Notes under the pieces: generated by a model
The model's database searches: none
The model's input: only the letters and a program-made list of their open reading frames with translations
What the model was told of the DNA's origin: nothing
Part shown: positions 1-46,596 of the stretch, piece by piece
Layout: each line of letters opens with the position of its first letter
Numbering within the stretch: position 1 is the first letter of the stretch
Assembly: GCA_016868475.1 (NCBI GenBank)
Contig: VGGU01000012.1
Coordinates: 1-46,596 of the forward strand
Origin: Bacteroidota bacterium
GTDB taxonomy: Bacteria > Bacteroidota > Bacteroidia > Chitinophagales > Chitinophagaceae
Direction of reading: 5' to 3'
Length of the DNA stretch: 46,596 nt
Program-made: the position numbers and the translations under genes

Positions 1-41
1 AATTTCGATTCAACCCATTTAGCTTTTTCTGCTGCATTCAT
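1..41 (-). CDS. 5' fragment of an unidentified gene
   Basis: Only the first 13 codons are inside the window, reading MNAAEKAKWVESK, and the rest lies beyond the left edge. The start is supported by a TAnnTTTG promoter element (TAAGTTTG on the minus strand, 47-54) ending 5 nt before the ATG, the spacing seen for many genes here. It is divergent from yigZ. The fragment is too short to identify a family. Confidence 0.5.
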   Translation of the reverse strand, partial: MNAAEKAKWVESK

Positions 42-46
42 TCTTG

Positions 47-54
47 CAAACTTA
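47..54 (-). promoter_or_regulatory. Bacteroidota -7 promoter element (TAAGTTTG)
   Basis: Exact match to TAnnTTTG on the minus strand, 5 nt upstream of the ATG at 41. I see no convincing -33 element. Confidence 0.5.
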
Positions 55-88
55 CAAGCATCTAAACTTTCGGCCTTCATTCATTTAG

Positions 89-96
89 TAGTTTTG
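89..96 (+). promoter_or_regulatory. -7 promoter element (TAGTTTTG) of yigZ
   Basis: Exact match to TAnnTTTG, 4 nt before the GTG start at 101. A possible -33 element, TTTC at 68-71, lies 17 nt upstream. Confidence 0.55.
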
Positions 97-100
97 CAAC

Positions 101-706
101 GTGGATCCTCACACCTACAAAACCATACTTAAAACTGGCCAGTCTACTTATACGGATCGGGGTAGTCGATTTTTTGGCTTTGCGTTTTCAATTGAAAACA
201 AGACGCAGTTCAAGGAACGACTAGAGGCTATCATAAAACTCCACCCTAAAGCCTCGCATTTTTGTTATGCTTACCGAGTAAGTTATGATGGGTTGATATG
301 GCGTTGCAGTGATAATGGGGAGCCTGCTGGTGTAGCCGGCAAGCCGTTGTTAGGGCAGTTGGATAGTGCTGGCTTAAGTGCTGCTGCAGTGGTGGTGGTT
401 CGATATTTTGGAGGTACTCTATTAGGAGTGCCGGGTTTGATCCAAGCCTACCGCACCGCCGCAAAACTGTCTATTGAAAATGCCACACAGGGTGAAAAGC
501 CAATCGTAAAGCTGGGTTGGATACATTATGACTACACGCAGGAACATCCCATTCATCGGCTTATCCAGCAAAACAATATCTCCATTATAACTGCAGATAA
601 AGGACTTTTTCCAAAAGTACAGGTAGCCATTCCACTGTGCAATTATGCCATGGCTTTAGAATCAATGGCAGCGATACCTACTTTACAGTGGGAGGCGGAT
701 GTTTAG
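101..706 (+). CDS. yigZ: YigZ/IMPACT family protein
   Basis: A 201-aa protein of the YigZ/IMPACT family, whose cellular role in bacteria is poorly defined; the eukaryotic homologue IMPACT regulates Gcn2. The family hallmarks are clear: HPKASHFCYAYR, then SDNGEPAGVAGKP, then VVVVRYFGGTLLGVPGL and a following AYR. A smaller C-terminal domain follows, as in YigZ. The start is GTG; no upstream in-frame ATG is available, and the promoter element at 89-96 leaves almost no leader. It converges on the hydroxybutyryl-CoA dehydrogenase gene, whose stop codon begins 2 nt after this one ends. The family assignment is firm and the function is uncertain. Confidence 0.93.
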   Translation: MDPHTYKTILKTGQSTYTDRGSRFFGFAFSIENKTQFKERLEAIIKLHPKASHFCYAYRVSYDGLIWRCSDNGEPAGVAGKPLLGQLDSAGLSAAAVVVVRYFGGTLLGVPGLIQAYRTAAKLSIENATQGEKPIVKLGWIHYDYTQEHPIHRLIQQNNISIITADKGLFPKVQVAIPLCNYAMALESMAAIPTLQWEADV

Positions 707-719
707 CTTAGGAGCTAAA
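702..719. terminator. short hairpin spanning two convergent stop codons
   Basis: TTTAGCT and AGCTAAA form a perfect 7-bp stem around the 4-nt loop TAGG. The hairpin covers the TAG stop of yigZ and the TAA stop of the facing gene. It has no strong U-tract, so terminator function is only suggested by its position. Confidence 0.35.
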
Positions 720-1598
720 TCTTGAACTTACTATCAGTTCTTTACTTCCGGATCTATACTGATAAAATCCCTCTCCAGACTTAACGCCAAGTTTGCCCTC
801 GCTTACTAACGTTTCTAACAATTTGGCAGCTTTGTACTTTGGGTTATTAAATCCAAGTTCCAAAACTTGCATAATGGAAAGGCATACATCCAAACCAATT
901 AAATCAGCTAGTTGCAATGGACCCATTGGATGGGCCATACCCAGCTTCATAATGTTGTCGATTTCTTCAACACCGGCCACACCTTCTTCCAAACTACAGA
1001 TAGCTTCATTGAGCATGGGCATGAGAATACGATTGGATATGAAGCCGGGAAAATCGTTTACAATGCAGGGAATTTTTCCCAGTGCTTTACTGAGCTCAAC
1101 TGTTTTTTCTGTTACTGATTGCAGTGTAACGGGGCTTTTGATTATTTCAACCAATTTCATCACAGGAACGGGATTCATGAAATGCATCCCAATTACTTGC
1201 TGAGGGCGTTGCGTTGCATCGGCTATTTCTTGAATGGGGATAGAGGAAGTATTTGAAGCAAGAATGCAGGAATCGGGAGCATATTGATCTATTTCCTTGA
1301 AAATGGCAAGCTTGATTTTTTTATTTTCCGTGGCAGCTTCCACTACAATTTCAGCTTCTTGAACACCGATAGCAATAACAGTATTTGTTTTCAACCTGTC
1401 CAGTGTTTCCTGCTTTAGCGAAGCGGGTAGGGTGCCCTTAGCAATCATTCTGTCTAGGTTCTTCTCAATGGTTTGTAAAGCTTTTTGAAGTTGTTCAACC
1501 TGCACATCAATAAGCGTTACCTGCCATCCGGCTTGAGCAAATACTTGTGCTATTCCATTTCCCATGGTTCCAGCACCAATTACAGCCATCTTGTTCAT
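708..1598 (-). CDS. 3-hydroxybutyryl-CoA dehydrogenase
   Basis: A 296-aa NAD(P)-dependent enzyme that oxidises 3-hydroxyacyl-CoA to 3-oxoacyl-CoA, typical of the stand-alone Hbd/PaaH size class. The N-terminal Rossmann motif is GAGTMGNGIAQ (residues 8-18). The catalytic-His segment GMHFMNPVPVMKLVEII and the C-terminal helical domain with NRILMPMLNEA and GMAHPMGPLQLADLIGLD are all present. It begins 5 nt after the upstream secreted-protein gene on the same strand, so the two are probably cotranscribed. The glutaryl-CoA dehydrogenase-like gene at 4286 would supply crotonyl-CoA, one hydration step before this substrate; that link is inference. Confidence 0.93.
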   Translation of the reverse strand: MNKMAVIGAGTMGNGIAQVFAQAGWQVTLIDVQVEQLQKALQTIEKNLDRMIAKGTLPASLKQETLDRLKTNTVIAIGVQEAEIVVEAATENKKIKLAIFKEIDQYAPDSCILASNTSSIPIQEIADATQRPQQVIGMHFMNPVPVMKLVEIIKSPVTLQSVTEKTVELSKALGKIPCIVNDFPGFISNRILMPMLNEAICSLEEGVAGVEEIDNIMKLGMAHPMGPLQLADLIGLDVCLSIMQVLELGFNNPKYKAAKLLETLVSEGKLGVKSGEGFYQYRSGSKELIVSSRFSS

Positions 1599-1603
1599 GC
1601 TAC

Positions 1604-2245
1604 TTATTTTTTTCTTTTAAAATCTCCTCGCTTCCATGATTGTATAAAATCTGCCCAGGCAACGGGATTAAAAATATTCATCGGGGGAGCCTGTCCTTGA
1701 TAAACAGCTCTATTGGCAATTTTATTCATTTGCATACGAGTGGCTTCGCCGCCATCGCCCGGGGTGCTTTGCAATAATAACCTTCGTGTTGTAGCACTGG
1801 TATTTTTTCTGGCAATTTCATAGGCATCATCGGGAACGGATACCGTAGCAAAGTCTCTGGCAAACTGCTCTGGTGTTGGCCTCGGTTTCAACACTGTTGC
1901 AGGAAGATAAATGGTATCCGCTACCATTAATTGCACGATACCATATTGGTTTCCTACCAAGTCTCTTGGAATAATTACTTTTTTGGATTGATAACTAACA
2001 TGTGAAAACTCTACTTCATCCCCTTTTAATACCACAATTGAAAAAACTCCTTGGTTGTTGGAAAGTGTTCCTCTGTTTTGACCTTTTATAATGATGCTTA
2101 CAGCAGGTATTCCAACCAGACTATCTGCTGTCATGACAACTCCGTAAAGTTGCACTACTGAGTCGCGGGTGGTCTCAAATTGAGCGTTAGCCAATAGAGG
2201 CATTAAAAACAGAAGCAGGCAGCCGTATCGAATATAATTTTTCAA
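1604..2245 (-). CDS. secreted protein with carboxypeptidase regulatory-like domain
   Basis: About 213 aa. The best start is TTG at 2245, which gives a clean signal peptide (KNYIRYGCLLLFLMPLLANA, then QFET). The next ATG, at 2203, would destroy it, and the TTG further upstream at 2254 lies inside the promoter element. The mature part starts with a carboxypeptidase-D regulatory-like beta-sandwich (VQLYGVVMTADSLVGIPAV ... NNQGVFSIVV ... SYQSK), a module common in exported Bacteroidota proteins. The C-terminal part (QFARDFATVSVPDDAYEIAR onward) is unassigned. It is upstream of the hydroxybutyryl-CoA dehydrogenase with a 5-nt gap. The role is unknown. Confidence 0.8.
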   Translation of the reverse strand: MKNYIRYGCLLLFLMPLLANAQFETTRDSVVQLYGVVMTADSLVGIPAVSIIIKGQNRGTLSNNQGVFSIVVLKGDEVEFSHVSYQSKKVIIPRDLVGNQYGIVQLMVADTIYLPATVLKPRPTPEQFARDFATVSVPDDAYEIARKNTSATTRRLLLQSTPGDGGEATRMQMNKIANRAVYQGQAPPMNIFNPVAWADFIQSWKRGDFKRKK

Positions 2246-2251
2246 CTGAGG

Positions 2252-2259
2252 CAAAAATA
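2252..2259 (-). promoter_or_regulatory. -7 promoter element (TATTTTTG)
   Basis: Exact TAnnTTTG match on the minus strand, ending 6 nt before the proposed TTG start at 2245. It overlaps the alternative TTG codon at 2254, arguing against that codon as the start. Confidence 0.55.
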
Positions 2260-2302
2260 GTTGGTTCTAGCCAACCGCTCAACAAAGTGGAGCTTGATTG
2301 GT

Positions 2303-2310
2303 TAACTTTG
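2303..2310 (+). promoter_or_regulatory. -7 promoter element (TAACTTTG) of mrp
   Basis: Exact TAnnTTTG match 15 nt before the ATG at 2326. It places the transcription start downstream of the in-frame GTG at 2287, so that GTG is not the start. Confidence 0.55.
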
Positions 2311-2325
2311 CGGCAATCTTACAAC

Positions 2326-3420
2326 ATGATTACCATTGAAAAAATATTGACGGCATTACAACAGGTTCAGGAGCCAGATCTTGGAAAAGATTTGGTGACC
2401 TTGAATATGGTTCAGGATATACAGGTAAATGGGACGCAAGTAAGTTTTACCATTGTGTTAACAACCCCGGCTTGTCCAATGAAAGATATGATGCGGATAG
2501 CTTGTGAAAATGCAATCCGCTTATTAGTTAGTAAGGAGGCTGTAGTTACGGTAAACTTCACTGCAAAGACTACTTCTAAAAGAGCAGACACGGATGCTAT
2601 CTTACCAAATGTCAAAAATATCATTGCTGTATTTAGTGGCAAAGGAGGGGTAGGCAAGTCTACCGTTGCAGCCAATCTGGCCTTAGCGCTATCTCAAGGC
2701 GGCGCTTCTGTGGGGTTGATGGATGCCGATATTTACGGTCCCAGTGTGCCTATAATGTTTGGAGTGAGAGGCCAGCGTCCGATGATGGAGGATGTTAATG
2801 GCAAGGGAATGATATTGCCGCTTGAGCGTTATGGAATAAAGCTGATGAGCATAGGCCTTTTGGTGGATGAAAAAAATGCGGTTGTTTGGAGAGGCCCTAT
2901 GGCAAGCAGTGCTATTAAACAGTTTATCTCAGATGTGAAATGGGGCGCTTTGGATTATTTAGTTATAGATATGCCGCCTGGCACAGGTGATATTCACCTT
3001 ACTCTTTTGCAAACTGTTCCTGTAACGGGGGCCGTAATTGTAACTACACCACAGGACGTAGCTTTGGCAGATGCAAAAAAGGGAATTGCCATGTTTGGTC
3101 AAGCACAATTAAATGTTCCTTTGATTGGACTGGTAGAAAACATGAGCTATTTTACGCCTAATGAATTACCCGAAAACAGATATTATATCTTTGGCAAACA
3201 TGGCGGAAAGCGCTTGGCTGATGAGTACGATATTCCTTTTTTGGGCGAAATTCCATTAGTGCAATCGATTCGTGAAGGCGGAGATCAGGGTATTCCGGTT
3301 ATGATGAATGATGAACCTGTCACCAAACAAGCTTTTTCTCAGTTTGCTTCCTTGGTAATCAGAAATATTGCCAAACGAAATGCAAACCTCACTACAGAAA
3401 TAATAGCCACTACTGCATAG
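2326..3420 (+). CDS. mrp: Mrp/ApbC/NBP35-type P-loop ATPase
   Basis: A 364-aa iron-sulfur cluster carrier ATPase of the Mrp/ApbC family. Residues 1-80 form the MIP18/DUF59 domain (TTPACPMKDMM). The deviant Walker A motif KGGVGKS lies at 106-112, followed by DADIYGPSVP and DMPPGTGDIHL. The only cysteines are C50 and C60 in the N-terminal domain. The C-terminal CxxC that bridges a cluster in many Mrp proteins is absent: the equivalent stretch reads VENMSYFTPNELPENRYYIFG. The start is ATG 2326 because the promoter lies at 2303-2310. It precedes pyrF by 14 nt and is probably cotranscribed with it. Confidence 0.93.
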   Translation: MITIEKILTALQQVQEPDLGKDLVTLNMVQDIQVNGTQVSFTIVLTTPACPMKDMMRIACENAIRLLVSKEAVVTVNFTAKTTSKRADTDAILPNVKNIIAVFSGKGGVGKSTVAANLALALSQGGASVGLMDADIYGPSVPIMFGVRGQRPMMEDVNGKGMILPLERYGIKLMSIGLLVDEKNAVVWRGPMASSAIKQFISDVKWGALDYLVIDMPPGTGDIHLTLLQTVPVTGAVIVTTPQDVALADAKKGIAMFGQAQLNVPLIGLVENMSYFTPNELPENRYYIFGKHGGKRLADEYDIPFLGEIPLVQSIREGGDQGIPVMMNDEPVTKQAFSQFASLVIRNIAKRNANLTTEIIATTA

Positions 3421-3434
3421 TATATAATCAACCA

Positions 3435-4235
3435 ATGAACCGCGCTCAACTTATACAAACTATCCGGGAAAAACAATCTTATCTGTGCGTAGGATTGGAT
3501 ACAGACCCGCAGTTATTACCCGCTTCTTTTCAACGTACTGCTGAAGGAGTCTTGCAGTTCAATAAGGCAATCATAGACGCAACTAGTTCCTATTGTGTAG
3601 CCTACAAGATTAATACTGCATTTTACGAAAGTTTGGGTGCAAAAGGATGGGCTGTTATGGAACAGACTATTCAATATATTGGGAATAATCATTTCATCAT
3701 CGCAGATGCCAAGCGAGGAGATATTGGCAACACTTCACACCAATATGCCACCGCTTTTTTTTCGGAATTGAAAGCTGACTCAATTACCGTGTCGCCATAC
3801 ATGGGCGAGGATAGTATTAAGCCTTTCCTCAACTATCCAGATAAATGGACAATTGTACTGGGGCTAACTTCTAACAAAGGCGCTGCTGACTTTGAGTTAT
3901 TGAATTGCCAAGGGACTCCCTTATATGAACATGTGTTGCGTAAAGTTTCATCCTGGGGTAGTCCTGATAACCTCATGTTTGTTGTGGGCGCAACACAGGC
4001 TGACTCTTTTACGAATATTCGAAGCATTTGCCCCGATCATTTTTTATTAGTGCCCGGAATTGGGGCACAGGGAGGAAGCCTAGGTGATATTTCCCAAAAA
4101 GCCATGAATAAGGATGTAGGACTATTGGTAAATGTAAGTCGGGCAATATTGTACGCTTCGCCCAATGCCGATTTTGCGGAAGCTGCTGCCAGAGAGGCTG
4201 GCAGATATCAAGCCGAAATGGCTGCTTATTTGTAA
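3435..4235 (+). CDS. pyrF: orotidine 5'-phosphate decarboxylase
   Basis: A 266-aa enzyme converting OMP to UMP, the last step of de novo UMP synthesis. The catalytic signature ADAKRGDIGNT is present, with GLDTDPQLLP near the N-terminus and LVPGIGAQGGS toward the C-terminus. The length and motif spacing fit the long 'type 2' PyrF subfamily (about 270 aa) rather than the 230-aa E. coli type. The start is ATG 3435, 14 nt after mrp. Confidence 0.95.
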   Translation: MNRAQLIQTIREKQSYLCVGLDTDPQLLPASFQRTAEGVLQFNKAIIDATSSYCVAYKINTAFYESLGAKGWAVMEQTIQYIGNNHFIIADAKRGDIGNTSHQYATAFFSELKADSITVSPYMGEDSIKPFLNYPDKWTIVLGLTSNKGAADFELLNCQGTPLYEHVLRKVSSWGSPDNLMFVVGATQADSFTNIRSICPDHFLLVPGIGAQGGSLGDISQKAMNKDVGLLVNVSRAILYASPNADFAEAAAREAGRYQAEMAAYL

Positions 4236-4258
4236 CTATTGATTCATTTTTCCTTCTT

Positions 4259-4266
4259 TACTTTTG
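4259..4266 (+). promoter_or_regulatory. -7 promoter element (TACTTTTG)
   Basis: Exact TAnnTTTG match 19 nt before the ATG at 4286, with TTG at 4239-4241, 17 nt further upstream. It lies in the gap after pyrF, so the acyl-CoA dehydrogenase has its own promoter. Confidence 0.55.
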
Positions 4267-4285
4267 CAATTAAATTATTCAAACG

Positions 4286-5470
4286 ATGGCTGCCAGAACC
4301 GATCAATTTCAACACCCTGATTATTTTAATTTAGATGCGTTGCTCTCCGAAGAACATAAGATGGTGAGAGATTCCGTTAGAAATTATGTCAAGAAAGAAA
4401 TATCTCCAATCATAGAGGATTTTGCGCAACGTGCCGAATTTCCTATACACATTGTAAAGCAGATGGGGGAGTTAGGATGTTTTGGCCCAACTGTTCCTGT
4501 AGAATATGGTGGCGGCGGTTTAGATTACATTTCCTATGGGCTGATGATGCAAGAGCTAGAGCGTGGTGATAGTGGAGTTCGTTCTACGGCATCTGTGCAA
4601 GGTTCCTTAGTGATGTTTCCTATTCAGGCCTATGGTAGTGAAGAACAAAAAAAACACTATTTGCCAAAACTTGCCAGCGGTGAGTGGTTAGGCTGTTTTG
4701 GTCTTACAGAACCTAATCATGGAAGCGATCCTTCCAGCATGCTAACAAATTTTCGTGATGCAGGAGACCATGTGATCTTGAATGGTGCAAAGATGTGGAT
4801 TAGCAATGCTCCTTTTGCTCAAGTTGCAGTGGTATGGGCAAGAAGTGAAAATGGAGAAGTGCATGGCTTGATCGTAGAGCGAGGCATGAAAGGATTCACA
4901 ACGCCAACTACACATGGTAAATGGAGCTTGAGAGCATCAGCAACCGGTGAACTTGTTTTTGATAACGTATCCGTGCCTAAGAAAAATATACTTCCCGGTG
5001 TAAAAGGTTTAAAAGGTCCATTGAGTTGTTTGACCAAAGCACGTTTTGGAATAGCATGGGGTGCCATTGGTGCGGCAATGGATTGTTATGATACGGCAGT
5101 CCGTTATGCGCAGGAAAGAGTGCAATTTGGAAAGCCCATTGCTTCGTTTCAACTTCAGCAAAAAAAATTGGCAGAAATGCTTACTGAAATCACCAAGGCG
5201 CAGTTATTGAATTGGCGAATGGGTGTGTTGATGAATGAGGGCAATGTTACCCCCCAACAAGTAAGTATGGCAAAGCGTAACGCATGCGAAGTGGCTACAA
5301 ACATTTGCAGAGATGCCAGACAGATGCTTGGGGGTATGGGAATTACAGGAGAGTATCCAATTATGCGTCATATGATGAATTTGGAAAGCGTAATTACTTA
5401 CGAGGGAACTCATGATATTCATTTGTTGATAACGGGTATGGACATCACGGGTATCAATGCATTTAAATAA
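4286..5470 (+). CDS. acyl-CoA dehydrogenase, glutaryl-CoA dehydrogenase type
   Basis: A 394-aa flavoenzyme. It resembles glutaryl-CoA dehydrogenase more than other acyl-CoA dehydrogenases: ASVQGSLVMFPIQAYGSEEQ, GCFGLTEPNHGSDPSSM and the C-terminal YEGTHDIHLLITGMDITG. The catalytic base would be E373. Glutaryl-CoA dehydrogenase converts glutaryl-CoA to crotonyl-CoA in lysine and tryptophan breakdown. The 3-hydroxybutyryl-CoA dehydrogenase at 708-1598 acts two steps later. aroK follows after 6 nt. A different short-chain substrate cannot be excluded from sequence alone. Confidence 0.88.
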   Translation: MAARTDQFQHPDYFNLDALLSEEHKMVRDSVRNYVKKEISPIIEDFAQRAEFPIHIVKQMGELGCFGPTVPVEYGGGGLDYISYGLMMQELERGDSGVRSTASVQGSLVMFPIQAYGSEEQKKHYLPKLASGEWLGCFGLTEPNHGSDPSSMLTNFRDAGDHVILNGAKMWISNAPFAQVAVVWARSENGEVHGLIVERGMKGFTTPTTHGKWSLRASATGELVFDNVSVPKKNILPGVKGLKGPLSCLTKARFGIAWGAIGAAMDCYDTAVRYAQERVQFGKPIASFQLQQKKLAEMLTEITKAQLLNWRMGVLMNEGNVTPQQVSMAKRNACEVATNICRDARQMLGGMGITGEYPIMRHMMNLESVITYEGTHDIHLLITGMDITGINAFK

Positions 5471-5476
5471 TAACCA

Positions 5477-5983
5477 TTGCAAGTTTTTCTGATTGGCTTT
5501 ATGGGCTCCGGAAAAACCTGGTTGGGCAAGCAACTAGGTGGTTTGTCCGATTTACCCTTTATAGATTTGGACGCGTATATAGAAAAACAAGAAGGACTAA
5601 CTATTCCTGCATTATTTAAGCAATTAGGCCAAGCGCAATTCAGGGTCATTGAAAAGAAATATTTGCATGAGGTAATTGCCGATCATTCCAAATTAATACT
5701 AAGCTGTGGCGGGGGAACGCCTTGTTTTTTTGACAACCTTGATTTTTTAAAAAAAATGGGAACGGTGCTTTGGCTTGATCCACCTATTTCAGTCCTCGTA
5801 GATCGATTACAAAATGAGCGGGATAGCAGACCCCTGCTAAATGAAATTCAACCAGATCAATTAGCAGATTATATACGTTTGAAGTTAGCGGATCGTTCCT
5901 TTTTTTACAGCCAAGCTCATTATCGTATTCAAGAATCTTGTCCCGATCCTGCAGCCATTGTTAAAATGCTTCAACATGGATAA
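5477..5983 (+). CDS. aroK: shikimate kinase
   Basis: A 168-aa kinase phosphorylating shikimate in the chorismate pathway. The P-loop GFMGSGKT is at residues 7-14, the shikimate-binding DLD lies in FIDLDAYIE, the GGG motif in LSCGGGTP, and the LID arginine in NERDSRPLL. The start must be TTG at 5477: an in-frame stop lies 6 nt upstream, and the first internal ATG (Met9) is inside the P-loop. It sits 6 nt after the acyl-CoA dehydrogenase and overlaps the next gene by 8 nt, so it is cotranscribed. MqnA (39066) uses chorismate for menaquinone. Confidence 0.92.
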   Translation: MQVFLIGFMGSGKTWLGKQLGGLSDLPFIDLDAYIEKQEGLTIPALFKQLGQAQFRVIEKKYLHEVIADHSKLILSCGGGTPCFFDNLDFLKKMGTVLWLDPPISVLVDRLQNERDSRPLLNEIQPDQLADYIRLKLADRSFFYSQAHYRIQESCPDPAAIVKMLQHG

Positions 5984-6377
5984 AGTGAATTTATTTCTAG
6001 CTTCTATTTTTGCTGCCATTGCCGTTGCGGCTGGAGCATTTGGTGCACATGGTTTGCAACAGCTCACCAAGGATCCTGCTATTATTCAAACTTATCAAAC
6101 TGCTGTTCAATATCATTTTTGGCATGCAATAGCCCTATTGTTGACTGGTCTACTATCTCCTCATGGACAAGCAAAACTCAATTATTGGGCAAGACAGTCT
6201 TTTATCAGTGGTTTAGTTTGCTTTAGTGGTTCGCTTTATCTTTTGACCTATTTCCGAATCCAGCAAATACTTACAGTTAAGTGGATTGTTTTCATTACGC
6301 CAATAGGGGGTATTTTCTTTATTACGGGTTGGGTTTTACTTGGTCTTTCTTTTGCAACATTCAAACAAGCAAACTAA
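5976..6377 (+). CDS. DUF423 family membrane protein
   Basis: About 133 aa from ATG 5976, which overlaps the aroK stop (ATGGATAA). It is a small integral membrane protein with four predicted hydrophobic segments. The family features are AAGAFGAHGL near the N-terminus, the TYQTAVQYHFWHAIALL segment, and a glycine-rich PIGGIFFITGWVLL near the C-terminus. The family (YgdD/YwdK-like) has no established function. ftsK follows 14 nt downstream but has its own promoter element. Confidence 0.9.
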   Translation: MDKVNLFLASIFAAIAVAAGAFGAHGLQQLTKDPAIIQTYQTAVQYHFWHAIALLLTGLLSPHGQAKLNYWARQSFISGLVCFSGSLYLLTYFRIQQILTVKWIVFITPIGGIFFITGWVLLGLSFATFKQAN

Positions 6378-6378
6378 T

Positions 6379-6386
6379 TATCTTTG
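6379..6386 (+). promoter_or_regulatory. -7 promoter element (TATCTTTG) of ftsK
   Basis: Exact TAnnTTTG match ending 5 nt before the ATG at 6392, implying a near-leaderless ftsK mRNA in addition to any read-through from upstream. Confidence 0.55.
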
Positions 6387-6391
6387 TTTGG

Positions 6392-9004
6392 ATGACCAAT
6401 CGCATCAAATCAAATAATAGTAACAAGGGAAAAGAAGCGGAGAAAGACCCTTCGCTTCGTGATTTTCGGAAGGAGCCGGAAGCACAATTTGATTTGGCGG
6501 CATTGCTAAAAGACGAACGCACCTGGAAAATTGTTGGTGTGGGTTCAATTATTCTGTCCCTGTTTTTATTTATTTCTTTTGCTTCTTATCTTTTTACCTG
6601 GCAGGAGGATCAGGCCATTGCACAACAGGGTTTGTCCGCTCTATTAGATGAGGATAAGCAGGCGCTAAATTGGTTGGGGCGTTTAGGTGCGGTAGTGGCT
6701 CATTTTTTCTTTTTTAAAGCTTTTGGACTTGCCTCATTCATTGTTTGTACATTCTTTTTTGTTGTGGGCGTTAACCTTTTATTTCGTCAACGTGTATTTT
6801 CTATTTGGCGAAATTTAAAGTACGTAACCATTGGCGTTTCCGTCATGTCGGTTTCCTTGTCCTATGTTTTTCGATCTAGCAGTTTTCCATTTGGCGGTGG
6901 AGTGGGAGAACTTATTAAAGTAGAGATGGAAGGTCTTTTTGGCGTAGTGGGCACAGGAGCTGTTTTGTTCTTAACTGCATTTGCTTACATCATTTGGCAA
7001 TTCAACCCCAATTTTAATTGGCCAGTCAAAAAGCTCAAGCCTATAGAGAATGAAGAGGAGCTTACAAATGAAGAGGAAGTTGCAAATGAAAAGGAAGTTA
7101 CAAATGAAGAACAGACTCAGTTTTTACCATTGTCCGCTGGCCAAACCCTGAATGAGTTGTATGCAGCTGGCGTTCGTCCTAATCAATTAAAAGAGGATAC
7201 TGGTATGCTCATTCCTCCTGCTGAAGAGGAGGCCTCAATTCCGCTCAGCTTAGTTGAGCTCGATGAACCGATCGCTGTTGAGGAATTGCCTGATCATGTT
7301 GCTATTCCACCGGCTATTTCTACCCCTGATAGCGATATATCTGCCGAAACAATCACAACAATGGAGCAGAGCCAAGAGGAGACATTGTCTGAGCCTGAAG
7401 TACTTCCTTCTAATGGGGAAGGAGATCTTGAATTGGAAATAAAAACAGCCCAAGACTCTTCGGCGGAAGCAGCGGAGACTGTTCCTGAAAATCTGCCTCC
7501 CTATGAACCAACACTGGATTTAAGCAAATACAAGTATCCAACCTTACAGTTATTAGAGCAGCATGGTTCTGAAAAAATTGTACATGATCCAAGCGAATTA
7601 GAAAGCAATAAAACGCAGATCATTAACACGCTTCGTAATTACGCTATTGAAATACAAAAAATCAGTGCAACGGTTGGTCCTACGGTAACACTTTATGAAA
7701 TCGTGCCTGCACCGGGAGTCCGTATTTCACGAATTAAAAATTTAGAGGACGATATTGCGCTGAGCTTGGCAGCATTGGGAATTCGTATTATTGCACCTAT
7801 ACCCGGTAAAGGGACTATTGGGATAGAAGTACCCAATCTGAAGAAGACTATTGTGAGTATGCGAACCTTATTGTCTTCAGAAAAATTTCAGCATAATAAT
7901 TACAGCCTTCCGATTGCCATTGGAAAGAAAATTGATAATGAAAACTACATTGTTGACCTGGCTTCTATGCCTCACTTGTTAATGGCAGGAGCTACCGGTC
8001 AAGGTAAATCAGTAGGACTAAATGCCATTCTGGTGTCTTTGTTGTACAAAAAACACCCTTCTCAATTAAAGTTTGTTTTGATCGATCCCAAAAAAGTAGA
8101 GTTGAGTATTTATAGGCATATAGAACGACATTTTTTAGCCAAACTGCCGGGTGAAGAGGATGCGATTATCACAGATACCAAAAAAGTAATTCATACACTC
8201 AATGCGCTTTGTATTGAGATGGATAATCGGTATGATCTCTTAAAAGAGGCTGGGGCTAGAAATATCAAAGAGTATAATGAAAAATTTATCAATCGGAAAC
8301 TAAATCCACAGAAGGGGCATGCTTATCTGCCCTTTATTGTATTGGTGGTGGATGAATTTGCCGATCTGATTATGACCGCTGGCAGGGAAGTAGAAATGCC
8401 TATTGCTCGCTTAGCACAGTTGGCAAGGGCTATTGGTATTCACTTAATCATTGCTACGCAGCGTCCTTCTGTTAATATCATCACCGGTACTATCAAGGCC
8501 AATTTCCCTTCTCGTATTGCCTTTAAGGTTTCATCCAAGATCGATTCGCGTACCATTTTAGATACAGGTGGGTCAGAACAATTGATCGGTAAAGGGGATA
8601 TGTTGATTTCGCACCATGGAGAATTGACCCGCTTACAATGCGCTTTTGTAGATACACTGGAAGTGGAAAAAGTAGTGGACTATATCAAGGAACAACAAGG
8701 GTATCCACAAGCATTTTTATTGCCTGAGTATATTGACGAGAAAGAAGCCGAAGCTCGTGGTGAGCTGGACATGTCTAATAGGGATTCTTTGTTTGAGGAT
8801 GCGGCTAGGTTAATTGTTCAAAACCAGATTGGTTCAACCTCTCTTTTACAGCGTCGAATGAAATTAGGATACAACAGAGCTGGTAGATTGATGGATCAAC
8901 TTGAAATTGCAGGCATTGTGGGGCCCAGCCAGGGTAGTAAGCCCAGAGATGTATTAATTAGGACTGAAGCTGATTTGATGAGACATCTCGAAAACATGGG
9001 TTGA
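6392..9004 (+). CDS. ftsK: DNA translocase FtsK/SpoIIIE
   Basis: An 870-aa membrane-anchored DNA translocase acting at the division septum in chromosome segregation. Four transmembrane segments fall roughly within residues 46-205, followed by an acidic low-complexity linker (about 215-395). The RecA-like motor has Walker A GATGQGKS at 533-540, the Walker B-like LVVDEFADLI, and ATQRPSVNIITG. The C-terminal gamma winged helix (QNQIGSTSLLQRRMKLGYNR) reads DNA orientation sequences. ATG 6392 is chosen over the longer frame from 6281 because that extension overlaps the upstream gene and the promoter lies at 6379. The linker carries an imperfect 18-bp tandem repeat (7049-7120). Confidence 0.95.
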   Translation: MTNRIKSNNSNKGKEAEKDPSLRDFRKEPEAQFDLAALLKDERTWKIVGVGSIILSLFLFISFASYLFTWQEDQAIAQQGLSALLDEDKQALNWLGRLGAVVAHFFFFKAFGLASFIVCTFFFVVGVNLLFRQRVFSIWRNLKYVTIGVSVMSVSLSYVFRSSSFPFGGGVGELIKVEMEGLFGVVGTGAVLFLTAFAYIIWQFNPNFNWPVKKLKPIENEEELTNEEEVANEKEVTNEEQTQFLPLSAGQTLNELYAAGVRPNQLKEDTGMLIPPAEEEASIPLSLVELDEPIAVEELPDHVAIPPAISTPDSDISAETITTMEQSQEETLSEPEVLPSNGEGDLELEIKTAQDSSAEAAETVPENLPPYEPTLDLSKYKYPTLQLLEQHGSEKIVHDPSELESNKTQIINTLRNYAIEIQKISATVGPTVTLYEIVPAPGVRISRIKNLEDDIALSLAALGIRIIAPIPGKGTIGIEVPNLKKTIVSMRTLLSSEKFQHNNYSLPIAIGKKIDNENYIVDLASMPHLLMAGATGQGKSVGLNAILVSLLYKKHPSQLKFVLIDPKKVELSIYRHIERHFLAKLPGEEDAIITDTKKVIHTLNALCIEMDNRYDLLKEAGARNIKEYNEKFINRKLNPQKGHAYLPFIVLVVDEFADLIMTAGREVEMPIARLAQLARAIGIHLIIATQRPSVNIITGTIKANFPSRIAFKVSSKIDSRTILDTGGSEQLIGKGDMLISHHGELTRLQCAFVDTLEVEKVVDYIKEQQGYPQAFLLPEYIDEKEAEARGELDMSNRDSLFEDAARLIVQNQIGSTSLLQRRMKLGYNRAGRLMDQLEIAGIVGPSQGSKPRDVLIRTEADLMRHLENMG
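7049..7120 (+). repeat. four imperfect 18-bp tandem repeats within ftsK
   Basis: Units at 7049-7066, 7067-7084, 7085-7102 and 7103-7120 encode NEEELT, NEEEVA, NEKEVT and NEEQTQ. They are in frame with ftsK and lengthen its acidic linker. The fourth unit is the most diverged. Confidence 0.8.
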
Positions 9005-9011
9005 TTTGGAC

Positions 9012-9019
9012 TATCTTTG
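9012..9019 (+). promoter_or_regulatory. -7 promoter element (TATCTTTG) of the lolA-like gene
   Basis: Exact TAnnTTTG match just after the ftsK stop and 30 nt before the ATG at 9050. Confidence 0.55.
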
Positions 9020-9049
9020 CAAAGCCCAATCCAAGACAGAATCAATCGC

Positions 9050-9712
9050 ATGAAAACACCTCTAGTCTTATCCTTAATGCTCGCCCTAATTGCAGGGGGA
9101 GTAAACGCGCAAACCAAGGCAACTAAAAATGACCTTGAGGCTAAAAAGGTACTTGATGCGGTTAGCAATCGGTTTAAGTCCTTCACTACCGTAAAAGCCA
9201 GTTTTACCTATAAGGTTGAAAATGCCGCTGGAAAAGTGCTGTCTACTAAGTCTGGCACCATTCTCATGAAGGGGACTCGTTATAAACTAAGCTTTGGCGG
9301 TCAAGAGATTTTTTGCAATGGGAGTACGGTATGGAATTATGACAAAGCGGCAAATGAAGTAACCATTAATACACTTGGGGCCTCCGCAGGTATGATCACA
9401 CCGCAAAAACTTTTCTCCAATTTTTACGACAAAGATTTTTTCTATCAACTTGTTGGAGAGAAAAAAGTGGGAACGCGTTTGGTGCAAGAGATCCAATTAA
9501 CACCGGTAGATAAAAGCAAAAATTTTCACACGGTTTATTTGCTCATCGACAAGAATGCCAAAACAATGTATGCTACCAAGGTAATGGAGAATGCGGGTAA
9601 TCGGTACTCCTACACTGTCAATACACTCAAAACTAATCTACCAGCTTCTGATGCTCTTTTTGTATTTGACAAGGCTAAATTCCCTGGTGTAACCATTGAG
9701 GATCTTCGTTAG
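9050..9712 (+). CDS. lolA: LolA-like outer-membrane lipoprotein carrier protein
   Basis: A 220-aa periplasmic protein with signal peptide MKTPLVLSLMLALIAGGVNA, cleaved before QTKA. The mature sequence fits the LolA fold: a helix with VSNRFKSFTTVKASF, then strands GTILMKGTRYKLSFGGQEI and GSTVWNYDKAANEVTI. LolA carries lipoproteins from the inner to the outer membrane. The ATG at 9050 is chosen because the upstream TTG frame would put 11 residues before the signal peptide and overlaps the promoter. Its 3' end overlaps the facing kdsA gene by 38 bp. Confidence 0.87.
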   Translation: MKTPLVLSLMLALIAGGVNAQTKATKNDLEAKKVLDAVSNRFKSFTTVKASFTYKVENAAGKVLSTKSGTILMKGTRYKLSFGGQEIFCNGSTVWNYDKAANEVTINTLGASAGMITPQKLFSNFYDKDFFYQLVGEKKVGTRLVQEIQLTPVDKSKNFHTVYLLIDKNAKTMYATKVMENAGNRYSYTVNTLKTNLPASDALFVFDKAKFPGVTIEDLR

Positions 9713-10532
9713 AGCTAACAGCTTTTCTAATTTTAATCAGTTCCTTCAACAGGTTTTCAAGTTGATGCAGCGGTAACATGTTGGCGCCATCACTTTTTGC
9801 GAGGGATGGATTTGGATGTGTTTCAATAAATAATCCGTCAGCTCCGGTAGCAATGGCTGCTTTTGCCAAAGTGCCAATGAGTTCTGGGTTACCGCCTGTG
9901 ATTCCGGTAGCTTGGTTAGGCTGCTGCAAAGCATGGGTAACGTCCATCACTACAGGAACCCCAATTGCTTTCATCCAGGGAATATTTCTAAAGTCTACCA
10001 CCAGGTCTTGGTAACCAAAAGTAGTTCCTCTTTCGGTCAGCAATATTTTTTCATTTCCAGCTGTTTTTATTTTTTCTACAGCAAACTGCATTGCTGGGCC
10101 GCTGAGAAACTGTCCTTTTTTAATATTGACCACCTTGCCTGTTTCAGCTGCAGCCAACAAAAGATCGGTTTGTCTGCATAGAAATGCAGGAATCTGCAAA
10201 ATATCTACATAGGGAGCAGCCAACTTGGCCTCTTCTGCAGTATGAATATCAGTTACTACAGGTATGTTGTAAGTGGTTCTTACATTTTGTAAGATTTCAA
10301 GAGCTTGTTGATCTCCAATGCCTGTAAATGAGGAGGAACTGGTTCTGTTGGCTTTCCGATAAGAGGCTTTGAAAACAAAGGGAATTTGTAAGCCTTTGCA
10401 ACAAGCACTGATTGTAGAGGCTATTTCCATCGCCCCTTTTTCTGATTCAACCACGCATGGCCCGGCAAGTAGGAAAAAGGAACGCGGATCGTAGGATTGC
10501 CCTTGAAAAAGGGTTTTAAGAAAGGATTTCAT
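9675..10532 (-). CDS. kdsA: 3-deoxy-8-phosphooctulonate synthase (metal-dependent type)
   Basis: A 285-aa enzyme condensing phosphoenolpyruvate with arabinose 5-phosphate to give KDO-8-phosphate for the LPS inner core. Motifs include LLAGPCVVES, FKASYRKANRTSSSSF, IPAFLCRQTDLL and DVTHALQQPN. The four metal ligands of the metal-dependent class appear as C26, H200, E237 and D248. E. coli KdsA, a metal-independent enzyme, has Asn in place of the Cys. The start is ATG 10532, 4 nt after its -7 element. The C-terminal tail overlaps lolA on the opposite strand. Confidence 0.94.
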   Translation of the reverse strand: MKSFLKTLFQGQSYDPRSFFLLAGPCVVESEKGAMEIASTISACCKGLQIPFVFKASYRKANRTSSSSFTGIGDQQALEILQNVRTTYNIPVVTDIHTAEEAKLAAPYVDILQIPAFLCRQTDLLLAAAETGKVVNIKKGQFLSGPAMQFAVEKIKTAGNEKILLTERGTTFGYQDLVVDFRNIPWMKAIGVPVVMDVTHALQQPNQATGITGGNPELIGTLAKAAIATGADGLFIETHPNPSLAKSDGANMLPLHQLENLLKELIKIRKAVSSNEDPQWLHQGI

Positions 10533-10536
10533 CTTG

Positions 10537-10544
10537 CAAAAGTA
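10537..10544 (-). promoter_or_regulatory. -7 promoter element (TACTTTTG) of kdsA
   Basis: Exact TAnnTTTG match on the minus strand ending 4 nt before the kdsA ATG, implying a leaderless or near-leaderless message. Confidence 0.6.
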
Positions 10545-10548
10545 ATGC

Positions 10549-10556
10549 TAAGTTTG
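10549..10556 (+). promoter_or_regulatory. -7 promoter element (TAAGTTTG) of the threonine dehydrogenase
   Basis: Exact TAnnTTTG match 16 nt before the ATG at 10573, with TTTC at 10527-10530, 18 nt upstream. It is only 4 bp from the divergent kdsA element, so the two promoters share one short region. Confidence 0.55.
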
Positions 10557-10572
10557 TCTGTAAATCCTTGCC

Positions 10573-11517
10573 ATGCGAAAAGAGAAAATTTTGGTTATTG
10601 GCGCCTCCGGCCAAATAGGAGTGGAGCTAACCTTGGCCCTTCGGAAAATATACGGCCAATATCAAGTGATAGCTGCAGACTTGCGTGAACAAAATCAGCT
10701 TTTAGAAGGAACGGGCCCCTATGTTTCCTTAGACGTGATGAATAAAGAGATGTTGCATGTTCAAATTATTCGCCAAAATATCACGCAAGTCTATTTATTG
10801 GCGGCTATCTTATCTGCAACAGGCGAAAAAAACCCTGCGCTGGCATGGAATCTCAACATGCAGGGGTTATTAAATGTGCTGGACATTGCCAGGGAGGAAA
10901 AATTAAGTAAAGTTTTTTGGCCTTCTTCTATTGCTGTTTTTGGACCAAGTTCACCAAGGGTAAATTGTCCTCAGCAAACTGTCATAGAACCTACCACAGT
11001 GTATGGTATCAGCAAATATGCCGGGGAGTTTTGGTGCAATTATTTTTGGAATAGATTTGGGGTAGATGTGCGAAGTATTCGCTATCCAGGCTTGATTTCC
11101 TATAAATCTGAACCAGGCGGAGGAACCACCGACTATGCGGTAGAAATCTATCTTGAAGCTTTGCGGGAAAAAAAATACACCTGTTTTTTAAAGGAAGATA
11201 CTTACTTGCCTATGATGTATATGCCTGATGCGATTCGGGCAACTCTTGAATTAATGGAAGCGCCGGTTTCAGCAATTAAATTTCGTACTTCCTATAATGT
11301 GTCCGCTATGAGTTTTTCACCTAGAGAAATCTGCCATTCAATTCAAGAACATATCCCTGCATTTGAGATGAACGTTGTTCCTGATTATAGGCAACAAATT
11401 GCAGATAGTTGGCCGCAGAGTATTGACGATTCACCCGCCCGTGCAGATTGGGGGTGGAAGGAGGAATATAATTTAGCGGCTATGACAAAAGATATGTTAG
11501 CAAATCTATCCCGCTGA
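10573..11517 (+). CDS. short-chain-type L-threonine 3-dehydrogenase / NAD-dependent epimerase family
   Basis: A 314-aa extended short-chain dehydrogenase with NAD-binding GASGQIG near the N-terminus and catalytic YGISK (Tyr-x-x-x-Lys). The segment YPGLISYKSEPGGGTTDYAV, followed by EIYLEAL, is characteristic of the SDR-type L-threonine 3-dehydrogenase known from bacteria and animals. That enzyme converts threonine to 2-amino-3-oxobutyrate. No kbl (glycine C-acetyltransferase) gene is adjacent. It is followed after 4 nt by the large envelope-protein gene. A generic sugar epimerase is the less likely alternative. Confidence 0.85.
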   Translation: MRKEKILVIGASGQIGVELTLALRKIYGQYQVIAADLREQNQLLEGTGPYVSLDVMNKEMLHVQIIRQNITQVYLLAAILSATGEKNPALAWNLNMQGLLNVLDIAREEKLSKVFWPSSIAVFGPSSPRVNCPQQTVIEPTTVYGISKYAGEFWCNYFWNRFGVDVRSIRYPGLISYKSEPGGGTTDYAVEIYLEALREKKYTCFLKEDTYLPMMYMPDAIRATLELMEAPVSAIKFRTSYNVSAMSFSPREICHSIQEHIPAFEMNVVPDYRQQIADSWPQSIDDSPARADWGWKEEYNLAAMTKDMLANLSR

Positions 11518-11521
11518 ATTT

Positions 11522-14314
11522 ATGATAAGATTCTTGTTGTTTTTTTTTCTTCAAACCCTGTCGCTGACTATTTTTTCTCAGCAATTCGGGGGGCATCGCA
11601 GTAAGCAGCGTTGGCTACAGATCAAAACGGATACGGTTCAATTAATTTTTTCGCCAGGTTTAGACAGTCAAGCTCAACGAGCCGCAAAACTGATTCATTT
11701 AATAGCGCGAGAGCGTCCAAACGCTTTAGGAGTTGGTGTTAAGCCTATTCCCATAATACTTCAACATCGTACTGTTATCTCAAACGGGTATGTGCAAGTG
11801 GGCCCTTCCCGAAGCGAATGGTACTTGCAACCCGATTTGGATAATTTTTCTAGTGGAGCCATCGGATGGTCGGATCAGTTAGCGCTGCACGAGTATAGGC
11901 ATGTAGAGCAATTTGAGAACATGAAGCAGGGACTTAGCAAGTTTGTGCTTCGGTTTTTTGGCGAACAAGCATTTGATATGGCTATCAATGCAGCTGTGCC
12001 AAATTGGTTTTTTGAAGGAGATGCTGTTTGGCAGGAATCGGCATTGAGTAAGCAGGGAAGGGGAAAGCTACCCCGTTTCATGAATAGTTTCCCAATCCTT
12101 TGGACTGCCGATAAAAATTATTCCTGGATGAAGATCCGAAATGGATCATATAAAGATTGGGTCCCCAATCATTATGAATTGGGTTATTTATTGGTGAACT
12201 ATGGCTACCAGCAATTTGGTGATCAATTTTGGGAGAAAGTGGTAAGACATGCCGTTTCTTACAACACGTTGATATATCCATTTCAAGGGGCAATAAAAAA
12301 ACATTCAGGGCTAACTTATCGGGCATTTATCAAAGGAGCACTTCAATCCTATCAAAAGCCAATATCCGCAGAAGCTGTCGCAACGGGTGAATCGTTATTT
12401 CAGACCAATAGGCGTTTTGTTGATCATCGTCAATTCCCTTACGTAATTGAACAGGATTCGTTAGTGTATATCCGTTCAACAAATCGCCATCGTCCTGGGT
12501 TTTATTTATTTGATGGAGAAAAAGAGCATCGATTGCGAACGCAGGATATTGCACTGGAACCACAATTTAGTTACCGTAATGGCAAAATAGTTTATGCTGC
12601 TTTTGAGAGAGACCCGCGCAGAGGTTGGATCACATACAGTGCTTTACGATTATTTGACCTGCGCGCCAACACACAGATTAATCTCACACATCATACTCGT
12701 TATTTTTCTCCAGATATTTCTGAAGGAGGAGAAGTGGTGGCCGTGCAGGTAAAGGAAGATGGTACTACTTCATTAGATTGGCTTGAGATTCCTAATGGAA
12801 AGTTACTTCGCACCTATAGATCCTCTGCCGGTTATTTTCTTACCGACCCGAAATTCATTGGTAAGGACAGTGTTATTACTATGGCTCGTCAAACTGATGG
12901 CACTATGGCATTGTTACTGATAACAAAAGACAAGGAAGAAGTGCTTACTCCTTTTTTACCATTTAGTATTGGGTTTCCTCAACACTATCAGGGCTCAATT
13001 TATTTTTCAGGAGGATTTGCGGCAAATGATAACCTATATCGATTTGATCTTTCTACAAAAAAACTTTTTTGCATCGTTGATAAAGGACTGGGCAAATATC
13101 AAGTACAGGTAGCCGGTAATCGTATTTATTGGTCAGAGCAGCAAGCGGAAGGATATCAGTTAAGATCAATACTGATCGACTCAGTGCAGCCAGTGGAAAT
13201 CGATCTTTCTTTAGCAGGTGCCTCAGTTGCCAACAAAGTGGCCTATCAACAAGCAACGGAAAAATGGACAAACTTTTCTAAAAAGTCAGGGATGTATCCC
13301 GTACAGCCTTATCCAAAGTCAACAGCACTGATCAATTTTCATAGTTGGCGTCCAGCTTATGAGGATCCATTATTCTCCATGACACTTTATGGAGAAAATG
13401 CATTGAATACTTTACAAACTGAAATTCGTTATCAATACAATGAATCGGAACAGACACATGGTTTGGGTGCTTCTACCAGTTATGGCAATTGGTTTTTAAT
13501 TGCCAACGGAGGGGTTGATTATACTTTTGGAAGACAGTTTGCTAATAGGGGCGTAACAAGAACCTGGGATCAGTTAGATGCACAATTAGGATGGGTGTTG
13601 CCACTCACCGACGCAAGAGGTCGATATTTTCGGCAGTTGAATCTTTCCAGTCATTATGTTTTAAGGGCTGACTTTTTTAAGGGCTTTGATAGAGATACAT
13701 TTGGTGTTGGTTCAATCCAGCATTTTGTTCACAGACTCAATGGTTCATTTCAAACTACCACAGCTCTCCAACACGTTTTTCCGAGACTTGGCTTAACCTA
13801 TGCCACAGCATTTAGGCACAGTATTTCTGCCAACCCAGGGTTTCAGTTCAATGGGCAGGTAAAAATTTATTTACCTGGGCTGTTGCATCATCATCATTTT
13901 GTAGCGGGCTTGTACTGGCAAGAAAGAGATACGATGGCAAGATTAACCTATGGAAATCGTTTTCCTTACAGTCGCGGATATCTGGGAAGATATTTTTCAA
14001 GAATGTGGCGAACCAGTGTAGATTATCATTTCCCGATTTGGCACCCTGATTGGGGCTTTGCAAATCTGGCCTATCTGTCAAGAATCCGTGCTGCCTTATT
14101 CTATGATTATACCCGAGTGTATTCCGTCAATAAGCGTGTTCATGTTCCTCAACGAAGCACAGGGGCGGAAATTTACTTTGACACCAAGTGGTGGAATCAA
14201 CATCCCGTTAATTTTGGCTTTCGGGTATCAAAAGTTATGGACCCGGATCAGTATGATAGATTCAAGGGCTGGTTCATGGAATTTATTTGGCCCGTAAGTT
14301 TAATAAGTCGATGA
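11522..14314 (+). CDS. large envelope protein: HExxH peptidase-like domain, propeller-like repeats, C-terminal beta-barrel
   Basis: A 930-aa protein with an N-terminal signal peptide (MIRFLLFFFLQTLSLTIFSQ). The N-terminal third contains H123-E-Y-R-H127 and, 38 residues later, E165 in WFFEGDAVW, the arrangement of gluzincin (MA clan) zinc peptidases. The middle (roughly 290-580) has repeating blocks such as EPQFSYRNGKIVYAAF and FSPDISEGGEVVAVQV, resembling a TolB/DPP-IV-like beta-propeller. The last third (roughly 610-930) is rich in alternating aromatic strands and looks like an outer-membrane barrel. It sits 4 nt after the dehydrogenase gene. The domain borders are estimates and the substrate is unknown. 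Confidence 0.7.
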   Translation: MIRFLLFFFLQTLSLTIFSQQFGGHRSKQRWLQIKTDTVQLIFSPGLDSQAQRAAKLIHLIARERPNALGVGVKPIPIILQHRTVISNGYVQVGPSRSEWYLQPDLDNFSSGAIGWSDQLALHEYRHVEQFENMKQGLSKFVLRFFGEQAFDMAINAAVPNWFFEGDAVWQESALSKQGRGKLPRFMNSFPILWTADKNYSWMKIRNGSYKDWVPNHYELGYLLVNYGYQQFGDQFWEKVVRHAVSYNTLIYPFQGAIKKHSGLTYRAFIKGALQSYQKPISAEAVATGESLFQTNRRFVDHRQFPYVIEQDSLVYIRSTNRHRPGFYLFDGEKEHRLRTQDIALEPQFSYRNGKIVYAAFERDPRRGWITYSALRLFDLRANTQINLTHHTRYFSPDISEGGEVVAVQVKEDGTTSLDWLEIPNGKLLRTYRSSAGYFLTDPKFIGKDSVITMARQTDGTMALLLITKDKEEVLTPFLPFSIGFPQHYQGSIYFSGGFAANDNLYRFDLSTKKLFCIVDKGLGKYQVQVAGNRIYWSEQQAEGYQLRSILIDSVQPVEIDLSLAGASVANKVAYQQATEKWTNFSKKSGMYPVQPYPKSTALINFHSWRPAYEDPLFSMTLYGENALNTLQTEIRYQYNESEQTHGLGASTSYGNWFLIANGGVDYTFGRQFANRGVTRTWDQLDAQLGWVLPLTDARGRYFRQLNLSSHYVLRADFFKGFDRDTFGVGSIQHFVHRLNGSFQTTTALQHVFPRLGLTYATAFRHSISANPGFQFNGQVKIYLPGLLHHHHFVAGLYWQERDTMARLTYGNRFPYSRGYLGRYFSRMWRTSVDYHFPIWHPDWGFANLAYLSRIRAALFYDYTRVYSVNKRVHVPQRSTGAEIYFDTKWWNQHPVNFGFRVSKVMDPDQYDRFKGWFMEFIWPVSLISR

Positions 14315-14345
14315 GTATTAAGAGTGCAATGCACATCTTGCGCAA

Positions 14346-16973
14346 TCAGGAACTTAATCGAGAAAGACTCTCTTCCAATAAGCGTATTTTGGCCAATGAG
14401 TCTGCTTTCTTTTTTTGTTCCAATTCAACAACTTCCGGCCTTGCATTTTGAACAAAGCGGTCATTAGTAAGTTTTTTTTCTATACTCTGTAAAAAGCCTT
14501 TATAATAGTTTAAGTCTTTCTCCAATTGCTCACGTTGCCCTTCGGTAGATTGTCCTTGCTCCGTTTCTATTAATAATTTAAGCTTACCAACCACCACTGT
14601 TATCCCGGTTTTATTGACATCAAAAGCATTAACAATAGTTAGTGAGGAGGCGTTGGCTTGTTTTGAAAGGAGTGATTGAATCAAAACTAGTTGAGCAGGT
14701 TGATCTGTTTCTATCCAGAGTCGAATGGAATCTTTTTGTTTAAGTTGATATTTGTTTCGGGTATCTCGAATAGCCGTGATCAATTCTTTGAGCATCTCGC
14801 CTGCTTCGAGTATAGTTATATCGGCAGCACTCGATTTGCTTAGCTGTTTTATAGTAAGGTCTTCTTTCTTTTCACTGAGTTGGTGAAAAATCTCTTCTGT
14901 GATAAAAGGCATAAATGGGTGCAAGAGATGTAATAGCTCTTCATACAGCTGTATGGTGCGCTCAAGGGTAAAACCGTGTATAGGTTGCTCAAAACCTGGC
15001 TTAATCCATTCCAAATACCAGCTACAAAAGTCGTCCCATATTAGTGAGTATATGGTTTTGAGCGCTTCACTGAGTCTAAATTCTTTGAATTGAATTTCTA
15101 TTTGTTCGCGTGAGGCTGCAATCCGATGCTGCATCCAATCAATGGCAAACTGTGGAATTTCAACGGCATTTTCTGCAGTAACGCGAGATTCAAATCCTTT
15201 GATGAGTCGAAGTGCATTCCAAAGTTTATTATTGAAATGAAGGCCTTGTTCATTGCTGCTTTCGTCCCACAATAAATCGTTTCCTGCTGGTGAAGAAATG
15301 AGGATTCCAAACCTAACCGCATCAGCTCCATACTTATCAATTAGGGCAAGCAGGTCTGGCGAATTTCCAAGACTTTTGCTCATTTTTCTCCCTTGCTTAT
15401 CTCGAACAATACCTGTGAAATATACTTCGCTGAAGGGAGCTTTTCCTTGAAATTCATAACCTGCCATTACCATTCGAGCAACCCAGAAAAAAATAATCTC
15501 CGGAGCTGTGACCAAGGTTTGCGTAGGGTAGTAGTAATTCACTTCCTTATTACCCGGATTGCTCAGCCCACCAAATACTTCAAATGGCCAGAGCCATGAG
15601 GAAAACCAAGTGTCCAAACAATCTTCATCTTGCTGGAGCTTGTCAATAGACTGACCAAACTTGGTTTTGTAAATAGCCAAGGCTTCTTGCTCATTTCTGG
15701 CAACAACCATATTTCCTTCTTGGTCATACCATGCCGGAATCCTATGGCCCCACCAAAGTTGTCTGGAAATACACCAATCCTTGATGTTCTCCATCCAATG
15801 TCGATAAAGATTTTTGAATTTGGAGGGATAGAATTTAATCTCCTCGTTTTCAACAGCAGCAAGCGCGGGGCCACTGATTTTTTTCATGTCCACCCACCAT
15901 TGCAGTGAAAGGCGAGGTTCTACCACTACATCTGTTCGCTCGCTATAGCCTATTTCACTGATATATTCCTCTGTTTTAACGATGAACCCTTTTTCCTGCA
16001 GTTCTCCACTGATTAATTTTCTTGCTTCAAAACGATCTACTCCTATATGAAGTTGCGCCGCTTCGCTCAATGTGCCATCATCGTTTAGCACATCAATTAT
16101 TTCCAATTGATGTTTAATGCCCAGCTGATAATCATTAATATCGTGTGCAGGTGTAACTTTTAATGCCCCTGTTCCAAAATCCATACTCACATACTCATCC
16201 GTGATGATTGGGATCTTTCGATTGATCAAGGGCACAAATGCCATTTTACCATGTAGGTGCGTATAACGATTGTCATTGGGGTTCACACATATTGCCGTGT
16301 CGCCCATTATGGTTTCAGGACGAACGGTTGCAATTACAATATATTGATCATCCAAGCCTTCCAATTTGTAGCGAATATGGTATAGCTTTTGTGTGGTTTC
16401 TTTCCGAATCACTTCCTCGTCACTAAGAGCCGTTTTTGCGTTAACATCCCAATTAATCATCCGTTTGCCCCTATAGATGTAACCCTTTTGATAAAGCTCC
16501 ACAAACACCCCGATCACTGATTGGTAATAGGTAGGGTCCATGGTAAAATGAGTGCGCTCCCAATCAAGGCTGCATCCGATCTTTTTTAATTGCTCCAGGA
16601 TGATCCCGCCATATTTTTCTTTCCAATCCCAAGCGTGACCTAAGAATGCTTCCCGACTTAAAGACGACTTTGTAATTCCCTTTTCCCGCAAAAGCTGTAC
16701 CACTTTAGCCTCAGTTGCAATAGAAGCATGATCTGTGCCAGGAACCCAGCAGGCATTTTTACCCTGCATTCTGGCTCTTCTAATCAGAATATCTTGAATG
16801 GTATTATTCATGCAGTGCCCCATATGCAGCACGCCTGTAACATTAGGAGGAGGAATTACTATCGTGTAGGGATCTCTTTCATCTGGTTCTGAATGAAAAT
16901 ATCCTTTCTCCATCCAGTGAGAGTACCATTTCAGTTCTGCTTGGCTGTGATTAAAACTTTTGCTCAGTTCCAT
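14346..16973 (-). CDS. valS: valyl-tRNA synthetase
   Basis: An 875-aa class I aminoacyl-tRNA synthetase charging tRNA-Val. The HIGH motif appears as HMGH at residues 50-53 within PPPNVTGVLHMGH, and KMSKS occurs in GRKMSKSLGN. The editing domain and the C-terminal coiled coil (EREQLEKDLNYYKGFLQSIE region) typical of ValS are present. ATG 16973 is chosen because the upstream TTG (16982) overlaps the -7 element at 16980-16987. Two tRNA-Val genes lie within about 4.5 kb. Confidence 0.97.
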   Translation of the reverse strand: MELSKSFNHSQAELKWYSHWMEKGYFHSEPDERDPYTIVIPPPNVTGVLHMGHCMNNTIQDILIRRARMQGKNACWVPGTDHASIATEAKVVQLLREKGITKSSLSREAFLGHAWDWKEKYGGIILEQLKKIGCSLDWERTHFTMDPTYYQSVIGVFVELYQKGYIYRGKRMINWDVNAKTALSDEEVIRKETTQKLYHIRYKLEGLDDQYIVIATVRPETIMGDTAICVNPNDNRYTHLHGKMAFVPLINRKIPIITDEYVSMDFGTGALKVTPAHDINDYQLGIKHQLEIIDVLNDDGTLSEAAQLHIGVDRFEARKLISGELQEKGFIVKTEEYISEIGYSERTDVVVEPRLSLQWWVDMKKISGPALAAVENEEIKFYPSKFKNLYRHWMENIKDWCISRQLWWGHRIPAWYDQEGNMVVARNEQEALAIYKTKFGQSIDKLQQDEDCLDTWFSSWLWPFEVFGGLSNPGNKEVNYYYPTQTLVTAPEIIFFWVARMVMAGYEFQGKAPFSEVYFTGIVRDKQGRKMSKSLGNSPDLLALIDKYGADAVRFGILISSPAGNDLLWDESSNEQGLHFNNKLWNALRLIKGFESRVTAENAVEIPQFAIDWMQHRIAASREQIEIQFKEFRLSEALKTIYSLIWDDFCSWYLEWIKPGFEQPIHGFTLERTIQLYEELLHLLHPFMPFITEEIFHQLSEKKEDLTIKQLSKSSAADITILEAGEMLKELITAIRDTRNKYQLKQKDSIRLWIETDQPAQLVLIQSLLSKQANASSLTIVNAFDVNKTGITVVVGKLKLLIETEQGQSTEGQREQLEKDLNYYKGFLQSIEKKLTNDRFVQNARPEVVELEQKKKADSLAKIRLLEESLSRLSS

Positions 16974-16979
16974 GGGGGG

Positions 16980-16987
16980 CAAAAATA
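16980..16987 (-). promoter_or_regulatory. -7 promoter element (TATTTTTG) of valS
   Basis: Exact TAnnTTTG match on the minus strand ending 6 nt before the valS ATG, leaving no room for a T-box-like leader. Confidence 0.55.
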
Positions 16988-17021
16988 CCCCGTTTTGCTG
17001 TATAATGGACTTGTTGACACA

Positions 17022-17324
17022 CTAATGTGTTAAGGATTCAACTGTTGCCTGGATGCCACGATCCAGGATTTGGGTGCAGTAATGGGACAATTTCTCATAC
17101 TCCCCTTCCATTACTGCATAGCTTCCTTTGTAGTGAATAATAATTGCACATTGTTCTGCTTGCTCCCGGCTATGTCCGCAAATTTCCATTAAGGCTTGAA
17201 TGACCCAATCGAAGGTATTCGTATCATCATTCCACACCATTAATTTCCAACCATGTTCAGTTGATTTACTGGTCAATTCCAGCACAGTTGTCCGTTCAAG
17301 TGGTTTTGAGCAATCTTTGGTCAT
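17022..17324 (-). CDS. clpS: ATP-dependent Clp protease adaptor ClpS
   Basis: A 100-aa ClpS homologue, the adaptor that delivers N-degron substrates to ClpA/ClpC. The core matches the family: LMVWNDDTNTFDWVIQAL, then REQAEQCAIIIHYKGSYAV and the C-terminal helix. No clpA or clpC gene is adjacent. It lies upstream of valS on the same strand with a 48-nt gap, and each gene has its own -7 element. Confidence 0.92.
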   Translation of the reverse strand: MTKDCSKPLERTTVLELTSKSTEHGWKLMVWNDDTNTFDWVIQALMEICGHSREQAEQCAIIIHYKGSYAVMEGEYEKLSHYCTQILDRGIQATVESLTH

Positions 17325-17328
17325 GAGA

Positions 17329-17336
17329 CAAAGTTA
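17329..17336 (-). promoter_or_regulatory. -7 promoter element (TAACTTTG) of clpS
   Basis: Exact TAnnTTTG match on the minus strand ending 4 nt before the clpS ATG. Confidence 0.55.
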
Positions 17337-17363
17337 CTTTGCTTTGCTTTTTTGAAAAATACC

Positions 17364-17394
17364 TTTGGTAAATTACACTCACCTCTTATCTTTG
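17364..17394 (+). promoter_or_regulatory. complete -33/-7 promoter of tRNA-Val(UAC)
   Basis: TTTG at 17364-17367 and TATCTTTG at 17387-17394, separated by 19 nt. This is the closest match in the window to the Bacteroidota consensus TTTG-N19-TAnnTTTG. The mature tRNA 5' end is 12 nt downstream. Confidence 0.75.
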
Positions 17395-17405
17395 CACCCT
17401 CAAAA

Positions 17406-17480
17406 GGGAGCTTAGCTCAGCTGGTTTAGAGCATCTGCCTTACAAGCAGAGGGTCGGCGGTTCGATCCCGTCAGCTCCCA
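17406..17480 (+). tRNA. tRNA-Val (anticodon UAC)
   Basis: A 75-nt cloverleaf. The acceptor stem GGGAGCT pairs with AGCTCCC, and the anticodon loop CTTACAA gives anticodon TAC (UAC) with A37. The TTCGATCC T-loop is present. The 3' CCA is not encoded. A37 in this isoacceptor is the known methylation site of TrmN6, which is encoded at 32907-33644. Confidence 0.96.
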
Positions 17481-17491
17481 CAGTGAAGATC

Positions 17492-17521
17492 AAGGGGTTA
17501 TATAGTTAACCCCTTTTTTTA
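17492..17521 (+). terminator. intrinsic terminator after tRNA-Val(UAC)
   Basis: A perfect 9-bp stem (AAGGGGTTA with TAACCCCTT) closes a 6-nt loop at 17501-17506 and is followed by an uninterrupted T run. It begins 12 nt after the tRNA. The T-run runs directly into the start region of the SGNH gene (ATG 17529). Confidence 0.85.
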
Positions 17522-17528
17522 TTTGCTT

Positions 17529-18608
17529 ATGTCAGCCTGGCAAAAAAAAATAGCTTTCCCCCTCCTGATTATAGTACTAAGTACGGCCATGAGTTTGTTT
17601 TTAGGAGAACTCCTAATTAGAGCCTTGTACAAGGATAACATTGTTTTATTTCCACGCTATTTCACCGACCGGTGGTATGGAAAGTTTCACTTAAGAAGAA
17701 TGAGGCCTAATATGGAATTTACACATCGAAGTGTAGATGGGGTCTATCACTTTCAGACAAATAATCAGGGCTTCAGAAATAATTCGCCTATCTCTTATTC
17801 TAAAAAACCCGGAGAGATACGGGTGCTTGTATTAGGAGATTCGCACACTTTTGGATATGAAGTGAATCAGTTGGAAACTTATGCAGCTGTGGCAGAACAA
17901 CGGCTCAGGGATCAAGGCATAAACGCAACAGTTATAAATGCAGGCCTGTCGGGAACAGGAACGGGCGAACAATTAGTTTTTTTAGAACAGGAAGGGTATA
18001 AGTATCAGCCTGATTATATTGTACTTGGATTTTTTGAGAATGATTTTGATGATAATCAAAAAGCGGCATTCTTTAAAGTATCTAATGACACTTTGCAATT
18101 AGTTAAACAGGAACATTTGCCTGGGGTAAAAATTCAAAATTTTATCTACCAGTTTAAATTGTTTCATTGGCTTGGCGAGCATTCCTATCTCTATAATTTT
18201 ACTTTTAACACCATTTGGGATTTTTTTAAAACCCTTTCCTTAAAAAAGAGTCATCGCACTGAGGCCGAACAGGTGAATACGCATTCCGGACAAATTAGTG
18301 AGGCAGACCAAGAGCTGGAAAAACTATTATTGAATAGATTGTATCAGCAGACAAAGCCATATGCCAAGTTGATTATCCTGGATATTCCAACTTACCAGGG
18401 GCATTCTTCTGTTCCTTCAATGATGGAAAAATATTTTTCGGCTTCTGCTGATACATTTTTTCATTATCCACTTCACGAACTAGTTTTCAAACGCGCAGGC
18501 AATACGCACGTTCCGCACGGGCAGCAACACATCTCAGCCAGCACTCACCGTATTTTTGGAGAACAGATCGCGGCGTATATTGCAGGAACGCTAGCGAAGC
18601 AACCATGA
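17529..18608 (+). CDS. SGNH/GDSL hydrolase-family protein, membrane-anchored
   Basis: About 359 aa with one N-terminal transmembrane segment (about 8-31). The SGNH blocks visible are LVLGDSHTFGYEV (putative nucleophile S105), NAGLSGTGTGEQL and the Asn-containing FFENDFDD. A C-terminal His segment, HGQQHISA, is also present. Such enzymes are esterases or acyltransferases/deacetylases on glycans or lipids. ATG 17529 is preferred to the TTG at 17523, which falls in the terminator T-tract region. It overlaps the carbamoyltransferase gene by 4 nt (ATGA), so the two are translationally coupled. It is the first gene of the four-gene carbamoylation operon. Confidence 0.82.
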   Translation: MSAWQKKIAFPLLIIVLSTAMSLFLGELLIRALYKDNIVLFPRYFTDRWYGKFHLRRMRPNMEFTHRSVDGVYHFQTNNQGFRNNSPISYSKKPGEIRVLVLGDSHTFGYEVNQLETYAAVAEQRLRDQGINATVINAGLSGTGTGEQLVFLEQEGYKYQPDYIVLGFFENDFDDNQKAAFFKVSNDTLQLVKQEHLPGVKIQNFIYQFKLFHWLGEHSYLYNFTFNTIWDFFKTLSLKKSHRTEAEQVNTHSGQISEADQELEKLLLNRLYQQTKPYAKLIILDIPTYQGHSSVPSMMEKYFSASADTFFHYPLHELVFKRAGNTHVPHGQQHISASTHRIFGEQIAAYIAGTLAKQP

Positions 18609-20470
18609 AAAAAATACTGGGAATTTCAGCCTTTTACCATGATTCGGCTGCTGCATTGGTTGTGGATGGAAAAATAATAGCTGCAGCACAGGAGGAGCGG
18701 TTTACTCGAATTAAACATTCATCCCAGTTTCCTTTGCAGTCAATTTGTTATTGTCTCGAGGAAGGTGGCGTTACTATTGATGAGTTGGATGCGGTAGTGT
18801 TTTACGATAAGCCCTTGCTCAAATTTGAACGGTTACTTCAAACTTACTATGCCTTTGCTCCAAAAGGGTTGCTTTCTTTTTTGAAAGCAATCCCTGTATG
18901 GCTGGATGAAAAACTGTTCATGAAAAAGAAAATCTACGATGGACTTAGTCAAGTGGGGACTTATCAGAAAAAAAAACTTAGACTTCTTTTCACCCCACAT
19001 CATTTGTCCCATGCGGCTAGTGCTTATTATCCCTCACCTTACCAAAAAGCTGCAGTATTGACCATAGATGGAGTAGGCGAGTGGTGTACTGCATCCATTG
19101 GTATAGGAGAGGGGTCTTCTCTTTCTTTGATCCGATCGATGCACTTTCCACATTCAGTGGGATTACTCTATAGTGCATTTACTTATTACTTGGGTTTTAC
19201 CGTCAACTCTGGCGAATATAAATTAATGGGGCTGGCGCCTTATGGTAATCCACAGTCCGCGGAAACTGTTCAGTTCAAGGAATTGATTGAAAATGAACTG
19301 ATTCATATTTATCCTGACGGGTCCATTTGGTTGAATCAATATTACTTTCAATATGCCACTGGCCTTCGTATGGTTCATAAAAGGCGATGGGAAAAATTAT
19401 TTAGAATAAAACGAAGAGAGCCAGAGGCCGAACTTTTACCTGCCTATTGTAATCTGGCGCTGGCCATACAGCAAGTAACGGAAGAAATTGTATTGAAAAT
19501 GGCAGCAGAAGCCAAGCGGTTAACCGGTGCTTCATTTTGTTGTTTGGCTGGTGGAGTTGCGCTTAACTGTGTTGCCAATGGCAAATTGCAACGTGCAGGT
19601 ATTTTTGATGATATTTTTATCCAGCCTGCAGCAGGTGATGCTGGTGGAGCCCTGGGCGCAGCGTTGACTATTTACTATCAGTATTTTGCTCAGCAAAGAA
19701 TTATTGGTGATGAGTCCGATCAACAAGAGGGCAGTTACTTAGGCCCTTTTTATAGTGATAAAGAGGTGGTGTTGGCGGCTAAGCGAGCGAAAGGAGTATA
19801 TGAACACTATGTATCAGATCAAGCCTTATATGACCAGGTATCGGGGCTGCTTGCCAAAGGGAAAGTGGTGGGTTGGTTTCAGGGACGTATGGAATTTGGG
19901 CCTCGGGCATTGGGCAATAGGAGTATTCTGGGAGATCCAAGAGATCCGGATATGCAAAAAAAATTGAACTTAAAGATCAAGCACCGGGAAGGGTTTCGTC
20001 CATTTGCCCCGGCAGTATTAGCTGAAGATGCCAATCATTTCTTTGAGTTAGAGGGAGAGTCCCCTTACATGCTAATTGTAGCCTCTCTTCGTGAGGCACA
20101 TCGAAAATCATTGCCCGCCGATTTTCAGCAATTATCTCTTTGGGAAAGATTGTATTTCCCAAGAAGTGAGCTACAAGCAATTACCCATCTGGACTTTTCT
20201 GCAAGAGTGCAAACGGTTCATGCTTCAACTAACCCTAAATTTTATCACCTGTTACAGTCATTTAAGTCAAAAACAGGTGTAGGAGTTTTGGTAAATACTA
20301 GTTTTAATGTAAGAGGAGAGCCAATAGTTTGTACTCCAGCGGATGCTTATCGCTGTTTTATGAGCACGGACATGGACGCTTTGGTGCTAAATAATTTTTT
20401 ATTTATCAAAGAAGAACAGCCTGATTTTGCTAATAAAGAAAAATGGATGATTAATTTTGAAAAAGATTAA
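18605..20470 (+). CDS. O-carbamoyltransferase, NodU/CmcH/TobZ family
   Basis: A 621-aa enzyme with a Kae1-like N-terminal domain (GISAFYHDSAAALV, the metal-binding HHLSH at 132-136, and D155 in TIDGVGEW). The C-terminal domain is YrdC/carbamoylphosphate-type, with FGPRALGNRSILGDPRDP. The family transfers a carbamoyl group from carbamoyl phosphate, via carbamoyl-AMP, to a hydroxyl of a sugar or natural product. The acceptor here is unknown. Downstream are a DUF5989 and an SxtJ-like protein, the same company kept by SxtI of the saxitoxin cluster. Confidence 0.92.
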   Translation: MKKILGISAFYHDSAAALVVDGKIIAAAQEERFTRIKHSSQFPLQSICYCLEEGGVTIDELDAVVFYDKPLLKFERLLQTYYAFAPKGLLSFLKAIPVWLDEKLFMKKKIYDGLSQVGTYQKKKLRLLFTPHHLSHAASAYYPSPYQKAAVLTIDGVGEWCTASIGIGEGSSLSLIRSMHFPHSVGLLYSAFTYYLGFTVNSGEYKLMGLAPYGNPQSAETVQFKELIENELIHIYPDGSIWLNQYYFQYATGLRMVHKRRWEKLFRIKRREPEAELLPAYCNLALAIQQVTEEIVLKMAAEAKRLTGASFCCLAGGVALNCVANGKLQRAGIFDDIFIQPAAGDAGGALGAALTIYYQYFAQQRIIGDESDQQEGSYLGPFYSDKEVVLAAKRAKGVYEHYVSDQALYDQVSGLLAKGKVVGWFQGRMEFGPRALGNRSILGDPRDPDMQKKLNLKIKHREGFRPFAPAVLAEDANHFFELEGESPYMLIVASLREAHRKSLPADFQQLSLWERLYFPRSELQAITHLDFSARVQTVHASTNPKFYHLLQSFKSKTGVGVLVNTSFNVRGEPIVCTPADAYRCFMSTDMDALVLNNFLFIKEEQPDFANKEKWMINFEKD

Positions 20471-20479
20471 ACTAAGAGT

Positions 20480-20629
20480 ATGGAATTGTTAAAAGATCTA
20501 TGGCAATTTATGCGCGAACGAAAGAAATTTTGGTTGATCCCCCTCATTTTGGTGCTTTTATTGTTAGGCTTTCTAATTGTAATCGGCGGGAGCAGTGCAT
20601 TAGCTCCATTTGTTTATACACTTTTTTAA
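20480..20629 (+). CDS. DUF5989-like small membrane protein (49 aa)
   Basis: The ATG at 20480 opens a 49-codon frame ending in TAA at 20627-20629. The protein starts MELLKDLWQFMRERKKFWL, continues with a single hydrophobic helix (about 19-36), and ends SSALAPFVYTLF. I recognise this pattern as DUF5989, a family found beside carbamoyltransferases and similar to SxtK of saxitoxin clusters. It lies 9 nt after the carbamoyltransferase and 1 nt before the next gene, so it is surely cotranscribed. The biochemical role is unknown. Confidence 0.85.
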   Translation: MELLKDLWQFMRERKKFWLIPLILVLLLLGFLIVIGGSSALAPFVYTLF

Positions 20630-20630
20630 G

Positions 20631-21005
20631 ATGACTAGTCAACGCAATTCGCGACAACAAGTACAGACCATAATGGTGCTTCTCTTGGCATTACTTATTG
20701 GGTGGAAAGCAACCTCAAGCTTGACTTATTGCTATGCTGCTATCACGCTCGTTATACTAGTGTTAATCAGTGCAAGGACCATGAGTACTATTGATATTAT
20801 TTGGATGAAACTAACTTGGGTGCTTAGCTTGATTATTCCAAGAATAATACTGTCGTTGTTGTTTTATTTTTTTCTAACTCCGTTGGGTTTGCTCTCTAGA
20901 ATTTTTGGAAACAAGGATCTCCTTCAACTAAAAAAACCGTCCGGCACCCTGTTTCAAATAGAGGAGCCCTTATCTGGACCAAGAAGCTTTGAAAAAATGT
21001 GGTAA
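20631..21005 (+). CDS. SxtJ-like membrane protein
   Basis: About 124 aa from ATG 20631, 1 nt after the DUF5989 stop. Hydrophobic segments include MVLLLALLIGWKA, YAAITLVILVLISA and a long third region, RIILSLLFYFFLTPLGLLS. Size, topology and position match the SxtJ family that accompanies NodU-type carbamoyltransferases. The upstream TTG at 20610 lies within the DUF5989 gene and is rejected as start. The function is unknown; a membrane partner that presents or transports the acceptor substrate is a speculation. Confidence 0.78.
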   Translation: MTSQRNSRQQVQTIMVLLLALLIGWKATSSLTYCYAAITLVILVLISARTMSTIDIIWMKLTWVLSLIIPRIILSLLFYFFLTPLGLLSRIFGNKDLLQLKKPSGTLFQIEEPLSGPRSFEKMW

Positions 21006-21011
21006 GGGTAG

Positions 21012-21086
21012 TGGAACGTACTGGACTCGAACCAGTGACCCCTACTCTGTCAAAGTAGTGCTCTAAACCAACTGAGCTAACGTTCC
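21012..21086 (-). tRNA. tRNA-Val (anticodon GAC)
   Basis: A 75-nt cloverleaf on the minus strand. The acceptor GGAACGT pairs with ACGTTCC, and the anticodon stem CTACT/AGTAG encloses the loop TTGACAG, giving anticodon GAC (valine). The 3' CCA is not encoded. The anticodon GAC should not be confused with GTC of tRNA-Asp. Confidence 0.93.
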
Positions 21087-21095
21087 TGAGGGGCG

Positions 21096-21103
21096 TAAAG
21101 GTA
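21096..21103 (-). promoter_or_regulatory. -7-like element (TACCTTTA) of tRNA-Val(GAC)
   Basis: One mismatch to TAnnTTTG, ending 9 nt before the tRNA 5' end, with TTGG at 21122-21125 18 nt upstream. It lies just past the 3' end of mtaB. Confidence 0.45.
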
Positions 21104-21111
21104 TGTTAAAC

Positions 21112-22365
21112 TTAAATTTTCCAATCAACAATTTGATTGATCCACTCTTTTTTAAATGGGGTCTTTACTCTGATATAATTATCTGTATAGCCCTCCATCA
21201 TTGAAGTTTTTTCTTCTTTCTCAAAAAGAACAGGTCGAGTGGTTCCACTGAATTGATTAGCAAAGCACTCCTGTTTTTGGTAAGAAAGCTGTCTCAGTTT
21301 TTTATTACGTGCATGTCTGATTGGAGTGGGCACGATATTTTTTAGAGAAGCGGCCAATGTATGATCTCGTTCCGAGTAAGTAAATACGTGCAAGTAAGTA
21401 ACGGGGAGAGATTCGAGGAATGAATAGGTTTCTTGAAAGTCGGCATCTGTTTCGCCAGGGAATCCAACAATCACATCCACGCCAATGCTGGCATGAGGCA
21501 TTAGCTCCTTGATCAAATTCACTCTTTCTGCGTATAACTTTTTTTTGTAACGTCTACGCATCAAACCGAGTATACGATCACTTCCACTTTGTAGCGGGAT
21601 GTGAAAATGAGGCATAAATCGTTTGCTGGAAGTCACAAACTTGATGATCTCATCGGAAAGCAAATTAGGCTCAATGGAAGATATTCTATAGCGAGGAACG
21701 GTTGTTTGGTCTTCTAAGGCACAAATTAATTGAAAGAAGGTTTCGCCATTTTCGCCAAAGTCTCCCAGGTTAACACCGGTAAGCAATATTTCTTTGGACC
21801 CTGCAGTTTCGATTTCTTTCACATTGTTTAAAACGTTTTCAATCCTATCGCTTCTACTTTTTCCACGAGCCTTTGGAATGGTACAGAAAGAGCAATTGTA
21901 GTCGCACCCATCTTGCACTTTCAAAAATGTACGCGTGCGATGTTGAACAGACCAAGAAGCATGAAAGTTTTCAACGGTATCAATATCGCAGCTACAAATC
22001 TTGGTATCCTCTCCTTTCTTTAACGCTTTTAAATGTGTGACCAGCTCAAATTTTGCACTGGCACCCAACACCAGGTCTACACCAGGGATGGAGGCAATTT
22101 TCTCCGGTTTTAATTGTGCGTAACAACCCATTATTACCACCGCACTGGAAGGGGAACGACGTTGAATTCTCCTTACTAACTGACGGCATTCCTTGTCTGC
22201 ATTTTCCGTTACAGAACAAGTGTTGATGACATAATAATCGGCCTCGTCCTCAAAATTTTTCTGCGCAAATCCTTCTTGCGAAAGCTGCCGGGCTAGTGCA
22301 GAGGTTTCTGAGAAATTCAATTTACAACCCAGTGTGTGAAAGGCAACAGTGGACAATTTTTGCAT
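21112..22365 (-). CDS. mtaB: tRNA (N6-threonylcarbamoyladenosine-37)-C2-methylthiotransferase MtaB
   Basis: A 417-aa radical-SAM methylthiotransferase of the MiaB/RimO/MtaB family, converting t6A37 to ms2t6A37. The N-terminal UPF0004 domain has C14, C50 and C81; the radical-SAM cluster ligands are C154, C158 and C161 in CDYNCSFC. The TLGCKLNFSE start and HIPLQSGSD are MtaB-like. ATG 22365 is used because the upstream TTG at 22374 lies in the -7 element. TsaD, which makes its t6A substrate, is encoded at 33645-34688. Confidence 0.92.
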   Translation of the reverse strand: MQKLSTVAFHTLGCKLNFSETSALARQLSQEGFAQKNFEDEADYYVINTCSVTENADKECRQLVRRIQRRSPSSAVVIMGCYAQLKPEKIASIPGVDLVLGASAKFELVTHLKALKKGEDTKICSCDIDTVENFHASWSVQHRTRTFLKVQDGCDYNCSFCTIPKARGKSRSDRIENVLNNVKEIETAGSKEILLTGVNLGDFGENGETFFQLICALEDQTTVPRYRISSIEPNLLSDEIIKFVTSSKRFMPHFHIPLQSGSDRILGLMRRRYKKKLYAERVNLIKELMPHASIGVDVIVGFPGETDADFQETYSFLESLPVTYLHVFTYSERDHTLAASLKNIVPTPIRHARNKKLRQLSYQKQECFANQFSGTTRPVLFEKEEKTSMMEGYTDNYIRVKTPFKKEWINQIVDWKI

Positions 22366-22371
22366 GAAGGG

Positions 22372-22379
22372 CAAAATTA
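22372..22379 (-). promoter_or_regulatory. -7 promoter element (TAATTTTG) of mtaB
   Basis: Exact TAnnTTTG match on the minus strand ending 6 nt before the mtaB ATG. TTTG on the minus strand (22397-22400) lies 17 nt upstream, making a plausible two-part promoter. Confidence 0.6.
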
Positions 22380-22429
22380 CATCTTCCTTGCGATACCAAA
22401 TTGTTCATTTACTTTTACGTTTCCGGCCT

Positions 22430-23191
22430 ATGAAGTACTTACTGTATCCCTTTCGCTTTTTATACGTAATCTATACCTTGCTCTTGTTTGTGGCAATTAT
22501 GTTTTTCTTATTGCCTTTTTTTATTATTGCTTCATGGGGAGGACCTGTTGATGGAGGAAATATCATGATGCGACTGTGTAGGGTGTGGGCGGACAGTTGG
22601 TTGTTTTTAGTAGGAATGCCACACCGTAATTATTTTGAAGTGCCACACGATTTCAATAAGCCTTATATCTACGTGGCCAATCATCTATCTTTTATCGATG
22701 CGGTTTTCTTAGTTAAATCCATCAGAGGAAATTTTAGGCCTTTGGGACGTGCAGAAACTTCAAGTATCCCAATATTCGGGTTTATTTATAAGCGTGCCAT
22801 AGTTACAGTGGATCGTAGTGACCCGAAAAACAGGGCTGCCAGCGTATTGAGGCTGAAGGCATTGCTACGAAAGGGGATTTCTATTTTTGTTTTTCCCGAA
22901 GGAACTTTCAATATGAGCTCGGAGCCGCTAAAATCGTTTTATGATGGCGCTTTTCGTATTGCAATTGAAACAAATACTCCAATCAAACCTTTGCTTTTTT
23001 TAGACGCGTATGAACGCATGCATTACAGCCATCCTACCACCATAAAGCCAGGTAGAAGCCGAGCTATTTTTTTAGAGGAGGTTAAGGTGGAGGGTTACAC
23101 GATGGAACAACTTCCACAACTCAAAGCGTTGGTCAAGGAAAAAATGGAACAAAAACTTAAGGCCTATAATGCTGCTTGGATTGGGGCATAG
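22430..23191 (+). CDS. 1-acyl-sn-glycerol-3-phosphate acyltransferase (PlsC-like)
   Basis: About 253 aa. The acyltransferase motifs are NHLSFID (H85, D90 of the HX4D block) and FPEGTFN. The N-terminal membrane segment lies in YVIYTLLLFVAIMFFLLPFF. The family acylates lysophosphatidate in phospholipid synthesis. ATG 22430 is preferred: the longer frame from a GTG at 22349 would overlap mtaB. A weak promoter (TTG at 22388, TACTTTTA at 22410-22417, 19-nt spacing) sits just upstream. Acylation of another lipid remains possible. Confidence 0.87.
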   Translation: MKYLLYPFRFLYVIYTLLLFVAIMFFLLPFFIIASWGGPVDGGNIMMRLCRVWADSWLFLVGMPHRNYFEVPHDFNKPYIYVANHLSFIDAVFLVKSIRGNFRPLGRAETSSIPIFGFIYKRAIVTVDRSDPKNRAASVLRLKALLRKGISIFVFPEGTFNMSSEPLKSFYDGAFRIAIETNTPIKPLLFLDAYERMHYSHPTTIKPGRSRAIFLEEVKVEGYTMEQLPQLKALVKEKMEQKLKAYNAAWIGA

Positions 23192-23227
23192 TGGAAGGCT
23201 GATTTTTATGTGGTAATTTAGGGGCAG

Positions 23228-25684
23228 ATGTCAACTGCTTTCCTCTACGCGGATGTTTTAGTGCCAGCGGCTTTGCCGGTTACCTATACCTGGAGTGTGC
23301 CAGACTCTTTTCAGAGAATAATTCAAGTTGGGAGTAGAGTTGAAGTCAATTTGGGTAAGAAAAAAAGGTACACCGGTATAGTAGTTCGTTTGATGGACAA
23401 AAACCATTCCAACTTCTATTTAAAACCCATTTTGCAGGTTTTGGACACCAAGCCTTTGGTAACTCCCTTGCAGATTGTATTATGGAATTGGATAGCTCAA
23501 TATTATTTGTGTACTGAGGGAGAAGTAATGGCAGCTGCTTTACCAGCACATTTTCGATTAAACAGTGACACTACGTTAATCTATAATGCTGAAGCATCAG
23601 AAAATTTCTCGCAGTTGAATGATGATGAGTATTTGGTTGCAGAGGCTCTTTTTTTGCAAAAAAAATTACAAGTTGATCAAGTTCAGACACTACTTGGAAA
23701 AAAAAATATAGCGCCAATAGTTCAGCGATTATTACAAAAAAATATTTGCGAATTAGCAGAGTCCCTTACTGAGAAGTATAAGCCAAAACTTGCAGCATTT
23801 GTTACCTTATCCCCGCCGTATTCAAACCCAAGTAAGTGGGAGGAGTTGTTAGCATCACTTAAGCAAGCACCCCGACAGCAAGAGCTCGTGCAGGCATTAC
23901 TTGAGCAAGACCCCAATAAATTAGCCATAAACGCAAAGGAATTACTCCTGATCGCTAAAGCAAGTCCTGCTACTTTAAAAAGTTTAGTTGACCGAGGTAT
24001 TTTGACTCTAGAGAAAAGAATCGTAGATCGCATTACTGTTCCTGAACCACATATTAATTTAGATTTTACGCTTTCTCTTCCACAACAAAGAGCATTTGCG
24101 GCAGTCAAAAAGGAGTTTGAGACAAAGTCAACCGTGTTGTTGCATGGCGTTACGTCCAGTGGAAAAACAAATATTTACGTTGAGTTGATTGCGGCAGCGT
24201 TGCGCAAAGGACAGCAAGTTCTTTTTTTGCTTCCAGAAATTGCACTCACTACTCAAATTATTCGTCGACTGCAACATCATTTTGGAGGACATGTAGGGGT
24301 GTATCATTCTAAGTTTTCTCCCAATGAACGGGTTGAAATATGGCACGGTGTTGCAGCAAATAAAACAAATGTAATATTAGGAACACGATCTGCCATTTTT
24401 TTGCCCTTTGCCAATTTAGGGTTGATTATTTGTGATGAAGAGCATGATTATTCTTACAAACAACAGGATCCTGCTCCCCGCTATCATGCACGTGATACAG
24501 CTTTATATTTAGCTTCTCTGTTTCAGGCCAAAACGGTGTTAGGAAGCGCCACTCCTTCTTTAGAATCTTACTATCATGCAACGAGCAATAAGTATGGATT
24601 GGTGTCTTTGCAAACACGTTTTGGTGATGTGGCTATGCCAGCTGTTCAGCTAGTGAACATGAACGCAATTCGTTCACAGGCAAAATCAATTTCGTGGATC
24701 AGCCCTCTATTGGAAAAACGCATACGAAAGGCTTTGCAGCATCAGCGGCAAGTAATCCTTTTTCAAAATAGACGAGGATACACGCCTTATCAGGTTTGCA
24801 AATCCTGCGGTTGGGTTCCACAGTGCTTACATTGTGCTGTTTCCTTAACCTATCACAAGCAGGATCAGTTGTTATGCTGTCATTATTGCGGTACTCGATA
24901 TCAACAAGTAACGCGTTGCGAAGGATGTGGACAAAATAAATTTCTGGCCAGAAGTTTTGGAACCGAACAGGTAGAGGAGCAATTGGCTACGTTATTTCCA
25001 ACAGCTCGTGTAGCTCGCTTGGATGTTGATTCAGTAAAGGGGAAGGGTGCGCACGATAGACTGATTAATAAGTTTGAACTAGGGCAGATTGATATATTAG
25101 TTGGCACGCAGATGGTTGTGAAAGGAATTGATGTGGAGAAAGTAGATGTGGTAGGCATTTTAGATGCGGATGGCTTATTGAGGCATGCCGATTTTAGGGT
25201 TAATGAACGGGCTTTTCAATTGATGGAGCAGGTTAGTGGAAGAGCAGGGCGACGGGATGCAATAGGGGAGGTGTTAATTCAAACGACAAACCCCGGGCAT
25301 CCTTTATTTGAACAGGTGTTGACACATAATTACACGCAGGTTTATGAAAAGGAATTAGCCAAACGCGAGGAGTTTTTTTATCCGCCATTTAGCAGAATGA
25401 TCCAGCTAAGCATACGACATACATCTGCTACTGTTGCGGCCAATGCGGCAACCTTTCTGGCACAACAATTAGGCATGAAATACCAGCGATATTTATTAGG
25501 TCCTTCGCCTGCTTTGATAGAGCGGGTTCGCAATCAGTACCGATTTGAGTTGTTATTGAAGCTGCCTCGAAAAAAACAATTGTTGGAACAATGCCGGCTA
25601 GATATTCGAGTATTTTTGAAGGCGTTACAACAAAAGAGTTCTTTTAAGCAAGTGGTTATTGTGTCTGATGTAGACCCTTATTAA
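23228..25684 (+). CDS. priA: primosomal replication-restart helicase PriA
   Basis: An 818-aa superfamily-2 helicase that reloads the replisome at stalled forks. The N-terminal DNA-binding region precedes Walker A GVTSSGKT at 307-314, then the DEEH box (CDEEHDYSYKQQDPAPRYH) and GSATPSLES. Zinc-binding cysteine pairs include CKSCGW, CLHC, CHYCG and CEGCG. Helicase motifs VGTQMVVKGIDVEKVDVVG and QVSGRAGR complete the assignment. It starts 36 nt after the plsC-like gene. Confidence 0.96.
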   Translation: MSTAFLYADVLVPAALPVTYTWSVPDSFQRIIQVGSRVEVNLGKKKRYTGIVVRLMDKNHSNFYLKPILQVLDTKPLVTPLQIVLWNWIAQYYLCTEGEVMAAALPAHFRLNSDTTLIYNAEASENFSQLNDDEYLVAEALFLQKKLQVDQVQTLLGKKNIAPIVQRLLQKNICELAESLTEKYKPKLAAFVTLSPPYSNPSKWEELLASLKQAPRQQELVQALLEQDPNKLAINAKELLLIAKASPATLKSLVDRGILTLEKRIVDRITVPEPHINLDFTLSLPQQRAFAAVKKEFETKSTVLLHGVTSSGKTNIYVELIAAALRKGQQVLFLLPEIALTTQIIRRLQHHFGGHVGVYHSKFSPNERVEIWHGVAANKTNVILGTRSAIFLPFANLGLIICDEEHDYSYKQQDPAPRYHARDTALYLASLFQAKTVLGSATPSLESYYHATSNKYGLVSLQTRFGDVAMPAVQLVNMNAIRSQAKSISWISPLLEKRIRKALQHQRQVILFQNRRGYTPYQVCKSCGWVPQCLHCAVSLTYHKQDQLLCCHYCGTRYQQVTRCEGCGQNKFLARSFGTEQVEEQLATLFPTARVARLDVDSVKGKGAHDRLINKFELGQIDILVGTQMVVKGIDVEKVDVVGILDADGLLRHADFRVNERAFQLMEQVSGRAGRRDAIGEVLIQTTNPGHPLFEQVLTHNYTQVYEKELAKREEFFYPPFSRMIQLSIRHTSATVAANAATFLAQQLGMKYQRYLLGPSPALIERVRNQYRFELLLKLPRKKQLLEQCRLDIRVFLKALQQKSSFKQVVIVSDVDPY

Positions 25685-25754
25685 TGCTAAGTGTTTTGTT
25701 AATTAGTTTTTTTTGAAATAACAAGTAGTAATCCATGTACCGCAACAATATTTC

Positions 25755-26972
25755 ATGAAGCCTAGTTTTATTGTAATTGTTTTTTTGCTGCTGTTAAGTT
25801 GCCGGCTTGAAGCACAACCTGCATTGCTTAAAGAAAAACTGCTTCATTCTGTAAAAGAATATCAAGAACAGGGATTGATTGATTTTTCTCCCGCATCGAT
25901 TCTGAACGTGAATCCGGTATTGTCAGCAACTGATACCAGTTGGAGAAGCTCTGGTTATTTTCAACTGGCTATTCGAACCGCCTACTCCTTGTCCATTGGA
26001 TCTTCTTCAGAACCCTGGTTTGTTTTTGAGTCCATTTCAACTGAGCTGGAAAAATCGGTGCTGCTAAGAATAAGCTTAGCGCTGGAAAAGGTAAGCACAC
26101 CAAATGAATTACAGCATTTTTTTGACTATTACAGATTTCCCAGGTCTGCAAAATGCAAGAGTTTACTGAATTTGCTATTGGTCAAGCAAAAAGAATATCA
26201 AAAACACTCATCCGTTCTATTAGCGGATACTATCAGTTGGTTGCAGCAAGCTTATCAGGTCTATAGATGGATAGATCATTGGGAATTTGCACGTTATATT
26301 CTCGTTAATGTTACCGCAGCTGAAGTGCAGTTGATTGAAGGAGAAAATATACTCCATTCTATGCGGGCTATTGTAGGAAAACCATTAACTCCCACTCCTT
26401 TTATTGCGGCATGGGCTGATCGGGTTGTTTTGTATCCTTATTGGTTTGTGCCAACCAGTATTGCCATTCAAGAATTTTTACCCAAAATAATAAAAGATAC
26501 TTCCTGGCTTGATCAACAAAATATGCAAGTGATAGACAAGGCTGGCAAAATCGTAGACCATAAAATACTTCCTTGGTCACAATTCTCTACAACCAATTTC
26601 CCTTACACTATTCGGCAATCAACCGGTTGTGATAACACATTGGGGATACTAAAATTGAATGTTAAAACTCCTTTAGGAGTCTACTTACATGACACAAATA
26701 ACAAGGATTACTTCTCATTGTCCAAAAGGTTTTTAAGTCATGGTTGTATACGATTGGAGGAGCCATTGGTATTGGGGAATTATTTGCTTGACAATAAGTT
26801 GGATACCATTTATTTGCAGTCTTGTATGAAGAACCAGCAACCTGTATATCATACACTCAACACTCCGGCACCTGTGTTGGTAATCTACACTTTAGTTCAG
26901 CCTAGAGTTGAAGGAGGTGTTCAGTATAGGAAAGATATTTATCAACTTTTTTCAAAAAGGGGAAAAGGGTAG
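25755..26972 (+). CDS. L,D-transpeptidase (YkuD domain), exported
   Basis: A 405-aa exported protein. The N-terminus MKPSFIVIVFLLLLSCRLEA may be a lipoprotein signal (cleavage before the Cys of LLSC) or a normal signal peptide. The C-terminal YkuD domain has the catalytic SHGCIRLEEP, with H329 and C331. The upstream region resembles the long YcbB-type enzymes (SMRAIVGKPLTPTPF). Such enzymes make 3-3 peptidoglycan crosslinks or attach proteins to peptidoglycan. At 405 aa it is shorter than most YcbB proteins. Confidence 0.88.
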   Translation: MKPSFIVIVFLLLLSCRLEAQPALLKEKLLHSVKEYQEQGLIDFSPASILNVNPVLSATDTSWRSSGYFQLAIRTAYSLSIGSSSEPWFVFESISTELEKSVLLRISLALEKVSTPNELQHFFDYYRFPRSAKCKSLLNLLLVKQKEYQKHSSVLLADTISWLQQAYQVYRWIDHWEFARYILVNVTAAEVQLIEGENILHSMRAIVGKPLTPTPFIAAWADRVVLYPYWFVPTSIAIQEFLPKIIKDTSWLDQQNMQVIDKAGKIVDHKILPWSQFSTTNFPYTIRQSTGCDNTLGILKLNVKTPLGVYLHDTNNKDYFSLSKRFLSHGCIRLEEPLVLGNYLLDNKLDTIYLQSCMKNQQPVYHTLNTPAPVLVIYTLVQPRVEGGVQYRKDIYQLFSKRGKG

Positions 26973-27022
26973 ACTGCATTCTATCTTTTTTATTCTAATT
27001 TCAGCAATAGAAAAATTATGCT

Positions 27023-30000
27023 ATGCTTAGAAATTTATATACGTGCACATTTTTTTTGATCCTTTCATTATTAACTGAGGTGAGTAATGCGCAGTTGACA
27101 AAGGATACTACTGTTCACTTTTTAAGTGGCGATTTTAACCCTGCAAGAAATGCAAAAGATCTGACAACTGCCCCCTTATCCATACAAGCAGCTTTACATC
27201 AGGGTAAGTATTATGTGGTGATGCAGTTTGATGAAATACCTACTACAACAACACGTTCATTACTCAGCCAACAAGGCATTGAACTTATTGATTATATTCC
27301 TTCTTACGCATATACGGCAACAATAGCAGCCAATGTTAATTGGAGGCAAATCACAACAGCGCAAATACGTAGCATATTTCACCTCTCTGCCAAACAAAAG
27401 GCAAGTCATGCTCTATATCAATTCAATGTTCCAACACACGCACAATCTGTGCCTGGCTATGTTGATTTGAGTATCATTACGTTTGATGGCATTCAGGCTC
27501 CTGCTATTCTTCCCTCCTTAACTAACCTGGGAGCAACCATCTTAGAAGAGCTCCCATCTTTTAAGACTTTTGTAGTCAGAGTTCCTGCTTCAAACGTTCG
27601 CAATTTTATTGAATTACCTTTTGTTCTATGGGCTGATTTCATTGATGAACCTAATAAAGAAGAGAATCTTCCTGGGCGCACCATGCATCGAGTGAATGTG
27701 TTATCCGAGGGTTCCAGAAATTTGCAAGGAGATGGGGTCAATGTGGGTATTTGGGATGGGGGTGCAATTGGTTCACACTTAGATTTTTTTCCAATTGGTC
27801 GGGTTACGCAGGTTGAAAACGTAGCTGCCAGTTCGCACTCCACACACTGTGCGGGTACCATACTTGGAAGGGGACTTATTGACCCCTTTGCACGTGGGAT
27901 GGCGCCTAATGCAAAATTGTATTCTTATGATTTTAACGGAAACGTTCCTGGTGAAATTGCCACTGCAATTCCCACGTACAGTTTATCGGTTAGTAGTCAC
28001 TCCTATGGTGGCGGCGCAACCTGTGGAATAAATGGAGCTAGCATTGCTTACTCTGGAACCAGCCGGGCAACTGACCTTAACTTAAATAGTTTTCCAACAC
28101 ACTTACACATCCACTCTGCTGGAAATTCTCAAAGTTCTTGCCCGGGCGGGTGGTATACCATCACCGGAAGTGGGAAGTCTGCAAAAAATAATATCCTGGT
28201 TGCAGCGCTCACCTCTACTGATGCAATGACTTCTTTTAGCAGCTTTGGTCCTGTACAGGATGGAAGAGTAAAGCCAGACATCTCCTCAATGGGAAATAAC
28301 GTGTTCTCAACAACTACTCCGGCAAATAGCTATACGTTTATGTCGGGCACATCAATGGCCACTCCAGGCGTAGCAGGGTCTGTTTCTTTATTGGTGCAGC
28401 GATATCGACAATTGAATTCAAACGCTAGTCCTCCTTCTGCACTGATCAAAAATTCCGTTTTAAACACTGCGCAGGATTTAGGTAACACTGGTCCTGACTA
28501 TAAGTTTGGCTATGGGCGAATTGATGTATTGGAGGCCGCTCGAGTGCTTGAACAAAACCGTTTTGCAATAAATAATATTGGAAATGGTGTATTTCAAGAT
28601 ATTTCAATAACTGTTCCCGCAGGGGTTTCTCGAATAAATGTTATGTTAGTTTGGAATGACCCTGCAGGAGTGGCCAATGCGGCCATTCCTCTCGTAAATA
28701 ATCTTGATCTTACCGTACTGAATGGTAGTACTACACACCTTCCCTGGGTCTTGGATAAAAATAATCCAGCTAACCCTGCTACAACGGGAATTGATGCGGT
28801 TAGTAATGTGGAACAAGTGACCATAAATACTCCTGCTGCTGGAGCTTACACCATAAGGGTAACTGGAAGCGCTATTACCACAGCATCAAATCAAGAATAT
28901 ACTTTAACATGGACTATTGATCAACCGCGTTTGGAATTGACCTATCCGAATGGTGGAGAAAATTTTGCCCCAGGTACCAGTGAATTAATCACCTGGAACA
29001 ACCTGGGCTTTACCGGTACTTATACCATTGAATATTCGATTAACAATGGGGCAACCTGGAATCCAATAGTAAGCTCCTTGTCTTCTTCTACTACACGTTA
29101 TAACTGGACAGTGCCAACTGGTGTAAATACCTCACAGGCTCTCATTCGAATTAACAATGGGTCTACTCAGGATCTAAGCGATGCAGTTTTTCACATCATG
29201 GGGCCGGTAACTGGTTTCACAGGAGATGGAAACAGTTGCACTGCAGGCGAAGTCAATCTATCTTGGAATCCTGTTATGGGTGCTGTTGCTTATGATATAT
29301 TACGACTTGATCCTGTAACGGGCCAGTTTGTGCAACAAATTTCAGTTGGAAATGTTGCGGGCTATACTATTGCCGGGCTAACTCCAGGTTCAAGTACCTG
29401 GTTTACGATCCGTGCTAAAAGTAGCACAGGTTCAACCAGCAGGCGGGCAAATGCCATTAATATTACGGTATCTAATGGAAGTGGTAATATGGGATCGCCA
29501 GGGGCTATCAGTGGAATGACAACTGTTTGTAACACTACTACACAATATGTTTATTCAATTGCATCAGTTAGCGGGGCCAGTAGTTATGTTTGGACCGTAC
29601 CTGCAGGGGCGGCTATTCTAAGCGGTCAGGGTTCAAATTCAATAATCGTGTTTTTTACCCCTGGAACACAAAGTGGTGATATTGCGGTTTACGCTACTAA
29701 TGGCTCTTGCCAAACCCCTTCGGTGAGATTATCCGTTGCCATTGGAAGCGCTAGTCTGTTGGCGCCAACAAGTGGAGGAAATCAAACAGAACAAGTTTGT
29801 CCGGGGGCTTTGATACCACGCTTAACTGCATCAGCTACTACCACTCCTGGAAATACTGTAGTGTGGTATACGGCCTCCTCGGGGGGCACCTTAGTTGCAG
29901 ATCCTTTTCTGAACACCATAGGCGCAATAACCTATCATGCTGCCAGTAAAGAGACTTCAACAGGCTGCGAAAGCACTAGTAGAACGCCAGTGCAATTACA

Positions 30001-30967
30001 GCTAGTAGCGGTTCCTGTTGCGAGTATAGTTGCCAGCGGGCCGTTGACTTTTTGTCAAGGTGGAAATGTGGTTTTAACTGCCAATGCTGGAAATAGTTAT
30101 CAGTGGAGTAATGGTGCTACTTCAGCATCGATTACCGTGAACAGTGCCGCAAGCTTAACTGTAACGGTTACCACGGGTGCCTGTGTTAGCGTATCACCTG
30201 CTGTGGCAGTAACCGTTAATCCATTGCCAGTAGCAACAATAACAGCCTTAACACCCACTACAGTCTGTGAAGGTGATAAAGTGCTGCTTGCAGCTTCTTC
30301 CGGTAATAGTTGGTCATGGACCAACGGAGCAAGTACACAACAAATACTAACAGGAATTGCTGGTACATATCAGGTTACTGTAACCAATGCCTTTGGATGT
30401 AGCAGCCTGTCATCTTCCACAACTGTTGCAATAGAACCAAACCCGGCTGTTACACTTGCCGCTACTCCTTATACTAAAATCTATCCTGGCTTAAGAACTA
30501 CATTAATTTCAACGGTGTCACCAGCCGGAAACTATGCTTATACATGGCAGCTTAATAATCAAAATTTACCCGGCGAATTGACCTCGCAAGTAGATTCAAT
30601 TGGGTTAAAACATCCCTCAGGAATTTACACGGTCACCGCACAAAATTTACCGCCTAAATTACCTTGCGCAAATACCAGTGCTCCATTTGTTATTGGGGAC
30701 TCTGTAACAGCCCGACTATTTGTTTATCCAAGTCCTACACAAGGACGGTTTAGTGTTTCCTACTATAGCGGGGTTTCAGATCAGTTTGGTCTTTCGATTT
30801 ATGACGCTAAAGGAGCCGTTGTGTTTAGGAAAAACTATGCAATTGTAAGTAGGTATCAGTTGCTTGATGTGGACTTACGTACAGCTGCTAACGGGGTCTA
30901 CTTAATTCGTTTAACGGACAAATCAAATCGAGTATTGGCTACCGGTAAAGTAGCTATAGTGCATTAA
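27023..30967 (+). CDS. subtilisin-like (S8) serine peptidase with T9SS sorting domain
   Basis: A 1314-aa exported protease. After a signal peptide and a propeptide-like region, the catalytic triad is D245 (GIWDGGAIGSH), H275 (STHCAGT) and S444 (GTSMATPG). A jelly-roll/P-domain-like region and an Ig-like block (YPNGGENFAPG) follow. A fibronectin-III-like domain and several Ser/Thr-rich Ig-like repeats with WSNGATS and WTNGAST come next. The last 80 or so residues (VYPSPTQGRFSV ... GVYLIRL) are a type A T9SS sorting domain. It is predicted to be secreted or cell-surface attached through type IX secretion. Confidence 0.92.
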   Translation: MLRNLYTCTFFLILSLLTEVSNAQLTKDTTVHFLSGDFNPARNAKDLTTAPLSIQAALHQGKYYVVMQFDEIPTTTTRSLLSQQGIELIDYIPSYAYTATIAANVNWRQITTAQIRSIFHLSAKQKASHALYQFNVPTHAQSVPGYVDLSIITFDGIQAPAILPSLTNLGATILEELPSFKTFVVRVPASNVRNFIELPFVLWADFIDEPNKEENLPGRTMHRVNVLSEGSRNLQGDGVNVGIWDGGAIGSHLDFFPIGRVTQVENVAASSHSTHCAGTILGRGLIDPFARGMAPNAKLYSYDFNGNVPGEIATAIPTYSLSVSSHSYGGGATCGINGASIAYSGTSRATDLNLNSFPTHLHIHSAGNSQSSCPGGWYTITGSGKSAKNNILVAALTSTDAMTSFSSFGPVQDGRVKPDISSMGNNVFSTTTPANSYTFMSGTSMATPGVAGSVSLLVQRYRQLNSNASPPSALIKNSVLNTAQDLGNTGPDYKFGYGRIDVLEAARVLEQNRFAINNIGNGVFQDISITVPAGVSRINVMLVWNDPAGVANAAIPLVNNLDLTVLNGSTTHLPWVLDKNNPANPATTGIDAVSNVEQVTINTPAAGAYTIRVTGSAITTASNQEYTLTWTIDQPRLELTYPNGGENFAPGTSELITWNNLGFTGTYTIEYSINNGATWNPIVSSLSSSTTRYNWTVPTGVNTSQALIRINNGSTQDLSDAVFHIMGPVTGFTGDGNSCTAGEVNLSWNPVMGAVAYDILRLDPVTGQFVQQISVGNVAGYTIAGLTPGSSTWFTIRAKSSTGSTSRRANAINITVSNGSGNMGSPGAISGMTTVCNTTTQYVYSIASVSGASSYVWTVPAGAAILSGQGSNSIIVFFTPGTQSGDIAVYATNGSCQTPSVRLSVAIGSASLLAPTSGGNQTEQVCPGALIPRLTASATTTPGNTVVWYTASSGGTLVADPFLNTIGAITYHAASKETSTGCESTSRTPVQLQLVAVPVASIVASGPLTFCQGGNVVLTANAGNSYQWSNGATSASITVNSAASLTVTVTTGACVSVSPAVAVTVNPLPVATITALTPTTVCEGDKVLLAASSGNSWSWTNGASTQQILTGIAGTYQVTVTNAFGCSSLSSSTTVAIEPNPAVTLAATPYTKIYPGLRTTLISTVSPAGNYAYTWQLNNQNLPGELTSQVDSIGLKHPSGIYTVTAQNLPPKLPCANTSAPFVIGDSVTARLFVYPSPTQGRFSVSYYSGVSDQFGLSIYDAKGAVVFRKNYAIVSRYQLLDVDLRTAANGVYLIRLTDKSNRVLATGKVAIVH

Positions 30968-30983
30968 AATAGCTATAGTGCAT
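30951..30983 (+). repeat. 14-bp direct repeat spanning the protease stop codon
   Basis: TAGCTATAGTGCAT occurs at 30951-30964 and again at 30970-30983, 19 bp apart start to start. The first copy encodes the last residues of the protease; the second is just after the stop and ends 6 nt before the terminator. It looks like a short tandem duplication. Confidence 0.75.
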
Positions 30984-30989
30984 AAAAGT

Positions 30990-31024
30990 AAAAGACCTTT
31001 TCAACAATGTTGAAAAGATCTTTT
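30990..31024. terminator. bidirectional terminator between the protease gene and tRNA-Leu
   Basis: A 16-bp stem with one C-A mismatch closes the 3-nt loop AAT at 31006-31008. A-runs and T-runs at the outer ends provide a U-tract for both directions. It serves the plus-strand protease gene and the minus-strand tRNA-Leu, whose 3' end is at 31026. Confidence 0.85.
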
Positions 31025-31025
31025 G

Positions 31026-31108
31026 TGCCCGAGATCGGAGTCGAACCGATACATCCTTGCGAACGGCAGATTTTGAGTCTGCTGCGTCTACCAATTCCGC
31101 CACCCGGG
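31026..31108 (-). tRNA. tRNA-Leu (anticodon CAA)
   Basis: An 83-nt class II tRNA on the minus strand with a long variable arm. The acceptor GCCCGGG pairs with CTCGGGC (one G-U), and the anticodon loop CTCAAAA gives CAA. GGTTCGACTCC forms the T arm. The 3' CCA is not encoded. Confidence 0.95.
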
Positions 31109-31116
31109 CGGGGTTT

Positions 31117-31124
31117 GCAAAATT
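31117..31124 (-). promoter_or_regulatory. -7 promoter element (TAATTTTG) of tRNA-Leu
   Basis: Exact TAnnTTTG match on the minus strand ending 8 nt before the tRNA 5' end. Confidence 0.6.
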
Positions 31125-31139
31125 AGGGAAATTTGCTGT

Positions 31140-31646
31140 TTAACTAAGGCCTGATTCAATTCTCTTTTGAATTCTATCCAGGTATTTGCTTTTGTAATAA
31201 TATTCTTTAATTCTTTCAAATTCTGTTTCAGCAGTTTCTGCAGGTGATTTTACAAGTAAATCCTTAACGCCTTCATAAAGGTCTTTTTTGTATTGATGTA
31301 ATTTTTCTTGCAGAATTGAAAAATGAGTTGAATTTGATTCTGTCAGTAGTTCATTTAGCTCCATCATTTCCATTAAAAAATCGGCAGACAAAACAGGATT
31401 ATCTTGTTCGGTAATTTTACCAGAAAGTTGTAGCACATAATTCAATGTAGCTAAGGGTTCTTGAAATACTTGCCAGCCCTTGTTTACTGTAGCGCAGATT
31501 TCAATCAGTTCTTCCTGATTTGTTTCACTTTCATGAGAGTGGAAGTCGGGATGGTACTTACGGCTTAACTCTAAAAACTTAGGTTTGATTTTTATAGTGT
31601 CAACCTCAAATTGAAGCGGTATTTCAAACAGTTCAAAATAGTTCAT
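31140..31646 (-). CDS. hscB: HscB-like J-domain co-chaperone
   Basis: A 168-aa protein with an N-terminal J domain (HPD at residues 32-34, in RKYHPDFHSH) and a C-terminal helical domain of the Fe-S cluster co-chaperone type (NYVLQLSGK ... FLMEMMELNELL). HscB delivers the IscU scaffold to HscA. Its length matches E. coli HscB (171 aa). No isc genes adjoin it. It is divergent from the lysine/saccharopine dehydrogenase, with interlocked promoter elements. Confidence 0.9.
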   Translation of the reverse strand: MNYFELFEIPLQFEVDTIKIKPKFLELSRKYHPDFHSHESETNQEELIEICATVNKGWQVFQEPLATLNYVLQLSGKITEQDNPVLSADFLMEMMELNELLTESNSTHFSILQEKLHQYKKDLYEGVKDLLVKSPAETAETEFERIKEYYYKSKYLDRIQKRIESGLS

Positions 31647-31665
31647 GGGTAAGCCCTCAAGGGGT

Positions 31666-31673
31666 TAACTTTG
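31666..31673 (+). promoter_or_regulatory. -7 promoter element (TAACTTTG) of the saccharopine-dehydrogenase-like gene
   Basis: Exact TAnnTTTG match. Its last G is the first base of an in-frame GTG (31673), which therefore lies upstream of the transcription start and cannot be the start codon. Confidence 0.55.
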
Positions 31674-31684
31674 TGAATCGATTG

Positions 31685-31692
31685 CAAAGGTA
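31685..31692 (-). promoter_or_regulatory. -7 promoter element (TACCTTTG) of hscB
   Basis: Exact TAnnTTTG match on the minus strand, 38 nt before the hscB ATG at 31646. It lies 11 bp to the right of the opposing plus-strand element, so each gene's transcript crosses the other's promoter. Confidence 0.5.
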
Positions 31693-31699
31693 CATGCCT

Positions 31700-32902
31700 A
31701 TGACTACTATTGGTATTATTCGGGAGGGCAAAACACCGGCAGATAACCGGGTAGCATTAACTCCTGCACAGTGTAAGTGGCTGCTGAAGAACTTCCCCTC
31801 GCTTAGCATATTAGTTCAGCCCTCCGAAAAAAGATGTTTCTCCGATCGAGAATATGAACGAGCGGGTGCTATGTTAACTGAGGATCTTTCCGGAGCAACC
31901 TATTTGTTTGGAATAAAAGAAGTTCCCATACAGTGCATCTTGGAGAGTAAAACCTACTTATTCTTTTCACATACAAAAAAACTCCAGCCCTATAATCAGC
32001 AATTGTTTCATACGCTGATGAAAAAAAAGACCACGTTGATTGATTATGAATGCTTAGAGCACGATGATGGTCAGCGCATTATTGGATTTGGGTTTTTTGC
32101 AGGTGTAGTGGGGGCCCATAATGGGATCATGGCCTATGGCAAAAGAACTGGAACATTTAATTTAAAAAGAGTTTATAAACAAAAGAATTTCAAAGAGTTA
32201 ATTCATAGTTATTTTGAAATTAAATTGCCGCCAATCAAAATTGCCGTTACGGGTTCTGGGCGCGTGGCCCACGGAATCATGGAGGTCTTAAACCTTATGG
32301 GAGTAAGGGAAGCGGAGCCAGATGAGTATCGCTCAACAGTGTTTAGTTATCCTGTTTACACACAATTAAAAGCCGGAGATTTATTTAAAAACCGAATTAC
32401 CGGGGGGTATAATCGTGAAGAATTTCATACCAATCACCAAGACTATCGTTGTCTTTTTGAGTCCTATACTTCTTGCACGGATATTTTACTGAATGGCATT
32501 TATTGGGAGGAAGGTATGGAAAGGTTGTTTGATGCAGCTGCCGTGAAGCAACCTGAGTTCAGAATCGTAACAATAGCTGACATTACGGACGATGCATTTG
32601 GCTCCATTCCGATTAATTTAGGTGATCAAACCATTGAGGACCCTGTGTATGGCGTTGATAAAACTAGTCTGCAAAAAACAGCACCCTACCTTGCCAACGG
32701 TGTAGATGTTATAGCAGTAGGAAACCTGCCTAATGAACTACCCAAAGATGCTAGTCGTTACTTTGGTGAACAACTCATTAAATTCATATTGGAAGACCTG
32801 CTTGTGAAGGGTAGCTCACCTATATTGAAACGCGCCACTATATTAAAGGATGGCATTTTAACAGACAACTATCAGTACATGCGGGATTATGCTACTCAAT
32901 AA
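31700..32902 (+). CDS. saccharopine/lysine dehydrogenase-family oxidoreductase (AlaDH/PNT fold)
   Basis: About 400 aa. The N-terminal domain starts IGIIREGKTPADNRVALTP, and the block FFSHTKKLQPYNQ is typical of lysine-2-oxoglutarate reductase and Lys1-type saccharopine dehydrogenases. The nucleotide-binding domain has VTGSGRVAHGIMEVL. These enzymes make or cleave saccharopine from lysine and 2-oxoglutarate; direction and cofactor cannot be told. The start is ATG 31700 or 31694: the -7 element at 31666-31673 excludes the GTG at 31673. With the glutaryl-CoA dehydrogenase at 4286 it could be part of lysine degradation. Confidence 0.8.
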   Translation: MTTIGIIREGKTPADNRVALTPAQCKWLLKNFPSLSILVQPSEKRCFSDREYERAGAMLTEDLSGATYLFGIKEVPIQCILESKTYLFFSHTKKLQPYNQQLFHTLMKKKTTLIDYECLEHDDGQRIIGFGFFAGVVGAHNGIMAYGKRTGTFNLKRVYKQKNFKELIHSYFEIKLPPIKIAVTGSGRVAHGIMEVLNLMGVREAEPDEYRSTVFSYPVYTQLKAGDLFKNRITGGYNREEFHTNHQDYRCLFESYTSCTDILLNGIYWEEGMERLFDAAAVKQPEFRIVTIADITDDAFGSIPINLGDQTIEDPVYGVDKTSLQKTAPYLANGVDVIAVGNLPNELPKDASRYFGEQLIKFILEDLLVKGSSPILKRATILKDGILTDNYQYMRDYATQ

Positions 32903-32906
32903 AAAG

Positions 32907-33644
32907 TTACATATACAGATAAAAATCTTTTAGAAGCGAAATGGCTTGAGGGCTATAGTTATTAGGGTCCCCCTGAACAATAAGGTCAGATTCTTTGTAG
33001 GAAGATGATGTTGACCCATTATTTCTTCGGCATTTAACCAGAATTCTTGAGATCATTTTATGAGGATAAGGTCTAACATAGCAGCATTCTGTTATTGATA
33101 GTTGCAACAACTCACAATTCTTGACTAAATCATTTTTTCTGCTTAGCGGTAATAGTAAAAAAATATATCCTGCTGTGTTTAGTAGTCGACTGCTTGTTAA
33201 CAGCAGCTCAGACAACGTGAGGCTTGTATCGTGAAAAGCTAAGTTTTTTGCTCTTGAATTTGCCAGCAGGTCTCTCTCAAAAAAAGGCGGGTTGCTGACA
33301 ATTATATCAAACCCATTTTGATCATCGTATTGCTTAATATCTGCTTGTAGCACCTGAATTTTTTTACGCCAAGGCGAAAGCTCAACATTCTCTTTAGCCT
33401 GCCGTGCAGCCGCTTCATCAATCTCTATGGCTGTGATGGTGCAATTGACCAATAGCTGCGCTGCCATCAGTGAAAGAAGCCCGGTACCTGCTCCGATATC
33501 TAGAATGCGGGGTGATGGTAAACTTGAGCCAACAATTTTTTGAGCTACCCAGGCGCCAAAAATACAAGCATCAGTGCTTACTTTCATTGCACATTGATCT
33601 TGCTTGATGGAAAACTGCTTAAAGGTAAAAGTAGACTGTCCCAT
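32907..33644 (-). CDS. trmN6: tRNA1(Val) (adenine(37)-N6)-methyltransferase
   Basis: A 245-aa class I SAM-dependent methyltransferase. The SAM motif is ILDIGAGTGLLSL (residues 47-59) and the N6-adenine catalytic motif NPPF is at 118-121. The N-terminus FTFKQFSIKQDQCAMKVSTD matches the YfiC/TrmN6 family, which methylates A37 of tRNA1-Val with anticodon (cmo5)UAC. That tRNA, with A37, is encoded at 17406-17480. The start codon directly follows the tsaD stop on the same strand, so they form an operon. Confidence 0.9.
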   Translation of the reverse strand: MGQSTFTFKQFSIKQDQCAMKVSTDACIFGAWVAQKIVGSSLPSPRILDIGAGTGLLSLMAAQLLVNCTITAIEIDEAAARQAKENVELSPWRKKIQVLQADIKQYDDQNGFDIIVSNPPFFERDLLANSRAKNLAFHDTSLTLSELLLTSSRLLNTAGYIFLLLPLSRKNDLVKNCELLQLSITECCYVRPYPHKMISRILVKCRRNNGSTSSSYKESDLIVQGDPNNYSPQAISLLKDFYLYM

Positions 33645-34688
33645 TTACCAGTTTGCTCTTGCCGAAGAGGAGAGTGTAAGTTTGCTACGCTGATTGTCCA
33701 AGTATTTGTAGTAGGCAGCAATAGCAATCATCCCTGCGTTGTCGGTGCAATACTCAAAAAGAGGTATAGAGGCTTTCCATCCTTTTTGTTGGGCCAATGC
33801 TGTGAACTCTTTTCGTAGTCCTTTGTTGGCAGATACGCCTCCTGCCAGACAAATCGATTGAATCCCAGTTTGGTGAACGGCTTTTTCTAATTTATCGAGT
33901 AAAATAGATATGATACGCTGTTGGATGGAAGCGCATATGTCAGATAAATTGTCTGCGATAAACTTATCCTGCTCCAGTTTAGAAACCTGTAGCCCTTGTT
34001 TGTAGGATACTGATTTGCCAGCCTGTTGAAGAAAGTATAAAATAGAAGTTTTTAATCCACTGAAACTAAAATTCAATCCTTCTATCTGGGGCTTAGGGAA
34101 ATTAAAGCGTTTGCCATCACCGGACTGAGCATAGTGGTCTATAAGTGGTCCTCCTGGGTAAGGGAGTCCAAGTAGTTTTGCCGATTTGTCAAAGGCTTCT
34201 CCGGCAGCATCATCAATTGTTTCTCCAAGTACTTTCATAATGAGAGGGGAGTCGCATTGTATTAATTGTGTATGTCCACCGCTAACTGTTAAACATAAAA
34301 AAGGGAACGATGGTTTGGGGGAACCAATCAGGTTGGCCAATACATGCGCCTGCATATGATGCACTGCAATCAGGGGAATATTTTGTGATAACGCCAGTGA
34401 TTTGGCAAATTGACCCCCCACTAACAAGGATCCAATAAGCCCAGGACTCTGTGTATATCCCACTGCGTTAATTTCTGACATTTGTAAACCTGCTTGTTTT
34501 AATGCAGCATCAACTACGGGAACAATATGTTGCATATGTGCTCTGGAGGCTAATTCAGGCACCACACCCCCATATTGCTCATGCACTTTTTGGCCTGCAA
34601 CAATATTGGAAACTATACAGCCATCGACGCAAACTGCAGCAGCAGTTTCGTCGCAGGAGGATTCTATAGCTAAAATTCTAACAGGCAT
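33645..34688 (-). CDS. tsaD: tRNA threonylcarbamoyladenosine biosynthesis protein TsaD
   Basis: A 347-aa Kae1/Qri7/TsaD protein transferring threonylcarbamoyl to A37 of ANN-decoding tRNAs. The N-terminus ILAIESSCDETAAAV, the metal-binding H111 and H115 (HMQAH), SGGHTQL and the C-terminal CLAGGVSANKGLR are all present. Full length for the family. trmN6 follows with no gap. Its t6A product is the substrate of MtaB, encoded at 21112. Confidence 0.97.
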   Translation of the reverse strand: MPVRILAIESSCDETAAAVCVDGCIVSNIVAGQKVHEQYGGVVPELASRAHMQHIVPVVDAALKQAGLQMSEINAVGYTQSPGLIGSLLVGGQFAKSLALSQNIPLIAVHHMQAHVLANLIGSPKPSFPFLCLTVSGGHTQLIQCDSPLIMKVLGETIDDAAGEAFDKSAKLLGLPYPGGPLIDHYAQSGDGKRFNFPKPQIEGLNFSFSGLKTSILYFLQQAGKSVSYKQGLQVSKLEQDKFIADNLSDICASIQQRIISILLDKLEKAVHQTGIQSICLAGGVSANKGLRKEFTALAQQKGWKASIPLFEYCTDNAGMIAIAAYYKYLDNQRSKLTLSSSARANW

Positions 34689-34693
34689 TACAG

Positions 34694-34701
34694 CAAAAAT
34701 A
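34694..34701 (-). promoter_or_regulatory. -7 promoter element (TATTTTTG) of tsaD-trmN6
   Basis: Exact TAnnTTTG match on the minus strand ending 5 nt before the tsaD ATG. It separates this operon from the permease gene that ends at 34725. Confidence 0.55.
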
Positions 34702-34724
34702 GGAAAGTCCCTTTGCTACCTAGG

Positions 34725-35984
34725 TTATTTGCTTCTAATGGCAACAACCGGGTCCATTCGAGCGGCCTGGCGTGCAGGCACAAATCCTGCAATCACGCCC
34801 ACGAGTATGCAAATGCCGATTGCCAAAAACATATTTGCGGAGGATATGTAAACGGGAAAATTCAACGCTTTGGTTAATACCTGTGTGAGTAACAAAACAA
34901 GTGAAAGTCCAATAAGTCCGCCGATTATGCACAGGAAGGAGGACTCCAATAAAAATTCGGTTAAGATAATGTGACTTTTTGCGCCAATTGCTTTTTTTAG
35001 GCCAATTTGACTGGTTCTTTCGCGAACGGTAACAAACATGATATTAGCCACACCAAACATTCCTACAATCAAGGATAGCGTAGCAATTGCCCAGCCGCCA
35101 ATATTTACATTGACAAATATGTCGCCAATCACCTTGCTAAAGTCATTGATATCATTCAGAGCAAAATTATCTTCCTGTGTGGGAGAAAGTTTTCGAATGG
35201 CGCGCATAGTGCCGGCCAGTTCGTCTTTCACCGCTTTGCTGGTTAAATTGGGTTTTCCCTGAACCATGATTAGGGGATCTGCTCTCAACTCATTCATAAT
35301 GGTGCGACCAAAGCGATAGGGTACTATAAGACTATTATCAAATTGCCAACCTCCATCTCCCATTACACTTTTACCCTGTTTCTTGATCACTCCTATGACT
35401 AAAATCTTTTTACCTCTCACTTCCACATATTTATCTGCAGCCAATTCGGGTTTTCCAAAAAGTTTCTCAGCCACTTCATGTCCAATCAGTCCAACATTAG
35501 CAGCGTTGTCAAACTCACGTTCTAAAAATGAACGCCCAGTTGCGATGGCTAACATTTGAATCTTTTCAAAATCCTGACTGATACCCTGTACAATTGTTCC
35601 ATTTAATTGCTTGCCTCCAAATTCTATGGGATAATTTGATGCAATGTGAAAGGCAACATATTGAGCGGTAGAAGTTCTTTTTCGAATCTCTTCCGTTTCC
35701 AGGTATCGGGGTGCGGGCCTTTTTACAAATTTCCACCACGGATAGTCTGGACCTCCTCCACTATACTCCCATCTGTCTATGTAAATGGTATTGTTGCCAA
35801 GAGATTTGATCTCGTTTTGAATATTCTGTTCAAGACTGTTTACGGTGGCTAATACCCCGATGATGCAAAATATGCCAATGGTAATGCCAAAAAGCGAGAG
35901 GAATGTTCTTAGCTTGTTTTTCCAAAGTTCCTGAGCTGCCATTTTAAAGCTGCTGGAAAGGATTTCTAATGTTCGCCGAAACAT
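34725..35984 (-). CDS. MacB/FtsX-type ABC transporter permease
   Basis: A 419-aa permease. One transmembrane helix near the N-terminus (TFLSLFGITIGIFCIIGVLATV) is followed by a large periplasmic MacB-like domain (about 40-285). Three C-terminal helices with the FtsX signature follow (FVTVRERTSQIGLKKAIGA, then PARQAARMDPVVAIR). Such proteins pair with a MacB/LolD-type ATPase and usually a periplasmic adaptor; neither is adjacent here. Export of a peptide, lipid or lipoprotein is possible but unproven. Confidence 0.92.
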   Translation of the reverse strand: MFRRTLEILSSSFKMAAQELWKNKLRTFLSLFGITIGIFCIIGVLATVNSLEQNIQNEIKSLGNNTIYIDRWEYSGGGPDYPWWKFVKRPAPRYLETEEIRKRTSTAQYVAFHIASNYPIEFGGKQLNGTIVQGISQDFEKIQMLAIATGRSFLEREFDNAANVGLIGHEVAEKLFGKPELAADKYVEVRGKKILVIGVIKKQGKSVMGDGGWQFDNSLIVPYRFGRTIMNELRADPLIMVQGKPNLTSKAVKDELAGTMRAIRKLSPTQEDNFALNDINDFSKVIGDIFVNVNIGGWAIATLSLIVGMFGVANIMFVTVRERTSQIGLKKAIGAKSHIILTEFLLESSFLCIIGGLIGLSLVLLLTQVLTKALNFPVYISSANMFLAIGICILVGVIAGFVPARQAARMDPVVAIRSK

Positions 35985-35988
35985 AGTG

Positions 35989-35996
35989 CAAATGTA
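35989..35996 (-). promoter_or_regulatory. -7 promoter element (TACATTTG) of the permease gene
   Basis: Exact TAnnTTTG match on the minus strand ending 4 nt before the ATG at 35984. Confidence 0.55.
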
Positions 35997-36054
35997 GAGG
36001 CTAATGCGCTGGTATTTCCAACAAATTGACAGGCGGTGAATAGCTATGCTGGCT

Positions 36055-36062
36055 TACCTTTG
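36055..36062 (+). promoter_or_regulatory. -7 promoter element (TACCTTTG) of prfC
   Basis: Exact TAnnTTTG match 9 nt before the ATG at 36072. It rules out the in-frame GTG at 36036 as start. Confidence 0.55.
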
Positions 36063-36071
36063 CGCCGCAAC

Positions 36072-37658
36072 ATGAAATACCAGGAACCCATATCTCGCAG
36101 ACGAACCTTTGCCATTATTTCTCACCCCGATGCGGGAAAGACTACGCTAACTGAAAAGTTTTTACTTTTTGGTGGTGCCATCCAAGTGGCTGGAGCTGTA
36201 AAAAGTAACAAGATTAAGAAGCATGCTACCAGTGACTTCATGGAAATTGAAAGACAGCGTGGAATTTCGGTGGCTACTTCGGTAATGAGCTTTGAATACA
36301 AAGGAACATTGATCAATCTGTTGGACACACCCGGTCACAAAGATTTTGCTGAAGACACCTACCGCACTCTTACTGCTGTGGACAGTGTAATCTTAGTTGT
36401 GGACAGTGTTAATGGTGTAGAGGAACAAACCCGTCGTTTGATGGAAGTGTGTAGAATGCGAGATACTCCAGTGATTCTTTTTATCAACAAAATGGATCGG
36501 GATGGTAAAAATCGTTTTGATTTGTTAGAAGAAGTAGAAAAAGAGCTATCTATTGAATTACATCCAATGACATGGCCCATTAATAGTGGGAAGGAATTTA
36601 AAGGGGTGTATAATATCGCAGAAAAAAATTTATTGTTATTTCAGGCGGGCACTAAAGGAAATGAAGATGCTTTAACGGTGGATAATCTTTCAAGCACCAT
36701 CTTGGATGAACGGTTGGGTGAAAAGGATGCAGCAATACTCCGCGAGGATGTTGAATTGATTGACGGGGTGCATGGGGCTTTGTCTGTTGAACGGTATTTG
36801 GCTGGCAAGGTAGCTCCGGTATTTTTCGGAAGTGCCATCAACAATTTTGGGGTGCGTGAAATGTTGAACACGTTTATCCGTATTGCCCCTGCTCCTCAAT
36901 CAAGAGCCACTTCCACCAGACAGGTAGATCCTAATGAAGATAAAATGACGGGTTTTGTTTTTAAGATTCATGCCAATTTAGATCCCAAGCACCGAGACAG
37001 GATCGCTTTTATGCGTATCTGTTCTGGTAAGTTTGAACGCAATAAATATTTCCATCACGTTCGTCTCGGCAAGGAGATTAGATTCAGCAATCCCTATTCG
37101 TTTATGGCCCGCGACAAAAGCATTATTGAAGATGCATTTGCTGGGGATGTTGTAGGCTTATTTGACACTGGAAACTTTAAGATTGGTGATACACTTACGG
37201 AAGGAGAGAAATTTTATTTTACCGGCATTCCTTCATTTTCGCCTGAAATTTTCAAAGAAGTGGTCAACAAGGATCCTCTAAAGACTAAGCAATTGGAAAA
37301 GGGTCTGCTGCAATTAACGGAGGAGGGAGTGGCGCAGCTGTTTACACAGTTTGGAGGTACAAAAAAGATCATTGGATGTGTAGGAGAGTTGCAGTTTGAA
37401 GTAATCCAATATAGACTATTACATGAGTATGGAGCCTCAGTTGTTTTTAATCCACTCTCGTTTTACAAGGCCTGCTGGCTAACAGGGGCTGATGAAAAAA
37501 AACTAGAAGATTTTCTTCGCTTCAAACAAGCCAATGCAGGGGCAGACAAAGATGGAAATCCAGTGTACTTGGCACAGAGTGAATGGTTCTTGAATACTGA
37601 AATTTCTAATAACCCCGACATCCAGTTTCACTTTACCAGTGAAATCCATCGTGGATGA
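36072..37658 (+). CDS. prfC: peptide chain release factor 3
   Basis: A 528-aa translational GTPase, close to the 529 aa of E. coli RF3. It recycles RF1/RF2 from the ribosome after termination. The G1 motif is in [14 protein letters not shown]2/G3 in [14 protein letters not shown] and [12 protein letters not shown], and G4 in FINKMDRDG. The C-terminal domains III-IV are present ([23 protein letters not shown]). The start is ATG 36072 from the promoter position and family length. Its stop shares the hexamer TGATCA with the facing purB stop. Confidence 0.96.
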
Positions 37659-39008
37659 TCAATTAGGAATAGGGGCTTGCATCCCTGTATAATTATGGGG
37701 GGTAATCTTTTTTAATTCCTTTTTTACAGCAGCGGTTACGGCAAGTTTATCAATAAATTGATGAAGAGTTTTTTGGTCAATTTTTTGTTTACCTCTTGTC
37801 AGTTCTTTTAGCGCCTCATAAGGGTTAGGATATTTTTCTCTCCTTAGAATAGTTTGAATAGCTTCTGCAACTACGGCCCAATTTGAATCCAGGTCTGCAT
37901 AGATCTTTGAATCATTAAGCAGCAACTTGTTTAAGCCCTTTTCAATAGACCGAAACGAAATGAGCGTATGTGCAACCGGCACCCCTAAATTTCTTAATAC
38001 GGTGGAATCGGTCAAGTCTCGCTGTAGTCTTGAAATGGGCAGTTTATCTGCTAAATGTGAAAGTAAAGCATTGGCTACACCCAAATTGCCTTCGGCATTT
38101 TCAAAATCAATAGGATTTACCTTGTGTGGCATTGCTGAGGATCCGACTTCTCCCTTTTTAGTTTTTTGAAAAAAATATTCCAGGGAGACGTAAGCCCACA
38201 TATCTCGACAAAAATCTATTAATATAGTGTTGATTCGTTTGAGGGTGTCCAGCTGAGCAGCCAATTGATCATAATGCTCGATCTGTGTGGTATGTTGCTG
38301 ACGAACTAACCCGAGGTTATTCAAGAATTCATTTCCAAACTTAATCCAGTTTATAGCAGGAAAAGCTACGTGATGGGCATTGAAATTTCCGGTAGCCCCT
38401 CCAAACTTACCGGTAAATGGAATTCCAATAAACTGTTCTATTTGGCCTTGTAATCGTTCTACAAAAACGGCAATTTCCTTACCCAGCTTTGTTGGAGAAG
38501 CAGGTTGCCCATGTGTTCTGGCCAGCATGGGAATTTCGCTCCATTTTTTAGCCAGCAGGGATAATTCATTTTTCAAATTGAGCAAGCAAGGAAGATAATC
38601 GTATTCCATAGCATGTTTCCAAGCAAGGGGCATTGCTGTGTTATTGATGTCTTGAGAGGTGAGTCCAAAGTGCACCCACTCCACGCAACTTTCAGCACCC
38701 CATTCTTGCAATTTGTTTTTAATGAAATATTCTACAGCTTTTACATCATGATTGGTGATTTTCTCAATGCTCTTAATTGCCTCGGCATCAGCTAAGCTAA
38801 ATTCATCTATTAATTTTTTTAAATTCCTCCGTACAGGAGCAGTAAGTGAAAAAAGTTTTTTTTGCTCTAGGGCAAGTAAATATTCAATTTCAATACGCAC
38901 TCGATATTTGTGTAAGCCAAACTCAGAAAAAAATTCATCCAACTGGTGAACCTGACTATGGTATCGACCATCAACTGAGGATAAAGCAGTTAGTGTATTT
39001 AGTTCCAT
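37659..39008 (-). CDS. purB: adenylosuccinate lyase
   Basis: A 449-aa fumarase/aspartase-superfamily enzyme of purine synthesis, cleaving SAICAR and adenylosuccinate. The superfamily signature is GSSAMPHKVNPIDFENAEG, with TSQDINNTA and ARTHGQPASPTKLGKE upstream. Start TALSSVDGRY matches the E. coli-type PurB subfamily. The ATG at 39008 is about 43 nt from a -7 element that is interlocked with that of mqnA. Confidence 0.96.
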   Translation of the reverse strand: MELNTLTALSSVDGRYHSQVHQLDEFFSEFGLHKYRVRIEIEYLLALEQKKLFSLTAPVRRNLKKLIDEFSLADAEAIKSIEKITNHDVKAVEYFIKNKLQEWGAESCVEWVHFGLTSQDINNTAMPLAWKHAMEYDYLPCLLNLKNELSLLAKKWSEIPMLARTHGQPASPTKLGKEIAVFVERLQGQIEQFIGIPFTGKFGGATGNFNAHHVAFPAINWIKFGNEFLNNLGLVRQQHTTQIEHYDQLAAQLDTLKRINTILIDFCRDMWAYVSLEYFFQKTKKGEVGSSAMPHKVNPIDFENAEGNLGVANALLSHLADKLPISRLQRDLTDSTVLRNLGVPVAHTLISFRSIEKGLNKLLLNDSKIYADLDSNWAVVAEAIQTILRREKYPNPYEALKELTRGKQKIDQKTLHQFIDKLAVTAAVKKELKKITPHNYTGMQAPIPN

Positions 39009-39037
39009 ACAGAAGTGGAAGGGCAGTCTTGAAATAC

Positions 39038-39045
39038 TACCTTTG
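39038..39045 (+). promoter_or_regulatory. -7 promoter element (TACCTTTG) of mqnA
   Basis: Exact TAnnTTTG match 20 nt before the TTG start at 39066. It faces the purB element across 6 bp. Confidence 0.5.
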
Positions 39046-39051
39046 TACTGG

Positions 39052-39059
39052 CAAAATTA
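39052..39059 (-). promoter_or_regulatory. -7 promoter element (TAATTTTG) of purB
   Basis: Exact TAnnTTTG match on the minus strand, 43 nt before the purB ATG. With the mqnA element it forms a face-to-face pair, so both promoters cannot easily be occupied at once. Confidence 0.5.
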
Positions 39060-39065
39060 ATTGAA

Positions 39066-39848
39066 TTGGATAAGATAAGGGTTGGAATCGTCAACTATTT
39101 AAACACCCGCCCACTAATAAAGGGGTTAACGCAACTAGCCCTTGAAGGGGAAATACTTTTAACGGAGAATTATCCAGCTCAAATTGCCGAAGAGTTGATG
39201 CTTGGAAAAATCGATGTTGGACTAGTGCCGGTTGCCATCATTCCTCAATTAAAGCAGGGCAGGATTATAGGTTCGCACTGCATTGCATCTTATGGTGCAG
39301 TAGCTTCGGTTTGTTTATTCAGCGATCAACCCATTGAGACGCTGGATGCTATCTATCTGGATTATCAAAGCCGCACTTCTGTGTTATTGCTGCAAATTCT
39401 TTTAAGGGATTATTGGAAAAAGGAGGTTCACTTTATTCCCTCCAGTTCTTCCTCCTACATGGATAATATTGGAGAGGGGAGTGGGGGTTTGGTTATTGGC
39501 GATCGAGCGCTCCAAGCCTATGACCGCTTCCGTTTTAGGTATGACCTGGGAGAAGCCTGGCAACAGCTTACGGGATTGCCTTTTGTGTTTGCCGTTTGGG
39601 TTGCTGTTAACCCTTTATCAGACAATTTTGTTACCAAGTTTATCCAGGCAAATGAGTCAGGGTTGCGTTCAAAATCCACAATTGCTACAGAAAATGCTAA
39701 GTTGATTAATTATGACTTACATCATTACTTCACCAACAATATAGACTACCGGCTGACCGAGGAAAAGAAAAAGGCACTTGATTATTTTCTGTCACTTTGT
39801 TCCACCTTGTCGCCTTTATCCTTAATCCCTGAATCCAAAAATATTTAA
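39066..39848 (+). CDS. mqnA: chorismate dehydratase MqnA (futalosine pathway)
   Basis: A 260-aa protein of the MqnA family, which dehydrates chorismate as the first step of the futalosine route to menaquinone. The N-terminus KIRVGIVNYLNTRPLIKGL, with DVGLVPVAIIPQL, YLDYQSRTSV and LPFVFAVWVA, fits the family. No ATG is near; TTG 39066 places the conserved start correctly. MqnA and MqnD are related, but the residues here look like MqnA. Other menaquinone genes are not in the window. Confidence 0.9.
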   Translation: MDKIRVGIVNYLNTRPLIKGLTQLALEGEILLTENYPAQIAEELMLGKIDVGLVPVAIIPQLKQGRIIGSHCIASYGAVASVCLFSDQPIETLDAIYLDYQSRTSVLLLQILLRDYWKKEVHFIPSSSSSYMDNIGEGSGGLVIGDRALQAYDRFRFRYDLGEAWQQLTGLPFVFAVWVAVNPLSDNFVTKFIQANESGLRSKSTIATENAKLINYDLHHYFTNNIDYRLTEEKKKALDYFLSLCSTLSPLSLIPESKNI

Positions 39849-40220
39849 CTGAACTTGGTAGGGATGCAAACCCTTTTTATTTCGATCAAAGGGGGTTGGA
39901 TAAATGGGTGACATCTCAATATCGAACTTTAAAAAAATCAATTGGTTGGTCAAGAAATTTCTTGAGTTGCAGACAAGCTACTTCAATTGAATCTTTTGAA
40001 TGGGTTGTTGTTAAGGTGCTTGCCATACCTCTTGCTGTCCTGATTTTTCCTTCCGGCAGGTGTTTAAGTACTTTTGTTTATACCAGCCTTAGGAAAGTGT
40101 GTGTAAACCTGTTGATTTCTCCTGTACTGGTCGAGTAGCAATACTCTTGAATAGGTTTCGTAAAAATGAGTGGGATAACATTTTATCAATCTGTGCCTTA
40201 AAATTACGAAATTAGCTCTG
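39849..40220 (+). other. 372-bp gap with an unassigned protein-like reading frame
   Basis: No recognised gene. One frame is open from 39833 to 40138; its first usable start is TTG 39896, giving 80 codons. The reading includes NPFYFDQRGLDKWV, then YRTLKKSIGWSRNFLS and a hydrophobic run VVVKVLAIPLAVLIFP. The composition looks like real protein, possibly the C-terminal remnant of a decayed gene at the edge of the glycosyltransferase island. The final 80 bp before 40221 hold no TAnnTTTG element. Confidence 0.3.
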
Positions 40221-41144
40221 ATGCCTCCTTTGATTTCCATATGTATTCCAGCCTATGAGCGTCCGGCGTTGCTAAAACGATTATTGGATAGCATAGCCAA
40301 ACAAGTGTTCAAGGACTTTGAGGTGATTATTACAGACGATTCAAGTTCCAGAGACAATGAAGAATTGCTGTTTAATACACATTATAAATTTTCCATTCAC
40401 TATCAAATGAATTTTCGCCCGTTGGGAACACAGGGCAATTGGCTCCAAGGAATTCAACTGGCATCGGGCAATTGGATCAAGGTCATGCATGACGATGATT
40501 GGTTCACTGATAAATATGCACTTGAATATTTTGCAGCACAGCTTGATGATGGGGCTGATGTTCTTTTTTCAGGGTATTACGCACATAATGAACGTAATAA
40601 CCAAGTAAAAAATAAAACCATTGCGCCAGGACGTTTTCAGGTAGTAAAAAAAGATCCCTTTCGCTTATTTGCCAACAATATTATTGGTCCTCCCAGTGTT
40701 GTTCTCTTTAGAAGGCGGATGCATGAATTGTACGATCCTCAATTAAAATGGTTGGTAGATCTAGAGGCCTATGTCAGGATGATGCGCCGTTATTCATGTC
40801 GATACATTCCACATCCCCTTATTACTAGGAGTTATAACAGCTCACAGGTTACCAATTTTTGTTTTCGTAATCCTGAGGTAGAAATTCCTGAAGCACTATA
40901 CTTTTACAAAAAGCATGGCAGAGCTTGCATTCGAAGCATTCAAAGCTATGATGGTTGGTGGCGGTTGATTCGAAATTTAAATATTAGAGAGGAATCTCAA
41001 CTGCGTGTTCATGCCCAAGGTTTGCCTATTCCGGCTTTTCTAATATCTATAGTACGCTTTCAGCAAAAGATTCCTTTATCCTTACTTCGCAAGGGGGTGT
41101 TCTCAAAATTATTGATGTTCCTTTCTTTTGAATTTAATCGATAA
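40221..41144 (+). CDS. family 2 glycosyltransferase
   Basis: A 307-aa GT-A fold glycosyltransferase: ISICIPAYERPALLKRLLDSI at the N-terminus, DFEVIITDDSSSRDN and the metal-binding HDDDWF (DxD-type). The C-terminal part (about 230-307) is less conserved. Donor and acceptor are unknown. It is followed after 1 nt by a second family 2 enzyme, so they are cotranscribed, probably for a surface polysaccharide or glycolipid. Confidence 0.9.
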   Translation: MPPLISICIPAYERPALLKRLLDSIAKQVFKDFEVIITDDSSSRDNEELLFNTHYKFSIHYQMNFRPLGTQGNWLQGIQLASGNWIKVMHDDDWFTDKYALEYFAAQLDDGADVLFSGYYAHNERNNQVKNKTIAPGRFQVVKKDPFRLFANNIIGPPSVVLFRRRMHELYDPQLKWLVDLEAYVRMMRRYSCRYIPHPLITRSYNSSQVTNFCFRNPEVEIPEALYFYKKHGRACIRSIQSYDGWWRLIRNLNIREESQLRVHAQGLPIPAFLISIVRFQQKIPLSLLRKGVFSKLLMFLSFEFNR

Positions 41145-41145
41145 T

Positions 41146-42027
41146 ATGGTTTCAGTTATTATCATCAATTACAATACTTTTCAGCTCACAGTAGATTGCA
41201 TTAAGTCTGTGCTCTCTCATACCAAAGCAACTCCGATTGAAATAATATTGGTTGATAATGCTTCTACAGAAAAAGATCCTCATGAATTTTCAATACTATT
41301 TCCTACAATAAAATTGGTATGTAGTGAGCGGAACCTCGGCTTTGCAGGCGGGAACAATTTGGGCATTCAAATAGCCAAAGGAGACTTTATTTTACTGTTA
41401 AATAGTGACACCTACTTAATGGAAGATAGTATCAGCTTGTCAGTTGCGGCCATGTTGCAACATACGCAAGTAGGGGTTTTGGGATGCCGACAGATATTTC
41501 CTGATGGGATTGTTCAATTTTCTGCAAGACGTTTTCGGACAATTAGCTGGGAATTATTTGATTTATTTCGTTTTTTACTTTATTTACTTCCTCCTACTAC
41601 GCGAAGTGTAAAAATGTTGGGGCAATATTTTAAGCACGATCGATCTATTGAAGTTGACTGGGTAAACGGTGCTTTTTTTATGATCAGACGCTCAGCACTT
41701 ACACAACTTCCTAATCAGCAACTGGATAATCTTTTTTTTATGTACGGGGAGGATGTGCTCTGGTGTGAACAATTCAAAGCATTAGGCTTTTCCGTTTATT
41801 TCTTGGCTTCCACTACTATTGTGCATATTGCCGGGGCAAGTACGGCTATTCAACACCAGCTACGACTACGTCGAGTGATGATGCAAAACGAACTTCTGAT
41901 TATGCAACGGCGTAAAGGAAAAGGGTTTTACTACTATTGTTTTGCTTGCTTGTTTACCGCTAAAGAATATTTTCGCCTAGTAATAAAATGGATAGTGTTC
42001 AAAACCACCGGAAAATTAATTCGATAG
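41146..42027 (+). CDS. family 2 glycosyltransferase, rhamnosyltransferase-like
   Basis: A 293-aa glycosyltransferase starting at ATG 41146, 1 nt after the previous stop. The motifs VSVIIINYNTFQLTVDCIKS, LVDNASTEKDP, RNLGFAGGNNLGIQIAKGDF and LLNSDTYL are typical of the WbbL/rhamnosyltransferase branch, with VDWVNGAFFMIRR and FMYGEDVLWCEQ downstream. The C-terminus has a hydrophobic, basic segment. Its 3' end overlaps that of the facing group 1 glycosyltransferase by 12 bp. Confidence 0.9.
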   Translation: MVSVIIINYNTFQLTVDCIKSVLSHTKATPIEIILVDNASTEKDPHEFSILFPTIKLVCSERNLGFAGGNNLGIQIAKGDFILLLNSDTYLMEDSISLSVAAMLQHTQVGVLGCRQIFPDGIVQFSARRFRTISWELFDLFRFLLYLLPPTTRSVKMLGQYFKHDRSIEVDWVNGAFFMIRRSALTQLPNQQLDNLFFMYGEDVLWCEQFKALGFSVYFLASTTIVHIAGASTAIQHQLRLRRVMMQNELLIMQRRKGKGFYYYCFACLFTAKEYFRLVIKWIVFKTTGKLIR

Positions 42028-43137
42028 CTGTTTTACTATCCTTGCAATAATTCTTTCCCAATTGTAGTGCTCAAAAAATGCGGTCAATGATTCCGCTTGA
42101 AAAGTAGGATGGTGTAGCAGACTGGCAATTTTCAAAGCCCATTGATCCCAAGCTTTTTCTTGTAGCACCTGCATATAATCTCCGGTAATCTTGGTGTCGA
42201 TACCCATCGCTCCGGAAGGAGTGGTTAATACGGGAGTGCCTAAAGAGATCGATTCTATTATTTTTGTTTTGACACCTCCTCCCTTCTCTACTGGATTTAA
42301 TAATAAATCTGCTGCCATAACATAATTGTTGATGTCAGCTACAAAGCCAGCTTCTATATAGGGGTTGGTTTGAATTCTCTTACAATATTTCCATCTCTTT
42401 GGTGCAGCACCTCCACAAATTATTATCTTATAATTTCCAATCAAATTCCGCAAAGAGGGTTCTATACATTCAATAATGGATTCCAGGGCTTCGCGGTTTG
42501 GCGTATAGTTTAGCGGACCATTAAATAAAAGGATATTTTCATTTTGGGCAATCCCGTGTCGTTCTCTAATTAACTGACTGGCCTGAGCTTTATTTGCGGG
42601 TACTTTATCATGCTGAACGCCATAAGGAATCTCCATACAACGATCAGGATCGATATGCCAAGCAGTGGTTGCAAAATTTTTATCATGGCTGCTGATGAAG
42701 CTTATGAAGTCTGCTTGTTGAAATCCCCATTTTTCATAAGTTTCAAGTAATGGCCACCAAAATTTATGGAGCGACCTAAAGCGTTGGTGTTCTATATTGT
42801 GCGCTCGAAGTAAAAAAGGTATGCCGGTGTCTTTTTTAATCAACTTAGCCAACCAAGCAAAGTAGGGGTGCTCCCATACTAGTAAATCATATTGGTTGCG
42901 TTGCACCAAGTCGCCAATTGTCCCACGTAATGTAAGATCTGCATAACGAAAAATTGAATTTGAAAGCAAGGGGAGTATGCGATATGTGCTTTGCTCATCT
43001 ATTGCGTTATCTGCAGTGCTGATAACCGTTAACTGGGCATGTAAGGAGAGTGCTTGATACATGCCTTCAATGTAGCGATGCCCACCTGAACTTGATGGTA
43101 AAAACCGATAGGGAGCTATCGCTAACACTTTTTTCAT
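42016..43137 (-). CDS. group 1 (GT4-like) glycosyltransferase
   Basis: About 373 aa of GT-B fold. The N-terminal MKKVLAIAPYRFLPSSSGG and GHRYIEGMYQAL are followed by LLRAHNIEHQRF. The C-terminal domain has ILLFNGPLNYTPNREAL and the donor-site stretch NPVEKGGGVKTKIIESISLG, then TPVLTTPSGAMGI. ATG 43137 is chosen over the TTG upstream because it overlaps the YfhO-like stop as ATGA and gives the conserved start. It is translationally coupled to the YfhO-like gene. Confidence 0.88.
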   Translation of the reverse strand: MKKVLAIAPYRFLPSSSGGHRYIEGMYQALSLHAQLTVISTADNAIDEQSTYRILPLLSNSIFRYADLTLRGTIGDLVQRNQYDLLVWEHPYFAWLAKLIKKDTGIPFLLRAHNIEHQRFRSLHKFWWPLLETYEKWGFQQADFISFISSHDKNFATTAWHIDPDRCMEIPYGVQHDKVPANKAQASQLIRERHGIAQNENILLFNGPLNYTPNREALESIIECIEPSLRNLIGNYKIIICGGAAPKRWKYCKRIQTNPYIEAGFVADINNYVMAADLLLNPVEKGGGVKTKIIESISLGTPVLTTPSGAMGIDTKITGDYMQVLQEKAWDQWALKIASLLHHPTFQAESLTAFFEHYNWERIIARIVKQLSN

Positions 43138-45593
43138 TTGGTTTGCCCTTTTAGTTTGGCTCTCCATCCCATTGCAAGTCCGCCAATCACTACCAGTAGA
43201 ATTAAGTACGAACTGGCATTCATTATTACTGTACCTTTTTTATAAGACTCAGGTTCAAAGATAAATTGAAGGGTATGATCTCCTGCAGGCACTTCAACGC
43301 CGCGTAAAATATAGTTGACTGCATGATGGGAAATTGGTTGTTGATCCAAATATGCATTCCAGCCCTTTGGATAGTAAATCTCACTGAAAACCGCAAACTG
43401 AGTGGAATTGCAATTTACAGAGTAGGTGAGTGTATCGTTATCAAATTTGGTTAATGCAATTGTTGCACTGCTGTCTCTTTGGTAATTTAATGGCCCCTTA
43501 TAATGAGCTTGCTCAATTACTGCGGTGTCTTTGAGTGATATAGTTCCAATATTTTTCAAGGCTTCTGCTTTGTTTGATGCAGTTATCAGCTGACTCACCA
43601 GCCAGCAATTTCCATAGGCTTGATCATTGTTTATTAATGATTGTTGACCAGTACTAGGGTCGCTCACAATAAGATAGCGTGTGTTGAGCATGTTTAGAAT
43701 TCCTTGATTCAGTCCGGAGCTGAAATACTGTTCAATCACGTCTTGATAGATCCTAAGTTTTGCAGCATGATATCCGCCAACTGATTTGTGGTAGTACGAG
43801 GTTTTAGCATCGTTAAATGTGCTAGTTGCTAAGTTTAGCACTCTATAGTTGGGATCTTTATCCTTTAGAATTTCTTGATCTACTTGGCTTGGCGCAAAAT
43901 TAGATGCATTGTATTCTTCAGCCGACAGGTACATATTTTGGTCCAGGTAATCATGACTCACTGTAATAATTTCAACCGTTGAAATTATTAGGATCAAACC
44001 CATAGTCAGCGAAGTGGAAAGCCACTTTTTTGCAAAAGCCCAAAACAAACCACCCAACAACCCGGCTAGCAAAATGGCACGCAATAATGCAGTACCGAAT
44101 AAATTGCTTCTGGTTTCCTGAAGCCCTGCAATAATAGATCGAGCAAGCTGATCAGACCCATTTTTATCAGTATAGGCATTCAACAGTTGTTCGTCAATAG
44201 GGGCGGAATAATCTTGTAGCAGCCACAACAGGAATAAACATCCAAAAAGACTTCCAGCTATTACCATATTTTTTTTAGTGAATAGCGAGATTTTCTCTTG
44301 TATGATATTATTCAACAATAGAAGCGAGGATACGGCTAGTCCCAGTTGTGGGATGACCTGTGCCATGGAAGGAGCTCGAAACTTGTTGAAGAGAGGGAGA
44401 TACTCGAAAAGAAATAGATTAAAGGCTGGGAAATTCTTTCCCCAGGAAATAAATATGCCCATTAACGTAATGACTAGCATGCTTGTGGAAACTGCTCCCC
44501 GGTTTATAAAAAACCCCAGCGTGCCCAATACAAATAATAATACGCCAACATAAGCAGGTCCTGCTGTGTAGGGTAATTTGCCCCAGTATTGAGGTAAGCT
44601 TTGAGCAAGCTGCTCTGCACTTCCTTCATCAATTCCAGCGGCTACAAGTTTATGGGCTACTGGAGATCCTTCCTCTAGATTGCGGCTATGCCCACCGCCA
44701 AATGCATTTGGTAACAATAATGTTAATGATTCACGGTTGCCAAGGCTATACTCAAATGCATAGCTGGTGTCAAGCCCTTCCGTTAGGGTGCTCTTTACGG
44801 CTTCTGCAGTGATGCTAACCTCTTTGCCCCCTCGCATGGTAAACTTGCTGTATTCAGCGGAGGTCCAAAGTATCAGTGCATTGCCACCGATGGCAAGAAA
44901 TGCTGAAGCTAGAGTGAAGCAAGCAGCAAGGCCCAGATGTTTCCACTCTTTATTGATGATCCAACTAAATGCAAATGAGAGGGTGAGAATAATAGCTATT
45001 AACAAAAAGTAATAAGTTATTTGTAAATGGTTTGCTGCAATAAGCAAGTATGCCCCTAAGGTGGTCACCGACAAGCCAATCCAGTAGGACTTATTATAAA
45101 GTAATATTAAGCCAGCCAATAACAAGGGCATACAGGCAGTAGCAATCATTTGTGTGTCATGGCCTGCTGCAATGATTACGGGATTGTATGTTGAAAATGC
45201 ATAAGCCAGTGAAAGGGTTGCTCCAATCCATGGACCCGCACCTAAACTGAGCGATAAAAAATAAAAGAAAAGACAAGCCAGAAAAAAGAAATTCATGGGT
45301 TTGGGTAGTCCAAGAGAAAAGAGTTGAATCAAGTCAGGTAAGACTGATTTCCCTTCCATCGCAATTTGATAGTTAGGCATACCCCCGAATAGGTTGGGGT
45401 TCCAGAGTGGAAAATGTCCCTTTGCTGCTTTATACTCAAAAGCATTTTGTGCCATTCCTTTCCAACTGACATTATCATGCTGGTTAAGTTGCTCTCCTTC
45501 AAGAGCAGGCCTACAAAAAATTGCTGCCGTTAGCAGAAATACGGCAAGGACTCCCACATGTGGGAGGAATTTTTTAAATAATTCACGAGGCAT
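43134..45593 (-). CDS. YfhO-family membrane protein
   Basis: An 819-aa polytopic membrane protein. The N-terminal part has many hydrophobic helices and the family-type segment HFPLWNPNLFGGMPN; a soluble C-terminal part (about 570-790) ends with one helix (SSYLILLVVIGGLAMGW). YfhO proteins in Firmicutes add sugars to teichoic acids as GT-C-type enzymes; in Bacteroidota their substrate is unknown. It lies directly upstream of, and overlaps, the group 1 glycosyltransferase gene. Upstream, AAACTTTG ends 4 nt before the ATG, a one-base variant of the -7 element. Confidence 0.87.
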   Translation of the reverse strand: MPRELFKKFLPHVGVLAVFLLTAAIFCRPALEGEQLNQHDNVSWKGMAQNAFEYKAAKGHFPLWNPNLFGGMPNYQIAMEGKSVLPDLIQLFSLGLPKPMNFFFLACLFFYFLSLSLGAGPWIGATLSLAYAFSTYNPVIIAAGHDTQMIATACMPLLLAGLILLYNKSYWIGLSVTTLGAYLLIAANHLQITYYFLLIAIILTLSFAFSWIINKEWKHLGLAACFTLASAFLAIGGNALILWTSAEYSKFTMRGGKEVSITAEAVKSTLTEGLDTSYAFEYSLGNRESLTLLLPNAFGGGHSRNLEEGSPVAHKLVAAGIDEGSAEQLAQSLPQYWGKLPYTAGPAYVGVLLFVLGTLGFFINRGAVSTSMLVITLMGIFISWGKNFPAFNLFLFEYLPLFNKFRAPSMAQVIPQLGLAVSSLLLLNNIIQEKISLFTKKNMVIAGSLFGCLFLLWLLQDYSAPIDEQLLNAYTDKNGSDQLARSIIAGLQETRSNLFGTALLRAILLAGLLGGLFWAFAKKWLSTSLTMGLILIISTVEIITVSHDYLDQNMYLSAEEYNASNFAPSQVDQEILKDKDPNYRVLNLATSTFNDAKTSYYHKSVGGYHAAKLRIYQDVIEQYFSSGLNQGILNMLNTRYLIVSDPSTGQQSLINNDQAYGNCWLVSQLITASNKAEALKNIGTISLKDTAVIEQAHYKGPLNYQRDSSATIALTKFDNDTLTYSVNCNSTQFAVFSEIYYPKGWNAYLDQQPISHHAVNYILRGVEVPAGDHTLQFIFEPESYKKGTVIMNASSYLILLVVIGGLAMGWRAKLKGQTK

Positions 45594-45647
45594 GTGCCAA
45601 AGTTTGGACTCAAAATAATGCTATTTTCATGGAACCTAAAAACATCT

Positions 45648-46448
45648 ATGATTTCCACTGTACTAAAGGATAAAAGTATCCGCTTGTTTCTGTTATTGTC
45701 AGGCTTTTTTGTAACCAATGCCTTGGTTGCAGAAGTTATTGGGGTCAAGGTATTTTCCCTTGAGAAAACACTTGGTTTTGATACTTTCCAGATTCGAATA
45801 CTGGGCAATGTTCTTTCATTTGATCTTACTGCGGGCGTACTACTATGGCCCATGGTTTTTGTATTAACCGATATTATCAATGAGTACTATGGGCAACGAG
45901 GAGTTCGTTTTTTATCTTGGATGACTGCCGGGTTAATTACACTCACATTTATCTATTTCTCAGGGGCCATTTGGTTGGCTCCTGCTGATTTTTTTGTATC
46001 AGGAAAATCAGGCAGTGGCGTTCCCAATATGCAACTGGCCTATCAAGCGGTGTTAGGACAAAGCAATTTTATCATTATCGGCTCCTTAACTGCATTTTTA
46101 GCAGGACAGCTTGTTGACGTATACATTTTTCATCGTATCAAGAAAAGGACAGGGGAGAAACACATCTGGCTGCGGGCCACAGGTTCCACATTAGTGTCGC
46201 AGTTGTTGGACAGTTTTGTTGTTTTATTCATCGCCTTTTATTGGGGAACCCGATTTAATCAGCATCAGGATGATTTTGTTTGGCCATTTTCACTTGTGCT
46301 AGCAGTTGGGTCAGTAAATTATTTGTACAAGTTTGTGATTGCCCTACTTATGACACCTGTAGTTTACGGGGTGCATGATCTTATTGAGCGTTATCTTGGT
46401 AAGGAAAAAGCCGATGCGATGAAAAAGGCAGCCATGCTGGATCAGTAG
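45648..46448 (+). CDS. queuosine precursor transporter (YhhQ/VUT family)
   Basis: About 266 aa from ATG 45648, with roughly six transmembrane segments. The family pattern is visible: LSGFFVTNALVAEVIGVKVF, WPMVFVLTDIINEYYG, then GSLTAFLAGQLVDVYIFHRI and STLVSQLLDSFVVLFIAF. The family imports queuosine precursors such as preQ0/preQ1. An earlier ATG at 45618 is possible; a GTG at 45594 is unlikely because it touches the divergent gene's start. The 3' end overlaps the facing partial gene by 7 bp. Confidence 0.88.
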   Translation: MISTVLKDKSIRLFLLLSGFFVTNALVAEVIGVKVFSLEKTLGFDTFQIRILGNVLSFDLTAGVLLWPMVFVLTDIINEYYGQRGVRFLSWMTAGLITLTFIYFSGAIWLAPADFFVSGKSGSGVPNMQLAYQAVLGQSNFIIIGSLTAFLAGQLVDVYIFHRIKKRTGEKHIWLRATGSTLVSQLLDSFVVLFIAFYWGTRFNQHQDDFVWPFSLVLAVGSVNYLYKFVIALLMTPVVYGVHDLIERYLGKEKADAMKKAAMLDQ

Positions 46449-46596
46449 CCGCTTTTTAACATAGCAGCCACCACTTTGTCTATGGGCAGACTCATTACGT
46501 CAGGGTTGAATTGATCCCAGGGAATAAGCCTGAAAGATTCCATTTGTTCAGTTTTCTGATAAGCAGCTATAGCCTCTTCGCTAAACGTAAAGGGTT
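46442..46596 (-). CDS. C-terminal fragment of an unidentified gene (truncated by window edge)
   Basis: About 50 codons of an open frame on the minus strand end in TGA at 46442-46444. The visible part reads FTFSEEAIAAYQKTEQ, then FRLIPWDQFNP and LPIDKVVAAMLKSGY. The stop overlaps the 3' end of the YhhQ-type gene. A NUDIX-type hydrolase tail is one possibility but I cannot confirm it. Confidence 0.5.
   Translation of the reverse strand, partial: PFTFSEEAIAAYQKTEQMESFRLIPWDQFNPDVMSLPIDKVVAAMLKSGY

What the first reader, a model, noticed from the sequence alone, without database searches (positions are those of the whole stretch)
17529..21005. Four-gene operon with the same gene content as saxitoxin sxtI-J-K-L, in a Bacteroidota core region
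Seen: SGNH hydrolase, NodU/TobZ-type carbamoyltransferase, a 49-aa DUF5989 protein and an SxtJ-like membrane protein are packed with overlaps or gaps of 4 nt overlap, 9 nt and 1 nt, between a tRNA-Val with terminator and a tRNA-Val on the other strand. Known (from memory): sxtI encodes a carbamoyltransferase, sxtJ and sxtK are small unknowns found beside carbamoyltransferases, and sxtL is a GDSL lipase. Inference: this is a conserved carbamoylation module, probably acting at the membrane on a glycan or lipid, that toxin clusters borrowed. The acceptor and the role of the two small membrane proteins appear undescribed.
Basis: partly seen in the sequence, partly recalled or inferred. Interest (0 to 1): 0.72.

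Follow-up and report, generated by a model that had tools for sequence, protein, structure and literature searches.

The report
Membrane-tethered carbamoyl-transfer gene trio
An enzyme that puts carbamoyl groups on other molecules and two tiny membrane proteins of unknown role occur together in many bacteria, even when their genes lie apart, so they probably work as one membrane-bound machine from which saxitoxin clusters appear to have taken a copy.

Summary
In detail: SGNH hydrolase (L), carbamoyltransferase (CT), 49-aa DUF5989 protein (K) and SxtJ-like protein (J) lie at the stated places, spaced -4, +9 and +1 nt, between two tRNA-Val genes. The order is L-CT-K-J, not the sxt order CT-J-K-L, and the window's J scores just under Pfam's SxtJ cut-off. 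The conserved unit is CT+J+K; SGNH is an add-on (19 of 80 named loci within 700 bp). Of 247 phylum genomes J is in 87, each with K and strong CT; in 17 of these no two of the three genes were found as neighbours. Of the genomes with only weaker CTs, 0 of 14 and 0 of 37 in two phylum samples have K over cut-off or J; two relatives outside the samples break this. Two genomes encode CT and J as one protein. Best reading: J and K tether CT to the inner membrane to carbamoylate a membrane-borne glycan or lipid. Tethering is well supported, the acceptor is inferred. Eight of 13 cyanobacterial loci have CT-J-K-L order, which fits borrowing by toxin clusters; SxtI was not compared. The operon is accessory in its genus.

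The parts
17406..17481 (+). tRNA-Val (tac), left border; followed by terminator-like stem 17492-17515
17529..18608 (+). SGNH/GDSL hydrolase with one N-terminal hydrophobic stretch (12-30); Ser105, Asn171 and His334 present, the usual Asp of Asp-x-x-His is Gly331; accessory member
18605..20470 (+). class III O-carbamoyltransferase (CT) with the iron ligands and general base of GdmN (H132, H136, D155, D345; H12) and a segment 66-103 kept in CTs that travel with J and K
20480..20629 (+). DUF5989 protein (K), 49 aa, one hydrophobic stretch (17-35) after a positively charged N-terminus
20631..21005 (+). SxtJ-like membrane protein (J), 124 aa, hydrophobic helices and a tail of low model confidence
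21011..21086 (-). tRNA-Val (gac), right border, facing the left tRNA

Best explanation
The conserved unit is a three-subunit, membrane-tethered O-carbamoyltransferase. CT activates carbamoyl phosphate with ATP to carbamoyl-AMP and moves the carbamoyl group to a hydroxyl (known chemistry of class III CTs; active-site residues shown here). J and K are integral inner-membrane subunits that hold CT at the cytoplasmic face of the membrane; by the positive-inside rule K has its charged N-terminus in the cytoplasm. Tethering brings CT to an acceptor that is itself in the membrane, most likely a lipid-linked sugar or glycolipid on its way to the cell surface. The SGNH enzyme, present in this operon and enriched near the trio, probably sits in the same membrane and removes or exchanges ester-type groups on the same product. 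Shown: gene content, near-complete co-occurrence, natural CT-J fusion, active-site residues, a CT segment that differs from other CTs. Inferred: physical complex, membrane face, acceptor, SGNH role. Rough odds: CT-J-K act as one complex 0.8; acceptor membrane-borne 0.6; acceptor a surface glycan or lipid 0.45.
For: (1) Phylum sample of 247 genomes: K over cut-off in 88, J in 87, strong CT (E<1e-80) in 89; each of the 87 J genomes has K and strong CT. In 17 of the 87 no two of the three genes were found as neighbours in the stretches taken (about 7 kb each way), in 13 only CT and J adjoin. (2) Pseudomonadota sample of 200: strong CT 49, K over cut-off 47, J 47, the three together in 44 genomes; K over cut-off and J in 0 of 37 genomes with only weaker CTs. 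(3) Two natural CT-J fusions, 753 and 742 aa, 73% identical to each other, each with a K gene directly downstream. (4) Gene order varies (CT-J-K 29, J-K-CT 23, CT-K-J 20, others 8 of 80 loci) while CT, J and K are all in the stretch in 77 of 80. (5) H132, H136, D155, D345 in 139 of 139 and H12 in 138 of 139 CTs of this class (near-duplicates not removed); segment 66-103, aligned to GdmN helix 1 of the acceptor pocket (PMC9633730 passages), has mean major-residue fraction 0.80 (overall 0.68) and is missing or different in 8 other CTs. (6) Carbamate kinase and ornithine carbamoyltransferase families flank CT-J in four related genomes. (7) SGNH hits 4.3-fold denser near the trio (21 of 44 hits).
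Against: No experiment and no model of the complex. Topology of J is not settled (model pTM 0.58; several hydrophobic stretches). Exceptions: G211 and G227 have strong CT without recognisable J or K, though a ~190-aa membrane protein follows CT and looks weakly J/K-like; G440 has CT without J and K; G412 lacks K; G475 and G443 lack J (G443's K near a contig end); G471 lacks CT; G451 has a J fragment at a contig end; G047 has only a K fragment with a stop; among relatives outside the samples G292 (CT 8.9e-75) has J but no K, and G284 (weak CT, 80% complete) has K. Of the named loci L242 has K alone, L187 has K with a CT of the other kind and no J, L168 lacks CT. Co-occurrence was not corrected for phylogeny (26 family codes carry the trio). 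Segment 66-103 is not the best conserved part of CT (180-214 reaches 0.92). No neighbour names an acceptor: of 112 neighbours outside Bacteroidota GDSL in 9, glycosyltransferase-2 in 6, but also response regulators in 4 and PAS and radical-SAM in 3 each, with no outside control. Saxitoxin and suomilide are small molecules, so acceptors need not be membrane-bound.
Confidence: 0.6

Rival explanations
1. J and K are not subunits of the enzyme but export or flip the carbamoylated product, or regulate CT (a 2020 review lists sxtJ and sxtK as 'Regulatory').
For: Both are small membrane proteins; the 'Regulatory' label was seen in PMC7073992 (passages); weak transporter-like matches exist: ECF_trnsprt in 2 of 37 J proteins (best 0.0011), BioY in 1, CysZ for K at 15.7 of 140 bits.
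Against: CT and J are fused in one polypeptide in two species with K beside them; the transporter and regulator matches of the window proteins lie far below their cut-offs.
Confidence: 0.2
2. The operon is part of a small-molecule (natural-product) pathway, as sxtI-L is, and carbamoylates a soluble metabolite.
For: sxtI-J-K-L in saxitoxin clusters (PMC2679770 passages) and sxtJ,K,L-like genes in the suomilide cluster (PMC10157211 passages), which also encodes a carbamoyltransferase (PMC8609519 passages).
Against: Here the four neighbours scanned are ValS, ClpS, a radical-SAM protein and an acyltransferase; across the 80 named loci the largest neighbour families after CT and J were in 19, 10 and 8 loci, and the first of these is SGNH, so no common pathway shows; the trio occurs in Pelagibacteraceae and Nitrospira among others.
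Confidence: 0.15
3. CT acts on nucleic acid (tRNA or DNA), suggested by its Kae1-like fold and its tRNA-Val neighbours.
For: Phage 5-hydroxymethylcytosine carbamoyltransferase of the same Pfam families (PMC8670742 passages); weak TsaD/Kae1 similarity; valyl-tRNA synthetase in 5 of 75 and SpoU methylase in 2 of 112 neighbours.
Against: Membrane partners; the tRNA borders are also present in congeners without the operon, so they mark the site rather than the function. Only the first 25 of 161 and of 76 neighbour families were shown, and loci outside the genus were not scanned for tRNAs.
Confidence: 0.03

Closest known systems
sxtI-sxtJ-sxtK-sxtL of cyanobacterial saxitoxin clusters (sizes, order and proposed roles in passages of PMC2679770)
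   Same: CT, SxtJ-family protein, very small protein of about the size of sxtK (165 bp) and GDSL/SGNH protein in one block; the authors already propose that SxtI acts with SxtJ and SxtK.
   Different: Order here L-CT-K-J; window CT falls outside the cyanobacterial group of the tree; the four neighbours scanned are not toxin genes. SxtI-L sequences were not fetched, so DUF5989 = SxtK is inferred from size, position and association.
Class III O-carbamoyltransferases TobZ, GdmN, NovN, NodU
   Same: Kae1-like plus YrdC-like domains; iron ligands and general base of GdmN.
   Different: The named ones modify small metabolites or Nod factors (NodU recalled); window CT is far below NCBI's NodU cut-off (143 of 1000 bits) and belongs to the J/K-associated class with its own 66-103 segment.
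WapO/PSPTO_4992, putative LPS-core heptose carbamoyltransferase of Pseudomonas (PMC8005017 passages)
   Same: Precedent for a carbamoyltransferase whose acceptor is a membrane-borne surface glycan.
   Different: Not compared by sequence here; whether J or K exist beside it was not tested.
5-hydroxymethylcytosine carbamoyltransferase of phages (PMC8670742 passages)
   Same: Same Pfam families.
   Different: Purified as a single protein, acts on 5hmC in nucleotides, DNA and RNA.

Membership tests
Class III O-carbamoyltransferase | Carbam_trans_N and Carbam_trans_C domains over Pfam cut-offs | tested here: met
   307.4 and 245.1 bits, cut-offs 24 and 27; solved relatives GdmN, NovN (decarbamoylnovobiocin carbamoyltransferase), TobZ
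Class III O-carbamoyltransferase | iron ligands H133, H137, D156, D333 and general base H27 of GdmN | tested here: met
   P0002 H132, H136, D155, D345, H12 by the alignment; GdmN numbering from PMC9633730 passages; kept in the class
NodU (NF041651) | NCBIfam score over 1000 bits | tested here: not met
   143.3 bits
DUF5989 (PF19451) | score over 27 bits | tested here: met
   90 bits, 1-49 of 49
SxtJ (PF19588) | score over 24.4 bits | tested here: inconclusive
   window protein 21.8 bits; 36 of 37 aligned J proteins match at E<=0.01; own profile finds it at 1.7e-31, but it was one of the profile's 37 rows
SGNH/GDSL hydrolase | catalytic Ser, Asn and Asp-x-x-His | tested here: inconclusive
   Ser105, Asn171, His334 present, Asp position is Gly331; Pfam 0.1 bit over cut-off; motif recalled
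Saxitoxin biosynthesis cluster | adjacent sxt pathway genes | tested here: not met
   the four neighbours scanned are ValS, ClpS, UPF0004/radical-SAM, acyltransferase; the rest of window and genome was not searched for sxt genes
J/K-associated carbamoyltransferase class (defined here) | J and K in the same genome and segment FYDKP..KFERLLETY..AMPVW | tested here: met
   window CT has the segment as FYDKPLLKFERLLQTY..AIPVW; J and K in the genome
Membrane protein complex | physical association of CT, J and K | not testable with these tools
   only the gene fusion speaks to it

The most novel reading that the evidence does not exclude
CT-J-K is an undescribed, widely distributed inner-membrane carbamoylation complex with one conserved membrane-borne acceptor (the acceptor-pocket segment of CT is kept across more than ten phyla); DUF5989 and SxtJ are its membrane subunits, and saxitoxin and suomilide clusters each took a copy to decorate their own products.
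Probability: 0.4. Interest if true: 0.8.

Novelty: new variant of a known kind. Interest (0 to 1): 0.6.

Why it matters
In the review passages seen, SxtJ and SxtK are listed as not functionally characterised or 'Regulatory', and no paper in the searched library contains the term DUF5989. The three-way co-occurrence and the CT-J fusion turn two unknown families into probable subunits of one enzyme, give a concrete and safe system (non-toxigenic Bacteroidota) to test it in, and point to a carbamoyl modification of a membrane component in many environmental bacteria.

Tried and rejected
SGNH as an obligatory fourth subunit: rejected, 19 of 80 loci, dissimilar sequences. Recent exchange of the window operon with cyanobacteria: not supported; window CT lies in a 25-row set of Bacteroidota, Balneolota, one Elusimicrobium and unlabelled rows (SH-aLRT 95), cyanobacterial CTs in their own set (95) (quick tree). 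But within that set its nearest group (7 rows, 89) holds the Elusimicrobium and two unnamed bacteria, so exchange with other lineages is not excluded; 34 forks are open and the outgroup branches are long. J-K fusion in G211/G227: kept as weak only (J 8-9 bits; K-like 9.6 bits in one, nothing in the other; Pfam found neither family). ValS beside CT in one family and near the window operon: taken as coincidence, not tested. GreA beside CT in five loci and a ~420-aa neighbour family: seen in a few related genomes, not pursued. A CT-profile match at 6e-6 lies 1.6 kb from J in G030 (L305); taken for a TsaD-like gene, not tested. Repeats that would mark an integration event: no direct repeats of 16 nt or more; of three inverted pairs one is the two tRNAs. 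Structure comparison of the SGNH and J models never ran, so no fold evidence is used. A 491-aa frame holding a J match (L320) had no Pfam match.

Rows dropped before counts: K matches under cut-off (G140; G408 and G434, G434 being a weak-CT genome); CTs under 520 aa; CTs under 480 aa (named loci) or 450 aa (relatives). Near-duplicates were not removed; some named loci are the same contigs as unnamed ones (L163 and L067, L220 and L151, for example). The 80 named loci are the best 80 of at least 549 hits found through K, so they say nothing about CTs without K. The strong/weak CT border (1e-80) was set after seeing the table; one genome over it (G345) carries a CT of the other kind. Profile A1 was built from J found near CT or K, but J in the split genomes was found by whole-genome search. 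One search's Fisher test and one search's binomial test treat genomes or hits as independent.
Full report
What is there. Four genes on the + strand at 17529-21005 read SGNH hydrolase, carbamoyltransferase (CT), 49-aa DUF5989 protein (K) and SxtJ-like protein (J), with a 4-nt overlap and gaps of 9 and 1 nt, between tRNA-Val(tac) and a facing tRNA-Val(gac). A terminator-like stem (17492-17515) leaves 13 nt before the SGNH start; it is conserved in two congeners, so the operon seems to depend on read-through or on a promoter not recognised here. Pfam confirms CT and K strongly and SGNH by 0.1 bit; J is 2.6 bits under the SxtJ cut-off, but 36 of the 37 aligned J proteins, the window's included, match that family at E<=0.01.

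Where it sits. ValS, ClpS, a UPF0004/radical-SAM protein and an acyltransferase flank it. Of 39 genomes of the genus sample 37 have the radical-SAM gene at E<1e-160 (G254 and G256 show only paralogue-like matches), but strong CT is in 5 of 35 own or same-genus genomes. Thirty loci around that gene were scanned for tRNAs. Both tRNA-Val genes were seen in 8: facing each other in 5 (99 bp apart in L249, 155 bp in L250, about 480-560 bp in L252, L254, L255) and in the same direction in 3 (L259, L264, L271). In the two operon-bearing congeners where both borders are held the operon lies between them (L150, L152). The operon is therefore accessory DNA at a fixed place; gain or loss was not decided.

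The conserved unit. In 247 genomes of the phylum, K is over cut-off in 88, CT matches at E<=1e-30 in 103, of which 89 are strong, E<1e-80, and J matches in 87. J genomes are the K genomes less G047, whose K is a fragment with a stop on a short contig. 87 of 89 strong-CT genomes have K; 0 of 14 weak-CT genomes do. The trio spans 26 family codes. By place: CT and J within about 7 kb of K in 56 genomes, the window's included; CT near K but J apart in 1 (G196); CT with J but K apart in 13; no two found as neighbours in 17 (in one of these, G125, J lies about 6 kb from K on the other strand) (stretches cut by contig ends included). Inheritance as one gene cluster does not by itself explain co-occurrence of genes that lie apart. 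No correction for phylogeny was made. Among nearer relatives, the 10 strong-CT genomes have K; of the 6 other CT-bearing genomes tested (G269, G255, G265, G276, G284, G292), G284 has K and G292 has J but no K.

A second phylum. In 200 Pseudomonadota genomes (centre G306) strong CT is in 49, K over cut-off in 47, J in 47, the three together in 44; of 37 weak-CT genomes none has K over cut-off or J, and one (G434) has a K match below cut-off. Exceptions looked at: G345's CT is of the other kind (152 bits in my profile against 811 to 935 for those of the class there); G440 has CT without J or K and a changed 66-103 segment; G412 has CT and J but no K; G471 K and J on separate short contigs, no CT; G443 and G475 K and CT without J; G451 a J fragment at a contig end.

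Many phyla. Of 80 named loci found through K (best 80 of at least 549), 77 have CT, J and K within the fetched stretch; orders CT-J-K 29, J-K-CT 23, CT-K-J 20, others 8. The three exceptions are L168 (no CT), L187 (a CT of the other kind, no J) and L242 (K alone). Phyla include Bacteroidota, Balneolota, Pseudomonadota with Pelagibacteraceae, Nitrospirota, Cyanobacteriota, Acidobacteriota, Myxococcota, Planctomycetota, Omnitrophota, Elusimicrobiota. Eight of 13 cyanobacterial loci (L188, L198, L214, L227, L229, L231, L233, L236) and one Pararhizobium locus (L226) read CT-J-K-L, the order of sxtI-J-K-L. In those eight J is 135-137 aa from the nearer start; K is 53 aa in the three cyanobacterial loci where an ATG start was found (L215, L216, L218), against 405 and 165 bp for sxtJ and sxtK (PMC2679770 passages).

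Fusion. In L317 and L318 (two genomes, 73% identical) CT and J are one frame of 753 and 742 aa, with J at 644-740 (58.8 bits) and 648-729 (49.3 bits), and a K gene directly downstream. Pfam sees both CT domains in each, SxtJ just under cut-off in one (23.7 bits) and not in the other. Both genomes also have an unfused set on another contig. In the two phylum exceptions G211 and G227 a ~190-aa membrane protein follows CT with weak J-like and, in one, K-like similarity, and ends in YTLY where K ends in Y-x-L-F; suggestive only.

The enzyme. GdmN's iron ligands and general base (PMC9633730 passages) align with H132, H136, D155, D345 and H12 of the window CT, kept in 139, 139, 139, 139 and 138 of 139 CTs of this class. 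Segment 66-103 (FYDKP..KFERLLETY..AP.G..SF..AMPVW) has mean major-residue fraction 0.80 against 0.68 overall and is missing or different in 8 other CTs, one of which (L162, second copy) is partly alike; other active-site parts are at least as well kept. It aligns with GdmN helix 1 (E85-E98), part of the acceptor pocket. Inference: a shared acceptor, or a shared docking site for J and K.

Carbamoyl phosphate. In four related genomes (L278, L297, L298, L299) CT-J lies between a carbamate kinase and an ornithine carbamoyltransferase. For L278 both were identified (TIGR00746, 390.8 bits, cut-off 358.25; TIGR00658, 426.3 bits, cut-off 280.85); for the others by size and place and by the tally of four amino-acid-kinase and four OTC proteins among 75.

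Acceptor. Outside Bacteroidota, of 112 neighbours GDSL matched in 9, glycosyltransferase family 2 in 6, response regulator in 4, PAS, radical-SAM and AlgX-like in 3 each, polysaccharide synthesis in 2 (first 25 of 161 families shown); in split loci of the phylum valyl-tRNA synthetase and GreA in 5, sugar-nucleotide epimerase families in 3 of 75. SGNH density near the trio is 4.3 times that further off in the same loci (21 of 44 hits). WapO is a published putative case of a carbamoyltransferase acting on LPS core heptose (PMC8005017 passages). This leans towards surface glycans but is thin.

Known before. Mihali et al. [quoted passage not shown] later reviews call them not functionally characterised (PMC2885083 passages) or 'Regulatory' (PMC7073992 passages); sxtJ,K,L-like genes were reported in suomilide clusters (PMC10157211 passages). 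Searches for DUF5989, SxtJ with carbamoyltransferase, 'SxtJ family' or SxtK and SxtJ/SxtI/conserved hypothetical listed no title on the trio as a general bacterial module; apart from listings only the named passages were read, and subscription journals are mostly not held.

Noticed in passing
window 17482-17529: A conserved terminator-like stem after tRNA-Val(tac) ends 13 nt before the SGNH start in window, and likewise in L150 and L152; expression may rely on read-through from the tRNA.
   Followed up: partly
L317:1705-3963 and L318:1694-3919: Natural single-frame CT-J fusions with a K gene next to them; both genomes also hold a second, unfused set.
   Followed up: yes
L278, L297, L298, L299: CT-J between carbamate kinase and ornithine carbamoyltransferase families, with a 440-aa protein (weak CobW match in L278) beside the kinase.
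   Followed up: partly
L287-L290: CT next to valyl-tRNA synthetase and, where scanned, chorismate synthase in one family of the phylum, while valS is also near the window operon.
   Followed up: no
L303:8353-8910, L304:8696-9283: Membrane protein of about 190 aa after CT in the two K-less genomes, possibly a diverged J-K fusion.
   Followed up: partly
L149 (G047): K fragment with a stop codon in a genome without a CT or J match in the searches: looks like a remnant after loss of the trio.
   Followed up: no
L210, L212, L240: Uncultured Pelagibacteraceae genomes carry J, K and CT although this group is known for small genomes (recalled).
   Followed up: no
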